DNA from: Pseudohongiella sp. O18
GTDB taxonomy: Bacteria; Pseudomonadota; Gammaproteobacteria; Pseudomonadales; Pseudohongiellaceae
Length of the DNA: 64,000 bases
Assembly: GCF_021729085.1 (NCBI RefSeq)
Contig: NZ_JAJSAR010000001.1
Location: forward strand, 186,001 to 250,000
Direction: 5' to 3'
Both the position numbers and the translations under genes were made by a program. Shown here piece by piece: positions 1 to 64,000 of the stretch. The notes under the pieces were generated by a model that was given only the letters and a program-made list of their open reading frames with translations, had not been told where the DNA came from and did no database searches. Each line of letters begins with the position of its first letter. Within the stretch, counting starts at the first letter, position 1.

Positions 1-94
1 CCTGGATGATTGCTGGTCGTTTCACCGTCTTCAACTCATTGAGTTCTGCGCGCAGTTTCTCCGCGCCGCCAATGGTCATGGGCACTTTTCTCAT
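1..94 (-). CDS. greA: Transcription elongation factor GreA (5' end only)
   Basis: The first 31 codons are present; the rest lies beyond the left edge. The N-terminus (MRKVPMTIGGAEKLRAEL...) matches the start of the GreA coiled-coil domain, whose family begins with a 'xPMTxxGAEKLRxEL' stretch. GreA binds the RNA polymerase secondary channel and stimulates transcript cleavage in backtracked complexes. A GAGAG Shine-Dalgarno-like run lies just before the ATG. It follows carB on the same strand, as in Pseudomonas, but an intrinsic terminator lies in between, so it is probably not simply co-transcribed. Identification rests on a short stretch but is distinctive. Confidence 0.88.
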   Translation of the reverse strand, partial: MRKVPMTIGGAEKLRAELNELKTVKRPAIIQ

Positions 95-135
95 ATCACT
101 CTCACAGATTCCCCTGGAATCTAAAATCAAGGAAT

Positions 136-175
136 AAAAAAAATACCGGCGGGACTTCCCCAGGGAAGCCCCGCC
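136..175 (-). terminator. Intrinsic terminator after carB
   Basis: On the minus strand a GC-rich hairpin (148-175; arms GGCGGG-x-CTTCCC and GGGAAG-x-CCCGCC with a 2-nt loop) is followed by an uninterrupted T run (136-143). It sits between the carB stop and the greA start and should end carAB transcripts. Confidence 0.85.
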
Positions 176-232
176 AGCACTCTCGACTCTATATAATGCT
201 TAGTTTGGACTGCGTTGTCCAGCCACCAGGAA

Positions 233-3200
233 TCAGCTCACCGTCAGGCGCGCATGCAGCTCCTGTAGGGTGTAGACGGAAAGCTGATCACCGAATGCCA
301 ATGCATCACACACTGCGCTGGCACTGGCCAGTGTCGTCGTGCAGAACACATCATGTCGCAGAGCAGTCCGGCGAATCGTTGATGAATCGGCGATCGCCTG
401 CTTGCCTTCGGTTGTATTGACGATAAGGTCAATTTCCTCATTTTTGATCATATCAACAACATGAGGACGCCCTTCCATCACCTTGTTGACACGCTTGACC
501 TCAAGACCCGCTGCCTCGATGACCGCCGCCGTGCCTGTCGTCGCAACCAGCGAGAAGCCCAGCTCATGGAAGCGTCTGGCAACCGCCGCCACTTTGGGTT
601 TGTCTGCCTCACGAACACTGATGAAGACCGTGCCGCTGCGGGCAATTTCTTCACCGGCACCAAGCTGCGACTTGGCAAAGGCTTCCGCAAAAGTCTCACC
701 AACACCCATTACTTCGCCGGTAGATTTCATCTCCGGACCCAGAATGGGGTCTACACCCGGGAACTTGTTGAACGGGAACACAGCCTCTTTAACTGCATAG
801 GTTTTCGGTATGATCTCTTTGGTGAAGCCCTGTTCCGCCAGTGATGTACCGGCCATGCAGCGCGCCGCAACCTTGGCCAGCGACACACCGATGCACTTGG
901 ACACAAACGGCACGGTACGCGAGGCACGCGGATTGACTTCAATCACATAGATTTCACCGTCCTGGTAGGCCAGCTGCGTATTCATCAGGCCAACCACGTT
1001 CAATTCTCTTGCCAGGCTGGCAACCTGCTCACGAATCAGATTCTGAACATCCGCCGGCAGGTTGTACGGTGGCAGCGAGCACGCTGAGTCACCTGAGTGA
1101 ACACCGGCCTGCTCAATATGCTGCATGATGGCACCGACGACGACATCCTTGCCGTCGCTGACCAGATCGACATCGATTTCGATGGCGGCATTAAGGAAGT
1201 AATCCAGCAGCACCGGACTGTCATTGCCGACCTTGACGACGTTGCGCATATAACGATTGAGTTCTTCCTCGTTATAGACGATCTCCATCGCGCGACCACC
1301 CAGCACGTACGACGGACGCACGACCAGCGGGTAGGAAATACGCTCGGCTTCTGCGATGCACTGTTCGACGCTGCGCACGATACAGTTCGGTGGTTGCTTC
1401 AGGCCCAGCTTCTGGATCAGTTTCTGGAAGCGCTCACGATCCTCGGCCAGATCGATGGCATCCGGGCTGGTACCAATGACAGGTACGCCAGCCTGCTCCA
1501 GTCGGGTCGCCAGGTTGAGCGGTGTCTGGCCGCCAAACTGAACTATCACACCCACTGGTTTTTCGACTGCCACAATCTCCAGTACATCTTCCAGCGTTAC
1601 CGGCTCGAAGTACAGGCGATCGGAGATGTTGTAGTCTGTAGAAACAGTTTCCGGGTTGCAGTTGACCATGATGGTCTCGTAACCGTCTTCCCGCATCGCC
1701 AGTGCCGCGTGCACGCAGCAATAGTCAAACTCAATGCCCTGACCGATGCGGTTCGGACCACCGCCAAGCACCATGATTTTTTTCCGGTCACTGGGCCGTG
1801 ACTCGCACTCCGGCTCGTAGCATGAATACATGTAAGCGGTTGTTGACTTGAACTCGGCGGCACAGGTGTCAACGCGCTTGTAGACCGGCCGCACACCCAG
1901 AGAATGCCTGCACTCGCGCACAGCCTGTTCGGTCTCAGCGAGCAGATCAGCCAGGCGTGCATCCGAGAAACCCTTACGTTTCAGCGCAAACAGCTGTTCC
2001 TTGTTCAGATCCTGCAGGCGCAGCTGCGTTATGTTCAGCTCATCCTTGATCAGGTCTTCGATCTGCGCCAGGAACCAGGGGTCGATGCCCGTCAGCTCAG
2101 CCACGGTATCAACTGACCAGCCCTGCCGGAAAGCGTCGCCCACATACCGAATGCGGTCACTGCCCGCATCCATCAGCTCGCCTCTCAGGATATCCATGGC
2201 ATCACTGACGCCCGTATCCAGAATCGGATCGAGACCATTGATGCCTACTTCCAGTCCACGCAAGGCTTTCTGCAGCGACTCCTGGAAGGTGCGACCTATC
2301 GCCATGACTTCACCGACCGACTTCATCTGGGTCGTGATGCGGTCATTGGCTTCCGGGAATTTTTCAAAGGTGAAGCGCGGGATCTTGGTAACCACATAGT
2401 CGATGGATGGCTCAAATGAGGAGGGCGTGGCTCCACCCGTGATTTCATTGCGCAGCTCATCCAGTGTGAATCCCACAGCCAGCTTGGCTGCAACGCGGGC
2501 AATCGGGAAGCCGGTTGCCTTGGACGCCAGCGCCGATGAACGCGACACGCGTGGATTCATTTCGATAACTACCAGCCGGCCGGTCTTTGGGCACATACCG
2601 AACTGAACGTTGGAACCACCGGTTTCCACACCGATCTCGCGAAGTACCGCAATCGACGCGTTTCGCAGAATCTGGAATTCTTTGTCCGTCAGGGTCTGTG
2701 ACGGCGCCACCGTGATAGAGTCGCCGGTATGCACACCCATCGCATCGAAGTTTTCAATGGTACAGACGATGATGCAGTTGTCATTTTTATCGCGGACAAC
2801 TTCCATCTCATACTCTTTCCAGCCAATCAGCGACTCATCAATCAGCAGCTCATTGGTAGGGGACAGCTCCATACCACGCGTGCATATTTCAACAAACTCT
2901 TCCTTGTTATAGGCAATACCACCACCAGTGCCGCCCATTGTGAACGAGGGACGAATAATGCAGGGGAAACCCACTTCATCCAGCGCTTTGAAGGCCTCCT
3001 CCATGCTGCGCGCAATGCCGTGGCGTGGCGTTGCCAGCCCGATGGCTTTCATCGCGTCATCGAACAGCTCCCGGTCCTCTGCCTTGTCGATTGACTCGGC
3101 GCGCGCGCCAATCATCTCGACATTGTACTTGGCCAGCACGCCATGCTTTTCAAGATCCAGCGCGCAGTTGAGCGCCGTCTGACCTCCCATTGTTGGCAAT

Positions 3201-3457
3201 ATGGCGTCAGGACGCTCTTTTTCGATGATTTTTTCCACGATCTGCCAGGTTACCGGCTCGATGTAGGTCGCATCGGCCATCGCCGGATCGGTCATGATGG
3301 TTGCGGGATTGGAGTTGACCAGAATGACGCGGAAACCTTCCTCGCGCAGCGCCTGGCAGGCCTGGGCGCCCGAGTAGTCAAACTCACAGGCCTGGCCGAT
3401 GACAATCGGACCGGCCCCGATGATCAGGATACTTTTGATATCTGTACGTTTAGGCAT
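233..3457 (-). CDS. carB: Carbamoyl-phosphate synthase large subunit
   Basis: CarB makes carbamoyl phosphate from bicarbonate, two ATP and ammonia delivered by CarA, feeding both pyrimidine and arginine synthesis in the cytosol. The 1074-aa length is almost exactly that of E. coli CarB. Two homologous ATP-grasp halves are visible: the first begins at residue ~1 ([25 protein letters not shown]) and the second at ~555 ([20 protein letters not shown]). Each half carries its ATP-grasp glycine loop (FTMGGTGGG and SYVLGGRAM). The C-terminal MGS-like domain (~935-1074) is the usual allosteric site for UMP/ornithine. It lies 37 bp after carA and is followed by a terminator. Confidence 0.98.
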
Positions 3458-3494
3458 AACTGAACCGTATCTGTATGTTGTGTTGGCCGGCGGA

Positions 3495-4643
3495 TCATCG
3501 CGCGGCGCGTTTTTCCATCAGGTCAACAAATTTGTCGAACAGCGGTGCAATATCGTGCGGACCGGGACTGGCTTCCGGATGCCCCTGAAATGCGAATGCT
3601 GGCTTGTCTGTCCGCTCGATGCCCTGCAGGGTGCCATCGAACAGTGATCGATGCGTTGCCCGCAGGTTAGCCGGCAGCGTTTTTTCATCCACGGCGAAAC
3701 CATGGTTCTGACTGGTGATCATCACCGTGCCATCGTCCAGGTTCTGTACCGGGTGGTTGGCGCCGTGATGCCCCAGCTGCATTTTGACGGTTTTGGCGCC
3801 ACAGGCCAGGCCCAGCAGCTGACAGCCCAGACAGATTCCGAATACCGGAATATCTGTTTCCAGTACTTCGCGGATCGCAGCGATTGCGTAATCGCAGGGC
3901 TCCGGGTCACCGGGGCCATTGGACAGGAATATGCCATCGGGATTCATGGCCAGCACTTCGCTGGCCGGAGTCTGCGCCGGCACGACTGTCACCTTGCAGT
4001 TGCGCTGCGCCAGCATGCGCAGAATATTGCGCTTAACGCCGTAATCGAAGGCCACCACATGGAAGGGTTTCTCGTGCTGCATTTCCGGATAACCTTCGCC
4101 ACCCGGACGCCACTCACCCTGCGTCCACTCATAAGGTGACTTCACTGACACCACTTTGGCCAGATCCATACCTTTCAGCCCAGGGAAACCCTTGGCCTGG
4201 TCGATGGCATACTGTTCACCTTTCTCAGCCAGCATGTCGCCGCTGAGAATACAGCCATTGAGAGGACCTTTGTCGCGTAACAGCTGCGTCAGTGCACGCG
4301 TGTCAATTTCTGCAATCGACACAACATTCTGGTCTTTCAGAAATTCTTCGAGACTCTGCTCGCTGCGCCAGTTACTGACAGTCATTGACAGATTGCGGAT
4401 GACCAGGCCTGCGGCCCAGACGCGATCAGATTCATTATCTTCGGCATTGGTGCCGGTATTGCCGATATGAGGATAGGTCAGTGTAACAATCTGTCTCGCG
4501 TAGGAAGGGTCAGTCAATATTTCCTGATAACCGGTCATTGCCGTGTTAAATACCACTTCTCCACTCGCCAGACCCAGGGCACCGATAGCCCTGCCTCTGA
4601 AGACACTACCATCCTCAAGGGCCAGAACTGCTGGATTATTCAA
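3495..4643 (-). CDS. carA: Carbamoyl-phosphate synthase small (glutaminase) subunit
   Basis: CarA hydrolyses glutamine and channels ammonia to CarB. The 382-aa protein has the N-terminal CPSase_sm_chain domain (residues 1-~140) and a C-terminal class I glutamine amidotransferase domain with the nucleophile in [10 protein letters not shown] and the His/Glu dyad in [11 protein letters not shown]. The start is TTG at 4643: it follows a GGGAG Shine-Dalgarno by 6-7 nt and gives the family N-terminus ([17 protein letters not shown]). The rare TTG start together with an upstream terminator hairpin suggests expression is held down and controlled at the leader (see the promoter, leader ORF and terminator entries). 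Confidence 0.98.
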
Positions 4644-4671
4644 TGTGATCTCCCGGATAAGTAGACAGGCG

Positions 4672-4711
4672 AAAAAAAGCGGAATGAAAGCTGTCTCTCA
4701 TTCCGCTTTTT
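4672..4711 (-). terminator. Terminator/attenuator hairpin directly upstream of carA
   Basis: On the minus strand a perfect 14-bp stem (AAAAAGCGGAATGA, 4711-4698, with TCATTCCGCTTTTT, 4687-4674; 10-nt loop) ends in a 7-nt T run (4678-4672). Only 28 nt separate it from the carA TTG, and the sole strong promoter motif lies upstream of it, so any carA transcript from that promoter must read through it. It could also serve as the dapB terminator. Confidence 0.85.
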
Positions 4712-4749
4712 CAAAAAATCTGTCTAGTGTTGTGCTCAGTGTTAATCAT
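4711..4749 (-). CDS. Possible 12-residue carA leader peptide
   Basis: ATG at 4749 opens a 12-codon ORF (MINTEHNTRQIF) whose TGA stop overlaps the first base of the attenuator stem. It contains a run of six T residues (4718-4713) just before the stop. There is no Shine-Dalgarno, but the ATG would fall only a few bases from the predicted transcription start, so it would be translated as a near-leaderless ORF. A ribosome at the stop would cover the 5' arm of the terminator. Translation is inferred only. Confidence 0.35.
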   Translation of the reverse strand: MINTEHNTRQIF

Positions 4750-4760
4750 ACTGAGGCGTA

Positions 4761-4790
4761 ATTATACGGAAACCGATGCCATACTGTCTA
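4761..4790 (-). promoter_or_regulatory. Sigma70 promoter for carAB
   Basis: On the minus strand TAGACA (4790-4785) and a perfect TATAAT (4766-4761) are separated by 18 bp. The predicted start is near 4752-4755, giving a ~110-nt leader with the attenuator hairpin. It lies within 15-45 bp upstream of the leader peptide ATG. Confidence 0.75.
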
Positions 4791-4805
4791 TGACGAATCT
4801 GGCCT

Positions 4806-5690
<885 letters not shown>

Positions 5691-5768
5691 CTAATAGGTC
5701 GCTGCCATGGTCAACGGCACGACAGTCAGCTAAGCTAGAAACCGAATATGGAGTCAGCACGGAATAAA

Positions 5769-6320
5769 ATGAGTAAATCTACGGTCTCAGGACCCGACAA
5801 CGAGCGACGTCAACGCTATCAGGCGATGGTTGATGAGCTGTATCAGGATGTCTATCGTTACGCATTTTGGCTGACACGCAATCAAAGTGTCGCTGAAGAC
5901 CTGGTGCAGGAGACCTTTCTGCGCGCCTGGCGGTCTTTCGACAGCCTGCAAAGCCAGGGAGCAGCCAAAGCCTGGCTATTCACTATTTTGCGGCGCGAGA
6001 ATGCGCGCATGTATGAGCGCTACCGCCCCGAGCTGGTCGATATAGAGGATGTGTCTGTCGCTGAAGAAAATGAGATGGAGCCAGACCAGCGCCAAAAACA
6101 GGTGGAGCTGCATCAGGCCATCATGCAGCTGGACAAGGATTATCGAGACCCTTTGTTATTGCAGGTAATCGGCGGCTTTAGCGGGAAAGAAATTGCCGAA
6201 ATTCTCGATCTTAATAACAACACGGTCATGACTCGGCTGTTCCGGGCACGTAGCAAGCTAAAGGCAGTGTTACAGGATGACGAAGCAGTAGACACCGGCG
6301 AGGATGTCACTGTCGACTGA
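5769..6320 (+). CDS. ECF-family RNA polymerase sigma factor
   Basis: A 183-aa sigma70-family protein with only regions 2 and 4. Region 2 includes LYQDVYRYAFWLTRNQSVAEDLVQETFLRAWRSF with the conserved AEDLVQETF core-binding segment; region 4 is the helix-turn-helix FSGKEIAEILDLNNNTVMTRLFRARSKL near the C-terminus. ATG at 5769 is preferred to that at 5748 because GGAA precedes it by 5 nt. The next gene (DUF3379 membrane protein) begins 65 bp later and is probably its regulator. What it controls is not visible here. It is divergent from dapB. Confidence 0.92.
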   Translation: MSKSTVSGPDNERRQRYQAMVDELYQDVYRYAFWLTRNQSVAEDLVQETFLRAWRSFDSLQSQGAAKAWLFTILRRENARMYERYRPELVDIEDVSVAEENEMEPDQRQKQVELHQAIMQLDKDYRDPLLLQVIGGFSGKEIAEILDLNNNTVMTRLFRARSKLKAVLQDDEAVDTGEDVTVD

Positions 6321-6385
6321 TCCGGCATTCAAGAGCAGCAAAACAACAATACGATCGGCGAACATCAGAGAGCATACAAACAACT

Positions 6386-7153
6386 ATGGATGATTTGGAA
6401 TTCCGGACCCGGGCGTACAGCAATCCGAGGGACGACCGGGCGGATTTTATCTCGGCAATTGCCACTGACCCGTCCAGACAGAAGTTAGTCGCAGAACTGC
6501 GCGCCCTGGACGATGAGCTGCTGGCCAGTGTCAGCGCTATCAGGGTACCTGACGGCCTGCGTCAGCGGCTGCTTGAGCAGACCCACGGTGAGGCTTCACG
6601 GAGCAACACCGTTAGCGACATCCCAGCCGCAAACCAGCCCTGGTGGCGATTCCGCAGCCGCGGTGCCTATGCGCTGGCAGCCAGCATGGTGATCACTGCC
6701 GGCCTTGGCTTGAGCCTGTTGCCGAACCGCCCAAGCGCGCAGGACCTGGAGTTTCACGATCAACTTGTCGAACACCTGTACAGCGAAGCCCCCAGCTTCA
6801 GCAACAGCGACGCTATAGCCTGGGAGCAGGTCGAACGGGTACTGACTGATGCGGGCGCTTCTCTGGTGATGGACGATGCGACACGGGCATTGCACATGAC
6901 CTTTGCCAACTATTGCGGACTTGGCGGCGCGCAGCATGGCGCCCATCTGGTAGCCCGCGGCGAACACGGGCCAGTATCCATCATCTTTGTAGACAACACC
7001 CCGGTCAGCACGCGCGTCAATCTGAAAGACGAGCGGTTTCAGGGTCGCATCATCCCATTGAGCCAGGGCAATATTGCAGTGATTGGGGAAAAGAACGAAT
7101 CGCTGGACTATTATGAGCAGTTAATGGTCAGCCATCTGCATTGGTCAATCTGA
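6386..7153 (+). CDS. DUF3379 family membrane protein, probable anti-sigma factor
   Basis: A 255-aa protein resembling the DUF3379 family, which is found next to ECF sigma genes in gammaproteobacteria. The N-terminal cytosolic part (~1-95) has the pattern of an anti-sigma domain: LEFRTRAYSNPRD, then repeated acidic/helical segments and RVPDGLRQRLLEQ. A single membrane segment follows at ~96-112 (YALAASMVITAGLGLSLL), and a periplasmic domain of ~140 aa contains a conserved CG pair (YCGLGGAQHGAHLV) and ends LMVSHLHWSI. Function is inferred from family and position; the sigma-factor pairing is likely but unproven. Confidence 0.75.
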   Translation: MDDLEFRTRAYSNPRDDRADFISAIATDPSRQKLVAELRALDDELLASVSAIRVPDGLRQRLLEQTHGEASRSNTVSDIPAANQPWWRFRSRGAYALAASMVITAGLGLSLLPNRPSAQDLEFHDQLVEHLYSEAPSFSNSDAIAWEQVERVLTDAGASLVMDDATRALHMTFANYCGLGGAQHGAHLVARGEHGPVSIIFVDNTPVSTRVNLKDERFQGRIIPLSQGNIAVIGEKNESLDYYEQLMVSHLHWSI

Positions 7154-7216
7154 CATCTGATAATGCCCGCACCGGCGCCCGACGCGCAGGTGCGGCCCTC
7201 ATCGTCGACCATTCAA

Positions 7217-9007
7217 TCAGAACAGTTCGGCATCCATCGCCATCAGCACGTCACTGCCCGCCTTGATTTCTGCCGACAGAGCTTTATAGCGCGGCATCAG
7301 CCGATCCAGGAAGAAGCAGCCCACATGGATCTTGGCATTGTAAAACGCCGTATCCCCTGATTTGTCAGACAGTGCCTGCTCAGCAGTTTTAACCATCCGC
7401 GCCCACATATAGCAGTAAAGCACCAGAGTCATCAGCTCCAGAAACGGCACTGATGCAGCACCAACTTCATGCGGATTATCGATATTGGCCTGTTTGACCC
7501 AGTTGGCAGTGTCTTCCAGACAATCAACGGCGTCAGCAAGGACGCTTGCAAAAGCGGCAACCCGTCCGCTCTTTTCCTTCTCCACAAAAGCGCGAATTTC
7601 AGCTGACATCTCGGCCAACAGGCCGTCACGATCAAAAACCACCTTGCGGCCCATGAGGTCCAGTGCCTGAATGCCATTAGTGCCTTCATAAATCTGCGCA
7701 ATTCGGGCATCCCTTACATGTTGCTCCTGCCCCCATTCGGACACATAGCCGTGCCCCCCCAGAACCTGCTGCCCCAGCACAGTCGCCTCAAAACCACGAT
7801 CAGTGAAGGCGGCTTTGGCAATTGGCGTCAACAGCGCGACCAGTTTACTGGCTCGGTCACGCTGCGCCGCATCCGGGTGAAAGTAGGCGATATCCAGCTG
7901 GCTACCCACATAGGCAGCCAGCGCACGGCCACCTTCGGTATAGGCCCGCATGGTCAACAGCATGCGTCGCACATCGGGGTGAACCAGAAGCGGATCGGCA
8001 GCCTTCTCTGGCTGCTCAGGGCCCGCCGGCGAGCGACCCTGGATTCGTTCTTTGGCATATTCAGCTGCCGTGGTGTAGGAGGCTTCTGCCAGACCCAGAC
8101 CCTGCAGCCCAATAGTCAGTCGCTCATAGTTCATCATCGTGAACATGTAGGTCAGGCCCTTGTGCGGCTCACCAATCAGATAGGCCGTGGCGTCGTCAAA
8201 GTTCATCACGCAGGTTGCCGACCCCTTTATACCCATCTTGTGTTCAATCGAACCGCAGCTGACGCCATTGGCTGCACCCGGATTACCGTCAGCATCAGGC
8301 ATCAGTTTGGGGACCAGAAACAGTGAGATGCCTTTCGGACCAGGGGGCGCATCAGGCAGCTTGGCCAGCACCATATGAATGATGTTGTCAGTCAGATCAT
8401 GCTCGCCACCGGTGATAAAAATCTTGGTTCCGGTCAGCTTGTAGCTGCCGTCTGCCTGCGGCTCTGCGCGTGTTTTGATAATACCCAGGTCGGTGCCCGC
8501 ATGTGGCTCAGTCAGGCACATGGTGGCGCTCCAGCTGCCTTCGTAAAGTTTCGGCAGATAGGCCTGCTTCAACTCGTCGCTGGCGTGCCGGGCCAGCGCC
8601 AGTGTCGCGCCAGCGCTGAGGACAGCGTACAGCGCCAGCGAGCTGTTGGCGCCCATGATCATTTCCTCAAAACAGACTGACAGCATCTTGGGCATGCCCT
8701 GGCCGCCATAAGCCGGGTCACCAGACAGACCGATCCAGCCACCGGAAGCAAAGGTGCGATATCCCTCCACAAAGCCTTGCGGCGTTGTCACTTTGCCCTC
8801 TTCGAAGCGACAGCCAATCTCGTCGCCCTGCCGATTCAGTGGCGCCAGCAGTGTCTCTGCAACTTTTGCTGCCTCATCTAGAACGGTATTCATCAGCTCG
8901 GCGTTTACCTCACTGGTTTTTGGCATTGACGCCAACAGTTGCTCGGCGCCCAGCACCTCATGGAGGACAAACTTCATATCACGCACGGGGGCTTTGTAAT
9001 CTGGCAC
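7217..9007 (-). CDS. Long-type acyl-CoA dehydrogenase (DmdC-like)
   Basis: FAD flavoenzyme of about 596 aa with the extended C-terminus of the family that includes 3-methylmercaptopropionyl-CoA dehydrogenase DmdC and fatty-acyl-CoA dehydrogenases of marine bacteria. The middle beta domain has MCLTEPHAGTDLG and KIFITGGEHDL; the catalytic-base loop is YEGTNGIQALDLMGRKV. GTG at 9007 is chosen because GGAG sits 6 nt upstream and the N-terminus becomes MPDYKAPVRDMKFVL, the usual family start; GTG at 9019 adds four residues. The true substrate cannot be told from sequence. A palindrome resembling a LiuR site lies upstream (9074-9087), fitting fatty-acid or branched-chain amino-acid regulation. Confidence 0.9.
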   Translation of the reverse strand: MPDYKAPVRDMKFVLHEVLGAEQLLASMPKTSEVNAELMNTVLDEAAKVAETLLAPLNRQGDEIGCRFEEGKVTTPQGFVEGYRTFASGGWIGLSGDPAYGGQGMPKMLSVCFEEMIMGANSSLALYAVLSAGATLALARHASDELKQAYLPKLYEGSWSATMCLTEPHAGTDLGIIKTRAEPQADGSYKLTGTKIFITGGEHDLTDNIIHMVLAKLPDAPPGPKGISLFLVPKLMPDADGNPGAANGVSCGSIEHKMGIKGSATCVMNFDDATAYLIGEPHKGLTYMFTMMNYERLTIGLQGLGLAEASYTTAAEYAKERIQGRSPAGPEQPEKAADPLLVHPDVRRMLLTMRAYTEGGRALAAYVGSQLDIAYFHPDAAQRDRASKLVALLTPIAKAAFTDRGFEATVLGQQVLGGHGYVSEWGQEQHVRDARIAQIYEGTNGIQALDLMGRKVVFDRDGLLAEMSAEIRAFVEKEKSGRVAAFASVLADAVDCLEDTANWVKQANIDNPHEVGAASVPFLELMTLVLYCYMWARMVKTAEQALSDKSGDTAFYNAKIHVGCFFLDRLMPRYKALSAEIKAGSDVLMAMDAELF

Positions 9008-9073
9008 AGGTGACTCCACTCACTTAGGAACGTTGGATTGAAAGGGAATGCGAGTCGATAACTTACCGAGACC

Positions 9074-9087
9074 TGACGTTAACGTCA
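9074..9087. promoter_or_regulatory. 14-bp palindrome upstream of the acyl-CoA dehydrogenase, LiuR-like
   Basis: TGACGTTAACGTCA is a perfect palindrome; an extra ACGTCAA follows, so the ACGTCA half-site occurs twice in a row on the plus strand. It is 67 bp upstream of the acyl-CoA dehydrogenase start. The form resembles the operator described for the MerR-family regulator LiuR of branched-chain amino-acid and fatty-acid degradation genes; that assignment is from memory of the motif and is not proven here. Confidence 0.5.
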
Positions 9088-9109
9088 ACGTCAACTTGTC
9101 GGACGCAGC

Positions 9110-9796
9110 TCAGCTCAGCAGCGGGTCCAGATCAAGATGACGGGCAACCTGCCCGGGGTCTGCGCCTGGCTCAAACGGCAGGACCCCCAGCAACGGTCCT
9201 GGCAAGAGCGACTGCAGAGTTGCCACGTTGGCATCAGCAACTTCGTCCGCCTCACTCAGATGATTGGCGACCCAGCCCGCCAACGGTACTCCGTCAGCCC
9301 GGATCGCCTCTGCCGTCAGCACTGCATGATTGATACATCCGAGACGAATGCCCACCACCAGAACAACTGGCAGCTTGAGCTCAACCGCCAGCGATGACAG
9401 CATTTCGCGCGAGTTCAGAGGTACACGCCAGCCACCAGCGCCCTCGATTACAGTAAAATCTGCCGGCGCCATCAAAACGCCGCGCGCCAGCCCCACCAGG
9501 CGGGACAGGCTGAGACTTCGGCCCTGCTCGGCAGCTGCCAGATGTGGTGCGATTGCCGATCGCAGAGCGACCGGGTTGATCTCCTGATAACTTAGTGGGG
9601 CACTGCAGAAGCGCTGCAAGGTCAGGGCATCTTCGTTGCGCAGCTCCCCGTCTATCTCCTCGCAACCCGACGCAACCGGCTTCATGGCCGCCGTGTTCAG
9701 CTCACGCTGTCTGGCCGCCGCCAACAATGCTGCAGCTACTCGGGTTTTGCCCACCTCGGTGTCAGTTCCAGTCACAAAAACGGCAACTCGCCTCAA
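9110..9796 (-). CDS. bioD: Dethiobiotin synthetase
   Basis: BioD makes dethiobiotin from DAPA, CO2 and ATP. The 228-aa protein has the P-loop VTGTDTEVGKTRVAAAL, the KPVASGC motif and VIEGAGGWRVPL of the family. The TTG start at 9796 overlaps the bioF stop by 4 nt and is preceded by an AGGAGG Shine-Dalgarno, showing translational coupling. It is the last of the bioB-bioF-bioD run; bioC and bioH are absent from this window. The following gene is the acyl-CoA dehydrogenase, 102 bp on, possibly with its own promoter. Confidence 0.97.
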   Translation of the reverse strand: MRRVAVFVTGTDTEVGKTRVAAALLAAARQRELNTAAMKPVASGCEEIDGELRNEDALTLQRFCSAPLSYQEINPVALRSAIAPHLAAAEQGRSLSLSRLVGLARGVLMAPADFTVIEGAGGWRVPLNSREMLSSLAVELKLPVVLVVGIRLGCINHAVLTAEAIRADGVPLAGWVANHLSEADEVADANVATLQSLLPGPLLGVLPFEPGADPGQVARHLDLDPLLS

Positions 9797-11049
9797 ATCC
9801 GCACCTCCTGACCAGCCTTAGTAAGCGCAGCTGGTTGACCCATTGAAAACAATTGCCGCTGAACTGATTCCAGAGCATGCAGCAACCTATACAGCTGTTC
9901 GTCACTGTGAGCTGCTGACAGAGTAATGCGCAGTCGCGACTGCCCCTGCGGCACAGTTGGTGGCCGGATAGCACTGACCTGCACACCCTGAGCGCGCAAC
10001 AGCTGGCTGGCTCTGACGGCCGCCTCGGCAGAACCCATCATGACTGCCTGTACCGGCGTCTCCGATGGCAGCAGAACAAGTCCCAGCTCTGCGGCCCCGC
10101 GCCTGAAACCTGAAATCAGTTGCTGCAGACGATCGCGCCGCCACTGCTCGCCGACCACCAGCTTCAGACTGGCCCGGGTCGCCTCTGCCAGAGCTGGCGG
10201 CATCGCCGTGGTAAACACGTAAGTCCTGGCGAATTGTGCCAGATAATCGATAAGCACTGCATCACCGGCAACGAATGCACCGGCAGTACCAAATGCCTTA
10301 CCGAGTGTCCCAATCAGAATCGGCACCTGCGTCTGGGACAGACCCGCTGCGCTCACCGTGCCACTGCCATTTCTACCCAGCACACCCAGCCCATGGGCAT
10401 CGTCGACCATCAATGCGGCGCGATGCTCATCGGCGATCTCTGCCAGCAGCGCCAGCGGCGCGCAATCGCCATCCATGCTGAAGACTCCGTCAGTAACGAT
10501 CAGCCTGGATGGGGCGGCTGCGGCCTGCCTCAACTCCAGTTCCAGACTGTCTGTATCACTGTGTGCGTAACGGATGCTGCGTCCACGACTCAGCCAGCCG
10601 CCATCCAGCAGGGACGCGTGATTCAATGCATCCTGCAGCACCAGTCCATCGGGTTCAGTCAGTGCGTTTATGACGCCCACATTGGCCATGTAACCACTGC
10701 AGAACAGCAGGGCTTTTTCTCTGCCAGTGAATGCCGCCAGCTCTTCACTCAATTGATCATGAACGCGGCAGTGACCTGTGATCAGATGCGAAGCACCGCT
10801 GCCAACGCCATAATCGCGCGCCCCCTTCTGAAGTGCCGCAATAACATCCGGATGATTGGCCAGCCCCAGATAGTCATTGCTGCAGAAACCAAGCAGCTCC
10901 TCACCATCGACACTCATGGTGACCTGATCCGCGTTGCCACGGACCAGGTGCGTGCGAAGTAATTGCTGTTCGCGCCTTTGGGCAAGACTGGACTGCAGGC
11001 GCGACAGGAGCAGCGCAGAGCCCCTGGAATGATTACTCATGTCAGGCAT
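9793..11049 (-). CDS. bioF: 8-amino-7-oxononanoate synthase
   Basis: PLP enzyme that condenses pimeloyl-ACP (or CoA) with alanine, the first step of ring assembly in biotin synthesis. Recognisable: GFCSNDYLGLANHP, the VTDGVFSMDGD motif, VDDAHGLGVLG, and the PLP lysine in the GTLGKAFG loop. The start is ambiguous: ATG at 11049 is chosen (418 aa); a TTG at 11064 overlaps the bioB stop in a TTGA configuration, and ATG at 11040 is also possible. The catalytic core starts well after all of them. It sits between bioB and bioD. Confidence 0.96.
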   Translation of the reverse strand: MPDMSNHSRGSALLLSRLQSSLAQRREQQLLRTHLVRGNADQVTMSVDGEELLGFCSNDYLGLANHPDVIAALQKGARDYGVGSGASHLITGHCRVHDQLSEELAAFTGREKALLFCSGYMANVGVINALTEPDGLVLQDALNHASLLDGGWLSRGRSIRYAHSDTDSLELELRQAAAAPSRLIVTDGVFSMDGDCAPLALLAEIADEHRAALMVDDAHGLGVLGRNGSGTVSAAGLSQTQVPILIGTLGKAFGTAGAFVAGDAVLIDYLAQFARTYVFTTAMPPALAEATRASLKLVVGEQWRRDRLQQLISGFRRGAAELGLVLLPSETPVQAVMMGSAEAAVRASQLLRAQGVQVSAIRPPTVPQGQSRLRITLSAAHSDEQLYRLLHALESVQRQLFSMGQPAALTKAGQEVRI

Positions 11050-11060
11050 TAACCGGCCGC

Positions 11061-12101
11061 TCAAACGGCAGAATAAAAGCGATGGTCACCCGTAATCGGT
11101 CGTTCAGGCTGCAGGCCCAGACGATCAAACAGCGCGATGTCCCGGTGCTCTTCCGGCAGCGGCGTAGTGAGCAGCTTGTCACCATAAAATATCGAGTTGG
11201 CACCAGCCATGAAACACAATGCCTGGGTCTGGTCGTTCATCTGCTGCCGGCCGGCCGACAGCCTGACGTAGGACTGTGGCATCAGGATGCGCGCCACCGC
11301 AATGGTGCGGATAAAATCGAAGGGGTCAATTTCCTCGACATCCTGCAGCGGGGTGCCTTTGACCTTGACCAGATTGTTGATCGGAACGCTGTCAGGGTGC
11401 ACTGGCATATTGGCCAATTGTTGCAACAGCCCGACGCGATCCTCGGCCTTTTCACCCATACCAACAATGCCACCACTGCATACTTTCATACCAGCGTCCC
11501 GGACTCGACCCAGGGTTTCCAGGCGCTCCTGGTAGCTTCGAGTAGTGATAATCTCGCCGTAGTATTCCGGTGAGGTATCCAGGTTGTGGTTGTAATAGTC
11601 CAGCCCTGCCTCTGCCAGCGCAGCAGTCTGCTCGCTGCTCAGTGCCCCCAGTGTCATGCAGGTTTCCATGCCCAGCTCTCGCACCTGCCTTACCATGTCC
11701 AGCACATAGGGAAAATCTTTTTCCGAGGGATGCTTCCATGCAGCACCCATGCAGAAGCGCGAAGCCCCGCGATCGCGCGCGATACGAGCCTGCGCCACGA
11801 CTTTTTCGACCTCCATCAGCTTCTCTTTCTGCAGACCTGTGTTGTAGTGGCCGCTTTGCGGGCAGTACTTGCAGTCCTCCGGGCAGGCGCCGGTTTTTAT
11901 CGACAACAGCGTACTCATCTGCACTTTGTTGGGATCGAAATGGGTACGATGGATGGTCTGAGCCTTGTGCAGCAGGTCCATAAAAGGCAGGTCAAAAAGC
12001 GCCTGAATCTCTTTGCGCGTCCAGTCATTGCGAAGCCCTGTCGCTGGCATGGCATTGTCGGACAGTGATGCCTGGCGGATGGCTTGTACCTTATCAGTCA
12101 T
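11061..12101 (-). CDS. bioB: Biotin synthase (radical SAM)
   Basis: BioB inserts sulfur into dethiobiotin using two iron-sulfur clusters. The radical SAM cluster motif [12 protein letters not shown] is present at residues ~68-79, together with GGIVGMGE and the Cys/Arg segment lining the sacrificial [2Fe-2S] cluster. The reading frame is open upstream to 12260, but ATG at 12101 gives the family length (346 aa) and N-terminus ([15 protein letters not shown]); AAGGA lies a little further than usual upstream. It is preceded by a promoter overlapping a BirA operator. Confidence 0.97.
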
Positions 12102-12169
12102 AATGGGTGAAATCCTTGTGCCACAGCGACATGGCGGGTCGCTGGCTATACTCGATTGGAAAGCGTCCA

Positions 12170-12197
12170 ATTCTAAGTCCGGACAGAACATTGTCAA
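12170..12197 (-). promoter_or_regulatory. bioB promoter
   Basis: On the minus strand TTGACA (12197-12192) and TAGAAT (12175-12170) are separated by 16 bp, one mismatch from consensus in the second hexamer. The -35 box lies inside the BirA operator, so biotin-loaded BirA should occlude it. Confidence 0.75.
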
Positions 12198-12223
12198 CCA
12201 GATGAGTGCACTTTGATTTACAA
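12191..12223. promoter_or_regulatory. BirA (biotin repressor) operator
   Basis: TTGTCAACC-N15-GATTTACAA is an imperfect inverted repeat with the exact layout of the E. coli bio operator (TTGTAAACC-N15-GGTTTACAA), differing at two bases. It lies between divergent bioB and comF-bioA and overlaps the bioB -35 and the only in-frame start of comF. Confidence 0.85.
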
Positions 12224-13001
12224 TCCATTTCATTTCAGGAGTATCAGCAAGCGACTTCAACGCGCGGCCAGCACCCTCCTGGGCGAACCCTGTCTGTTTT
12301 GCCTGGGACTCGAGGGCGTTGATCGAGGAATCTGCGATCGCTGTCTCGCCTCACTTCCCTGGCAAGCGCCGGGATGTCTCCGGTGTGGCGTCGTGTCAGA
12401 AACCGATGGCGAGCAGGAACCTCTCTGCCATCGCTGTCGCAGCGCCCCCCCTCCATTTGACAGATGTTTTGCGGTGTTCAGCTACCAACAGCCCATATCG
12501 CGCCAGATCTCGCGGTTAAAGGATAACGGAGCTTTCCAGGCGGGGCGTGTGCTGGGCAGACTGCTGGCTGACGCCATGTCGGTACACTATCAGGTTGTTG
12601 CCTCCACCAAGCCCGGGCTGCTGCTGCCAGTACCCCTGCATGCAGGACGCCTGCGTATGCGTGGCTTCAACCAGGCATCAATTCTGGCTGATTGTGCAGG
12701 GCGACGGCTGGGGATACGGGTTCTGCGACAGGCCTGCCAACGATTGCCGGGCAAACATGCCCAGCGCGCACTGAATTCTCAAGCCAGACTCGCCAATCTG
12801 GGCAAGTTGTTCACTACAAATGAATCATGCAGGTTGACATATGGCAAGCACGTCGCCATCATCGATGACGTTGTGACGACTACAACAACCACTCGGGATA
12901 TGGCCCGCGTCCTTCGTGATGCCGGCGCCCGACGAATCGATGTCTGGGCGCTGGCCCAACGAAACCTGACCCTGTCTGATACTCACACTTATGAGCTATA
13001 A
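12213..13001 (+). CDS. ComF family amidophosphoribosyltransferase-like protein
   Basis: 262-aa member of the ComF/GntX family. Four N-terminal cysteines (two CxxC pairs: CLFC, CDRC, then CLRC and CHRC) form the usual zinc finger; the phosphoribosyltransferase domain follows, with the [11 protein letters not shown] motif and the PRPP loop [19 protein letters not shown]. The family is linked to DNA uptake or use of DNA as a nutrient, role uncertain. The only in-frame start is TTG at 12213, within the BirA operator, with no clear Shine-Dalgarno; the true start is therefore unsure. It overlaps bioA by 11 nt and is probably co-transcribed with it. Confidence 0.88.
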
Positions 13002-14304
13002 CGCCGAATCGCAGCAACTGCTGGATTTTGACCGCAAACACATTTTACACCCCTACACTTCGATGACTGATCCGCTGCCTGCGCAACTGGTAAGCGCGGC
13101 CAGTGGTTGCAAACTGCATCTGGCCAATGGCCGGACACTGATTGACGGAATGAGCTCCTGGTGGGCAGCCATTCATGGCTACAATCACCCGGCACTTAAC
13201 CAGGCGGCCGCTGAACAGCTTCAGTCAATGTCGCATGTTATGTTTGGTGGATTGACTCATGAACCAGCCATCAGGCTTGGACAACAGCTGCTGGATATCT
13301 GCCCGGCCGGCATGAGCAAGGTGTTTCTGGCTGACTCTGGCTCGATCGCGGTCGAAGTCGCCATCAAGATGGCCTTGCAATACTGGCATGCCAAAGCCCG
13401 GCCGCAGCGGCATCGATTAATCAGTCTGCGCCGCGCATACCATGGCGATACCTTTGCCGCCATGTCAGCCTGCGACCCGGTCACCGGCATGCATACCCTG
13501 TTTTCCAGCACGCTCAAGCAACAGCTGTTTGCCGACGCACCGCGCTGTCGCTTTGAAGCCGAGTGGGATCAGACCGATATCACAAGCCTGCAGTCATTGC
13601 TGGAACAACATCACGAAGAAGTGGCCGCCGTCATTCTTGAACCAGTGGTACAAGGCGCTGGCGGCATGTTTTTCTATTCGCCAGAATACCTCAGGCAGGC
13701 CCGTATCCTGTGTGATCAATACGATGTACTGTTGATCGCCGACGAAATCGCCACAGGCTTTGGCCGCAGTGGGAAGCTGTTCGCCTGCGAGCATGCCGGC
13801 ATTACGCCAGACATACTATGTGTTGGCAAAGCGCTGACGGGCGGATACATGACGCTGGCCGCAACGCTGACAACGGAGAAGCTGGCCGACACTATCGGGC
13901 AGGCAGGGCTGCCGTTCATGCATGGCCCAACCTTTATGGGCAATCCACTGGCATGCGCCGTGGCCTGCGCATCGATCAAGCTGTTATTGGCAAATCCCTG
14001 GCAAGATCAGGTCACTGCGATCGAGACGAGAATGCGGTCATCGCTAGAGTCGTGCCGACACCATGATGCCGTCAGCGATGTAAGAGTCCTCGGCGCGATC
14101 GGCGTGGTGGAAATGCAGGAAGCGGTTGATATGCGCTGGATCCAGCAACGCTTTGTGGAACTGGGCGTGTGGGTACGCCCATTCGGCCGGCTGATATATA
14201 TCATGCCGCCTTATATCATCACTGATTCAGAGCTGGACTTGTTGTGCGGGGCGATTCGGACAGTCGTGGCGGAAATAGACAGCGGGAGCCAAACAGGGCG
14301 TTAA
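12991..14304 (+). CDS. bioA: Adenosylmethionine-8-amino-7-oxononanoate aminotransferase
   Basis: BioA transfers an amino group from SAM to KAPA to make DAPA. The 437-aa protein shows the family N-terminus HILHPYTSM, the WWAAIHGYNHP motif, ADSGSIAVEVAIKMALQYW, DEIATGFGRSGK, and the PLP lysine in GKALTGGYMTLAAT. It overlaps the comF end by 11 nt, so comF and bioA look like one transcript divergent from bioBFD. Its stop codon abuts the stop of the next, convergent gene with no gap. Confidence 0.97.
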   Translation: MSYNAESQQLLDFDRKHILHPYTSMTDPLPAQLVSAASGCKLHLANGRTLIDGMSSWWAAIHGYNHPALNQAAAEQLQSMSHVMFGGLTHEPAIRLGQQLLDICPAGMSKVFLADSGSIAVEVAIKMALQYWHAKARPQRHRLISLRRAYHGDTFAAMSACDPVTGMHTLFSSTLKQQLFADAPRCRFEAEWDQTDITSLQSLLEQHHEEVAAVILEPVVQGAGGMFFYSPEYLRQARILCDQYDVLLIADEIATGFGRSGKLFACEHAGITPDILCVGKALTGGYMTLAATLTTEKLADTIGQAGLPFMHGPTFMGNPLACAVACASIKLLLANPWQDQVTAIETRMRSSLESCRHHDAVSDVRVLGAIGVVEMQEAVDMRWIQQRFVELGVWVRPFGRLIYIMPPYIITDSELDLLCGAIRTVVAEIDSGSQTGR

Positions 14305-15177
14305 TCAGAACTGATACTTGATTGTACCGTAGGCAACATGTTCCGAGCCTTCCGGGTTGCCGCCAGTTACGGACCCCGGGCGAAGAGAGTTTACGGGGCG
14401 GCGGTCAAACATGTTGCGCACACCCAATGAGAATGAGGCATTACTCTGTCGACCTGTTGACAGATTATAGCCATAGCGCAGATCAACAGTGGTCATCTGT
14501 CCGACCAGCTCGTTGAGCTGATCCAGATTCAGCTGCCCGACATTCAGACGCCCGAAGTGATCAAGCCGGTCATTGTAGCTGGTCACTGCTGTGGCAGAGT
14601 GATTACCAAACTGCCAGGTCAGCGTTACGCTGCTAAGCAGCTCTGGTGTTTTGCCAAACAGGGCGGCGTTTTCAGGAGCAGTGCGCGCAGCCACCGTGTC
14701 ACTGACCGCATCAGTGATGCGGGTGTTGTATACATAACTGGTATTGGTGCTGACAACAAACTGCCCGAAGCGTGGTGACTCCCAGACGTAGGAGGCGCTC
14801 ACATCCAGCCCCGGTACCTGGCCATTACCAATCAGCAAGGCACGCTCATGACTGACATCAACTGCCTGCAGGGTGTTGTCGGTGGCGCTGAGCGCCGGGA
14901 ATGCATCCAGCCGTAAGGCCGGAGAAATCAACAGATCTTCAGCCACCTGACCCAGAGGCGATGAATCCACCTGTGAGGCTGCTTGTGTGCTGGCCTGTTC
15001 CTGACTCACGGCAGACAGACTGGAGAGACTGTCTGCGATCTGCAGCGTACCTGGTTCGGCATGATTGAGCTGCTGAGATTGCGCGAACACATGCGGCGCG
15101 ACCAGCATCATAGCTGTCACGATCCCTGTTCGGGCAATATGTCGCAGTGCTCGCGAAGTCAATTTCTGTGGTTCCAT
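14305..15177 (-). CDS. Secreted protein with a TonB-receptor C-terminal barrel half but no plug
   Basis: 290 aa. A Sec signal peptide is clear (HIARTGIVTAMMLVAPHVFA, cleavage near residue 32), followed by a ~60-aa Ser/Ala/Gln-rich, low-complexity stretch. From ~120 to the end it reads like the last strands of a TonB-dependent receptor: alternating strands such as VSASYVWESPRFGQF, SSVTLTWQFGNHSATAVTSY, VDLRYGYNLS and ASFSLGVRNMFDRRP, ending with the aromatic outer-membrane signal AYGTIKYQF. The family is normally 700-1000 aa with a plug domain; none fits here. It may be an orphan barrel protein, or a deleted receptor that kept its signal peptide. Its stop abuts that of bioA. Confidence 0.7.
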   Translation of the reverse strand: MEPQKLTSRALRHIARTGIVTAMMLVAPHVFAQSQQLNHAEPGTLQIADSLSSLSAVSQEQASTQAASQVDSSPLGQVAEDLLISPALRLDAFPALSATDNTLQAVDVSHERALLIGNGQVPGLDVSASYVWESPRFGQFVVSTNTSYVYNTRITDAVSDTVAARTAPENAALFGKTPELLSSVTLTWQFGNHSATAVTSYNDRLDHFGRLNVGQLNLDQLNELVGQMTTVDLRYGYNLSTGRQSNASFSLGVRNMFDRRPVNSLRPGSVTGGNPEGSEHVAYGTIKYQF

Positions 15178-15243
15178 GTCCAGGCCGAATGGCTTTTGGT
15201 TTTTATCAATCGGCCTTTCAGTATACAGAGTTGCAATCCAGTA

Positions 15244-15795
15244 TCAAGAGTCTGACAGCGCTGTCAGCAGGGATTTTACGGTCTGGTCGGAACCCGGAAA
15301 TCGATAGTCCGGCCAGATCTGGGAAAGGGGCATCAGCACAAACTCGCGCTGAGTCGCCCGGGGATGCGGAAGCTGTAGTTTATCGTCATCGACGACGGCA
15401 CCACCAAAGGCCAGCAGATCGAGATCGAGAGGCCTTGCCTCATTACGCAGGCCGGAGCGCTGGCGGCCAAAGACCTGTTCGATACTGTGCAGGTCTGACA
15501 GCAGCTGCATCGGAGTGCAATCACCTTTGGGCAGTACAACAGCAACTGCGTTGCAAAAGTCAGGGCTGCCCGGCGGACAGTCGACTGGCCGGCTTGTCAT
15601 GATTGGCGATAGAAGAACAGGTATGGCAGACAGGCCATCAAGATGCCGCTTTGCCGCAACCAGGGTGTCTGACGGGCCACCTGCCAGAGAAGGCAGGTTG
15701 GCACCCAGCCCGATCAGGGCCAGCCCCGCCGCCTGATCTGTCGACTGACCAGACTGGCGAAGCCAATCAGCGATGGTAGTCGACAGACAACTCAT
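15244..15795 (-). CDS. folK: 6-hydroxymethyl-7,8-dihydropterin pyrophosphokinase
   Basis: HPPK transfers pyrophosphate from ATP to hydroxymethyldihydropterin in folate synthesis. Visible motifs: [11 protein letters not shown], the [14 protein letters not shown] loop, [12 protein letters not shown] (metal-binding DxD) and [19 protein letters not shown] at 15795 gives 183 aa and overlaps the hemE 3' end by 29 nt; the frame is open much further upstream, inside hemE, but those extra residues are not HPPK-like. The Shine-Dalgarno is poor, so the start is provisional. Confidence 0.93.
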
Positions 15796-16831
15796 GGACA
15801 GCGTCAACAAATGCAGACACGTTATCCGGGTCCACGTGAGGCGTAATACCATGACCCAGGTTGAAGACATGACCATTGCCGGAGCCAAAGGACGACAGAA
15901 TGCGTGACACTTCTGCGCGAATACTTGCCGGCGATGAATACAGCACTGCCGGGTCCATATTGCCCTGCAGGCAGACACGGTCACCTATCAGTTCGCGCGC
16001 CCGACCAATCTCCATGGTCCAGTCCAGACCCACACAGTGGCAACCTGAGCCAGCAATTTCATCCAGCCACAGACCCCCATTTTTGGTGAACAGGATAACG
16101 GGAACCGGCCGACCGTCTGCCTCGCGCGTCAGCCCGGCGACAATCTTTTTCATATAGGAGAGCGAGAACTCCTGGTACGCAGGCGTGCTGAGAATTCCGC
16201 CCCAGGTATCGAATATCTGCACGGCCTGGGCACCTGCCGCGATCTGTGCATTCAGATAGGCAGTCACGGTCTGTGCCAGCTTGTCCAGCAGGGCATGCAG
16301 CACCTCTGGCTGGTTGTACATCATCGCCTTGGCATGACGAAAATCTTTGCTGCCACTGCCCTCGATCATGTACGTAGCCAGTGTCCAGGGGCTGCCGGAA
16401 AAACCGATCAGCGGGACTGAACCATTCAGTTCACGGCGAATCAGAGAAACCGCATCGGTCACGTAGGCCAGATCTCTTGCCACATCTGGCAGTGGCAAGG
16501 CCGCAACGTCCTGTTCGCTGCGCACGGTTTTGCGGAAGCGGGGACCTTCACCGGTTTCGAAATACAGGCCCAGACCCATCGCATCTGGAATGGTCAGAAT
16601 GTCAGAAAACAGAATGGCAGCATCAAAAGCATAGCGGCGCAGCGGCTGCAGCGTGACCTCACATGCCAGCTCGGGCGACTGACATAGACTCATGAAGTTA
16701 CCCGCCTGCTCGCGAGTTGCGCGGTATTCAGGCAGATAGCGACCCGCCTGGCGCATCATCCATACTGGGGTGACGTCTACGTCCTGTCCCATCAGGGCTC
16801 GCAAAAATCTGTCATTCTTCAACGGTGTCAC
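15767..16831 (-). CDS. hemE: Uroporphyrinogen decarboxylase
   Basis: HemE decarboxylates the four acetate side chains of uroporphyrinogen III in haem synthesis. GTG at 16831 gives 354 aa, the E. coli length, and the N-terminus [13 protein letters not shown]; it has an AGGAG Shine-Dalgarno 6 nt upstream, better than the TTG at 16837. Signature [16 protein letters not shown] (catalytic Arg) is present, followed by [20 protein letters not shown] and [15 protein letters not shown] near the end. It runs into folK with a 29-nt overlap. Confidence 0.98.
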
Positions 16832-16886
16832 CAGCAACTCCTGCCTCTAGTCCGTAATGCAATTAAGGGGTCGTTATTCTACACGG

Positions 16887-17978
16887 TTACGATCGACAAA
16901 GCGCGTCGCCGGCCGCCAGTGTCTGCTGCAGCAGCTCTGCGGGAACGTCGCCATCAACCACGGCCTCACCCAGGTTGCGCAGCAAAATAAAGCGAATTTT
17001 TCCTGACTGCACTTTCTTGTCAACTGACATCAACTCGACAAAGCGCCCGACGCTGATCTCAGATGGCGGCACGGCGGGCAACCCGGCTCTTTCTATCAAT
17101 CGTCGCGTTCGTTGCGCATCTTCCTGCGTTATCCAGCCGAGTCGCCAGGACAGATCAGCGGCCATTACCATCCCAGTAGCCACAGCTTCGCCGTGCAGCC
17201 AGACTCCGTAACCCATGGCCGCTTCGATGGCATGCCCAAATGTGTGACCAAGGTTGAGCAGGGCCCGTTTGCCACCTTCGCGCTCGTCTTCCGCAACTAT
17301 CCGTGCTTTTTCCTCACAGCAGATACGAACGGCCTCGGACAGCAGCTTGCCATCCAGCTTCAACAGCTCATCGATGTGTTGTTCCAGCCACTCAAAAAAT
17401 GCGAAATTACCGAGCAGCCCGTATTTGATGACTTCCGCCAGCCCCGCCTGCAACTCTCTTGGCGGCAGCGTGTGCAACACATCAATATCAGCCAGCACCA
17501 CCTGTGGCTGATAAAAGGCGCCAATCATGTTCTTGCCCAGGGGGTGATTGACCCCCGTTTTGCCACCCACAGAAGAGTCCACTTGCGCCAGCAACGTGGT
17601 CGGCACCTGAATAAAGTTAACGCCGCGCTGATAGCAGGCCGCTGCAAAGCCGGTCAGGTCCCCGGTGACACCTCCACCCAGCGCGATCAGTGTGGTACTG
17701 CGCTCATGACGATCACGCAACAGGCGATCAAACACCTGATTCAGGGTATCAAGGTTCTTGGTTTGCTCACCGTCAGGCAGCACCAGCACATCAAAATCGA
17801 TGCCCGACAGAGACTGCTCCAGCTTCTCCAGATGCAGCGGAGCAACAACTTCATTGCTGACAACCAGCGCGCGGCCGCCTTTAACGTAGGGCGCCAGCAG
17901 GCCCTGCTGGCCAAGCAGACCGGGACCTATCAGAATCGGGTAACTGCGCTCACCCAGCTCGACAGTCAATTCATTCAT
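16887..17978 (-). CDS. aroB: 3-dehydroquinate synthase
   Basis: AroB converts DAHP to 3-dehydroquinate, the second shikimate step, with NAD and Zn. The 363-aa length is normal. Motifs seen: [72 protein letters not shown], and the metal-binding [13 protein letters not shown]. It overlaps aroK by 4 nt, a conserved aroK-aroB pair. Confidence 0.98.
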
Positions 17979-18508
17979 CTTGTTTCATTTCCATCGGTTT
18001 TCAGGCGATTGACGATTTCGTTCACGACCGTGCGAGGTCCACGCCGACTGGTTTCAATGATCAGGTCAGCGGTCTCCAGATATAGCGGCTCACGGATGGC
18101 CATGAGCTCTTTGATACGCGCCAGCGGATCGGCAGTCTGCAGCAGAGGGCGATTGCGATCTTTGCTGGTGCGCTCAAACTGCTGGGCGATACTGGCTTTA
18201 AGGTAAACAACCGTGCCACGCTGCTTCAGGTGCTGGCGGGTCACCGCTGATAAAATGGCGCCACCACCTGTGGCCATGACGATACCGTCCTGCGCACTCA
18301 AGGTGTCGATCATGCGCTCCTCACGAACCCGGAAACCGGCCTCTCCCTCGACGTCAAATATCCACGGGATGTCAGCACCCGTGACAGCTTCGATCTCGCG
18401 ATCCGAGTCCAGAAAGGGTTTATGCAGAGCAGCGGCCAACATTCGTCCGATCGTGCTCTTGCCGACCCCCATGGGCCCTATCAAAAACACATTTGTCTGC
18501 TTGCTCAT
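17975..18508 (-). CDS. aroK: Shikimate kinase
   Basis: AroK phosphorylates shikimate. 177 aa with the P-loop [15 protein letters not shown], the shikimate-binding [16 protein letters not shown], the RxxE segment [10 protein letters not shown], and ATGGGAIL. It lies between the pil cluster and aroB, the standard position in gammaproteobacteria (pilQ-aroK-aroB). Confidence 0.98.
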
Positions 18509-18600
18509 GGATTACCCGTCGACCTGTGCCACGCAAGCGCGCAATCTAACCCGCATGCCTGTCAAACTCAAGCAAAAGCATGTACAAACGCGGCCCTGCG

Positions 18601-19887
18601 CTAAGGTGCCGGGATGATGGTCGGCGTGATGAATATCAGCAATTCTGTGCGTCGCTCCGACGCTACGGTACGTCGAAACAGCGGACCGATGACAGGAACT
18701 GAACGCAGTCCCGGCGTGCCGGTCACGGCCTCGGTCTGCTCCTCACGGAAAATACCGCCGAGCACCAGGGTGTCCTCATTGTCGATCAGGACACGGGTTT
18801 GCACGGTGTTTGTGTCAATGGCGGGCGTGTCACCACTGCCTGAAGCCACGGAGTCCTGCCTCACACTCAGGTCCATGATGATTCGCCCATCGGGCGTAAT
18901 CAGGGGTTTGACATCAAGAGACAACACCGCATCAACAAACTGTGTTATCGAGCCACCAGCAGTCCCGCCCGCCTGGGCCTGATAGGGTATTCGCACACCT
19001 GAGCTGATACTCGCTGGCGAGTTGTCCTGTGTCATGACCCGGGGTCGGGCTATCAGTTCGGCCTGGCCGCGCCGCTCAAGCAGGGAGAGCTCCCACTCGA
19101 GCAGCCGCGAGTCACGTATCAAAGCCGCTGTCACCGAGCCGGCATCCCGATGCCCGAGCTCAAGGGCAAACTGCGAATTGTCGACGATCGAACCTGCCGC
19201 TGCCGACAAACTTGTGGCACCCCAGCGCACACCCAGCTCCCTTCCGGTGTCCAGCGATGCACTGACAATACGAGCCTCGATCAGGACCTGACTGACTGGC
19301 ACATCCAGCTCGGTCAACAGCACATCTACCTGAGCCAGACCTGCGGGCTGATCCCGGACGATCAGCGTATTGGTGCGACGGTCCAGCATCACCGAACCCT
19401 GATCACTCAGAATGCCATTACCTGCAATCAGCTCCAGCAGCTCGTCAGCGTCGGCGTAGTTGATCTGGATATAACGGATCTGCACATCTGCCGAATCTGA
19501 AATATAGAGAACCCCGTCATCGACACGGTGGCTCAATCCAGTTGACTCCAGTAGCTGAGAGAGCAGGCCTTCGAATGTCGCGGCTCCGGCAGACACATCC
19601 ACCTCCTGATTCAGGACAGACTGCGCACCGCTGACATGGAGCTGGAGATTCTGATTCTGTGCCAGCATCTCCAGCACGATCCGCAAAGGCGTAGCTGTCA
19701 ACTCGAGCGTCAGGTGCTCATCGGCAACTGCCGAGTCCTGCCCTCGCCCGGCAATATCAGCCGTCTGCGCTGACAGCATCCGGTTGCCCGACAGGACGTC
19801 ATACACAGACGCTGACATGAGGAGCAGTATGAGGTGGCAACACGTCTTTATAGCTCTCTCGCGCCGGCGGCGCTTACCTGACCTCAT
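18601..19887 (-). CDS. pilQ: Type IV pilus secretin PilQ, short form lacking AMIN domains
   Basis: Outer-membrane secretin for pilus or DNA-uptake machinery. About 428 aa, against ~700 for typical PilQ. After a basic N-terminus with a hydrophobic segment (RRRRERAIKTCCHLILLLMS) come one secretin/TonB short-terminal-like domain (TLELTATPLRIVLEMLAQ), one N1/KH-type domain (IQINYADADELLELIAGNG...IVRDQPAGLAQVDVLL), and the secretin core (VSQVLIEARIV to ELLIFITPTIIP). No AMIN domain is seen, so it resembles E. coli HofQ in layout. ATG at 19887 is chosen (AGGG 9 nt upstream); ATG at 19893 is also possible. It overlaps pilO. Confidence 0.9.
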   Translation of the reverse strand: MRSGKRRRRERAIKTCCHLILLLMSASVYDVLSGNRMLSAQTADIAGRGQDSAVADEHLTLELTATPLRIVLEMLAQNQNLQLHVSGAQSVLNQEVDVSAGAATFEGLLSQLLESTGLSHRVDDGVLYISDSADVQIRYIQINYADADELLELIAGNGILSDQGSVMLDRRTNTLIVRDQPAGLAQVDVLLTELDVPVSQVLIEARIVSASLDTGRELGVRWGATSLSAAAGSIVDNSQFALELGHRDAGSVTAALIRDSRLLEWELSLLERRGQAELIARPRVMTQDNSPASISSGVRIPYQAQAGGTAGGSITQFVDAVLSLDVKPLITPDGRIIMDLSVRQDSVASGSGDTPAIDTNTVQTRVLIDNEDTLVLGGIFREEQTEAVTGTPGLRSVPVIGPLFRRTVASERRTELLIFITPTIIPAP

Positions 19888-20647
19888 TGGCATCGTCCCT
19901 GTGATCAACATTCTTGTTATACAGCGGAGATAACTGCCACTGACCCTCAGCATCGACCAGCAGATACCAGCTCTGGCTGCCGCGGCGCACCGCGCCTGCA
20001 GACCTTGGGTCATGACTGTTCACGATGGCTGTATCAGGCACCATGCGATCGCTAGTAAGCGGTGCAAACTCCATGACCAGCTGCCATCGTCCGGCGCGAG
20101 CTGAAGCTCCGCTGACGTCCCGTGCAAACTGCAAATGATGCAAAACAGCCGTCTGTGCCCCGATTGCATCAGCTCCTGCATACATCGCCAGGAAGCTGGC
20201 TGTCTGCGCAAGCGATCCAGACAGATCCAAAACCAGCATGGTTTCGGTTGGTCTGATGATTTCTGTGTGAGTGAGACCCGACCTTTCGCCTGCCTGTATT
20301 TCGGATTCCTCGTTGCGCATTGGCATCACCGAATGCAGCTTAAGCCCCTGGCGGTCCGCCATATGCATGACGCCCTGGAGTGGCGAAGCGGGTTCTTTTC
20401 GTGAGCTGTACCCAGCTCCGGGAAACCAGGCCGACGCTGCCCAGCCTGTCAGCGTGAGGCGTGATCGGCGCCCGGCATTGTCCGACAGCTGCGCCTGCAG
20501 CTCCTGCTGCAAATTCAACAGCGCCTTATCAAGTCCGATTCGCTCCGCTTCCAGATCCTCCAGCATAAGCCAATGGAACAGCCCGGCCAGCCCAGTGGCC
20601 ACAGTTGCCAGCACCGCAGCTGGCAGTAGCACCCACACCCTGCTCAT
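19874..20647 (-). CDS. pilO: PilO-like inner-membrane pilus assembly protein
   Basis: 257 aa, longer than the ~207 aa of typical PilO. Membrane segment at ~4-25 (VWVLLPAAVLATVATGLAGLFHW), coiled-coil at ~28-55 (LEAERIGLDKALLNLQQELQ), then a periplasmic ferredoxin-like domain. A ~55-aa tail after residue ~200 (DTAIVNSHDPRSAG... to the end) has no clear match. ATG at 20647 overlaps the pilN stop (ATGA); a GTG nine bases earlier is less likely. Assignment rests on position and topology; sequence similarity to PilO is weak. Confidence 0.75.
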   Translation of the reverse strand: MSRVWVLLPAAVLATVATGLAGLFHWLMLEDLEAERIGLDKALLNLQQELQAQLSDNAGRRSRLTLTGWAASAWFPGAGYSSRKEPASPLQGVMHMADRQGLKLHSVMPMRNEESEIQAGERSGLTHTEIIRPTETMLVLDLSGSLAQTASFLAMYAGADAIGAQTAVLHHLQFARDVSGASARAGRWQLVMEFAPLTSDRMVPDTAIVNSHDPRSAGAVRRGSQSWYLLVDAEGQWQLSPLYNKNVDHRDDANEVR

Positions 20648-21192
20648 GTTTTCCACACACGGATATCGAGATGCACACCTGTGCCCTGCTGATAGACAGG
20701 AGGCTCTGTCTGCAAAAGCCAGCCTGCATCCGATGCCCAGGTTTCCAGCACTTTTCGCAGCCCGGGCAGGTCTTCTGGCTTCTCGATGTATGCTGTAATC
20801 GTGAGCTCAAAGTCCTGCCAGTCTATTGTCTGAAATACTGCCGCGTTATCGAAAGGCGCAAGCAAGGCAAACAACTGTGATACCTGCGCTGATCGACGGC
20901 GTGATCGCAGGCGCTGCGCAGCACGGCTAAGAGATTCGTCAGCCTCGGCAGCGAATTGGGTCTGCTCATGCAAATACGACCGCATCGCCCGCTCTCGATC
21001 CTGCAGTTGCTCGACGATTGCTGACTGTATCACCCATTGCCGCCAAAGCTCTGTCCCTGCCCAGGCCACGACTGCCCCAACCCCCGCCATACTGGCGACC
21101 ACGACAATCAGCAACCGAATGCGCCGCATCCGGCGCACTTGCGCCCGCCAGGGCAAAAGGTTGAGCTCGATTTCAGCTTCGGTGGCAGACAT
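20644..21192 (-). CDS. pilN: PilN-like inner-membrane pilus assembly protein
   Basis: 182 aa. The N-terminal motif LNLLPWR (family: INLLPWR), which binds PilM, is followed by a basic stretch (RAQVRRMRRIR), a single membrane segment (LLIVVVASMAGVGAVVAWAG), a coiled-coil, and a periplasmic domain. ATG at 21192 overlaps the last base of the pilM stop; the frame is open 15 nt further upstream. It is one of the four-gene pilM-N-O-Q run. Confidence 0.88.
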   Translation of the reverse strand: MSATEAEIELNLLPWRAQVRRMRRIRLLIVVVASMAGVGAVVAWAGTELWRQWVIQSAIVEQLQDRERAMRSYLHEQTQFAAEADESLSRAAQRLRSRRRSAQVSQLFALLAPFDNAAVFQTIDWQDFELTITAYIEKPEDLPGLRKVLETWASDAGWLLQTEPPVYQQGTGVHLDIRVWKT

Positions 21193-22181
21193 CAGGATCT
21201 GAACCACTGCGAGCCATTTACACCACGACGCATCGCCGCCGCTGTCGCCAGCGCCAGTGCCGGACGTTTGACAACAGAGACTTGCAGGCCAAGTGCCTCA
21301 ACAGTCGCCCTCACCACAGGCAAGGCTGCGAATTCACCCATGGCCAGCACACTGGTAACTTTGCTGACACTGGTATGCAGCCCGATCCGCTGCAACACTT
21401 TGCCAAGCTCTGCAGCGATCCGTCTGCCGGTTTGGCTCTCCGGCCCACCTCCCTGATCAGAGTGCAGTGAAGCCGGGCTGTCTGCAGCGATGGCACTCGA
21501 AAGCGCATTGCCGAGCGGGTAATGGCGACTGAAGCTCAACATCTGCTCTGCAAGCAAATGTACGGATATTCCGTCAGCATCAATTTCCAGAAACAGACTT
21601 TGCGTATAGTCGACGCCAGAGAGTCGAGAGAATCGCAGCAGGGCCAGGCCCTCCACGTCCAGCACCGAAGGCTGCAGTCTCGCCTCGCCGCAGAGCTCCA
21701 GCCATCGTTGCAGCTGTTGCCTGCGGCAGGCATAGATGTGCAGGGTGGCAGTTTCAGACTCATCAGACAGCGATCGACCTAGACCCCGCTCGGCCTGAGT
21801 TTCCGCCAACAGATAGTCAATCAGCAGCTCATCACGATCAACGCCCAGCCATTGCCCGCAGTCTGCCCTGACCAGCGCCTGCAGATCCTCATCAGTGAAG
21901 GATCGCGGTACCTTTTCCGTATGCGTCAGCATGAAGGACGTTGGTACACAGAGCGCAACGCGGCGCTGATGCCAGGGCAGTTCGCCAAGCAATGGCCTTA
22001 CCCTGTCTCTCAGCAACTGCGCCATATTGTCCGCGTTTTCTGAGCCGGGAATATCCACAGCAGCTCCAAAACGCCAGCCATCGCCGGGGCTGCGCATTCG
22101 ACCCGGGAGACTGTACCGGCACCGTGCCTGACACATGGCCACGGCCCTGATACGCCGGCCTCGCAAATCCAATCCCAACAT
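21192..22181 (-). CDS. pilM: PilM-like actin-fold ATPase of the pilus alignment complex
   Basis: 329 aa. The actin-like start (MLGLDLRGRRIRAVAM), mid-protein LDVEGLALLRF and SLFLEIDADGISVHLL, and a C-terminal GRRIAAELGKVLQRIG fit a divergent PilM/HofM. PilM sits on the cytosolic face and binds the PilN N-terminus. It is first in the minus-strand pil run and divergent from mrcA, as in Pseudomonas and E. coli (mrcA/hofMNOPQ). Confidence 0.85.
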   Translation of the reverse strand: MLGLDLRGRRIRAVAMCQARCRYSLPGRMRSPGDGWRFGAAVDIPGSENADNMAQLLRDRVRPLLGELPWHQRRVALCVPTSFMLTHTEKVPRSFTDEDLQALVRADCGQWLGVDRDELLIDYLLAETQAERGLGRSLSDESETATLHIYACRRQQLQRWLELCGEARLQPSVLDVEGLALLRFSRLSGVDYTQSLFLEIDADGISVHLLAEQMLSFSRHYPLGNALSSAIAADSPASLHSDQGGGPESQTGRRIAAELGKVLQRIGLHTSVSKVTSVLAMGEFAALPVVRATVEALGLQVSVVKRPALALATAAAMRRGVNGSQWFRS

Positions 22182-22231
22182 CTCGACATCCTTGTCTGTA
22201 TGTTTTCATTGTTGTAGACCAAATGTGGCGG

Positions 22232-22260
22232 TTGTGCACAGTGCATGGCTAGTGTCTAAT
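22232..22260 (+). promoter_or_regulatory. Possible mrcA promoter
   Basis: TTGTGC (22232-22237) and TCTAAT (22255-22260) are spaced by 17 bp in the mrcA/pilM divergent gap. Hexamers match 4/6 and 5/6 of sigma70 consensus. Start would be ~55 nt before the mrcA ATG. Confidence 0.4.
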
Positions 22261-22321
22261 GGGGAAGAAAATCATTCCGTTTCCGTTATATACTGGTTAG
22301 CCGCAGTCTCACTGGCCTGTT

Positions 22322-24646
22322 ATGAAGAAGTTAGTCAAATTCCTGTTCCTGTTCGGCGTATTCTGTGCCTGTGGCATCTTCATGGTTGCCGCAGCCGGCT
22401 ATTTATACCTGGCCCCACAACTCCCGCCTGCGGAAACCTATCGAAATGTGCAGCTGGAGACGCCGCTGCGCATTCTCACCGCTGATGGCATGCTGATTGA
22501 GGAAATTGGTGTGCGACGCGACCCGCTGCGCTATGAAGACATCCCGCCGATGATGGTCAATGCGCTGATTGCCAACGAGGATGAACGTTTTTACTCGCAC
22601 CCCGGCGTGGATCTGCGCGGTCTTATTCGCGGCTTTATCGGCTTTGTGACCGGGGTAAATCGCGGCGGCGGCAGCACCATCACCATGCAATTGGCCAACA
22701 ACATCTCCTTTGATAGCGACAGTGTGTACTCGCGAAAACTGAAGGAGATCCCGTTTGCTTTGCGCCTGCAGCAGGAACTGACCAAAGAAGAAATACTGGA
22801 ACTGTACCTGAACCTGGTCTTTTTTGGTCAGGGTGCGGAAGGTATTGGCGCGGCGGCGGCTGTGTACTACGACAAGCAGGTCAGTGAAATGACCATCGGC
22901 GAAATGGCGACCATGGTCTCTCTGCTGCCATGCCCGTCCGTTTGTAACCCGGTCAGCTCGCCAGACAGAGCCGAGCGACGCCGCAATAATGTTATCGATA
23001 AAATGCGCGACCAGGGCATGATCACAGCCGCCGAGCACGCCGCAGCGATTGCCGAGCCGATCCAGGCCAGCCGCCATACGCGCAACGCCGAAGTCAGCGC
23101 GCCCTACGTAGCGGAGATGGTTCGCCAGGAACTCTTTGAGCAGTACGGCGACGAAATTTACCGGATGGGCATCGAAGTCACCACCAGTGTCCGCGGTGAA
23201 CTGCAGCGCGCAGCCACCAGCGCGCTGCAAAATGGACTGGAGAACTACTACGACCGCCGGCATGGCTATCGCGGTCCGGAAGCTCATATCCCGCCGGTTG
23301 GCGATGACCCGATTGAACGCTGGCAAAGTGAACTGAATGTTGTGCCGACGCTGGGCAATCACGAGCCTGCGTTTGTGACCCGCGTTCGGGAGCGCGCCAT
23401 TGATGTGCTCAGGCGCGATGGCTCGATCGCCACTATTGAGTGGCCCGGCCTGGAGTGGGCACGGCCATTCATCACGCGCAACAATGCCTGGCCACCACCC
23501 CAGCAGGCCAGCGATATAGTCGAAGTCGGCGATCGCATTCGCATTCGCGTGGGGCCTGATGGCAACTGGCAACTCGGTCAGGTGCCGGAGGTTCAGGGTG
23601 CAATTGTGTCTGTATCACCTCATACCGGGGACATACTGGCGCTGACCGGCGGTTACGATTTCAGACACAGCCAGGTCAATCGCGCACTGGCCAGTCGCCC
23701 CCCAGGCTCTGGATTCAAAGCCTTCCTGTACGGGGCGGCGCTGGAGGCAGGTTATACGCCAGCCACACTGATCAATGACGCACCCTTTGCACGCGGCGAT
23801 TATCGCCCACAAAATTACGAACGTAACTTTGTGGGTCCGATTACTTTGCGCACTGCGATAAAGGATTCCCGCAACGTCCCGGCGGTAAGATTGATCGACC
23901 AGCTGGGCTGGGAAAAAGTCATCGATTTTGCCGACCGCTTTGGTTTTGATACCCGCAATTTCCCGCGCGGCGATCTGACCATCGCGTTGGGCAGTCAGGA
24001 TGTGCAGCCGCTGGAAATGGCAACCGGCTATGCCATGATCGCAAACGGCGCCAAACCCCTGACACCAACCCTGATCAAGAAAATCGAAACATTTGATGGC
24101 GTCCTCTATGAAGCGCCAGAGCCCTGCCTGGACTGCGACGTGGAACCTGTCACTGACCCACGCGTCACCTACATTCTCAGCACACTGCTGCGCTCCGTTG
24201 TAGTGGAAGGCAGTGGCCGACGCGTTAACCGCGACATGGGCCGTTCCGACCTGATGGGCAAAACAGGTACCACCAATGGTCCGGCCGAACTCTGGTTCAC
24301 CGGATTCAATGCGGATATCGCCACCAGTGTATTTGTGGGTCTGGACCAGCCGGAACCGCTTGGCGAATCAGAACAAGGTGCAACCGTTGCCGTGCCTATC
24401 TGGATCGACTACATGAGCAAAGCCTTGCAGGGTCAGCCTGAACGGGGCGTGACAAGGCCCGAAGGGCTTGTTGATATTCTAATAGACGAGGATTCCGGTC
24501 AGGTGGCCAGACCGGGTCAGGCCAACACCATGTTTGAGGTATTCCTGGCCGAGAACGCACCGTCAGTGCGTGATACACCGCGACAGCCGGAAAGAGTGGA
24601 AGAGCGCAATAACGAAGATACCCTGTCGACCGAGATCATATTCTGA
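22322..24646 (+). CDS. mrcA: Penicillin-binding protein 1A (bifunctional glycosyltransferase/transpeptidase)
   Basis: Inner-membrane class A PBP that polymerises and cross-links peptidoglycan. 774 aa: N-terminal anchor (~5-28), GT51 domain with NEDERFYSHPGVD (catalytic Glu) and GGGSTITMQLANN, then an OB-like insertion and the transpeptidase with PPGSGFKAF (Ser463 of SxxK), SRNVPAVRL (SxN, ~516) and KTGTTNGPAELWF (~646). The SxxK surrounding (PPGSGFK) departs slightly from the usual RQPGSSFKP. It is divergent from pilM, a conserved neighbour. Confidence 0.96.
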   Translation: MKKLVKFLFLFGVFCACGIFMVAAAGYLYLAPQLPPAETYRNVQLETPLRILTADGMLIEEIGVRRDPLRYEDIPPMMVNALIANEDERFYSHPGVDLRGLIRGFIGFVTGVNRGGGSTITMQLANNISFDSDSVYSRKLKEIPFALRLQQELTKEEILELYLNLVFFGQGAEGIGAAAAVYYDKQVSEMTIGEMATMVSLLPCPSVCNPVSSPDRAERRRNNVIDKMRDQGMITAAEHAAAIAEPIQASRHTRNAEVSAPYVAEMVRQELFEQYGDEIYRMGIEVTTSVRGELQRAATSALQNGLENYYDRRHGYRGPEAHIPPVGDDPIERWQSELNVVPTLGNHEPAFVTRVRERAIDVLRRDGSIATIEWPGLEWARPFITRNNAWPPPQQASDIVEVGDRIRIRVGPDGNWQLGQVPEVQGAIVSVSPHTGDILALTGGYDFRHSQVNRALASRPPGSGFKAFLYGAALEAGYTPATLINDAPFARGDYRPQNYERNFVGPITLRTAIKDSRNVPAVRLIDQLGWEKVIDFADRFGFDTRNFPRGDLTIALGSQDVQPLEMATGYAMIANGAKPLTPTLIKKIETFDGVLYEAPEPCLDCDVEPVTDPRVTYILSTLLRSVVVEGSGRRVNRDMGRSDLMGKTGTTNGPAELWFTGFNADIATSVFVGLDQPEPLGESEQGATVAVPIWIDYMSKALQGQPERGVTRPEGLVDILIDEDSGQVARPGQANTMFEVFLAENAPSVRDTPRQPERVEERNNEDTLSTEIIF

Positions 24647-24718
24647 TCAGGGCGGACAGGGCATTGGGTAGCGGGACCGGACTTTTCGGACCCGCTAAAA
24701 ACAGCGGTCAGGCAGCGA

Positions 24719-24931
24719 TTACTTGAGTGATCGGTTACCGAAGCGCTTGTTGAAGCGATCAACACGACCGGCGCTGTCTACGATCTTCTGCTTGCCGGTA
24801 TAGAACGGGTGGCAGGCTGCACACACGTCGAGCATCATGTCTTTACCCAAAGTGGATCGGGTTTCAATCACGTTACCGCAGCTGCAGGTGGCCTTCATGG
24901 CCTGATACTTTGGATGGATATCCGCTTTCAT
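24719..24931 (-). CDS. rpmE: 50S ribosomal protein L31
   Basis: 70-aa L31 of the zinc-binding (C+) type: Cys16 and Cys18 in ATCSCGN, and Cys37/Cys40 in [15 protein letters not shown], with His41. These cysteines bind zinc and let L31 act as a zinc reservoir in the family. The N-terminus [10 protein letters not shown] is typical. It faces mrcA tail to tail. Confidence 0.98.
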
Positions 24932-25073
24932 TGGTATTACCTCATCAATACTGGCATCGCCACACAGCCCCTGCCGTGCACCATACCTGTAGCGTCAACC
25001 AATGCATTCACACTGGTGAACCGTGGAAAAAGGGGCGTCATTGTATCAGAGAATGCAAGGCACGCAAGTAGAT

Positions 25074-25469
25074 TCAGCGCCCGGACTCCAGTCCGGAGCG
25101 AATGCGGTCATGATTCTTGACCGTCTCACGCATTATCTGGGCAAGCATCTCGGCAACCAGGTCGCCGTTTACGCCATGCCGTTCGCAAAGCTGACGAATA
25201 TCGGCAAGTTTCTCTGCCTCACGCTTTGGGTCGAACGACTGCAGACCGACCCTTGCTTTGATGTTGCCGACGCGGCGAGTCAGCGCAAAACGGTTTGCCA
25301 GCATCAGCACCAGCCCGTGATCCAGTCGATCGATCTGTTTGCGCAACTCAAGCAGCTCTGCCTGCCATTCTGCCGGACTCCATTCGACCGAGGGTTGCTC
25401 GGCGGACGACTGCCCGTCAGTTTTCTGCTCCGCCACAGAAGCATCGGTGGGCGCTGATTCCTGTTTCAT
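25074..25469 (-). CDS. AroQ-type chorismate mutase domain protein
   Basis: 131 aa. After an acidic, Ser/Gln-rich N-terminal tail (1-~33) comes a single all-helical chorismate mutase domain: LLELRKQIDRLDHGLVLMLANRFALTRRVGNIKARV and DPKREAEKLADIRQLCERHGV, then MLAQIMRETVKNHDRIRS. The conserved Arg, Lys and Glu/Gln of AroQ enzymes have counterparts. No periplasmic signal is seen, so it should act in the cytosol on phenylalanine/tyrosine synthesis. Activity is inferred from the domain. Confidence 0.85.
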   Translation of the reverse strand: MKQESAPTDASVAEQKTDGQSSAEQPSVEWSPAEWQAELLELRKQIDRLDHGLVLMLANRFALTRRVGNIKARVGLQSFDPKREAEKLADIRQLCERHGVNGDLVAEMLAQIMRETVKNHDRIRSGLESGR

Positions 25470-25584
25470 TTGTTCTCTCTACCGATTGGGCATTAGTGCA
25501 CACAGTATAATGGAAGCAGCCATCCGCTAAAACCAGTTATACTTGGCAATCAATCCGCCCTCTGTTCAACTCCGGATCTGCTGC

Positions 25585-27630
25585 GTGTCCGCTTCCCCAG
25601 AATCACAACATCGAATCCTCAGGGTTGCTGTGCCCTCACCCCTGCGGAGGCTGTTTGATTACCGGCTGCCTGATAGCTTTGAAACTCCCCAGCCCGGCAC
25701 ACGGATTCGTGTCCCGTTTGGTTCGCGCGAATTGACCGGTATCGTAGTGGACGTCTCAGTGAGCTCGGATGTGTCGTCAGACAAGATCAAGGATGTACTG
25801 GACGTACTGGACGAGGAGGCTCTGTTGCCGCCCCATTTGCTTTCGCTGTGGTTATGGGCGGCACAATACTATCAGCACCCGATCGGTGAAGCGCTGCACA
25901 CCATTTTGCCAGCCGGCCTTCGCAATAAGGGCGTAGCCACCATCAAGCGGCGAAAATCAGATCTGCGCGACGGACAGGATCAACCTGATCAACCACTTTC
26001 ACTGAACACCATGCAGCAACAGGCAGTGAATGCCATTGTTGCAGAACCGCAGCGGTTTAACTGCTTTCTGCTGGATGGGGTAACGGGCAGCGGCAAGACT
26101 GAAGTTTATCTGCAGGCTATCCAGCAGACGTTGGACCGGGGCAGACAGGTGCTGGTCCTGGTGCCGGAAATCAGCCTGACACCACAAACCGTGTCTCGTT
26201 TCCGCCAACGCTTTAAGGTCCCGATTGCCATCATGCATTCTGGCCTGACGCCCCGACAACGCCTGAATGCCTGGCTGGAGTCAGCTCAGGGCAGTGCACG
26301 CATCACAATTGGCACTCGCTCGGCGATTTTTACACCACTGGCAGACCCGGGCCTGATCGTCATCGATGAAGAACACGATAACTCCCTAAAGCAGCAGGAT
26401 GGGTTTCGATATTCAGCCCGGGACCTGGGCGTTATGCGGGCGCGTCGTGAGTCCATCCCGATTGTGCTCGGTTCGGCGACGCCATCACTGGAAAGTCTGT
26501 TGAATGCCAGGTCTGGTCGCTACAGACATCTTCGCCTGACTGAACGGGCGGGATCTGCCACCATGCCCCATTACATGCTCATAGACACGCAGCGCCAGCC
26601 ACCGGCGCCAGACGGGCTGACTCAGGAACTGCTAAGCTGCCTGCAGGATCATCTGCGCCGGGGTAATCAGGCACTTATTTTTATCAACCGGCGTGGCTTT
26701 GCGCCTGTGCTGCAGTGCCAGGACTGCGGCTGGACAGCAGAGTGCCGAGACTGCGATGCGCGCCTGACGCTGCATCGACATCCCCCACATTTGCGCTGCC
26801 ACCACTGTGATCGTCGCGAGCCAGTGCACAGTCATTGCCCCGGCTGTCAGGGCAAAGCGCTGACGACCACCGGCGTCGGCACAGAACGATGCGAGGTCGC
26901 CCTTCAACAGCATTTCCCGGACATACCGGTACTCCGTGTCGATCGCGATGCGACGCGCCGAAAAGATGATCTTGATAAACTGCTGGCTAAGGTGGCGACC
27001 GGAGAGCCCTGTATCCTGGTGGGAACGCAGATGTTGGCCAAGGGCCATCATTTCCCGAACGTTACACTGGTGGGGATACTCGATGCCGACAGCGGGCTGT
27101 TCAGCGCCGATTTTCGTGGGCCGGAATTCATGGCACAACTCCTCACACAGGTATCCGGTCGTGCGGGTCGGGCCGAGCAGCCTGGCCAGGTGATGATTCA
27201 GACTCGTCACAGCAGCCATCAGCATCTGCGGACTCTGGTCACCGAGGGGTATCATGCACTGGCTGGCGCACTCCTGGAGGAGCGGCAGCTGAGCGACATG
27301 CCTCCGTTCAGCTACATGGCTGTGCTTCGCGCAGAAGCAATTAACGCGTCAGCCCCGGCCCGGTTTCTGAACGACGCCAGGCAGATGATTGAGCAAATGC
27401 ATCAGTCACCATCAGGTGCTGCCGGACGCTTGAAGATTCAGTTGAATGGCCCGCTGCCCGCACCAATGGAGCGCAAGGCGAACCGTTTTCGGCAGCAGCT
27501 GACACTTCGCAGCCATTCGCGACAGCACTTGCAATCGGTGCTGACTCACTTGTGTAATGAGCTCGAACAACACCCCGGGCAACGACGGGTGCGCTGGTCA
27601 ATTGACGTTGATCCGCAGGACATGATTTAA
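25585..27630 (+). CDS. priA: Primosomal protein N' (replication restart helicase PriA)
   Basis: PriA reloads the replisome at stalled forks. About 681 aa from GTG 25585: 3' DNA-binding domain (VAVPSPLRRLFDYRLPD), helicase with Walker A GVTGSGKTEVYLQA, Walker B VIDEEHDNSLKQQ, GSATPSLESL, and the zinc-binding cysteine cluster (CQDCGWTAECRDC and following pairs CHHC, CPGC). C-terminal helicase motif: VSGRAGRAEQPG. The frame is open back to a TTG at 25543, and neither start has a clear Shine-Dalgarno; GTG gives an N-terminus closer to the family. It is divergent from the chorismate mutase gene. Confidence 0.96.
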   Translation: MSASPESQHRILRVAVPSPLRRLFDYRLPDSFETPQPGTRIRVPFGSRELTGIVVDVSVSSDVSSDKIKDVLDVLDEEALLPPHLLSLWLWAAQYYQHPIGEALHTILPAGLRNKGVATIKRRKSDLRDGQDQPDQPLSLNTMQQQAVNAIVAEPQRFNCFLLDGVTGSGKTEVYLQAIQQTLDRGRQVLVLVPEISLTPQTVSRFRQRFKVPIAIMHSGLTPRQRLNAWLESAQGSARITIGTRSAIFTPLADPGLIVIDEEHDNSLKQQDGFRYSARDLGVMRARRESIPIVLGSATPSLESLLNARSGRYRHLRLTERAGSATMPHYMLIDTQRQPPAPDGLTQELLSCLQDHLRRGNQALIFINRRGFAPVLQCQDCGWTAECRDCDARLTLHRHPPHLRCHHCDRREPVHSHCPGCQGKALTTTGVGTERCEVALQQHFPDIPVLRVDRDATRRKDDLDKLLAKVATGEPCILVGTQMLAKGHHFPNVTLVGILDADSGLFSADFRGPEFMAQLLTQVSGRAGRAEQPGQVMIQTRHSSHQHLRTLVTEGYHALAGALLEERQLSDMPPFSYMAVLRAEAINASAPARFLNDARQMIEQMHQSPSGAAGRLKIQLNGPLPAPMERKANRFRQQLTLRSHSRQHLQSVLTHLCNELEQHPGQRRVRWSIDVDPQDMI

Positions 27631-27694
27631 GGCACTGGAAAATCGGGGAATGACAAATTGACCCGGACTCATCCGCGACAGGATAATAAGATTC

Positions 27695-28417
27695 ATGGAA
27701 CAGGATTTTGCAAAGCGCCGTATTCGAACCCCGCTGGCGGAGCCCAGCCCTCCCCCCCGATCATCGGGACTGGCGCTATTGCTGACCGGCCTGATGACCG
27801 GCGTTGTCATTGGCCTGTTCCTGGGTCTGCTGATTTATATGAGTGGTATGCTGCCGCCGGCACCGGGCCAGCAAATGGCAGACGCAACGCCGAGAGACTC
27901 AGAGTTCCTCACCCAGGATGACGCCACCGTCGCCGAGGATGGCCTGACCGCGGAGCAGGAGCGGGAAGCAGCCCGACTTCAGCTCGAGTTTTATCAGGAG
28001 CTACCAAACTACGAAGTAGTCGTTGATGTCACCCCGCTACCGGTGCCAGCGTCCCAGCGTAGCACACCAGATCCAACAACTGAGCCGCCCGCTGAGTCTT
28101 CAAACGCTCCAGCGACCGCTGAATCAACTACTGCAACCGTGGTGGCCACATCAGAAACCGTGCCACCCAGCCTGTCCAACGGCGCCTTCCTCCTGCAGGC
28201 TGGAGCCTTCCAGCAGCAGGGAGCTGCCAGTGCGCAACTCAACCGGCTGCTGGCACTCGGCCTGGACGCTCGTATCCGCCAGGAAAACATGCCCAACCGC
28301 ACACTCTACCTGGTACAGGCCGGGCCCTATGACACCCGCGAGCAGATGCTCCAGGCCGAAAGCACATTGCGCGGCAATAATATCGATACCATGCGCATAA
28401 CGCTCAACCGGCCTTGA
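27695..28417 (+). CDS. SPOR-domain membrane protein (FtsN-like)
   Basis: 240 aa. A short cytosolic N-terminus (EQDFAKRRIRTP), one membrane helix (~26-48), an acidic/proline-rich periplasmic linker (~60-165) and a C-terminal SPOR domain (~165-240; AFLLQAGAFQQQGAASAQLNRL and YLVQAGPYDTREQM). The SPOR fold binds glycan strands lacking stem peptides at the division site. Its position between priA and hslV matches FtsN-like genes in other gammaproteobacteria, where argS usually comes before; argS is missing here. Confidence 0.88.
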   Translation: MEQDFAKRRIRTPLAEPSPPPRSSGLALLLTGLMTGVVIGLFLGLLIYMSGMLPPAPGQQMADATPRDSEFLTQDDATVAEDGLTAEQEREAARLQLEFYQELPNYEVVVDVTPLPVPASQRSTPDPTTEPPAESSNAPATAESTTATVVATSETVPPSLSNGAFLLQAGAFQQQGAASAQLNRLLALGLDARIRQENMPNRTLYLVQAGPYDTREQMLQAESTLRGNNIDTMRITLNRP

Positions 28418-28481
28418 AACCAGTCAGCTGCATCCCCACTTAATTATTTAAACATTCCTGCCTGTTTAAAGGAGATGCGGT

Positions 28482-29021
28482 TTGGAGCAATTCCGTGGAA
28501 CAACTATTTTATCTGTGCGCCGTGGCAACACTGTCGTGGTCGGTGGCGACGGCCAGGTATCTCAGGGCAACACCGTCCTGAAAGGCAATGCACGCAAAGT
28601 CAGAAGGCTTTACAAAGACCAGGTGATCGCCGGCTTCGCCGGCGGCACCGCCGACGCATTCACGCTGTTTGAGCGATTCGAGGAACAGCTGGAGAAGCAC
28701 CAGGGCAAGCTGGTCCGTGCCGCAGTGGCGCTGGCCAAACTCTGGCGCACAGAGCGATCTCTGCGCCGCCTCGAAGCACTTCTGGTTGTTGCAGATAAAG
28801 ATGCTTCACTGATCATTACAGGCAATGGCGATGTCATCGAACCGGAAGACGGCCTGATGGCAATTGGCTCGGGCGGCTCATTCGCTCTATCAGCAGCCCG
28901 TGCACTTTATTACAACACCGAAATGGACGCTCGCAGCATTGTGGAAAAAAGCCTGGGAATTGCTGCCGACATCTGCGTCTACACCAACCAGCAGCACGTG
29001 ATTGAAGAACTTGAGTATTAG
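28482..29021 (+). CDS. hslV: ATP-dependent protease subunit HslV (ClpQ)
   Basis: Proteasome-related threonine protease that partners HslU. From the TTG at 28482 (GGAG 8 nt upstream) the protein is 179 aa and begins [15 protein letters not shown], so the catalytic Thr is residue 7 and a short propeptide must be removed; E. coli HslV loses only Met. Betaproteobacterial HslV also carries a MEQF-type extension. Further motifs: [31 protein letters not shown] and [10 protein letters not shown]. An out-of-frame ATG at 28475 is ignored. It is followed by hslU after 19 bp. Confidence 0.97.
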
Positions 29022-29040
29022 TGCGACAGGATTTTAATAC

Positions 29041-30387
29041 ATGACAACCATGACTCCGCGAGAAATCGCCTCCGAACTTGACCGCCATATCGTTGGCCAG
29101 AACAAGGCCAAACGTGCTGTTGCCATAGCCCTGCGCAACCGCTGGCGGCGTATGCAGCTTGGCAGTGAGATCCGCCAGGAAATTACTCCCAAGAATATTC
29201 TGATGATCGGCCCGACCGGCGTCGGCAAAACTGAAATCGCCCGACGCCTGGCCAAACTGGCCAATGCGCCGTTCATCAAAGTTGAAGCCACCAAATTCAC
29301 CGAAGTGGGCTATGTCGGCCGTGATGTGGAATCCATTGTCCGCGACCTGGTGGACATCGCTGTCAAAATGCTTCGTGAAGAACAGATCCGCAAAGTCCAG
29401 CACCGTGCCGAAGATGCTGCGGAAGAGCGCATCCTGGACGCCCTGCTGCCGCCAGCGCGCAGTGTCGCGCAGGATGAGTCAGAGCCTCAGACCAACAACT
29501 CTGCCAGTCGGCAGATGTTCCGCAAAAAACTGCGCGAAGGTCAGCTTGACGACAAGGAAATTGAAATCAGCGTCAGCGACAATGCGGCAGGCGTCGAGAT
29601 CATGGCGCCGCCGGGACTGGAAGAGATGACCAGCCAGCTAAAGAACATGTTCTCTTCGATGAATACGGGTCGCAAGAAAACGCGTCGACTGCCCATCAAG
29701 GTCGCGTTCCGCATGCTCAAGGAAGAAGAAGCGGCCAAGCTGGTTAATGAAGAAGAAATCAAGAACCAGGCCATTGACGTCACAGAACAGACCGGTATCG
29801 TATTCATCGATGAGATAGACAAAGTTACCGAACGCAGTGAGAGCGGACACAGCGGTGGCGTGTCTCGCGAAGGTGTGCAACGTGACCTGCTGCCATTGAT
29901 AGAAGGCTCAACCGTGACAACCAAGTATGGCAGTGTCAAAACTGATCATATTCTGTTTATTGCATCTGGCGCCTTTCACCTGTCCAAACCTTCGGACCTG
30001 ATCCCCGAGCTTCAGGGCCGTCTGCCAATTCGTGTAGAGCTTGACGCGCTGAGTGCCAGAGACTTCGAGCGCATTCTGACTGAACCTAATGCAGCATTGA
30101 CAGAACAGTATCGCGCCTTGCTGGCCACAGAAGGGCTGAATGTCACCTTCACCGACGACGGCATTGCCAAGCTGGCCGAGACCGCCTGGGAAGTAAATGA
30201 GCGCACTGAAAACATCGGCGCCCGTCGCCTGCATACTGTCATGGAGCGCTTGCTGGAAGAAGTATCATTCACTGCTGCAGATCTGGGCGTTGGCGAAAAC
30301 CGCGACCTGACCATCGATGCCGCATACGTTGAAAAACAACTGGGTGACCTGGCGCGTAACGAAGACCTGAGCCGTTTCATCCTGTAA
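29041..30387 (+). CDS. hslU: ATP-dependent protease ATPase subunit HslU (ClpY)
   Basis: AAA+ unfoldase that feeds substrates into HslV. 448 aa: N-terminus [34 protein letters not shown], Walker [17 protein letters not shown], pore-loop region [18 protein letters not shown], the I-domain insertion (~110-240), Walker [11 protein letters not shown], and the C-terminal tail [10 protein letters not shown] that docks on HslV. The stop overlaps the next start by one base. Confidence 0.98.
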
Positions 30388-30788
30388 TGGACAAGACGCC
30401 CGTCAGCATCCGACTTCGCAAAACCAGCAATGTGCTGGAGCTCGCGTATGCTGACGGCGCCGCTTACCAACTGCCCGCTGAATTCCTTCGCGTACACTCC
30501 CCCTCTGCTGAAGTGACCGGTCATGGCCCAGAACAGGCCGTCCTGCAATGGGGAAAACGCCATGTATGCGTGACCGGCGTTCGCGGCGTCGGCCACTATG
30601 CCATACAGCTCAGTTTTGATGATGGACACGACAGTGGCATTTTTACCTGGGATTATCTGTTCGACCTCTGCTCCCGTCAGGAACAGTTGTGGCAGGACTA
30701 TCTTGAACGCCTGAGGCGGGCGGGTCGATTGCGTGATGATGCACAAGTGATTACCATTACAGATCCGACCAGGACCAATCACTCATGA
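30387..30788 (+). CDS. DUF971 (GBBH-like N-terminal domain) protein
   Basis: 133 aa, DUF971 family, related to the N-terminal zinc-binding domain of gamma-butyrobetaine hydroxylase: [32 protein letters not shown], and [19 protein letters not shown]. Function is unknown; related proteins sit near hslUV or ubi genes in other gammaproteobacteria. It overlaps hslU by 1 nt and ubiE by 4 nt, so the three are coupled. Confidence 0.85.
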
Positions 30789-31573
30789 GCAACCACCAAC
30801 ATAACGATTCCCACAGCACACATGCGGATGCGGATAGCGAAGCGGGTACCCACTTCGGCTACCAGACTGTAAGTCCCGCGGAAAAAACCCGGCGTGTGGG
30901 CCAGGTATTTCACTCAGTCGCCAATCGCTATGATGTGATGAATGACCTGATATCCATGGGCACGCACCGTGTCATCAAGCAGTTTACGGTACAGCTCAGC
31001 GGCGTGCGGACAGGCCAGCGTGTTCTCGACCTGGCCGGTGGTACGGGGGATTTTTCCATGAAATTTTCCCCGCTGGTGGGCCCCAGCGGCCAGGTGGTGC
31101 TGGCTGACATCAATGATTCCATGCTCAAGGTGGGTCGCGATCGACTGCTGGACCGGGGGCTGACAGGCAATATCAGCATCGCGCAGGTCAATGCCGAACA
31201 CCTGCCGTTTGAGCCGGAAAGTTTTGACTGCATTGTTATTGCCTATGGTTTGCGCAACGTCACTGACAAGGATGCCGCGCTGCGCTCCATGTACCAGACA
31301 CTCAAACCTGGCGGCCGCGCGCTGGTGCTGGAGTTCTCAAAACCGGTCAACCCGGTTCTTGGCAAGGCCTACGATGCCTGGTCAGCGCTGTGGCCGGTAG
31401 CAGGCAAAGCAGTCACCGGCGATGCCGACAGCTACCGTTACCTGGTGGAATCGATTCGTATGCATCCAGATCAGGAAACCCTCAAGTCCATGATGCAGGA
31501 AGCCGGTTTCCGGGATTGCAAGTATCACAACCTGCTGGGCGGAATCAGCGCCATCCATATTGGTTACAAATAG
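30785..31573 (+). CDS. ubiE: Ubiquinone/menaquinone C-methyltransferase UbiE
   Basis: SAM-dependent methyltransferase of quinone synthesis. 262 aa. A Gln/His-rich N-terminal tail precedes [43 protein letters not shown], then the SAM motif [15 protein letters not shown] and the family signature LEFSKP. It is the first gene of an ubiE-ubiJ pair; ubiB, which normally follows ubiJ, is not here. Confidence 0.97.
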
Positions 31574-31583
31574 GCAGCCTGCC

Positions 31584-32192
31584 ATGAGCGCACTGTTGAA
31601 GTTTGCGATGCTGCAGCCCATTGAGGCGGGACTGAACCTGTTTCTCAAGCGGGACCCCCATATCATCGCCTCACTGCACAAGGTTGCGCCCGACAAGCTG
31701 ATTCAGCTGGAGTGTACCAGCTCCCCACGCCTTTCACTCGCACTGCAAATAAGCGCCGATCGCATTCACCTGCTTGTCGAACCCGAAGAGCCAATTGATG
31801 CCACTATTCGTGGCACCCGTGCCGCATTGCTGGGCCTGCTGCAAAGCGATGACCCGGCTGCTGCACTTTACCATCCGGAACTGCAGCTCAGTGGTGATGT
31901 GCATCTGATTCAGGCACTGCACCGCGCGGTGACGCAACTTGAGCTGCAGTGGCAGGATCTGTTCGACAATCCGGCATTCCACCTGGCTGCCTCCGCACTC
32001 ACAAAAGCCCGCCAGCAGACAGAGATGACGATTTCGTCACTGCGGCAGGACACCACTGACTTCCTGCAACAGGAGGCCGCGTTGCTGCCCAGCCGACATG
32101 AAATTGCCGGTTTTCAGTCCAGAGTTGACGATCTGCGCCTGCGCATTGACCGTCTGGAGGCCCGTACCCGGCTTTTTCTGGAAAAACAGTAG
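31584..32192 (+). CDS. ubiJ: Ubiquinone biosynthesis accessory factor UbiJ
   Basis: 202 aa. UbiJ has an N-terminal SCP2-type lipid-binding domain (ALLKFAMLQPIEAGLNLFL, then VLHGDVHLIQ-like segment LQLSGDVHLIQALHRAV) and a C-terminal coiled-coil (VDDLRLRIDRLEARTRLF). It gathers ubiquinone intermediates and enzymes into the Ubi complex. ATG at 31584 is chosen (MSALLKF); the frame is open 24 nt upstream into ubiE. Normal neighbour ubiB is absent downstream, replaced by the bufferin-like cluster. Confidence 0.92.
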   Translation: MSALLKFAMLQPIEAGLNLFLKRDPHIIASLHKVAPDKLIQLECTSSPRLSLALQISADRIHLLVEPEEPIDATIRGTRAALLGLLQSDDPAAALYHPELQLSGDVHLIQALHRAVTQLELQWQDLFDNPAFHLAASALTKARQQTEMTISSLRQDTTDFLQQEAALLPSRHEIAGFQSRVDDLRLRIDRLEARTRLFLEKQ

Positions 32193-32246
32193 CTCCATCA
32201 GGGAAATCGTGACATCAACCCCACTGTGACATATTGACGCAGTGAC

Positions 32247-32274
32247 TTGTTTGCGCGCATGTAGATGCGATAAT
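32247..32274 (+). promoter_or_regulatory. Possible promoter of the bufferin-like operon
   Basis: TTGTTT (32247-32252) and GATAAT (32269-32274) are 16 bp apart, upstream of bufA. Weak -35. Published bufferin operons use an ECF sigma; no clear ECF motif was recognised. Confidence 0.35.
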
Positions 32275-32361
32275 CCGGGAAACGTTGCCATTCGTAACAA
32301 TATTAAGGCGCCATTAAGTTGCTCTACGCGCATAATGGTTGCCACATAACGATATGGTTAT

Positions 32362-32389
32362 CGGACTGTTGCGGTGTCAACGCAGTCCG
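32362..32389 (+). promoter_or_regulatory. Hairpin in the leader of the bufferin-like operon
   Basis: CGGACTG-TTG ... CAA-CG-CAGTCCG forms a 7+3-bp stem with a 6-nt inner loop and a CG bulge. It ends 14 nt before the bufA Shine-Dalgarno, so it could affect ribosome access or mRNA stability. No T run follows, so it is not a terminator. Confidence 0.5.
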
Positions 32390-32418
32390 GAATTATAGAA
32401 ATGTTCAGGAGAGTCAGT

Positions 32419-32886
32419 ATGAATGCAGCAAATAAGTCAGAAGGTTGGAAACTCGCCAGCGCGGCGGCCGCGTTGCTGATGTCCGGTACCGCCGCGGCTT
32501 CAGCCTTCGATTCGCTGGATAACAACCCGGACCAGCCGGTCAAGGTCAGCGTGTGTCAGGACGTTCCGGACACTGCCTTTGCCGCCGTCAGCACCGGCAA
32601 TGAAAACTTTTCCTCAGTCATGTGTCAGGTCATGGGCGGTACTCAGGCCAAAGCGCTGACAGCAGCTGCAGGAACTGACCTGGCATCGGACGCTGTACAG
32701 GTGACTTACTGCAATGACGTTTTCACCTGCGCAGGTCTCAGTGCCTGTAAGGGCAATGCCAACGCCAATTGTGCGGGTCAGAACACCTGTCATGGCATCG
32801 GATTTGTTGGCGTATACAGCGATAGCAAAGACATCTCTGACTCACTGTGCGAGAAGCTTGGCGGCACGGTGCTGTCGTCGCTGTAA
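32419..32886 (+). CDS. Bufferin/HvfA-type RiPP precursor (BufA2-like), internally duplicated
   Basis: 155 aa. Start ATG at 32419 follows an AGGAG Shine-Dalgarno; frames upstream are discarded. Signal peptide ~10-29 (WKLASAAAALLMSGTAAASA). The mature part has eight Cys (46, 69, 98, 104, 110, 118, 124, 144), with tandem CAGLSACKG (104-112) and CAGQNTCHG (118-126) of the BufA2 type, and the end pattern CHGIGFVGVYS...LCEKLGGT. The mature protein is duplicated: VKVSVCQDV (41-49) mirrors VQVTYCNDV (93-101) and SVMCQVMGGT mirrors DSLCEKLGGT, but copy 1 lacks the Cys-rich core. The following MNIO enzyme and DUF2063 partner make this a metal-buffering RiPP cluster. Metal and modification are inferred. 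Confidence 0.8.
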   Translation: MNAANKSEGWKLASAAAALLMSGTAAASAFDSLDNNPDQPVKVSVCQDVPDTAFAAVSTGNENFSSVMCQVMGGTQAKALTAAAGTDLASDAVQVTYCNDVFTCAGLSACKGNANANCAGQNTCHGIGFVGVYSDSKDISDSLCEKLGGTVLSSL

Positions 32887-32900
32887 AGCCACCCCCTGCC

Positions 32901-33716
32901 ATGCTTGGCTTCGGATTGGGTCTTCGCAGTCAGCACTACAATGACGTGCTGACTGGGTGGCCCGACGTCGACTGGTTTGAGCTGATAACCGAGAACTACC
33001 TGGCCCCCGGCGGGCGCCCGCGCGCGATTCTGCGCCAGGTTCGCGAACACTACCCTGTTGTTTTACATGGCCTGTCATTCAACATTGGCACAGCCGAAGC
33101 GCCCGACTTTGACTACCTGAAGCAACTCAAGGCGCTGATTAAAGAAGTACAACCGGCCTGGGTGTCCGACCATCTCTGCTGGACAGGACTGCACGGCAAA
33201 ACCTCACACGACCTGCTGCCCATCGCCTACAATCAGGAGACGCTGGATCAGGTTGCCGGTAAAGTAAGCCAGATTCAGGACTACCTCGGCCACCACATCG
33301 TGCTGGAAAACCCGTCAGTCTACATTCAGTTCCGGTCTGCCAGTATGAGTGAGGCCGAGTTCATCAACACCCTGGTGGAGAGAACCGGCTGTCAGATACT
33401 GCTGGATGTAAACAATCTCTATGTCAGCTGTTTCAACCTGGGGCTTGATCCCTATCAGTCCCTGCAGGCGCTAAGACCAGACTGTGTTGCGCAGTTCCAT
33501 CTGGCCGGGCACACGCATAACAGCAGTCATATTATCGACACCCACGACCAGGCCGTCAGCGACCCTGTGTGGGAACTGTATGCCGCAGCCTGCAAACGAT
33601 TCGGTGCCACAGCAACCCTGCTGGAACGGGACGACAATATACCCCCGCTGCAGGAGCTGATTGCTGAACTGGCACAGGCCAGAGCGATTCAGCAGCAGGC
33701 GCTGGACACCCAATGA
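32901..33716 (+). CDS. MNIO/DUF692 RiPP-modifying enzyme (BufB/HvfB-type)
   Basis: 271 aa, multinuclear non-haem iron-dependent oxidase family; members convert Cys in RiPP precursors to oxazolone/thioamide or thiooxazole groups. Conserved metal-binding segments are all present: WFELITENYL, VVLHGLSFNIG, VSDHLCWTG, LENPSVY, LLDVNNLYVS, QFHLAGHTH, IIDTHDQAVSDPVW and LLERDDNIP. ATG at 32901 gives MLGFGLGLRSQHY, the usual start; the frame extends upstream with a GTG inside bufA. It lies 14 nt after bufA and precedes the DUF2063 gene. Confidence 0.9.
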   Translation: MLGFGLGLRSQHYNDVLTGWPDVDWFELITENYLAPGGRPRAILRQVREHYPVVLHGLSFNIGTAEAPDFDYLKQLKALIKEVQPAWVSDHLCWTGLHGKTSHDLLPIAYNQETLDQVAGKVSQIQDYLGHHIVLENPSVYIQFRSASMSEAEFINTLVERTGCQILLDVNNLYVSCFNLGLDPYQSLQALRPDCVAQFHLAGHTHNSSHIIDTHDQAVSDPVWELYAAACKRFGATATLLERDDNIPPLQELIAELAQARAIQQQALDTQ

Positions 33717-33750
33717 CATACGCAGCATCGTGCCCGTGGAGAGCAGGCTG

Positions 33751-34569
33751 ATGACCTGGTCAGAGGAACAGGAAGCTTTCTGGAAGTGGATAACCCGGCC
33801 GCAGGACCTGCGCGAGAGCGCCGATGATATCCAGCAGCTATTCAAACCTCACCGGGAAATAAGCCAGGTCGAAGCGCTGGCGATTTACAACAACGCCTAC
33901 CACCAGCGACTGATACAAATTTCCTCCGAGCTTTTCCCAGTGACCCATCACACCCTGGGTCAGGATGTGTATACCCGACTCTGGATCGAGTACCTGGCAA
34001 GCTCACCACCGCGCCCCGGGCCTATGGGCCTGCTGGGCGAAAACCTGCTGGCTTTCGTTCGGCAACACCAGCAGTTCGGAAAGCTGCCAGCCCTGATCAG
34101 CATCATCGAGCTGGAAAGCCTGCTGATCGAGCTGTTCGATCGCGCTGACGAACCTGCCTACACCCAGGCGCAGCTTCAGTGTCTGCCGCCTGATCAGTGG
34201 CCGGAGACGCGCTGGCAGGTTAAACAGGATTGGGCCATCATGAGCAGTGCATTTGACCTGGAACAGTACTGGAGTCAGATGCAGCAACACATGAACTCTC
34301 CGGACCCTGTGCCAGGAGAAACCAGCTTCTCTGCAATGAAGTTTACGGATACTGATTGTGCATGGTATCTGGTGCGCAGATCAGATTATCGGATGCAGTT
34401 CCACCGTATCAGCGAACTGATGGCAGGTTTTCTGCAGAGACTGCAACAGGGAGTTAATTTCGCTGGACTTTGCGACTACCTGAACAGCGAGCGTCCTGAT
34501 GAGGACATTCCCACACTCAGCCTGCAGCTGCTGCTCAAGACAATCGAGCTGCAGCTGCTGCATCGCTAG
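33751..34569 (+). CDS. DUF2063 partner protein of the MNIO enzyme (BufC/HvfC-type)
   Basis: 272 aa; the frame opens upstream at 33661. The N-terminal domain has the DUF2063 hallmark ISQVEALAIYNNAYHQRLIQI and LFPVTHHTLG. The family helps present the precursor to the MNIO enzyme. It completes the bufA-bufB-bufC order. The stop of this gene and of the facing OsmC-like gene are 6 nt apart. No DoxX-like fourth gene is in the cluster. Confidence 0.85.
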   Translation: MTWSEEQEAFWKWITRPQDLRESADDIQQLFKPHREISQVEALAIYNNAYHQRLIQISSELFPVTHHTLGQDVYTRLWIEYLASSPPRPGPMGLLGENLLAFVRQHQQFGKLPALISIIELESLLIELFDRADEPAYTQAQLQCLPPDQWPETRWQVKQDWAIMSSAFDLEQYWSQMQQHMNSPDPVPGETSFSAMKFTDTDCAWYLVRRSDYRMQFHRISELMAGFLQRLQQGVNFAGLCDYLNSERPDEDIPTLSLQLLLKTIELQLLHR

Positions 34570-34575
34570 AGTGGT

Positions 34576-34998
34576 TCAGGCTTCAACGATCTCGAAGGTA
34601 TGCGTCATCTTTACGCCAGCGCCAGCCAGCATGATGGAAGCCGAACAGTATTTTTCAGCCGACAGCGACACTGCCCGCTCAACCTGTTTCTCACTCAGCT
34701 CTTTGCCGGTCACGATAAAGTGCATGTGAATGCTTTCGAACACAGCCGGCACAGCGTCTGCGCGCGTGGCCTGCATGTCGACCTGACAATCAGTCACCTG
34801 TTGCCGGGACTTGCGAAGAATATTGACCACGTCAAATGAAGAACATCCCCCGGTGCCGATCAACAGCATCTCCATCGGGCGCACACCCAGATTCCGGCCA
34901 CCGCTGTCCTCAGGACCATCCATGACCACCGTATGGCCACTGCCGGATTCGCCCAAAAACATCGCGTTGTTAACCCAACGAACTGTTGCTTTCATCAC
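34576..34998 (-). CDS. OsmC family protein (YhfA-like)
   Basis: 140 aa OsmC-fold protein: FLGESGSGHTVVMDGPEDSGGRNLGVRPMEMLLIGTGGCSSFDVVNILRK, with the family's catalytic cysteine positions (GGCSSFD and EKYCSASIML). OsmC proteins reduce organic peroxides; the YhfA branch has no well-defined role. It is divergent from crp, as yhfA is in E. coli. Start: ATG 34998 or the adjacent ATG 34995. Confidence 0.88.
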   Translation of the reverse strand: MMKATVRWVNNAMFLGESGSGHTVVMDGPEDSGGRNLGVRPMEMLLIGTGGCSSFDVVNILRKSRQQVTDCQVDMQATRADAVPAVFESIHMHFIVTGKELSEKQVERAVSLSAEKYCSASIMLAGAGVKMTHTFEIVEA

Positions 34999-35138
34999 TT
35001 GCTCCTGTACTCCTGTCAGCGGGTGCGAAAGATTACCACAGCCTGTGCGTCAGAGTTAGCCGTGAGCTCATGGCTTGCGTTACAATCAAGTGACATCCGG
35101 ACAAGGGAATTCCGACCAACAACCAGGAGAGCACCGAT

Positions 35139-35774
35139 ATGGCGCTGATGGCCATCACTCCCCACATTGATGATCTGCACAATTTTCTGGCCTTCTGCCA
35201 GATCCGCAAGTATGAGCGAGGTCAGACTGTCATCTACGCGGGTGATGAACCCACTACGCTCTACTACATCATGAAGGGCACAGTGTCCGTGTATCTGGAA
35301 GAAGAGGAAGGCAAGGAAGTGATCATAGCCTATCTGAACCCAGGGGACTTCTTTGGCGAGATGGGCCTGTTTGATTCCCTGCAGTCACGCAGCGCATTCT
35401 GCCGCGCCCGCACCGGCTGCGAAATTGCAGAAATTGAGTACGCCAGGTTCAACAGCTATGTGCGGGCCCACCCCGAAATCCTCTTCACCATTGGCAAGCA
35501 GATGGCCAACCGTCTGCGACATACGACACGAAAACTGGGTGATCTGGCTTTTTATGATGTGACGGGCCGCATCGCGCGCACGCTGATTGAGCTCAGTAAA
35601 GAACCGGCGGCAATGACCCACCCCAATGGCATGCAGATCAAAATTACCCGACAGGAGCTGGGCAGCCTGGTTAATTGTTCGCGGGAAATGGCCGGACGTG
35701 TTTTAAAGACACTCGAAGAGCAGCAGCTGATTTCGGTTCACGGACAAACCATTGTGGTTTTTGGAACCCGCTGA
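35139..35774 (+). CDS. crp: Cyclic AMP receptor protein (Crp/Vfr)
   Basis: 211 aa. The cAMP pocket FGEMGLFDSLQSRSAFCRARTGCEIAEI (ELGLF...RSA pattern) and C-terminal winged helix DVTGRIARTL, KITRQELGSLVNCSREMAGRVLKTLE are close to E. coli Crp; the recognition helix keeps Ser-Arg-Glu and Gly-Arg, so a TGTGA-type site is expected. A good AGGAG precedes the ATG. Its stop abuts that of the next, convergent gene. Confidence 0.97.
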   Translation: MALMAITPHIDDLHNFLAFCQIRKYERGQTVIYAGDEPTTLYYIMKGTVSVYLEEEEGKEVIIAYLNPGDFFGEMGLFDSLQSRSAFCRARTGCEIAEIEYARFNSYVRAHPEILFTIGKQMANRLRHTTRKLGDLAFYDVTGRIARTLIELSKEPAAMTHPNGMQIKITRQELGSLVNCSREMAGRVLKTLEEQQLISVHGQTIVVFGTR

Positions 35775-36482
35775 TTATTCGCCGGAAGCCAGCATCAACA
35801 GGCCGCGCCCACCATTGGCAAACAGTTTCTCCCGTTCGGCCTTGATGTAGGCGAGCTTGTCGCGCTTTTCATCCTGCGGCAGCCCCCTCATGCCCAACAG
35901 ACTCTCGGCACGCCGATAGCATGACATGGCCCGAATGCCATCCTCATGCTCAATTGCTTTCTGAGCCATCAGCAAACTGGAATTAACCGCTACCCGAAGG
36001 CCCAGTGTTCGCAGTTTGTCACGGGCTGACTCAAACTGACTGGCACTGATTTTTTCGCCTTTGTACAAATCCATGAATATCTGCAACGCGCGCTGTATGT
36101 GTCGCTGGGCAACACTCAGCTCCTGCTCGGTTGCCACCGCAGCACTGCCGCCAGCCGAACCGCTGCCGCGTTTGCGGCCGGAGGTCTCCGCTTCTTTTAG
36201 CTGAGCATCCAGGTCACGCCGGGACGGATCCAGGCGTTGAATGGTTTTTATGTCGTTAGTCAGGGTTTCGTAGAGCGGCTGCAGGATTTCAGGATCGGTG
36301 TCCATCTGCAGCAGGGCACGACTGGCTTCGTATATCTGACGTCGCCGCTCATCCACCGTTGCCAGCTGGCGAAGCCGCCAGTATTGCTCGGACTGATGAT
36401 GCAAGGCCCACTTGGCCAGCAGCAACCCCGCCCACAGCAGAAGCAGCAAAAAGAAGATGGTCAGCAGGTTGGGTACGAACAT
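35775..36482 (-). CDS. Conserved hypothetical single-pass membrane protein
   Basis: 235 aa. N-terminal membrane anchor (LLTIFFLLLLLWAGLLLAKWAL, ~5-26), then a largely helical cytosolic or periplasmic part with charged heptads (RRRQIYEASRALLQMDTDP..., DLYKGEKISASQFESARDKLRTL) and a Ser/Gly linker (GRKRGSGSAGG). No family was recognised with certainty. It lies between crp and trpC. Start ATG 36482 gives the anchor at the very N-terminus. Confidence 0.7.
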   Translation of the reverse strand: MFVPNLLTIFFLLLLLWAGLLLAKWALHHQSEQYWRLRQLATVDERRRQIYEASRALLQMDTDPEILQPLYETLTNDIKTIQRLDPSRRDLDAQLKEAETSGRKRGSGSAGGSAAVATEQELSVAQRHIQRALQIFMDLYKGEKISASQFESARDKLRTLGLRVAVNSSLLMAQKAIEHEDGIRAMSCYRRAESLLGMRGLPQDEKRDKLAYIKAEREKLFANGGRGLLMLASGE

Positions 36483-36555
36483 TTACGGCCCGAGTCGTCA
36501 TTATTGAGATCGTTCTCATAGTGACTGGTATCGGCTGTTCGCAGGGAATGTTTAG

Positions 36556-37353
36556 TCAGTCAAACAATTCGCGCAGCTTTTCACCCGGATCGTCGGCGCG
36601 CATGAATGTCTCACCTATCAGGAATCCATAAACTCCACGTGACACCATGTGTTTAACATCAGCGGCCGTGCTGATACCACTTTCGGTGACAATCAGTTTA
36701 TCTTCCGGCACCCGCTCTGCCAGGCGCAGCGTGGTATCCAGATCGGTATGAAAGGTATGCAGGTTTCGGTTGTTGATACCTATCAGATCGAAACCTGCAG
36801 ACAGGGCTACATCCAGCTCGGTCTCATTGTGAACTTCAACAAGCACATCAAGGGCAAAGTCTGCGGCGCACTGCGACAGCTCTTTCAGGCGCACCGGGTT
36901 CAGGGCCGCTACAATCAGCAGGATACAATCAGCCCCGATGGCGCCAGCTTCTGCCACCTGATAGGGGTCAACGATGAAGTCCTTGCGAATAACAGGCAGG
37001 TCACAGGCCGCGCGCGCCTGCTTGAGATATTCATTGCTGCCCTGAAAAAAATGTTCGTCGGTCAGCACAGACAGGCAATTGGCGCCAGCTGCCGCATACT
37101 GAGCAGCAATACGTGCCGGGTCAAAGTCTTCGCGAATCAGGCCTTTGCTCGGAGACGCTTTTTTAATCTCGGCAATCACAGCCGTTTGCTGCTGATCCAT
37201 GCGCTCTCGCAGTGCGCTAATGAAACCCCGCCTGTCGTCCATGGTGTCGCGCGCCAGCTTTTCCTGCATGGCCAGGCTGACCTGCTGGCTGTTCTGCTGA
37301 ATCTCCCACTGCTTGCGGTCGAGTATTTTTTCCAGAATCGTGCTTGTGCTCAC
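36556..37353 (-). CDS. trpC: Indole-3-glycerol-phosphate synthase
   Basis: TrpC ring-closes carboxyphenylamino-deoxyribulose-5-phosphate. The 265-aa TIM barrel has the family motifs [67 protein letters not shown] and VTESGIST. It overlaps trpD by 4 nt and ends the trpG-trpD-trpC run. Confidence 0.98.
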
Positions 37354-38378
37354 TTGGCAAACCCTTGTGTCATTTCAGCCAGCTGCTGCAGTTTCTCCAG
37401 CGCAGCACCACTTTTCAGTATCTCTTGTGCCCGTGCCACACCTGCCGGCAGATCGTCGCAGAGGTTGGCCGCGTAGATGGCAGCACCGGCGTTCAAAGCC
37501 ACAATATCTCCTGCAGCCTCGTCCTGGTAGCTCAGTGCTTTTTTCACCAGCTCCAGGCTCTGCTGTGGAGATTCCACCTGCAGGGCACGATAGTCACTGC
37601 GCTGCTGCATGCCGAAGTCCGCTGGCGACACGGTATACCGTGTGATATGTCCATCTCGCAATTCACCGATCTGCGTACTCGCGGACAGGCTGATTTCATC
37701 CAGTCCATCGTCAGCGGCCAGCACCAGCACATGCCGGCTGCCAAGCTCCTGAAGGACATCCAGTATCGGCTCGATCCATTCCGCAGCAAATACTCCCATC
37801 ACCTGATTCGGAGCACCCGCTGGATTCGTCAATGGCCCCAGCATATTAAAGATAGTACGCACACCGATTTCACGACGCGGACCAATTACATGCTTCATGG
37901 CGCTATGGTGTCCGGGCGCGAACATGAAACCGACTCCCAGGGTCTGAATACATTGCGCGACCTGTTCCGGGTTGATACCAAGGTTGACGCCAGCCGCCTC
38001 CAGCAGATCAGCGCTGCCGCTTTTGCTGGTGGCTCCACGGTTGCCATGCTTGGCCACCCGGGCGCCAGCGCAGGCTGCCACCATGGCCGCCGATGTAGAA
38101 ATATTGAAGGTGTCTGTGCCCGTACCACCGGTACCGCAGGTGTCCACCAGATGCGCGTCCGGCGGCACTGCAACAGGCGTTGCCAGCTCCCGCATCACGC
38201 GTGCCGCACCCAGCAATTCAGCTGTTTTTATGCCCTTGATCTGCAGGGCGACGAGGAAGGCAGCGATCTGGGCATCCGTGCACTGGCCGGTCATCATCTC
38301 GCGAATCAGCTCTGCTGTCTGGCCTGCATCCAGATCCTGACCTGCTGACAGGTGCCGTATCGCCTGTTTGATATCCAT
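37350..38378 (-). CDS. trpD: Anthranilate phosphoribosyltransferase
   Basis: TrpD transfers PRPP to anthranilate. 342 aa with [17 protein letters not shown], the PRPP/Mg motif [71 protein letters not shown]. It overlaps trpC by 4 nt and lies 7 nt after trpG. Confidence 0.98.
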
Positions 38379-38385
38379 GTGGCTG

Positions 38386-38967
38386 TTATCCTCTTTCCAG
38401 AAAGTTCTGCAGCAACTGATGACCGTGTTCGCTCAGGATGGATTCCGGGTGAAATTGCACGCCTTCCACGTCCAACGTTCTGTGACGCACGCCCATAATC
38501 TCGTCGACACTGCCATCAGGCAGCTGCGTCCATGCCGTCACTTCGAGGCAGTCCGGCAGGGTTTTACTGTCAATTACCAGTGAATGATAGCGGGTCGCTG
38601 TAAAAGGACTGGGCAGTCCGCTGAATACGCCAACATTCTGGTGGTAGACCGGAGACAGCTTGCCGTGCATCACCTGACGAGCACGAATGACGTCACCGCC
38701 GTAGGCCTGCCCGATTGCCTGATGACCCAGGCAAACGCCGAGCAATGGAATTTTTCCGGCAAAGTTCTTGATGACATCAATCGAGATACCCGCCTCAGAG
38801 GGCGTGCAGGGGCCCGGTGAAATGACGATTTTCTGCGGCGCCAGCTTTTCAACATCAGCCAAGGAGATGGCGTCATTACGGTACACCTGGACATCCGCTC
38901 CCAGTTCACCCAGGTACTGCACAATGTTCCAGGTGAAGGAATCATAATTGTCGATCATCAATATCAT
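38386..38967 (-). CDS. trpG: Anthranilate synthase component II (glutamine amidotransferase)
   Basis: TrpG supplies ammonia to TrpE. 193 aa class I amidotransferase: [19 protein letters not shown], the [14 protein letters not shown] loop, nucleophile in [15 protein letters not shown], and His/Glu in [13 protein letters not shown]. trpE lies 9.7 kb away (48648-50201) across a variable block. Confidence 0.97.
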
Positions 38968-39104
38968 GCGCGGCGGCCCTCAGTGTTCCAGCCGGCTATT
39001 TTCGCTGAAATCGGGCAGAACATAAACCATTGAAACACAATTGCGGCTGCCTGAGCGTCTGGGCAGTGCCGGGTCGCCGGTCCATCAGAGCTCGCAGGCC
39101 TGAC

Positions 39105-40241
39105 TCAAGGCTGTTGCGTGATATGGTCTGCCAACAGGGCGCGGATTTGAGCCCGACTGGCACTGGCATCATAAGTCGTCGCTTCTGCCGCCTCACCAGC
39201 AAGCCCGAACACAGATACAAAAAGTGGCATGCCGTTGGCCGTTTCCGAAAAGGCGAATGCCTCATCAGCATCAATATATTCCTGCCAGACGGCTCTGACG
39301 TCGCGCCAGAATTGCTCGGTTGCCTGCCAGTACTCATCGCCAGCCGTAAAGTCAAAGTCCGCCAGACGCTCATAGCGCGCAGCGCCCAGCTCCTTGGAGA
39401 GGTAGGGTTGCGATTCGCGCAATTGACCGGGCGCATCCAGTGCAACCTTGAAATTCTCTTCTTCCTGCACCCAGCCAGTGGGCGTGATCGTATGCCGGTT
39501 GGTTCCCACAAGAACCTGATAGTCCTGCCGAACACTGGATTCCCTGCGCGGCAATGGTCTCCAGGTAGTCGAGCTGAGCCACGAGGAGATATTGTGATCG
39601 TGCTGCCAGCGACCAACAGCGGCGTATCGTGGCGAGTCATCAACCTGATAGACGGATTGCGACCAGACGCCCTCCATCTCCTCCGCGACCAGCGGCTGCG
39701 ACACGAATTCATCAAAACCATTAAAGACTCGAATGCTGGACGGCTCGTACTGCCAGTCCTGCCGCCAGTGCTTTTGCACCATCGGCGCTGACACATTCCC
39801 CGACTCGTCTACGTACTGCATCACCATAATGTGCTGCAGACTGATAAAGTCATCACGGTCTTCAATCACATAGACATATTCAGTGGCCCAAGACTGATAA
39901 GGCCGGTCGGGCTCGAATCCGGGCGTGTAACCGACGGTTTCCAGAAAATCGAAGCTGACCCGATATCCCCCCGCCATTGCCAGAATGGCCAGCCGGTCGC
40001 GCTCAAAGTCTTCCAGACCGTCATTTTGCAGCGCCTGCCATGCATCGCTCGGCGCTTCTGCCAGCTCAAGCTCTGCACCCTGTGTTGTGCCCCCGCGCAC
40101 CTGCATGTCACAGGCCGGTGAGAACTGCCAACTGAAAGTAAACAGACGTGCCTGTGAGCAGTCCGTGTCCTCACTCTGTGCCGATGCGCTAGTGAGCGAG
40201 CCCAGTAGCAGAATCAGCAACAGGACCACATGTGATTTCAT
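39105..40241 (-). CDS. Secreted DUF6607 family protein
   Basis: 378 aa with a signal peptide (HVVLLLILLLGSLTSASAQ). The sequence fits the DUF6607 pattern: AGGYRVSFDFLETVGYTPGFEPDRPYQSWATEYVYVIEDRDDFISLQHIMVM, the conserved QKHWRQDWQYE, GVWSQSVYQVDDSPRY, the SSTTWRPLPRRESS motif and GTNRHTITPTGWVQEEENFKV. Function unknown. The family assignment is from memory of its conserved motifs. It starts the variable block between trpG and trpE. Confidence 0.75.
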   Translation of the reverse strand: MKSHVVLLLILLLGSLTSASAQSEDTDCSQARLFTFSWQFSPACDMQVRGGTTQGAELELAEAPSDAWQALQNDGLEDFERDRLAILAMAGGYRVSFDFLETVGYTPGFEPDRPYQSWATEYVYVIEDRDDFISLQHIMVMQYVDESGNVSAPMVQKHWRQDWQYEPSSIRVFNGFDEFVSQPLVAEEMEGVWSQSVYQVDDSPRYAAVGRWQHDHNISSWLSSTTWRPLPRRESSVRQDYQVLVGTNRHTITPTGWVQEEENFKVALDAPGQLRESQPYLSKELGAARYERLADFDFTAGDEYWQATEQFWRDVRAVWQEYIDADEAFAFSETANGMPLFVSVFGLAGEAAEATTYDASASRAQIRALLADHITQQP

Positions 40242-40358
40242 CAGAAAACTCCTTGATCAACATACAAGTGCAAGTACACATGATATGAGCGCGAGTCTAC
40301 AGTACTGGCAGTATATTATTAACGGCGAGAGCAGGAGCGCTCCCCAGGAATCAGAACC

Positions 40359-41366
40359 TCAGTTGGAACTCTGCGCCTGAGCCGCCTCTTCCAGCCGCGC
40401 CCCGGCCAGAATGCCGGGCATCGCGTAATTGCCTTCGTGGCAGGCGTATTCGTAGATACCCTCACTCTGCTTCATTTCCAGCTCACCGGTCCAGGCCTCC
40501 CGGTACAGGTCAGGATCCTCAATGGTGAACTTGTAATTCAACACGTTCTCGCGGCTGATGCGAAAACGCTCGGTGATGGTGGCATTTTCCGAGGTATAGC
40601 CGCCACCACGGGCAACCTGCAGTGGATGAAACCCTTTGGTGACCACCACCAGTTCATCGCCTTCATAATAGCCAACGGAGTTGCCATGCCACTTGGGAAT
40701 CATGTTTTTGGAGAACTCGGCATCAATCGGCACAATACGGGCGTCGTTGACCATCTCGGCCATGATCACCACGTGAGTAGGCGACTGCACAATCTGCATG
40801 TTGTTGTTATACAGAGAGGGGGTAAACGGGATGACGCTGGAAAAACTGATCAGGCAGCGCTCGGAGAGTGGAAAACCTTCGGGACCTGCGTTTTTTTCGA
40901 TGTGATCGTAGTTCATGCGGGCGCGCTGGGCATTGCGGTTGTCCCGGCCATCTTCACGCCAGGGAATGCGGCCATCTTCGGGATAGATGACAAAGGAGGT
41001 GCGCAGCTCGCCGTCCACACTGCCCAGGCCATCACGAATATCAATCCAGAACGAGTTGTAGGCACCAACATTGTCCGGGCCCGGCGCCTCTGCACCGGTG
41101 GCCTCCAGGGCCTCTGCCCACTGCTCGAAACTCGGGACAAGTTCGGCCATGCGCTCCGGACTGATTACCAGCGCACCCTCGAATACCGGCGAGCGTTCCA
41201 TGCTGGTGCGGGAGGAGTAGTCCCACATACCCTGCACATCAGGCACTCCCCAGGATGTTCTGGGCACTTCGAAATCGTTGGCAAGGGCAATAGTACAGGC
41301 CAGCATTGCCGATCCACTCAGGGCTAAACGCAGGAAATTACGAGGTGTTCCATTGAGCATGGTCAT
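40359..41366 (-). CDS. Secreted protein with a CHEGNY motif, function unknown
   Basis: 335 aa. Start ATG at 41366 (GAGG 8 nt upstream); the frame continues upstream to 41540 but that stretch is not protein-like. Signal peptide FLRLALSGSAMLACTIALA. The mature protein begins with TSWGVPDVQGMWDYSSRTSMERSP and ends with EYACHEGNYAMPGILAGARLEEA. Such proteins occur in many marine gammaproteobacteria, acidobacteria and myxobacteria, usually unannotated. No active site is assigned. It neighbours the radical SAM gene (91 nt apart). Confidence 0.7.
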   Translation of the reverse strand: MTMLNGTPRNFLRLALSGSAMLACTIALANDFEVPRTSWGVPDVQGMWDYSSRTSMERSPVFEGALVISPERMAELVPSFEQWAEALEATGAEAPGPDNVGAYNSFWIDIRDGLGSVDGELRTSFVIYPEDGRIPWREDGRDNRNAQRARMNYDHIEKNAGPEGFPLSERCLISFSSVIPFTPSLYNNNMQIVQSPTHVVIMAEMVNDARIVPIDAEFSKNMIPKWHGNSVGYYEGDELVVVTKGFHPLQVARGGGYTSENATITERFRISRENVLNYKFTIEDPDLYREAWTGELEMKQSEGIYEYACHEGNYAMPGILAGARLEEAAQAQSSN

Positions 41367-41457
41367 ACGGTCGGCCTCTTTTTTATTGTGATTGTTTTTT
41401 GAGTATAGCCACCCCAAGCGATCTGACAATAGGCCAGAATACCTATTCTGAATCCGT

Positions 41458-42435
41458 TCATCCAGCCGGCGCGCTGCATGAGGCGCCAAACCGGTAACAA
41501 CTGAAACAGCGCGGGTGACGCAGCATGATGCGCTTGCCAAGGCTCTCGGTCAGCGTTGCACCAAGATCGTAATCAGGGTCATCATCCACCAGTGTACAGG
41601 CGTATACACGCACGCCGGCATTGGTATTGATCAGCATGCGCGTATAGGTGCACATGAAGTGCGCACGACTTTCCCGCGTCGGGTATTTTTCCATGCAGCT
41701 GGCGGTGACTTCCGGACTGCCATTTTCTGTGCCAGGTGTCCCAAGGTCAGGAAAGGAAGTAAACAACAGATTCTCCGGTACGTCGTGCTTGCGAAAAACC
41801 TCCCGAAAGCGGCTTTCCACCTGGTGAAGATCTTCGTCCGGATCGCTCTGCCTCGCGATTGACACTTTGAATCCGTTTTCATGCAGCCATCTGATGCTCT
41901 GCAGAGATTCCTGGAACGATCCATCGCCACGGCCGGCGTCGTGACGCTTGATGTCAGGATAATCCAGGCTGATACGGAAATGTATTGGATTGGGATTGGC
42001 AAGCAACGGCAGTATCTGATGCGATCGCTGCATGACGACGCGTGTCCCGTTGGTCAGCACAAAACAGGGCCGATGGCGGCTGGCATAATCCAGAATGCTG
42101 ACAAACTCACGGATTACAAAGGGTTCCCCGCCAGTGAAAGAAAACTGCTCCACGCCCATCTCAACCGCCTCATGAATAAACGGTTTAAGCTGCTCAAGCG
42201 TCATCGCCGGGATCCGGCTGTCACCTGGGTGTGAGCCCTCCAGACAGAAAGGGCAGGCCAGATTGCATGCTGTGCCGGTGTGAATCCACAACTCTCGCAA
42301 CTGATCCGCGTCAATATGACCGCGTGGCTCACCGGCTCGAGTGTGGGTCCAGCTGTCGGCATGTCGCGGTGACAGCAGCTGCTTTATGTCTAATGTCTGC
42401 ACATCACTACTATTTACTGTCATTTCTGGATCCAT
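41458..42435 (-). CDS. Radical SAM protein with extra C-terminal cysteines
   Basis: 325 aa. The radical SAM [4Fe-4S] motif CNLACPFC (Cys57, 61, 64) and the SAM motif FTGGEP (101-105) are present. The C-terminal third has six Cys (247, 262, 280, 310, 313, 320; HFMCTYTRML, VYACTLVDDD, CFSCYRFGASC), the layout of a SPASM/twitch auxiliary cluster, as in peptide-modifying and MoaA-like enzymes. No obvious precursor peptide lies beside it. ATG at 42435 or 42420 (MTVNSS) are both possible. Substrate unknown. Confidence 0.8.
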   Translation of the reverse strand: MDPEMTVNSSDVQTLDIKQLLSPRHADSWTHTRAGEPRGHIDADQLRELWIHTGTACNLACPFCLEGSHPGDSRIPAMTLEQLKPFIHEAVEMGVEQFSFTGGEPFVIREFVSILDYASRHRPCFVLTNGTRVVMQRSHQILPLLANPNPIHFRISLDYPDIKRHDAGRGDGSFQESLQSIRWLHENGFKVSIARQSDPDEDLHQVESRFREVFRKHDVPENLLFTSFPDLGTPGTENGSPEVTASCMEKYPTRESRAHFMCTYTRMLINTNAGVRVYACTLVDDDPDYDLGATLTESLGKRIMLRHPRCFSCYRFGASCSAPAG

Positions 42436-42445
42436 TGAGCATCAT

Positions 42446-42916
42446 TCAGGATTCACGGCTTTTCTGATTTTGCTTTGACTTCGCCAGTATGCGATCAAGG
42501 GCGTTGGCGAACTGCATACGATCGCCATGATTTAATGGTGCTGCCCCGCCGCTCTGAATGCCACTGCTGCGCATTGTTTCCATGAAGTCTCTGATATTCA
42601 GTCGGGCCTTGATGTTGCTGGCAGTGTATTCTTCACCACGCGTGCTCAGCGCCAGTGCACCTTTGCCAATGATTTCGTCAGCCAGCGGGATGTCGCTGGT
42701 GATCACCAGATCACCAGGCTGCACACGCGCAGCGATCCAGTTGTCAGCCTCATCAAAGCCGCTGGCGACCTGCACAAGCTGCACATTCTTGCGCCGCGAC
42801 AGATTCAAGGCATGATTGGAGACCAGCGTCATCTGAATTCCTGTGCGTTCTGCAGCTCGTAGCAGAATGTCCCGGATAACTACCGGACAGGCGTCTGCGT
42901 CCACCCAGATATTCAC
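42446..42916 (-). CDS. YaiI/YqxD family protein (UPF0178)
   Basis: 156-aa DUF188 protein: [27 protein letters not shown], the [41 protein letters not shown] stretch, and C-terminal [10 protein letters not shown] predicted nuclease/RNA-binding fold, function unknown. It lies 10 nt from the radical SAM gene on the same strand, so they may be co-transcribed. Confidence 0.9.
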
Positions 42917-43094
42917 GTTGATGCCACTCCCCGGCCAGCTTAGTTGAACAGTTTAAGATATCAGAATTCCATGTGACTTGGCACGGTGCGGGACTGATCC
43001 TGAGCTTCGCATGCACCGTATCTAGGCTAAATATGAATACGCGAGATGCACGCACCGGCGTGCAGCCAACCAATACAGGGAGTAGTGATATCCA

Positions 43095-44594
43095 ATGAGC
43101 CAGCATGCCGAAAACTCACAAATCCTGGTCTGGTTTAGACAGGACCTGAGGCTGGCGGATAATCCGGCCCTTGCGGTTGCCTGCCAGACGGGAAAAATCG
43201 TGCCGGTGTATATTCTTGACGACACCAATTCAGCCGATGCCGCCATGGGTGGCGCCAGTCGCTGGTGGCTGCACCAGTCGCTGCGGTCACTCTCCAAAGG
43301 CCTGCAGGGTAATCTTGTGGTGCTGGCTGGCGATCCGCAAACGCTGCTGCCTCAACTTGCCAGTGCGTGTCAGGCTACCCACGTCATGTGGAACCGCTGT
43401 TACGAGCCCTGGCGCATAACACGCGATAAGAACATCAAGGATGCGCTTCGCAGCTCTGACATTGAGGTCAGAAGCTTTAATGGCTCCCTGCTCTGGGAGC
43501 CGTGGGAAGTGCTGAAAGACGACGGCACAGCCTACAAGGTTTTTACGCCGTTTTACCGCAACGGATGCCTGAAAGCCGGCGAACCACCAACGCCCCGCCC
43601 CCGGCCACGGGACATCGATATTGCGCCGCTTGGAAAAATCGACTGGGAAAGCGGCAAACTGCAGGATCAAACTGGAGACAGGGCGCTGGATCGCCTGCAA
43701 CTGATGCCGGACATCCCCTGGTACGAATCGATGGCAGATGCCTGGGAAGTTGGCGAGCAGGCCGCCGATAAGCGTCTGGACTGGTTTCTCGACGAGGGCC
43801 TGCCCGGCTACCGGGACGGGCGCAACTTCCCGGCTCTGGCGCATGTCTCACGATTGTCGCCGCACCTGCATTTTGGTGAAATATCGCCCCGACAGGCCTG
43901 GCACAGGGCCAAGGCCGCCGGCCTGAGTGCGCGCTGGGAGAAAGATCTTGAGACCTTTCTGAGTGAGCTGGGCTGGCGTGAATTCTCTCACTCGCTGCTG
44001 TATTTCAACCCTGATCTGCCAGAGAACCCGATTCAGGAGAAATTCCGCCACTTTCCATGGGCAGGCGGCAAAGCCAGCAAGGACCTGTTGAAGGCCTGGC
44101 AGCGTGGCCAGACCGGTTTCCCGCTGGTCGATGCCGGAATGCGCGAGTTATGGCAAACCGGCTACATGCATAATCGTGTACGCATGGTGGTTGGCTCGTT
44201 TCTGGTCAAGAACCTGCGACTGCACTGGCATCACGGACAGGCATGGTTCTGGGATTGCCTGGTGGATGCTGACCTGGCCAATAACAGCGCCAGCTGGCAA
44301 TGGATAGCAGGCTGCGGCGCCGACGCAGCACCGTACTTCAGGGTTTTCAATCCGATTACTCAAAGCGAAAAATTTGACCCAAAGGGCGAGTACATCCGCC
44401 GCTACGTGCCGGAGATCGCCAAACTGCCGGATCGTTGGCTGCACGCCCCAATGCAGGCACCGCGCAGTGAACTGGAAAAAGCGGGGATTGTGCTTGGGGA
44501 GACGTATCCGGAAGCCATAGTCGATCTCAAGGAATCGCGGGTCGCTGCACTCGACGCGTTCAAGTCACTGAAGTCTATAGAAGACCCAGGTTGA
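43095..44594 (+). CDS. phrB: Deoxyribodipyrimidine photo-lyase (CPD photolyase)
   Basis: 499 aa FAD photolyase/cryptochrome: N-terminal antenna-binding domain (ILVWFRQDLRLADNPAL, GNLVVLAGDP, WNRCYEPWR) and C-terminal FAD-binding domain with GYRDGRNFPALAHVSRLSPHLHFGEISPRQAW, LSELGWREFSHSLLYFNPDL, GYMHNRVRMVVGSFLVKNL and WQWIAGCGADAAPYFRVFNP. The latter contains tryptophans of the electron-transfer chain. Class I CPD repair is the likely job; a cryptochrome role cannot be excluded. Start ATG with weak AGTAG upstream. Its end overlaps the response-regulator gene by 20 nt. Confidence 0.92.
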   Translation: MSQHAENSQILVWFRQDLRLADNPALAVACQTGKIVPVYILDDTNSADAAMGGASRWWLHQSLRSLSKGLQGNLVVLAGDPQTLLPQLASACQATHVMWNRCYEPWRITRDKNIKDALRSSDIEVRSFNGSLLWEPWEVLKDDGTAYKVFTPFYRNGCLKAGEPPTPRPRPRDIDIAPLGKIDWESGKLQDQTGDRALDRLQLMPDIPWYESMADAWEVGEQAADKRLDWFLDEGLPGYRDGRNFPALAHVSRLSPHLHFGEISPRQAWHRAKAAGLSARWEKDLETFLSELGWREFSHSLLYFNPDLPENPIQEKFRHFPWAGGKASKDLLKAWQRGQTGFPLVDAGMRELWQTGYMHNRVRMVVGSFLVKNLRLHWHHGQAWFWDCLVDADLANNSASWQWIAGCGADAAPYFRVFNPITQSEKFDPKGEYIRRYVPEIAKLPDRWLHAPMQAPRSELEKAGIVLGETYPEAIVDLKESRVAALDAFKSLKSIEDPG

Positions 44595-45234
44595 TCGCGC
44601 GCAGCACTGCCTGGGTGCGATCGCGCACACCCAGCTTCTCGAGTATGGAAGACACCTGATTCTTTACGGTACCTTCTGATTTATGAATCGTGCGGGAAAT
44701 TTCACGGTTACTGAAACCACCCGCCATTAATCGCAACACCTCTATCTCTTTTTCACTCAGGGCGTCGGGCGCAGTGGAATTGTCGAAACCGGGCTCCATC
44801 GAGGAGAGACCCTTAAGTATGCGTTCGGTAATTGCTGGCTGGACCAGCGTGCCACCGGCGTGCACACTTTCAATAGCGCCTACCAGACTGTCCAGCGACA
44901 CATCCTTCAGCAGGTAACCCTTGGCACCAGCCTGAATGCCTTCCAGTACAAGCTGACTGTCATCAAAAGTTGTCAGGATGATACTGGGCACCATGCAGTT
45001 CGCTTCACTCATTGCACGAAGGGCGTCGATGCCGGTCATTTTGGGCATGCGGATATCCATCAGCAACACATCCGGTGTAAATCGCCGGATACCATCAACA
45101 ACCTGGCTACCATCTTCAACCTGCCCGACAACCACAATGCGCTCGCTCAATTCAAGCAGGCTGCAAATACCCAGGCGAACCAGGTTCTGGTCTTCGGCGA
45201 TCATCACACGAATTTTTGTCTGTTCAGACGTCAT
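44575..45234 (-). CDS. NarL/FixJ-family response regulator (orphan)
   Basis: 219 aa: receiver domain (~8-125) with phospho-acceptor Asp60 in PDVLLMDIRMP and the Lys/Thr switch IILTTFDD, GAKGYLLKD; C-terminal LuxR-type helix-turn-helix (LSEKEIEVLRLMAGGFSNREISRTIHKSEGTVKNQVSSILEKL). No histidine kinase gene is in the window. Its 3' end overlaps phrB by 20 nt on the opposite strand. Target genes unknown. Confidence 0.92.
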   Translation of the reverse strand: MTSEQTKIRVMIAEDQNLVRLGICSLLELSERIVVVGQVEDGSQVVDGIRRFTPDVLLMDIRMPKMTGIDALRAMSEANCMVPSIILTTFDDSQLVLEGIQAGAKGYLLKDVSLDSLVGAIESVHAGGTLVQPAITERILKGLSSMEPGFDNSTAPDALSEKEIEVLRLMAGGFSNREISRTIHKSEGTVKNQVSSILEKLGVRDRTQAVLRAINLGLL

Positions 45235-45463
45235 TAATCTACACAGTATTGTAATTGTTGATTTAAAGACACTTTATTGCTCAACTGCTGGTTCAGGCAA
45301 TACCGCAGCAAACTTACCGCGCCAATTGCTGGCCCGCATTATGACACAGGCTTCGGCTGGCCGGGGATAGGTCTTAAGTCATCGCCAGTTTAGTGGCTTC
45401 CGGCACTGCTGGCTTAAACCTGACAGGGCCATACTGTAGCCAGACATTCAAGAGGGCCTTATT

Positions 45464-46231
45464 GTGCTGATTCACGAACTTGCGTTCTATGTTCACATCA
45501 CGGCCGGCTGTGCGGGGCTGATCCTGTTCTGGGTGCCTATGCTGAGTCGCAAGGGCTCATCGCGACACAAGCAGATCGGGCGCTGGTTCGCGCGAATCAT
45601 GTATACGGTGGCAGCGTCCGGTCTGATCATGGCGAGTCTGGACCTTGCCTGGCCGCTGGTCATGCACCCCGCGTCCACCCCCCTTAGCGACGCACAGTCT
45701 CAGAGCAGAATTGCTGAAGTACGCTACACGGCCGGCTTCCTGTGGTCACTCAGCATACTGGTGTTGGTGACAACCCGACATGGCTGGCTGACCATTCTTC
45801 AGCGTGAAGACCGCGCTCCGCTCCGCAGACCTCTGCACGTGGCACTGTGCAGCCTGTTGATGACCGCCGGGCTGGTCATGCTTTATGTGGGACTTAGAGG
45901 CTACGATCTGTTGCTGCTGGCTTTCGGTGCACTGGAAGTCTGGGTGGCTGCTGGCTGTCTGCACTATGCATTCAAGGCAACACTTCAACATCCCAGGGAG
46001 TGGTGGACAGAGCATCTGGCAGCGCTCACCGCTTCTGGTATAGCCGCTTATACTGCATTTTTTGTGTTTGGCGGCGCCCGATTGCTTCAGGCCTGGATAC
46101 CGGATTCATTTGCTGGCATGAGCATCCTGCTCTGGGTTGGCCCCGGAGTGATAGGGGGCATCGCAATAGGCCGCATGACAGCGCACTATCGGCGGCGCTT
46201 TGCGCAGCCTTCCCAAGGCCAGACTATATAG
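45464..46231 (+). CDS. Multi-pass membrane protein (DUF2306-like)
   Basis: 255 aa with about seven membrane segments. Begins at GTG 45464 (GAGGG upstream). The N-terminal HITAGCAGLILFWVPMLSRKGSSRHKQIGRWFARIMYT pattern, with conserved His residues, recalls the DUF2306 family of heme-like or unknown membrane proteins; the match is tentative. Later segments such as LHVALCSLLMTAGLVMLYVGL and SGIAAYTAFFVFGGARLL are strongly hydrophobic. It is in the variable block between trpG and trpE. Confidence 0.7.
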   Translation: MLIHELAFYVHITAGCAGLILFWVPMLSRKGSSRHKQIGRWFARIMYTVAASGLIMASLDLAWPLVMHPASTPLSDAQSQSRIAEVRYTAGFLWSLSILVLVTTRHGWLTILQREDRAPLRRPLHVALCSLLMTAGLVMLYVGLRGYDLLLLAFGALEVWVAAGCLHYAFKATLQHPREWWTEHLAALTASGIAAYTAFFVFGGARLLQAWIPDSFAGMSILLWVGPGVIGGIAIGRMTAHYRRRFAQPSQGQTI

Positions 46232-46270
46232 GACTATTGATACAAAAAACTTTCGCTGGGGCGTTACAAT

Positions 46271-46300
46271 TTGACATATACTTGAAGTTTGCTGTTACAA
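46271..46300 (+). promoter_or_regulatory. Promoter of the diguanylate cyclase gene, implying a leaderless transcript
   Basis: TTGACA (46271-46276) and TTACAA (46295-46300) are spaced 18 bp. The start would fall at about 46307-46308, the gene's own ATG, and no Shine-Dalgarno lies in front of it. Confidence 0.5.
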
Positions 46301-46307
46301 AAATAAT

Positions 46308-47447
46308 ATGTCAGAAGCGGGGCCCCGAGTGGAGAGCAACACTCACACGGACGAGACTATCAAATCATTCCAGCAGCTACGTCTCAGACGCATGCTCTGG
46401 GGATTTACGGCACAGTTGCTCACGATTTTCATCGTGGTAGCTCTATTCTCTTATGGCATGCTTCCATCTTGGGTTGTAGGCGTTTACCTGTCTGTCACCC
46501 TCCTTGCCTCCTCCGGTTTTCTCATCCTGCTCAAGACCAATACAAACCTGCGTTTCAAAGATCCCAGCATGACGGCTGGGCAGATTCTGGTCCCGCTGCT
46601 GCCCAGCATTTTTGTCATGTTTTTTGTCACCGATCCTCAGGCCCGCACGGCCTTTATGTTAACCGCGACCAGTGGCCTGGTGTTTGGCATGTTCGCATTG
46701 ACGCGCTCAGGCATGTTGATCCTGAGCATGCTGATTGCGGGTGCCTACCTGCTGCTGCTTGTTTCGCTGACCCTGTTTGCGCCGCAACGCATCAACTGGC
46801 AGGTGGAAAGTGTCATGGTGTTTTCCTACTTCGCCGTGCTTGTCACCATTTCGTACCTGACCAGTTTTATTGCAGGCATGCGCCGCAAATTGCGTGAGCA
46901 GAATCATCGTCTGGAGCAACTGGTCATTCGCGACCCATTGACGGAACTGCCCAATCGCCGCTGCCTGATGGAACGTCTGACATCCGAGATGTCGCGTTTT
47001 GAGCGCCGCACGCCAGAGCCGAGCAGTCTGTGTATCAGCATGCTTGATGTCGACCACTTCAAGCGAATCAATGACATGCTGGGTCACGATGTCGGCGACA
47101 CGGTTTTGCGACGCATCAGCGAGACTCTCAGTAACGCCTTGCGCAAGAGTGACTTTGTAGGACGTTTTGGCGGAGAAGAATTTGTCGTAATTTTGCCAGA
47201 GTCGAGCCTGGAACAGGCAGAGCAATCGGTTAAGCGATTGCAGGACGCCGTGGCTGCGCTGGAGATACCAGAGTTGCCCAATGGTCAACGGGTCACCGTG
47301 TCGCAGGGATTAACAAGATACTATCCGGGCGAGCGAATCGAGCAGACCCTGAAACGAGCCGACGAAGCTCTTTACCGGGCCAAGGCCGCCGGACGCAACT
47401 GCATCATCGTTGTTGATCCGGACGATGAAGATCCATTCCTGAACTGA
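46308..47447 (+). CDS. Membrane-bound diguanylate cyclase (GGDEF)
   Basis: 379 aa. Six membrane segments (~28-50, 57-75, 92-108, 115-134, 137-157, 168-190) are followed by a GGDEF domain (~205-375). The active site is GGEEF (288-292) and the inhibitory I-site RKSD (279-282), five residues before, is intact, so product inhibition is expected. Other motifs: DPLTELPNRR and LDVDHFKRINDMLGHDVGD. It makes cyclic di-GMP; the signal sensed by the membrane part is unknown. Confidence 0.93.
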   Translation: MSEAGPRVESNTHTDETIKSFQQLRLRRMLWGFTAQLLTIFIVVALFSYGMLPSWVVGVYLSVTLLASSGFLILLKTNTNLRFKDPSMTAGQILVPLLPSIFVMFFVTDPQARTAFMLTATSGLVFGMFALTRSGMLILSMLIAGAYLLLLVSLTLFAPQRINWQVESVMVFSYFAVLVTISYLTSFIAGMRRKLREQNHRLEQLVIRDPLTELPNRRCLMERLTSEMSRFERRTPEPSSLCISMLDVDHFKRINDMLGHDVGDTVLRRISETLSNALRKSDFVGRFGGEEFVVILPESSLEQAEQSVKRLQDAVAALEIPELPNGQRVTVSQGLTRYYPGERIEQTLKRADEALYRAKAAGRNCIIVVDPDDEDPFLN

Positions 47448-47483
47448 GTATTTATCTGCAGCGTTGAGGCTGCCGCTTGTCGC

Positions 47484-48566
47484 TCAGCCAATCTGCGTCA
47501 ATGGGATGCGGCCGTCAGCCTGCGTAGCATCAGCAGCCGGCTCAGCCACGGCAACTTCCGGCATGTCAGGCAATGGAATACCCAGATTGTTTTTCTCGAA
47601 TACACGATCTGCCCGGTAACTTGAACGGACCAACGGACCGGACGCGACTTCCATGAAACCTTTTTCAAGGCCAATGTCCCGATACCGACGAAACGCCTCG
47701 GGTGTGACAAAGCGCTCCACTTTCAGGTGGTTTCGGGTGGGCTGCAGGTATTGACCCAGCGTCAGGATGTCAACATTGATGGCACGCAGGTCATCCATGG
47801 TCTGCAGAATCTCTTCATCGGTCTCGCCCAAACCCAGCATCAGGCTGGTTTTTGTCAGCACATCTGGGCGGTGCTGTTTGGCGAAGGCCAGTACATCGAG
47901 CGTGCGTTGATAGCCTGCGCGGGGGTCGCGCACCGGATGCGTGAGTCTTTCTACGGTCTCTACATTCTGGGCAAACACTTCCAGCCCGGAATCCACGACA
48001 CGCGCAACCGCCTCCAGATCGCCGCCAAAATCAGGCGTCAGGGCCTCTACCACCACCTGCGGAGTGCGCTGCTTAATGGCTGTGACGCAGGCTGCATAAT
48101 GTGCCGCCCCACCATCGTTCAGATCATCACGATCGACAGACGTCAGGACGATATAGCGCAGGCCCATCAACTCGACGGATTCCGCCACGTGGGCCGGCTC
48201 GTCCTTGTCCAGCCAGCCATTCGGGTTGCCGGTGTCTACGGCACAGAAGCGACAGGCGCGCGTGCAGACTGACCCCATGACCATAATTGTGGCCGTACCG
48301 TTATTCCAGCATTCGCCGATGTTCGGGCAATGTGATTCTTCGCAGACAGTACTGAGTTTGTGCTCGCGAACGTTCTGCCGCACGGCATCAAACCGCTCAC
48401 CACCGGGCATCCGGGCGCGCAGCCACTGAGGCTTGCGCTGTGTCGGCTCTATGACCGTCGCTTTGCCAGATGATGCCTTGATTCCATCCTTGATGGCGGC
48501 AATGCCATGCTCACTGCGGAACTTGCTGCCGCTGGGGATGGATGGTGGGCGCTTGTTACTGCTCAT
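47484..48566 (-). CDS. lipA: Lipoyl synthase
   Basis: LipA inserts two sulfurs into octanoyl groups on target proteins. 360 aa radical SAM enzyme: auxiliary cluster motif [13 protein letters not shown], radical SAM motif [42 protein letters not shown], and [25 protein letters not shown] basic N-terminal tail of ~60 aa precedes. lipB is not in the window. It sits 82 nt after trpE on the same strand. Confidence 0.97.
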
Positions 48567-48647
48567 TGACGAGTATCCTGTGGATTACGGTGTTGCTGCA
48601 CCTGGAACAAAACAGGACCGCAATCATACCTGATTTGTCTCAGACCT

Positions 48648-50201
48648 TCATGTGCCGCGGGATGGCTCAAGTTTCAGCCCGCGCTGCGCAAGGGCTACTG
48701 CACGGAATATGGCACGCGCCTTGTTCATGGTCTCTTCCCACTCTGAGCGCGGCACAGAATCAGCCACCACACCGGCTCCGGCCTGCACAAACAGCGTCTG
48801 GTCCTTGATCACCGCAGTGCGAATCGCAATTGCCATGTCCATATTGCCGTTCCAGCCTATGTAGCCCATTGCGCCACCATAAACCCCTCGTTTGACAGGT
48901 TCGAGTTCGTCAATGATCTCCATGGCGCGGACTTTGGGTGCACCACTCAGTGTGCCTACCGGCAGGGTCGCCTTCAGCACATCCAGTGCCGTCTTGTCGT
49001 CTCGCATTTCGCTTTCAACAATCGAGGCGATATGCATAACGTGGGAATAGCGCTCCACAAACATTTTTTTCGGCACCGTCACGCTACCGGTTTTGGACAC
49101 TCGACCAGAATCGTTTCGACTCAGGTCGATCAGCATCAGATGCTCTGCGATTTCCTTGGCATCGGCCAGCAGCTCCTGCTCCAGCGTCTTGTCCTCTTCC
49201 TCTGTCTGGCCACGCTTGCGCGTACCTGCCAGTGGGCGAACCGTGATCGTGCCATCTTCAACCCTGGCCAGAATCTCGGGCGAAGCGCTGACAATATGGT
49301 GGTCGCCCATATTGAAGAACACCATGTAAGGCGATGGATTCAGGTAGCGCAATGCCCGGTAGGCATGTATCGGGTCGCCCACAAAAGGTACCGACATACG
49401 TTGCGCCAGCACCACCTGCATGACGTCGCCAGCCAGAATGTAATCCTTGATACTATCAACCGCACTTTCGAAAGGTGCCTGCTGAAAGCTGGATCTGAAA
49501 TCCTGCTCCTGCAGCTGGGCATCGGGCATCTGCTGTTCGATGATCGGCTGGCTGAGCGGCTGCGCCAGTCGGGACTCAATATCATCGAGGCGTTTCATCG
49601 CATTGTTGAAGGCATTAGGCTGTGAGGGGTCGACGTTGCAGACAATGGCGATAGTCCCACGCAGATTGTCAAACACCACCACTTCTTCCGACACCATCAG
49701 GACAATTTCTGGCGTGCCGATTTCGTCGGTGCCAGTCGCCGCACCGAGTGTCGGCTCCACATAACGAACAGTGTCGTAGCTGAAATAGCCGACCAGGCCA
49801 CCGCTGAATCGTGGCACGTCGGATATTGGCGCCACGTTATACTCTTTTTGAAACGACTCAACAAAAACAAACGGGTCATCGTAGCTTTCACTGCTGACCA
49901 GCTTGCCGTCGGTTTCCACCTCTACCTGATGATCGCGCACCTTGATCACTGTGCGACAGGGCAGACCGATCATGGAGTAGCGCCCCCACTTCTCACCCCC
50001 CTGTACCGACTCAAACAGGTATGTGTATTCGCCGCCAGCCAGTTTGAGGTAGGTGCTCAGAGGTGTCTCAAAATCCGCGAGCACTTCGCGCACCACTGGA
50101 ATACGGTTGTAACCTTGGGCCGCCAGCTGCGTGAAGCGGCTTTCATCCAGACTGCGTGCCGATATTGCGGGAACATCTTGTTGGGTGGGCTTGGCGCTCA
50201 T
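48648..50201 (-). CDS. trpE: Anthranilate synthase component I
   Basis: TrpE makes anthranilate from chorismate with ammonia from TrpG. 517 aa chorismate-binding enzyme: N-terminal feedback segment [20 protein letters not shown] (tryptophan site), then [73 protein letters not shown] and [28 protein letters not shown]. It starts 17 nt after rpe, a conserved rpe-(gph)-trpE order; gph is absent. Confidence 0.97.
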
Positions 50202-50218
50202 GCCGGATCAATCTCCTG

Positions 50219-50896
50219 TCACGCGGTCTGTGTCTGTGCCAGCTGCTCGCGCATGGCGGTTATCGTCGAGCGATAGTCATCGCTGTTGAAGATGGCCGAA
50301 CCCGCAACAAACATGTCGGCTCCAGCGCGTGCGATTTCACCTATATTGGCCGGCGTGACACCACCATCCACTTCCAGACGAATGTCATAACCACTTTCAT
50401 CAATCAGACTGCGGATCAGCGCCAGCTTTTTGAGTGCCGACGGAATGAACTTCTGACCGCCGAAACCGGGGTTGACGGACATCACTAGAATCAGGTCCAC
50501 CTTGTCCAGCACATACTCCAGGCATTCCAGTCCGGTGGCCGGGTTCAAAACCAGCCCGGCTTTGCAGCCGCTATCACGGATCAGTTGCAGAGAACGATCA
50601 ACGTGCTGCGAGGCTTCCGGGTGAAAACTGATGATACTGGCGCCAGCCTTGGCGAAATCCTGAATCATGCTGTCCACCGGTGAAACCATCAAGTGCACGT
50701 CGATGGGCGCCGTTACGCCGTACTTGCGCAGCGCCTGGCATACCATCGGCCCGATGGTCAGATTGGGTACGTAGTGATTGTCCATCACATCAAAATGCAC
50801 CACATCGGCTCCGGCGGCGAGCACATCGTCCACTTCCTGACCCAGGCGGGCAAAATCAGCGGAGAGAATCGAAGGGGCGATCAGAAAGTCTTTCAT
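50219..50896 (-). CDS. rpe: Ribulose-phosphate 3-epimerase
   Basis: Rpe interconverts ribulose-5-P and xylulose-5-P. 225-aa TIM barrel: [97 protein letters not shown] and [30 protein letters not shown]. It is first of the rpe-trpE-lipA run. The intergenic stretch upstream (50897-51450) holds the murU remnant and the nitrogen-type promoter. Confidence 0.98.
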
Positions 50897-50945
50897 AATG
50901 GATGATCCCTGCGGACAGCGCGTTAAAAAACCATCATTTTAACGT

Positions 50946-51117
50946 CTATTGCGACAAATTGCCTGACCCATTCTCCGCCTTATTATCTGCAGAGAGCTGG
51001 TGGTTCAGCGCAGCAAGCCATTCCAGTGTGCCAATATCCTGCCAGTCGCCATCGAAAACTTCTACCGCGTCATTGTCAGCGGGCTCATTCAGCAGGAAAT
51101 CGTGGGCATTTCAGCTT
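50946..51117 (-). pseudogene. Remnant of the 3' end of a murU-like gene
   Basis: On the minus strand this stretch reads ...EVFDGDWQDIGTLEWLAALN... in one frame, ending in a stop, and matches the C-terminus of the intact murU (EVFEGDWQDIGTPERLAALN...) at 52183-52914 both in protein and, roughly, in DNA. The frame is closed by a stop just upstream (at ~51118), so only about 57 codons remain. It is clearly related to, but diverged from, the intact copy. It lies on the far side of the porin gene from murU. Confidence 0.75.
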
Positions 51118-51229
51118 GAACAGGGGGGATTTCCCATAGAGTGAGCAACATGAAATGGGCAGGTTATCCGACAAGCGCTCGTAAAGGGGCGTTTGTTTGA
51201 CCCATATTCGCTCGGCACTTATTCGATTG

Positions 51230-51246
51230 TGTCACATTCTTGTGCA
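51230..51246. promoter_or_regulatory. Possible second NtrC site (weak)
   Basis: TGTCAC-ATTCT-TGTGCA keeps the right half-site of the NtrC consensus (TGCACC-N5-GGTGCA) but the left half only partly. Its centre is 31 bp from that of the 51261-51277 site, three helical turns, as in paired NtrC sites. Confidence 0.35.
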
Positions 51247-51260
51247 AGCCGATAATGAGC

Positions 51261-51277
51261 CGCACCAACTTAGTGCA
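51261..51277. promoter_or_regulatory. NtrC-type enhancer site
   Basis: CGCACC-AACTT-AGTGCA matches the NtrC consensus TGCACC-N5-GGTGCA at 10 of 12 half-site bases. Its centre is about 98 bp upstream of the start predicted from the sigma54 promoter, within the usual enhancer range. Confidence 0.6.
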
Positions 51278-51341
51278 AAACCTGTGCCCGAAATACTCAT
51301 TCAGTCCGTTAAATGGCGTAGTTGGCCGCAGTTTTCAACAT

Positions 51342-51357
51342 TGGCCCGCTCCTTGCA
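51342..51357 (+). promoter_or_regulatory. Sigma54 promoter for the TIGR02001 porin
   Basis: TGGCCCGCTCCTTGCA has the -24 GG (51343-51344) and -12 GC (51355-51356) with exactly 10 bp between them, and a TTGCA -12 element; consensus is TGGCAC-N5-TTGCW. Start is predicted near 51367, ~84 nt before the ATG. Confidence 0.75.
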
Positions 51358-51450
51358 AAACATCAAATCAAGAAAGTCATTACTTTCGAAAGCGTAGAAA
51401 TAACGCAGCACAGACTACCATCAAGCAAAGATTTATCTTGGAGAAAACTT

Positions 51451-52101
51451 ATGAAACGATTGACCCAACTCGCAGCAGGCCTGGCACTGGCATCAAGCGC
51501 ACTGGTAGCTTCCACCAGCGCATCAGCCGAAGTTTCTTACAACATCGGTTATGCATCTGAGTACTACTTCCGCGGTGTTTTGCAAAAGAGCTCCTCTGCC
51601 AGCGCTGGCATCGACTACGAGGCCGATGGTTTCTATGTGGGCAGCTGGGCAGCAGACGTGGGCGATGGCCTGGAAGTCGATGGTTACTTTGGTTACGGCA
51701 TCGAAACTGAATCTGGCGTTTCTGCCAGCATCGGTTACACCGGCTACTTCTACACCGGTGAATTCGACGACACTTACCAGGAAATCAACTTCGGGCTGGG
51801 TTATGGCATGTTCAGCCTGGGCTACTCGGTAGGTGAATGGGATGGTTTCGGCGCCAGCGAAGACTACGACTTCCTCGACCTGACCATCACTGGCGAATCT
51901 GGCCTGTACGCCACAGTGGGCATCTGGGGTGACGAGTTTGACGGCGAATACCTGGAAGTGGGTTACGGCTTCAGCTTTGCTGACTTCGATATGGGCATCG
52001 CGGGCATCATCAACAGCGAAGAGCTGTCTGACGAGTTAAACTCCAGCGGTAGCCCGACTACCGGCGAAGGCATTGTGTTCTCAATCGGCAAATCCTGGTA
52101 A
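51451..52101 (+). CDS. TorF family (TIGR02001) putative outer-membrane porin
   Basis: 216 aa. ATG at 51451 has GGAG 8 nt before it; the frame is open back to 51322. Signal peptide RLTQLAAGLALASSALVASTSASA, mature start EVSYNIGYASEYYFRGVLQ, then repeated amphipathic beta segments rich in Gly, Tyr, Asp (GSWAADVGDGLEVDGYFGYG, YGMFSLGYSVGEWDG, YLEVGYGFSFADFDMGIAG), ending IVFSIGKSW. The family is a small barrel of uncertain substrate. Nitrogen-type promoter elements upstream suggest induction on nitrogen limitation. It sits between a murU remnant and intact murU. Confidence 0.85.
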   Translation: MKRLTQLAAGLALASSALVASTSASAEVSYNIGYASEYYFRGVLQKSSSASAGIDYEADGFYVGSWAADVGDGLEVDGYFGYGIETESGVSASIGYTGYFYTGEFDDTYQEINFGLGYGMFSLGYSVGEWDGFGASEDYDFLDLTITGESGLYATVGIWGDEFDGEYLEVGYGFSFADFDMGIAGIINSEELSDELNSSGSPTTGEGIVFSIGKSW

Positions 52102-52129
52102 GACACACCTGCAGACCCACATCTGCATT

Positions 52130-52177
52130 TTAAAGGGGACAGAGGGATTTACGCTTAAATCCCTCCGTCCCCTTTAA
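52130..52177. repeat. Long palindrome (REP-like) between porin and murU
   Basis: Two 22-bp arms (52130-52151 and 52156-52177) form a near-perfect hairpin with a 4-nt loop (CGCT) and one mismatch. The arm has the form TTAAAGGGGACaGAGGGATTTA. It lies between the convergent porin and murU stops, so it may be a bidirectional terminator; the form and length also fit a REP/palindromic element. No T run follows it on either strand. Confidence 0.8.
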
Positions 52178-52182
52178 CTTCT

Positions 52183-52914
52183 CTATTGCAGTAAATTGTC
52201 TGACCCACTCTCTGCCTTCTTCTCAACAGAGAGCTGGTGGTTCAGCGCCGCCAGTCTTTCGGGTGTGCCAATGTCCTGCCAGTCGCCTTCGAACACTTCA
52301 CCCGTCACACCACCTTCCTGCATGGCATTGCGCAACATCGGCCCAAGCGGCAGAAAACGTTCAGACTCACCCGCAAACAAATGTGGATGTAGCACGCTGA
52401 TTCCGGCATACGTCAGTTTTGGCTCACCGTGCTCTGATACTATGCCGCTGTCGCTCAGACAGAAGTCTCCTGCAGGATTGTGAGGTGCATTGCGAATCAG
52501 CACCAGATGCGCCAGGCGCGAAGGGCCGAGCTGTCTGGCAATTGGCAACAGGCGCTGGTAGTTGAAATCGGTCCACACATCGGCATTGGTCAGGATAAAT
52601 GGCTGATCCCCAAGCATGGGCATGGCGCGGATTATGCCTCCAGCAGTTTCAAGCCGCTCAGGTTCGTCTGAGAAATGTAAGCGAACGTCATAACGGCTGC
52701 CATCGCCCAGCGCAGTCACGATCTGTGACCCCAGGTGATGAAGATTGATAACGATATCCTGTACACCGGCCTGACGCAGCCGTGCGATCTGCCATTCGAT
52801 AAGCCTGCGGTCGCCAGCAGGCAGCAGGGCTTTGGGGGTCGTTTCCGTCAGCGGCAGCATGCGCTGCCCCAGACCGGCGGCCAGAATCATTGCCCTCGTT
52901 GCGGTCGCACTCAT
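52183..52914 (-). CDS. murU: N-acetylmuramate-1-phosphate uridylyltransferase
   Basis: MurU makes UDP-MurNAc from MurNAc-1-P, part of the recycling route that bypasses de novo UDP-MurNAc synthesis. 243 aa nucleotidyltransferase with AMILAAGLGQRMLPLTETTPKALLPAGDR, QPFILTNADVWTDFNY and EGDWQDIGTPERL. It overlaps amgK by 4 nt, the conserved amgK-murU pair. A diverged remnant of its C-terminus lies ~1.1 kb away beyond the porin gene. Confidence 0.92.
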   Translation of the reverse strand: MSATATRAMILAAGLGQRMLPLTETTPKALLPAGDRRLIEWQIARLRQAGVQDIVINLHHLGSQIVTALGDGSRYDVRLHFSDEPERLETAGGIIRAMPMLGDQPFILTNADVWTDFNYQRLLPIARQLGPSRLAHLVLIRNAPHNPAGDFCLSDSGIVSEHGEPKLTYAGISVLHPHLFAGESERFLPLGPMLRNAMQEGGVTGEVFEGDWQDIGTPERLAALNHQLSVEKKAESGSDNLLQ

Positions 52915-54020
52915 GAGATTCCCAGATCGCTCAATTTCTGCTGCATCGCCGGCATCGGTCCACGCCGGAACCAGTCCACAAATTCCGCCAGCTCGGCATG
53001 TTCAGCCGCAACTGTAGAAACATAATGCATGACCAGCGGCAGATCAGCCAGATAGCGCTGCTTGCCATCGCGCAGCGCCAGCCGGCAAAAAATACCCAGC
53101 ACTTTGATATGCCGCTGCAGCCCCATGAGGTCAAAATCCCGCTGCATATCCGCATCGGTGTATTCTGCAGGCACTACACCGCGCTGGCGTGCCAGCTGGG
53201 CATAGCTGTTTACCCAGCGACGCACATCCGCGGCTGGCCATGCCACATAACAGTCGCGCAGCAGCGACACCAGGTCATAGGTCACCGGACCAATGACGGC
53301 ATCCTGAAAGTCAATCACACCGGGGGGCTGATCCTCGTGATGGACACCTTCGGCGTCAATGGGGATCATCAAGTTTCTGGAGTGGTAGTCGCGATGGACT
53401 CGGACCTGCGGCTGTTGTAGCGCCGCATCACACAGCAGCTGCCGAGTCTTCTGCAAAAGCGTGCGCTCACTGTCTGATATTGGCCAATTGAGCATTTCAG
53501 CGCAGAACCAGTCGTCGAACAGGCGCATTTCCTGCTCAAGCCGACCACGATCATAGGGCGGCAATTCGCTTGCATGCTGGTCTGCCTGCAGATCGAGCAG
53601 CGCCAGCATGGCCTGACCGTATAGTTTCTCTACACGTTCCATATCACCGTCGCGCTGGGCTTCCAGAAGCGCCGGCCAGTAAAGCTGATCACCAAAGTCT
53701 TCCACTACCAGAAAACCCTGTTCAAGATTCTGGGCAAGAATCTCGGGCGTGCGCATGCCGGCGCGGCTGAACTCTGCGGCAGCACGCACAAACGCCGGGT
53801 TGTCTTCCCTGTCTGGCGGCGCGTCGACCAGCAAGCGCGTTACGGCAAGGATGCTACAGCGAAAATATCGCCGGAAACTGGCGTCGCCACCCAGTGAATG
53901 GGCATGCAACGGCCCAGGGTCCCGCCCGTCGCGCTCTGTTATGGCCTGTCGCGCCCAGTTCTCGAGTTGCTCCTGACGCCTGGCCTGAATGGCGTCAACA
54001 TCCGCTTTTACTGTATTCAT
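52911..54020 (-). CDS. amgK: N-acetylmuramate/N-acetylglucosamine kinase
   Basis: AmgK phosphorylates MurNAc (and GlcNAc) at C1. 369 aa aminoglycoside phosphotransferase-fold kinase: Gly-rich loop SLGGDASFRRYFR, the Brenner motif VHRDYHSRNLMI, and IDFQDAVIGPVTYDLVSLLRDCYV with the metal Asp. Start ATG with GGAG 5 nt before. It is the first gene of the amgK-murU pair, divergent from lptD. Confidence 0.93.
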   Translation of the reverse strand: MNTVKADVDAIQARRQEQLENWARQAITERDGRDPGPLHAHSLGGDASFRRYFRCSILAVTRLLVDAPPDREDNPAFVRAAAEFSRAGMRTPEILAQNLEQGFLVVEDFGDQLYWPALLEAQRDGDMERVEKLYGQAMLALLDLQADQHASELPPYDRGRLEQEMRLFDDWFCAEMLNWPISDSERTLLQKTRQLLCDAALQQPQVRVHRDYHSRNLMIPIDAEGVHHEDQPPGVIDFQDAVIGPVTYDLVSLLRDCYVAWPAADVRRWVNSYAQLARQRGVVPAEYTDADMQRDFDLMGLQRHIKVLGIFCRLALRDGKQRYLADLPLVMHYVSTVAAEHAELAEFVDWFRRGPMPAMQQKLSDLGIS

Positions 54021-54183
54021 TCTGTCTCCACCGAAACTATCCCGGCTTTATATCAAAACCCCAATGAATTATCATGCGGGCGCTACTGCCGACGCCATCG
54101 GGCACGGATGAAGCCGCCCTATTATCGCCTTTTCGCCGAGTTTTCGCCGACTGGATTTTTTGCCGACTGGATTGCCTGACACT

Positions 54184-56727
54184 ATGCCACGCCCTTCGTT
54201 GTTCACTTTGCTGCCGTCAGGCTCTGTCAGACCCGTCACGGTCACAGCGCTTTCGTTCGGCAGCCTGGTAGCCATGATGACAGCTGGCCAGACCATTGCT
54301 CAGACGCCGACCAGCGAGCACGCCAATACCGCTCCAGGTGCTGCTGGCACCGGCATTATGCGTGACTGGACGCCACGCAGTGAACTGCCGACGGAGCTGT
54401 TGCAGCAGTTACGCAGCGCGTGCTGCGGCATGTTCGTGGAACCAGAGCTGACCGGCGAGTACATCGACCTGGAACCCGATCAGGCGCCCACCGAAGTGCA
54501 GACTCAGACCCGTGTCCGCCAGCCCGAGCCATATCAGCTTTACGTGGACGGCGCCGTTAATGTGCAGCAAGGCTATCGCAGCCTCACAGCCAGCGATGGC
54601 ATGCACATGAACGAAGAGACCAACATCCTGACCCTGCAGGGCGACGTGCTGTTTCGCGAGCCTGGCTTTCTGATCACCGGTGAAGGCGCAGTGCTTGATC
54701 AAAACACCGGTGACAATGAGATTTCTCAAGCTGCCTACGTGATGCATGAAACACAGATTCACGGCAGCGCTGACCAGCTTAGCTACAACAGTGAAAGCGG
54801 CATGCTGACGCTGGATAATGGTGCTTTCAGCCGCTGTGAACCAATGGACCCGTTCTGGGTCATGCAGGCCAGCAATCTGCGTCTGGACAACGCATCAGGC
54901 GTTGGTTATGCCAGCAATGTCACACTTCGAATCAGCGACATACCCGTCTTTTACTACCCGTGGACACTGCAGTTCCCGATCAGCGACCAGCGCGTCTCCG
55001 GAATACTGCCGCCATCCATCAGTAACAGTCGCGACAGCGGTCTTGATATTGCCGTGCCCTACTATTTCAATCTGGCACCGCACTATGACGCCACCCTGAC
55101 GCCCCGCCTGATGACCGAACGCGGCCTGATGCTGAGCGGCGAGTTTCGCTACCTGGCAGACTGGTCCATGAATACGGTCAATCTGGCGCTGCTGCCAAAG
55201 GACAACACCTACGACGCAGCACGTGCTGCCCAGCCAGGAAGCGACACACCATCGGTGGAAAAGCGCTGGTTTGCCGGCTTTGAGCACGAAGGTCAGCTGG
55301 GCGAGAACTGGCGCACTTTCGTGGACTACAGCTCCGTCAGCGATGCCGATTATTTTCGGGACCTGGGCAGCCGCGACCTGAACGTGGAAAGCCGCACCCA
55401 TCTGAACAAAGAGGGTGTTGTGACCTGGCAGAACAGCCAGTGGCAGGCTCTGAGTCGTGTCCAACGCATCGAAGTGCTGGATCCGTACGTGGCATCGATA
55501 GACATCAACAAGCCCTTTGATCGCCTCCCTGAGCTGCAGCTGAACGGACGCTTCGAAGCCGGCTCAATGCTGGAATACGGCTTTGACAGCAGCCATGTCA
55601 GCTTTGATCGCTCCCTCAGTCGCGAGCTGCTCAGCGATGAACAGGTCAACCAGGGCGCCCTGGTGACTGGTGAGCGCCTGACGGCAGAGCCCTGGGTCAG
55701 TCTGCCACTGAGAACTCCCGGATACTTCGTCGTCCCTACCGCACGCTATCGTTATGCCTCCTGGCAACTGGACCAGCAGGCGCAGCAGACACCCTCCAAT
55801 CCTGATCGCGGTGTAGGTGTTTTCAGTCTGGACAGCGGACTGGTCTTTGAACGTGACCTGCAGCTGGGCGGACAGACCATGACTCAGACGCTGGAGCCAC
55901 GCCTCTATTACCTGTACAGCGAGCGCGAAGACCAGCAGTTTTTGCCAAGCTTTGACACTGCCCAGCTCAATCTCAATTTTAACCAGCTGTTTCGCCACGA
56001 TCGTTTCAGCGGACCTGATCGAGTGGGGGATGCCAATCAGGTCAGCGCCGCCGTTACGACACGATTTATCGACAGCGGCGGCATTGAGCAGGCGCGCTTC
56101 AGCGCCGGCCAGATATTTTATTTCGAGGATCGCACTGTCTCGCTGGACAGCCCGCTGCAAAGCTGGCTGCTGTTGCAGCCACTGAACACTGAGCGATCTG
56201 CACTGATTCTGGAAGGAAGCTATCGTCCGGCACAGCGCTGGCAGATGATGGCCGACCTGCAGTGGGACCAGGAAAACAGCAATGTGGATGAAGGCAGTGT
56301 TGCTGTACAGTTCCGGGTGGACGACGAACGCATAATCAACGCAGCCTTCCGTTACCGGGAACGAACTGATGTGTTTCTGCAGGCTCCGCCGCTGCTGGAC
56401 CCAGTGATCAAGCAGACGGACATCTCTGCAGTCTGGCCGGTGAACGATAACTGGCGCGTCTTCGGTCGTTGGAACTACGATCACAGCAACAGCCGGAACC
56501 TTGAAACGTTTGCAGGGGTCGAATACAGTAATTGTTGTTCCACGATGCGCCTGGTCGCTCGCGACTGGGTGGACGAATACGAATTTTTTGCGCAGGACAG
56601 CCGCCAGAACCGTGGCATTTTCTTCCAATTCACGCTGCTCGGCCTGGGCGATCTGACCGGAGGCGGCCTGAGCAATCTGCTCACGCGCGGCATACCCGGA
56701 TTTAAGGAGTACGATGTTAATGATTGA
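54184..56727 (+). CDS. lptD: LPS-assembly protein LptD
   Basis: Outer-membrane LPS translocon, partner of LptE. 847 aa: signal peptide (SGSVRPVTVTALSFGSLVAMMTAGQ...), an N-terminal jellyroll/OstA domain (~125-230; LYVDGAVNVQQGYRSLTASDG, ITGEGAVLDQNTGDNEIS), and a large barrel with repeated strands to [18 protein letters not shown]. The conserved Cys pairs of LptD have partial counterparts (SRCEPMD and the near-terminal SNCCSTMRLVARDW; the N-terminal pair is CC in ACCGMF). ATG at 54184 is the best start; a TTG at 54160 is in frame. Followed by surA with 14-nt overlap. Confidence 0.93.
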   Translation: MPRPSLFTLLPSGSVRPVTVTALSFGSLVAMMTAGQTIAQTPTSEHANTAPGAAGTGIMRDWTPRSELPTELLQQLRSACCGMFVEPELTGEYIDLEPDQAPTEVQTQTRVRQPEPYQLYVDGAVNVQQGYRSLTASDGMHMNEETNILTLQGDVLFREPGFLITGEGAVLDQNTGDNEISQAAYVMHETQIHGSADQLSYNSESGMLTLDNGAFSRCEPMDPFWVMQASNLRLDNASGVGYASNVTLRISDIPVFYYPWTLQFPISDQRVSGILPPSISNSRDSGLDIAVPYYFNLAPHYDATLTPRLMTERGLMLSGEFRYLADWSMNTVNLALLPKDNTYDAARAAQPGSDTPSVEKRWFAGFEHEGQLGENWRTFVDYSSVSDADYFRDLGSRDLNVESRTHLNKEGVVTWQNSQWQALSRVQRIEVLDPYVASIDINKPFDRLPELQLNGRFEAGSMLEYGFDSSHVSFDRSLSRELLSDEQVNQGALVTGERLTAEPWVSLPLRTPGYFVVPTARYRYASWQLDQQAQQTPSNPDRGVGVFSLDSGLVFERDLQLGGQTMTQTLEPRLYYLYSEREDQQFLPSFDTAQLNLNFNQLFRHDRFSGPDRVGDANQVSAAVTTRFIDSGGIEQARFSAGQIFYFEDRTVSLDSPLQSWLLLQPLNTERSALILEGSYRPAQRWQMMADLQWDQENSNVDEGSVAVQFRVDDERIINAAFRYRERTDVFLQAPPLLDPVIKQTDISAVWPVNDNWRVFGRWNYDHSNSRNLETFAGVEYSNCCSTMRLVARDWVDEYEFFAQDSRQNRGIFFQFTLLGLGDLTGGGLSNLLTRGIPGFKEYDVND

Positions 56728-58063
56728 TTTTATGAACCGACTGGCAGGGCAGTCACGCGATCACTTGAGCCGTGCCGCCCTGCTGGGCAGCGCGCTCCTG
56801 TTGCTGATGACTGCCACGATCCCGTCTCAGGCGGCAGAACGTCAGGTCCTGGACAGAGTGATAGCAATCGTCGATGACGGCGTCATTCTGCAAAGCGAAT
56901 ATGAAGAGCGGCTTGCCGAAATTCAGCAACGTGCTGCGGAAACAGGCATGCAGTTGCCTCCGCCTGCAGACCTCCGCAACCAGGTCATGGAAAACCTGAT
57001 TGTTGAGAACCTCCAGCTGCAAATGGCTGAGCGCGTGGGTATCCGCTTCGATGACGACACGCTTAACCGCGTGATTGCCGACATCGCCCAGCAGAACAAC
57101 ATGAGTTTCGATCAATACGTCAGCCTGCTCGAAGCACAGGGCATGTACCTGAACACACGCGAACGCATTCGCCGTGAACTGGCGATCAATGAAGTGCAGC
57201 GTGGCCTGGTCAACCGTCGCATCAGCATTACTGACCAGGAAATCGAAAACTACCTCAACTCCGAAGCTGGACGTACCGCAATGGCACCAGACTATCTGGT
57301 GGATCAGATTCTGGTTCCGTTTCGCGATACCGACCCCCAGCAGCTGACAGCCGCCAAGCAGGCCCTGGTGCAGGACATTTACCGGCGTGCAGAGGATGGC
57401 GAGGACTTCGCCCAGCTACGCATGGAAGCCCAGCAGCGTGCCAGCGAACTGGGCTTTGCCGTCAGCGGCGGTGAGCTGGGATGGCGCAAACGTGAGGAAC
57501 TGCCATCGCTGTTCGCCGAATTTGTTCCGGACCTGAGCATTGGTGATGTGCAGGAACCCGTGCAGAGCGCCAATGGCATGCATATTGTCAAACTGTCAGA
57601 CGTGCGCGGCGATTCAAATCGCCTGGTCGAGCAGACTCAGGCGCGACACATCCTGGTGGCACCAAATGAAATCCGCACCGAAGAGCAGGCCCGCCGACTG
57701 ATCAATGAAATCCACCAGCGCATTCAGGACGGCGAGGATTTCAACGTACTGGCCCGCCAATATTCAGATGACACCATGTCTGTCGTTGCCGGTGGTGACC
57801 TGGGCTGGGTCAGTGACGGTGGCATGCCTCCCGAGTTTGCCGCAGAGGTAGCGGATCTGCCGGTCGGCGAACTTAGCGAACCTTTCCGTACCAGCTTTGG
57901 CTGGCACGTGGCCGAGGTCACCGGGCGCCGCGAACAGGATCTGAGTCGCGACTACCGTCGACAGCAGGCTCAAAATGCACTGCGTGCCCGTAAGTTCGAC
58001 CTTGAGCTGGAGAACTGGATTCTGGAAATCCGCGACGAAGCTTACGTCGAATATATTGACTGA
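56714..58063 (+). CDS. surA: Periplasmic chaperone/peptidyl-prolyl isomerase SurA
   Basis: SurA carries outer-membrane proteins to the Bam complex. 449 aa: signal peptide (~20-45, [19 protein letters not shown]), N-terminal chaperone domain ([20 protein letters not shown]), and two parvulin domains (VDQILVPFR... and [12 protein letters not shown]...). [20 protein letters not shown] and [20 protein letters not shown] are the matching parts of the two. AAGGAG lies 4 nt before the ATG at 56714, inside lptD. Confidence 0.96.
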
Positions 58064-58071
58064 CGGCGGTG

Positions 58072-59109
58072 ATGGTGAGCCTTCCCCTGCTAATCACACC
58101 CGGTGAGCCTGCCGGTATTGGCCCTGACCTGCTGGTCCGCATCATGCAGGAACCGCAGGCACTGCCAGCCGGCGTAAAGCTGGTTGCGGTGGCAGACCCT
58201 CTGCTGCTGCAACAGCGTGCGGCGATGCTGAAGCTTCCGCTGACACTGAATACCTGGACGCCGGACTCTGCGCTCTCCCAGGACGCAGCCCTGGCACAGG
58301 CGGGCACGCTAAACGTGCTTCCCGTGTCATTAAATAGCCCGGCCATCCCAGGCCAGCTGACGACTGACAACGCTTCCTACGTGCTGGCGACACTGCGAAC
58401 CGCCGCGCAGGCCTGCCTTGACGGCCAGGCAGCTGCAATGGTGACAGCTCCCGTGCACAAAGGCGTCATCAACGATGCCGGCATCGCGTTCTCCGGGCAC
58501 ACTGAATTCCTGGCTGACTTCTGTGGAGTTGAACAGACAGTAATGATGCTCGCCACTGCCGGGCTGCGAGTGGCACTTGTTACCACTCACCTGCCTCTCA
58601 AAGACGTGGCTGCAGCCATTACGGCGCCTCGTCTCACACGGGTGATCAAGATTCTGCATCAGGACCTGCAACAAAAGTTCGGCATCAGAAATCCGCGCAT
58701 TCTTGTTTGCGGACTGAACCCCCATGCAGGAGAAGGTGGTCATCTGGGACGTGAGGAAATAGAAATCATTGAACCTGTGCTGACCCGATTGCAGTCAGAG
58801 GGTATTGATTTGCGCGGCCCACTCCCGGCCGACACCTTATTCACGCCCAAGTACCTGGAGGATGCCGATGCTGTTTTGGCCATGTACCACGATCAGGGCC
58901 TGCCCGTTTTGAAGTACCGCGGCTTTGGTCAGGCCAGCAACATCACCCTGGGGCTGCCAATCATTCGTACTTCAGTGGACCATGGCACGGCTCTGGATCT
59001 GGCTGGCACAGACAAAGCGAATACCGGCAGCCTGTTGACCGCGATTGCCACCGCCTGCGAAATGGTGAATGCCATCTCGCAGGCCAAGCCAGCGGCAGCC
59101 AGCCTATGA
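58072..59109 (+). CDS. pdxA: 4-hydroxythreonine-4-phosphate dehydrogenase
   Basis: PdxA oxidises 4-phosphohydroxy-threonine in pyridoxal phosphate synthesis. 345 aa: [85 protein letters not shown], and [28 protein letters not shown] at 58072 (GTG at 58069 also in frame). It overlaps rsmA by 4 nt. Order surA-pdxA-rsmA is conserved. Confidence 0.97.
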
Positions 59110-59930
59110 CCACGCCCGCCATGTCTCTGCCGGAGCACCGCGCACGCAAGCGGTTCGGACAGAATTTTCTGCATGACCAGAATGTCATACAGCGCATCCT
59201 GCTGGCGATCGCGCCAGAGGCTGGCCAGCACATTGTTGAGATCGGTCCGGGCCAGGCTGCCATTACCGGGCCACTGGTTGAAAGTGGCGCCCGCGTTGAC
59301 GCTATCGAACTTGATCGCGACCTGGCGCAATGGTTGACGCAGCGATTCGCTGACCAGCAGAGCTTTTCCCTGCATCAGCAGGATGTACTTAAATTTGACC
59401 TCGGCACGCTCTCCGATCAGGCGCGCAGCCTGCGTATCGTTGGCAACCTGCCCTACAACATCTCGACTCCCTGCATATTCCATTTGCTGGAGTATGAGCC
59501 GCTGATAGACGACATGCTGTTCATGCTGCAACTTGAAGTGGTTCAACGACTGGCTGCCACCAGCGGAGATCCGCAGTACGGCAGACTCTCCATCATGGCT
59601 CAGTATCACTGCCAGATTGACCATCTTTTTGATGTTCCACCCGGCGCTTTTCGACCAGCGCCAAAAGTAACCTCAGCCATTGTGAGGCTTCGCCCGTGGC
59701 GTGAGAAACCATGCGTGGCGGCTGATATCCCGCTGTTCGAGCGCGTAGTGCGTGACGCATTTTCGCAACGCCGCAAGACCTTGCGCAATGGACTCAAGCG
59801 CGTGATGCAGGAGTTTGGTGTGAGCGACCTGCCCGTCGATCTTGGGCTTCGCCCGGAGAACCTGTCGCTGGCAGACTACGTAAACCTGTCGAATGCACTG
59901 ATCAGACAAAAAGCAGCGGACGATAAATGA
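59106..59930 (+). CDS. rsmA: 16S rRNA dimethyladenosine transferase
   Basis: RsmA dimethylates A1518/A1519 of 16S rRNA. 274 aa with [16 protein letters not shown]-binding [14 protein letters not shown], the [15 protein letters not shown] motif and [18 protein letters not shown]. Overlaps pdxA by 4 nt. apaG, which often lies between rsmA and apaH, is missing here; apaH begins 34 nt later. Confidence 0.98.
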
Positions 59931-59964
59931 AGTTACCTGGCACTGACACGAACAAAAGGGATAG

Positions 59965-60792
59965 ATGCTGATGGCTACCTACGCCATTGGTGACATACAG
60001 GGCTGTTACAAGCCCCTGCGCAAGCTGCTCAAGGCGGTGGACTTCAAGGTCGGAACCGACGAACTCTGGTGCGTCGGTGACCTGATCAATCGTGGCCCGA
60101 AGTCTCTGGATACCCTGCGCTACCTGCGGGACATGGGTGAGTCAGCAACCATCGTGCTGGGAAATCACGACCTGCATTTTTTGGCGCTGTTTTATGGCTG
60201 CGCACCTGATGATGTCAGCAACCGCCACACCCTCGATCAATTGCTGGCCGCGCCAGATTGCGGCGAGCTGGCCGACTGGCTGCGCCAAAAGCCTCTGGCG
60301 CACTATGACTGCGTCCCGACGCAGCAGGGTGTGGAGCATTATCTGATGGTGCACGCGGGCGTTGCTCCTGGCTGGACATTGCAGAAAACACTGGATCTTG
60401 CCGCAGAAGTAGAACTGGTGCTGCGCGGCAGCGACTTTAAAAAGTTCCTCACCAAGATGTACGGCAACAAGCCGGCCCGCTGGCGTGATGAGGTTACCGG
60501 CTACCGACGCCTGCGCCTGATCACCAACTACATGACTCGACTGCGCTTCTGCAATGCCAAAGGCAAGATGGACTTTACCATCAAAGAAGGGGCCAATAAC
60601 GCACCAGAGGGTTTCCGGCCCTGGTTCGAGTACGAGCAGATCAGCCCTGAGGTCAATATACTGTTCGGGCACTGGGCGGCGCTGCAGGGCATTACCGGTA
60701 AGGACCATGTCTTTGCACTCGACACCGGCTGTGTGTGGGGCCGCGAATTGACCATGATGTGTCTGGAAGACCACAAACTCTACAGCGTCTGA
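59965..60792 (+). CDS. apaH: Diadenosine tetraphosphatase (symmetrical)
   Basis: ApaH splits Ap4A and removes NADP/Np4N caps from RNA. 275 aa metallophosphatase: [17 protein letters not shown] (DxxG), [30 protein letters not shown] and the HWAALQGI and [10 protein letters not shown] motifs. ATG at 59965 has AGGG 5 nt before; ATG at 59971 is an alternative. It lies between rsmA and cca. Confidence 0.96.
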
Positions 60793-60805
60793 TAGACTCA
60801 GCGCC

Positions 60806-62056
60806 ATGCAAACCTATCTTGTCGGCGGCGCCGTCCGCGACCAACTGCTGAACCTGACTGGCTATGACCGTGACTGGGTCGTGGTCGGTGCTACCGTGGA
60901 TGACATGCTGGCACAGGGTTACCAGCAGGTTGGCAAGGATTTCCCGGTCTTCCTGCACCCGAAGAGCAAAGAAGAATATGCTCTGGCGCGCACCGAGCGA
61001 AAATCCGGCACGGGCTACAAAGGCTTTGTAGTGCACGCAGCTCCCGATGTCACACTGGAACAGGATCTGCAGCGGCGCGATCTCACGATCAACGCCATGG
61101 CGCAGGATGCCGAAGGCAATTTGATCGACCCATGGGGCGGCGCCAGAGACCTGGAGCATCGCAAATTACGCCATGTCTCCCCAGCTTTCAGTGAGGATCC
61201 GCTGCGGGTATTGCGCGTGGCGCGCTTTGCCGCTCGCTTCCAACCATTCGGCTTCAGCGTTGCCGACGACACCATGCAGCTGATGCGTGACATGGCTGCC
61301 AGTGGCGAATTGCAATCGCTGACCCCGGAGCGGGTCTGGCGCGAGGTCCAGTTGGCCATGGCCCAGCCTGGCGCTGCAGTATTTATAGAAGTTTTGCGCG
61401 ACAGCCATGCTCTTGCACAGATTTTACCCGAGGTCGACGCCCTGTTCGGCATTCCACAGCCTGAAACCTGGCACCCGGAGATCGACACCGGTATTCATAC
61501 CCTCATGAGTCTGCGCCAGGCCTGCCGGCTAAGCGACGACCCGATTGTCCGGTTTGCCGTGCTGGTTCACGACGTCGGCAAGGGGCTGACGCCAGAACCT
61601 GACTGGCCGCGCCACATCGCCCACGAACACCGCGGTCTGGCGCTGATCGACGAGCTGTGTGACCGGCTGCGGGTTCCCAATGATTATCGGGCGCTGGCGC
61701 GACACTGTTGCGAATATCACACACACTGCCATCGCGCTCTGGAACTCAAGCCGGCGACAGTCCTGAAACTTTTTAATGCACTGGATGTGTTTCGCAGACC
61801 GGAACGGCTGGAACCATTCCTGATTGCCTGCGAGTCTGATGCACGCGGGCGCACCGGTTTTGAGGCACGTGACTACCCTCAGGCAGACTACCTTCGCACC
61901 GCATTCCAGGCAGCCAATGCAGTCAGGGTTGCTGAACTGCTGAAGAACAGCGAGAAACGTCCCAGCGGCGAACAGATTCGACAAAAACTCCAGGAGGCAC
62001 GTCAGCTAGCCATCGCGGGTGTGTCACAGAGAAACAGCAGCGAGCCAGACAAATGA
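60806..62056 (+). CDS. cca: CCA-adding tRNA nucleotidyltransferase with HD domain
   Basis: Adds or repairs the CCA end of tRNAs. 416 aa: [12 protein letters not shown] (GGAVRD), catalytic [11 protein letters not shown] (DxD), [43 protein letters not shown]. The C-terminal HD domain ([26 protein letters not shown]) marks the bacterial class II enzyme type. It overlaps the next gene by 4 nt. Confidence 0.97.
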
Positions 62057-62817
62057 CACACAGCGACCCACAACAACTTAATCCAGTAGTAATGATTACC
62101 GGCGCGGCACAACGCATTGGTGCACGCACAGCCAGGTATTTTCATGACCAGGGATTTAGAGTGATCATTCATTATCGCCGGTCTCTACAGGCTGCGGAGT
62201 CACTATGTGCCGAGCTTAATCGCGTTCGGCCAGAATCAGCCGTCACTGTGCAGGCCGACCTGGATGACTTTGAACAAGTGACAAAGCTGGCAGAGCAGGC
62301 ACTGGCAGCCTTTGGTCGCCTGGACGTACTGGTCAACAATGCCAGCAGCTTTTTTCCGACCCCGCTGGGCACAATCACAATAGAGCACTGGCATCAACTG
62401 ATGGGCAGCAATGCCCTTGCCCCGTTGTTTCTAAGCCAGGCACTGGCGCCAGCGCTGACCGAAACTCGCGGCTGTATTATCAACCTGGCCGACATGAACG
62501 CCGAGCGGGGCATGGCGGGCTTCACTCCCTACACCATGGCCAAGGCGGCACTGTTGGCCATGACCCAGTCCCTGGCACGGGAGCTGGCTCCTGCGGTGCG
62601 TGTCAATTCTGTTTCACCTGGCGCGATTCTATGGCCCGAATACGCGAGTGATGCAGACGAGGATGCACAAAAGCGTCAGCAGATCCTGGCAGGCATACCT
62701 GCAGCGCGGTTGGGAACAGAGGACGATATCGCGGCTACCGTGTTTTTCCTGGCCACTCACGGACACTACATCACGGGTGAAAATATCCGTGTCGATGGCG
62801 GTCGCGCGCTGGCCTGA
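62053..62817 (+). CDS. Pteridine reductase (SDR family, FolM/PTR1-like)
   Basis: 254 aa short-chain dehydrogenase: the [14 protein letters not shown] loop, [20 protein letters not shown] (pteridine-reductase type), catalytic YTMAKAAL (Tyr-Lys), [10 protein letters not shown] (Asp in place of the usual Ser) and VRVDGGRAL at the end. It likely reduces dihydrobiopterin/dihydrofolate. It overlaps cca by 4 nt. folB, which often follows, is not here; the next gene is a permease. Confidence 0.88.
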
Positions 62818-62961
62818 GCCCCTCAGCATCACTGCCATCTCTTACAATCATTCACTAGATGAATACATTCAATTTCTCGACGAATACCTTTGCCCTGGCC
62901 AAACTAGTTCGTTAAGATCAGGCGGTCACCTAATAACATCTACAATAAAGAGACTCCGACT

Positions 62962-64000
62962 ATGCTGACCAATCGACGAGAAGGGGATGTACAACCCGGG
63001 ATCAAATGGGGCCCCTTTGTGTTGCGCATTCCATTTATCCACGCCCGGTTTGCGCTGCCGGAGTTTTTGCAGGGAATCTGCGTCGCCGGAGCAACTGGTC
63101 TGGCGCTGGTTCCTGTCATGACCGCATCGTTTGGCCTGACCTTTGAAGAAGCGGTCACCATGGCGATGTATCACACCATGCTCATCTCTGCCGCCTGGCT
63201 GATTTTTGGCGACCCAGTCGCACCCGGCTGGCTGACGCCGGCGCTGCCATTCATCTTTGCCTTTGTACTTGGTGGCGGCAATACACCTGAAGAGCAGTTC
63301 CAGTTGATGACTGCACTCTCACTAAACTTTGCGGCACTGCTGTTTATTCTGGGGGTGACCGGCTTCGGGGCAAAACTTGTCGCCTGGGTGCCCAACGTGC
63401 TCAAAGGCGGCATCATTCTTGGCGCAGCAGTGGCAGCCTTCATCCGTATTTTCGACCCCAGTGATGCCGCCAGCGCCCTGAACCTGACACCAATCGCAGC
63501 CGTTGCGTCGCTGGCGCTGTGCATGTTCCTGACCTTTTCCAAGCCATTCCAGCGACAGGCGGCGCAGATGCCAATCCTTGCCAAGATCGCTGGCCTCGGG
63601 CTGCTGCCGGCCTTCCTGGTAGCAGGTTTTGTGGGTTTCTTTACCGGCGAAATGGACTTTAATATCCGCAGTGGTTTCCTGGATGTTCCGGCTCTGACAG
63701 CCTCGTTGTGGCAAAAGGCATCACCACTGGTAATCGGTTGGCCGGCACCCAGCATGTTCATCGAAGCATTGCCGCTGGCATTTATCACCTACATTCTGTT
63801 TTTTGGTGATGTCGTAACCGGCGAGGAAATGATCAAGAACGCCCAGCCCATGCGTAAGGATGAAAAGCTGGACGTCAACAGCAACCGCCTGCATATGTCC
63901 ACTGGCATTCGCAACGCGGCAATGGCGGTGGTGGCACCTTTCTTCGGAACACAGGGCGTGTTGTGGACAGGTATTCAGGTTATCGTTCTGAAGCGCTGGG
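62962..64000 (+). CDS. DUF3360 membrane protein, NCS2-type permease-like (5' part only)
   Basis: 346 codons are in the window; the gene runs off the right edge. Multi-pass membrane protein with many hydrophobic segments (FLQGICVAGATGLALVPV, MLISAAWLIFGD, AALLFILGVTGFGAKLV, VLKGGIILGAAVAAFIRI) that fit DUF3360, related to xanthine/uracil permeases (NCS2). Substrate unknown. ATG at 62962 has a weak AAGAGA in front. The 144-bp gap before it shows no clear promoter. Confidence 0.8.
   Translation, partial: MLTNRREGDVQPGIKWGPFVLRIPFIHARFALPEFLQGICVAGATGLALVPVMTASFGLTFEEAVTMAMYHTMLISAAWLIFGDPVAPGWLTPALPFIFAFVLGGGNTPEEQFQLMTALSLNFAALLFILGVTGFGAKLVAWVPNVLKGGIILGAAVAAFIRIFDPSDAASALNLTPIAAVASLALCMFLTFSKPFQRQAAQMPILAKIAGLGLLPAFLVAGFVGFFTGEMDFNIRSGFLDVPALTASLWQKASPLVIGWPAPSMFIEALPLAFITYILFFGDVVTGEEMIKNAQPMRKDEKLDVNSNRLHMSTGIRNAAMAVVAPFFGTQGVLWTGIQVIVLKRW

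Follow-up and report, generated by a model that had tools for sequence, protein, structure and literature searches.

A core-less module kept by selection in a duplicated bufferin-type precursor of the Pseudohongiellaceae

Composition of the bufABC operon

The operon studied here raises the question of why a bufferin-type precursor should carry two modules when only one of them possesses a core of cysteines. It is located in the window, i.e. the whole 64,000-nucleotide stretch of Pseudohongiella sp. O18 DNA that was analyzed, and had been interpreted from the sequence alone as a bufferin-type cluster comprising a Cys-rich precursor, a DUF692 enzyme and a DUF2063 partner (Table 1). This assignment was borne out, as the bufB product scored above the cut-off of the BufB model and the order precursor, MNIO, DUF2063 protein was found both in the window and in 28 out of 28 Pseudohongiellaceae relatives.

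Table 1 Features of the bufABC locus, given in positions of the window.
Feature	Position	Strand	Basis
bufA, two-module Cys-rich precursor, 155 aa (P0001), 8 Cys	32419..32886	+	ORF; BufA2 profile on module 2
bufB, MNIO maturase, 271 aa (P0002)	32901..33716	+	NF050167 above cut-off; PDB relatives
bufC, DUF2063 partner	33730..34569 (GTG start; ATG 33751 possible)	+	PF09836 above cut-off
Module 1, hollow, aa 40-76, Cys46 and Cys69 only	32536..32646	+	Alignment with 28 relatives; purifying selection
Module 2, complete, aa 93-155, six Cys	32695..32883	+	BufA2 profile; alignment
17-bp near-palindromic operator-like site TGTGACATATTGACGCA	32225..32241	+	Conserved upstream of bufA
Promoter-like CTTGTT-N17-GATAAT, 4 nt downstream of the operator-like site	32246..32274	+	Consensus resemblance only

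When compared to Pfam and NCBIfam profiles, the bufB product matched PF05114 (352.5 bits) and the BufB model NF050167 (357.8 bits, cut-off 310), by which it classifies as a bufferin-type MNIO, and remained under the cut-off of the HvfB model (251.1 vs 360 bits). The bufC product matched PF09836 (43.3 bits, cut-off 27.2), with a weak C-terminal match to NGO1945_C (E 0.037) and a score under the cut-off of the HvfC model NF050145 (24.1 vs 142 bits). The precursor was recognized by the BufA2 model NF050166 over residues 82-151 (E 7.8e-8), and since the score of 32.4 bits is below the curated cut-off of 60 and concerns module 2 only, P0001 is here named Buf2-like rather than a curated BufA2 member. 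No DUF2282 match was found for P0001 among the same profiles, and its Pfam matches to DUF938 and nec1 were under cut-off and dismissed as chance. The N-terminus of P0001, read by eye, is hydrophobic and signal-like, and presumably constitutes a Sec-type signal or leader.

The bufB product aligned with eight distinct PDB sequences, the best being 3bww and the others including 8hci, 7dz9, 7fc0, 7tcr and 7tcw, and its His/Asp/Glu motifs matched up by eye with those of 3bww. Asp244 is followed by Asp245, at a position where 3bww has a phenylalanine. According to passages of PMC13097082, an aspartate replaces Phe250 of FonB in the Cys-Lys (BufB2) enzymes, and Asp245 may be equivalent to this site. 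The PDB sequence search returned no relative of P0001 at E values up to 1 and no usable relative of the bufC product, whose best match (E 0.39) was an unrelated protein. A single-sequence AlphaFold2 model of P0001 was unusable (mean pLDDT 35, pTM 0.26). A profile search of the genome gave one MNIO match and one BufA2 match, and a search of genome contigs for related loci returned one locus, present as an identical copy in a MAG.

Distribution and genomic neighborhood

Among 137 Pseudohongiellaceae genomes searched, the precursor was encoded in 29, belonging to three of eight genera (g1, g5 and g7), and the locus was compared between the window and the 28 other precursor-bearing genomes. UbiJ is encoded upstream of the operon in 27 of the 29, i.e. 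wherever the contig reaches (window included). The operon had been proposed to replace ubiB next to ubiJ, which is correct with regard to position: in all three genera bufABC is found after ubiJ instead of ubiB. Where no buf match was present at the locus (eight genomes), the distance from ubiJ to the ubiB gene behind it was up to about 150 bp in five genomes, about 0.6 kb in one and more than 2 kb in two. The proposal does not hold in the sense of a loss, since the same genome that contains the window encodes ubiB elsewhere (G000:C1:1203772-1204521), apart from ubiE-ubiJ and beside frames that by eye appear tat-like and Coq7-like (L097, G000:C1:1200000-1208000). ubiB is thus displaced, not lost.

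Homology of the two modules

The cysteines of module 2 are found at positions 98, 104, 110, 118, 124 and 144 of P0001, with the core repeats CAGLSACKG and CAGQNTCHG. These positions agree with the earlier reading that the core is confined to module 2 and that module 1 retains just the flanking Cys46 and Cys69. A module of this kind, i.e. with its first and last cysteine but no core, is referred to as hollow below.

The similarity of the two modules was modest when the window protein was considered by itself. The local alignment score was 45 compared to a shuffle mean of about 22, and was reached by none of 5000 shuffles with the module boundaries of the sequence-only reading and by four of 5000 with a wider cut, corresponding to fitted p values of 5e-4 and 9e-4, respectively. 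Decisive similarity was found in the relatives: in 21 that retain some core in module 1, the two modules gave fitted p values from 2e-8 to 6e-15. Module 1 and module 2 are homologous, as the sequence-only reading had suggested. Were they not, module 1 would be an unrelated two-Cys domain resembling module 2 by chance, a reading compatible with the modest p values in the window protein and with the absence of a BufA2 profile match to the window's module 1. Against it, the module 1 cores of the relatives show the same CxG...CKG...CSG pattern as module 2 at the p values given above, and the same frame residues line up through hollow and full module 1 forms, which renders a chance likeness scarcely credible.

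Origin of the duplication

That the precursor family might never include a two-module form was also checked, and all 29 precursors of the Pseudohongiellaceae were found to have two modules. When 47 modules were placed in one tree (on 62 columns, a small number for that many rows), those of this family, whether module 1 or module 2, grouped together (100/100) and apart from canonical Buf2 proteins of other families with one or two modules; this duplication is therefore separate from that of the 12-Cys Buf2 proteins examined. Eight core-bearing module 1 copies from two genera formed one group with moderate support (88/98, on the same 62 columns), and the duplication therefore most simply predates those genera. 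Two-module Buf2 proteins with 12 cysteines have already been described in passages of PMC12452194, and for this reason the novelty does not lie in the duplication by itself.

For comparison, two-module loci from outside the family were inspected by eye, and 15 out of 15 had 6+6 cysteines. Among the matches listed, this set comprised one locus from the class (L121) and 14 from the order, the latter belonging to 12 genomes outside the family, and it is biased against hollow forms because its members were chosen for both modules matching the BufA2 profile. In one set of 20 regions, L079, L080, L083 and L085-L088 were left out of this judgement, as L086 yielded only a spurious frame and the other six no precursor; the precursor of L075 came from a second extraction. 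In a further set of 20 regions outside the family (L106-L125, L121 among them), chosen mostly for long frames, no hollow module was seen in 17, and the remaining three (L110, L124 and L125) yielded no precursor. Two loci with expanded core runs stand outside the count of 15: L123 (G862, 160000-162000) and L122 (G851) each have neighboring Buf2-type frames, one per locus with extra CKG-type core units. In L112, L117, L118, L119 and L120, long frames were observed by eye in which a Buf2 module follows a MerC-type-looking membrane domain, similar to the MerC-Buf2 fusions already published.

Erosion of the module 1 core

Counted over the 29 precursors, the first and last cysteines of module 1 are always kept, and its core positions are retained to different extents (C1 29, C2 9, C3 21, C4 0, C5 17, C6 29). 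The corresponding counts for module 2 are C1 29, C2 28, C3 28, C4 26, C5 29 and C6 29. None of the 29 keeps six cysteines in module 1, which sets the family apart from the published 12-Cys form, and the totals for the whole protein span from 11 down to 6. Module 1 is hollow in eight of the 29, namely in the window genome G000 together with G008 and G009 (g1), in G020 (g7) and in G018, G034, G053 and G025 (g5). In each of these rows 22 or 23 alignment columns spanning C3-C5 are empty and C2 is not a cysteine; the segments around C1 and C6 are preserved together with a GG motif that is invariant in 19 aligned rows. All 21 non-hollow copies lack Cys4, and intermediate states with 5, 4 and 3 module 1 cysteines exist within the family. 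As core cysteines are also lost in four of the 29 module 2 copies, part of this trend may be general shrinkage.

Two of the hollow rows have further peculiarities. In L047 (G009, 4169-4588), module 2 lacks half its core (14 residues between the two CAG repeats), so that four cysteines remain in a Buf1-like pattern. The bufA product of L049 (G020) has an extra cysteine in its signal region within a lipobox-like LTGC (by eye), which suggests a lipoprotein bufferin in this hollow lineage.

The number of core losses was estimated on two trees, one of BufB and BufC and one of the neighboring genes HslU-DUF971-UbiE-UbiJ, where the latter covered 26 of the 29 genomes (three contigs being cut) and seven hollow rows. 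Module 1 changes state four times on the BufB+BufC tree and at least three times on the neighbor-gene tree. Placing all hollow rows in one clade was rejected both by BufB+BufC (p about 4e-160) and by the neighboring genes (p 4e-4), and a single ancestral hollow gene that spread among genera is ruled out by the former test. A grouping of the g1 with the g7 hollow rows was rejected by the neighboring genes (p 1e-3), whereas BufB+BufC did not reject it (p 0.14). On the BufB+BufC tree the hollow rows of g1, three in number, did not form one clade, and constraining them together was likewise not rejected (p 0.41). Both trees have L046 and L049 on long branches. From these clade tests we consider two independent core losses firm and a third probable.

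As for the direction of change, the simplest reading is an ancestral core from which the hollow state was derived, because the core-bearing module 1 copies group together and share the loss of Cys4; it is this moderately supported grouping that gives the direction, which the parsimony counts alone do not. Taken with the intermediate states, the results agree with the proposed course, in which a duplication came first and one copy then lost its core; this loss occurred at least twice and probably three times.

Selection on the hollow module

Whether the hollow copies are mere remnants was addressed by counting substitutions in three close pairs of hollow module 1 sequences; L047 and L049 were left out as they have no close hollow partner. 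In total 26 synonymous changes were found at 73 sites versus 7 non-synonymous changes at 266 sites (Fisher p 1e-13, rounded counts), the individual pairs giving 2/25 and 0/86 (p 0.05), 15/24 and 6/90, and 9/24 and 1/90, respectively. The pooled pN/pS of the hollow set was 0.17 for module 1 and 0.07 for module 2, with one row pair overlapping others. Hollow module 1 is hence freer than module 2, yet far from neutral and under strong purifying selection. The hollow copies are accordingly not junk, and neutral decay of module 1 is ruled out by these counts.

A related reading, in which module 1 is a redundant duplicate on its way to being lost, would account for the loss of module 1 cysteines in all 29 relatives and for the faster evolution of this module seen in the pooled values. 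It is very improbable in view of the purifying selection found in three separate pairs, the frame cysteines lost in none of the 29 precursors, and the persistence of the frame through two or more independent excisions of the core. With the frame kept by selection, the empty half probably has a job of its own.

Upstream region and candidate regulon

The operator-like site upstream of bufA (Table 1) is a candidate operator for regulation of bufABC. Of 27 upstream slices, that of the window among them, 24 had a site with at most two mismatches to TGYGRCANNNTGYCRCA, and the other three end too near the gene; the best matches had 0 mismatches in 7 slices, 1 in 15, 2 in 2 and 5 in 3. L058 and L062 were left out, as too little upstream sequence was available. 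The promoter-like element was seen in 25 of the 27 slices, and 22 slices showed both, with a gap of 3, 4 or 14 nt between site and element. At most one mismatch was reached in 0.13% of 5400 random slices, which is not an independent test as the pattern was derived from the same sequences that were counted.

In the genome containing the window, the related pattern TGNGNCANNNTGNCGCA was listed at four exact places, preceding bufA, copC-copD (L127 1501-1517), a TonB-dependent receptor gene (L129 1501-1517) and a DUF4168 gene at C1:1139325. The products of copC-copD matched Pfam CopC and CopD, and the receptor matched Plug, all above cut-off. With at most one mismatch, 71 and 61 matches were found per strand versus 32 and 33 for a reversed-pattern control, from which about half of these matches are attributable to chance. 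Within the window, a related pattern was not enriched at two mismatches (13 found vs 11.1 expected), and its only exact match there is the bufA site. A search of the genus gave one to five exact sites per genome, and the reversed control gave none in 12 of 15 genomes; the control equaled the site count in G007 (1) and G009 (3), and reached 1 vs 3 in G013, so that some of the sites may be due to chance. One locus per genome was inspected for these 15 genomes, and six were found beside the receptor or its homologues (that of the window genome included), one was the bufA locus and eight had other neighbors. As the near-palindrome of bufA recurs before copC-copD and the TonB receptor gene, a metal (copper) regulon is suggested, and the three sites plausibly constitute a small candidate regulon for a metal, probably copper, that is partly conserved in the genus.

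The operon might instead serve another metal or the response to redox stress. The bufA site resembles RegA/PrrA/RoxR redox sites, and the genome encodes one RegB/RegA-like pair (C2:211172, under curated cut-offs). Fusions of MerC with Buf2 moreover suggest other metals for some bufferins, as stated in passages of PMC12452194. The presence of a similar site before copC-copD argues for copper, as do the functionally described bufferins and captophorins, which act on copper in the passages of PMC12452194 and PMC13097082, and a role outside copper handling thus appears improbable.

Proposed working and role of the hollow module

The explanation that best accounts for the locus as a whole, and which we regard as likely, is a divergent Buf2-type bufferin operon with a family-specific duplication, stepwise loss of the module 1 core and a selected frame. 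BufA would consist of a Sec-type leader and two homologous modules. As expected from the family membership of BufB, BufB and BufC would oxidize module 2 at its four core cysteines, thiooxazoles being the most likely result, and the exported product would bind copper in the periplasm. Both modules stem from a duplication specific to the Pseudohongiellaceae, after which module 1 shed its core cysteines step by step; in the lineage of the window, about 22 residues were excised in frame and the entire core was removed. As comparison with the relatives shows, this excision left the frame segments, the GG motif, and the first and last cysteine, presumably joined in a disulfide. The hollow module might then be a half that packs on module 2 and, bonded by its disulfide, serves folding and stability, so that the two-lobed form is retained while the number of metal sites falls. 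Among the functional readings this structural role is the most likely, and we give it about an even chance.

The main rival is a role in maturation, in which the hollow module would serve docking or spacing by extending the signal-peptide leader, allowing BufC (via its RRE) and BufB to reach the distant core of module 2; the module 1 core would have been shed since only one core is modified. The hollow module does sit between leader and core, it is under purifying selection, and its core was lost repeatedly with the frame kept. Preliminary results of Antoine et al. on Buf1 likewise point to the signal peptide as part of the sequence recognized by BufB-BufC (passages of PMC12452194). Yet the same source puts the share of six-Cys, one-module proteins among Buf2 precursors at about 90%, which implies that most of them do without such a half, and a mere spacer would require neither the Cys pair kept in 29 of 29 precursors nor the GG motif. 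We consider docking unlikely, and the structural half remains the preferred reading.

Whether structural or docking, and whether it belongs to the mature product or to maturation, the hollow module may exemplify a duplicated RiPP core domain that was repeatedly emptied and became a permanent, disulfide-framed non-core domain (a pseudo-core), a generalization we find possible at somewhat less than even confidence. If true, it would be the RiPP counterpart of a pseudoenzyme subunit. How BufB-BufC recognizes exported substrates with a signal peptide is a question posed in PMC12452194, in the passages concerned, and hollow modules offer a natural separation of frame from core that has arisen more than once. 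The series of module 1 copies with 5, 4, 3 and 2 cysteines and module 2 copies with 6, 5 and 4 bears on the role of the frame Cys pair, on the number of metal sites needed, and on whether a core-less module is needed in maturation.

Comparison with known bufferin systems

No description of hollow or core-less bufferin modules was found in the open-licence literature searched by title and start of abstract, nor in the passages of the sources cited. Among EGKCG captophorins/oxazolins (fontiphorin, bulbicupramide), the likeness consists of an MNIO with a DUF2063 partner, and published members have Cys-derived copper ligands; the window precursor differs in having no EGKCG repeats, and its MNIO has the Asp245 described above where 3bww has Phe. 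Buf1 (DUF2282) shares the logic of a frame disulfide with core cysteines (passages of PMC12452194), and the four-Cys pattern in module 2 of G009 is similar, whereas the window precursor has no DUF2282 match and is derived from a six-Cys module.

The closest likeness is to Buf2 (BufA2, BUF_6/12Cys), with which the locus shares the bufABC order, the signal-like N-terminus, a BufB-type MNIO, and a six-Cys module comprising first and last frame cysteines, four core cysteines and a CxxxGG-type end. In comparison with the canonical Buf2 modules examined, the C3-C4 spacing is one residue longer, and the C5-C6 loop is longer as well. The window precursor further differs from Buf2 in its BufA2 score under cut-off, in a duplication of its own, and in a module 1 stripped to the frame, while the 12-Cys Buf2 forms examined keep both cores. 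What appears to be new relative to the published two-module Buf2 proteins, in the literature covered, is a core-less module kept by selection.
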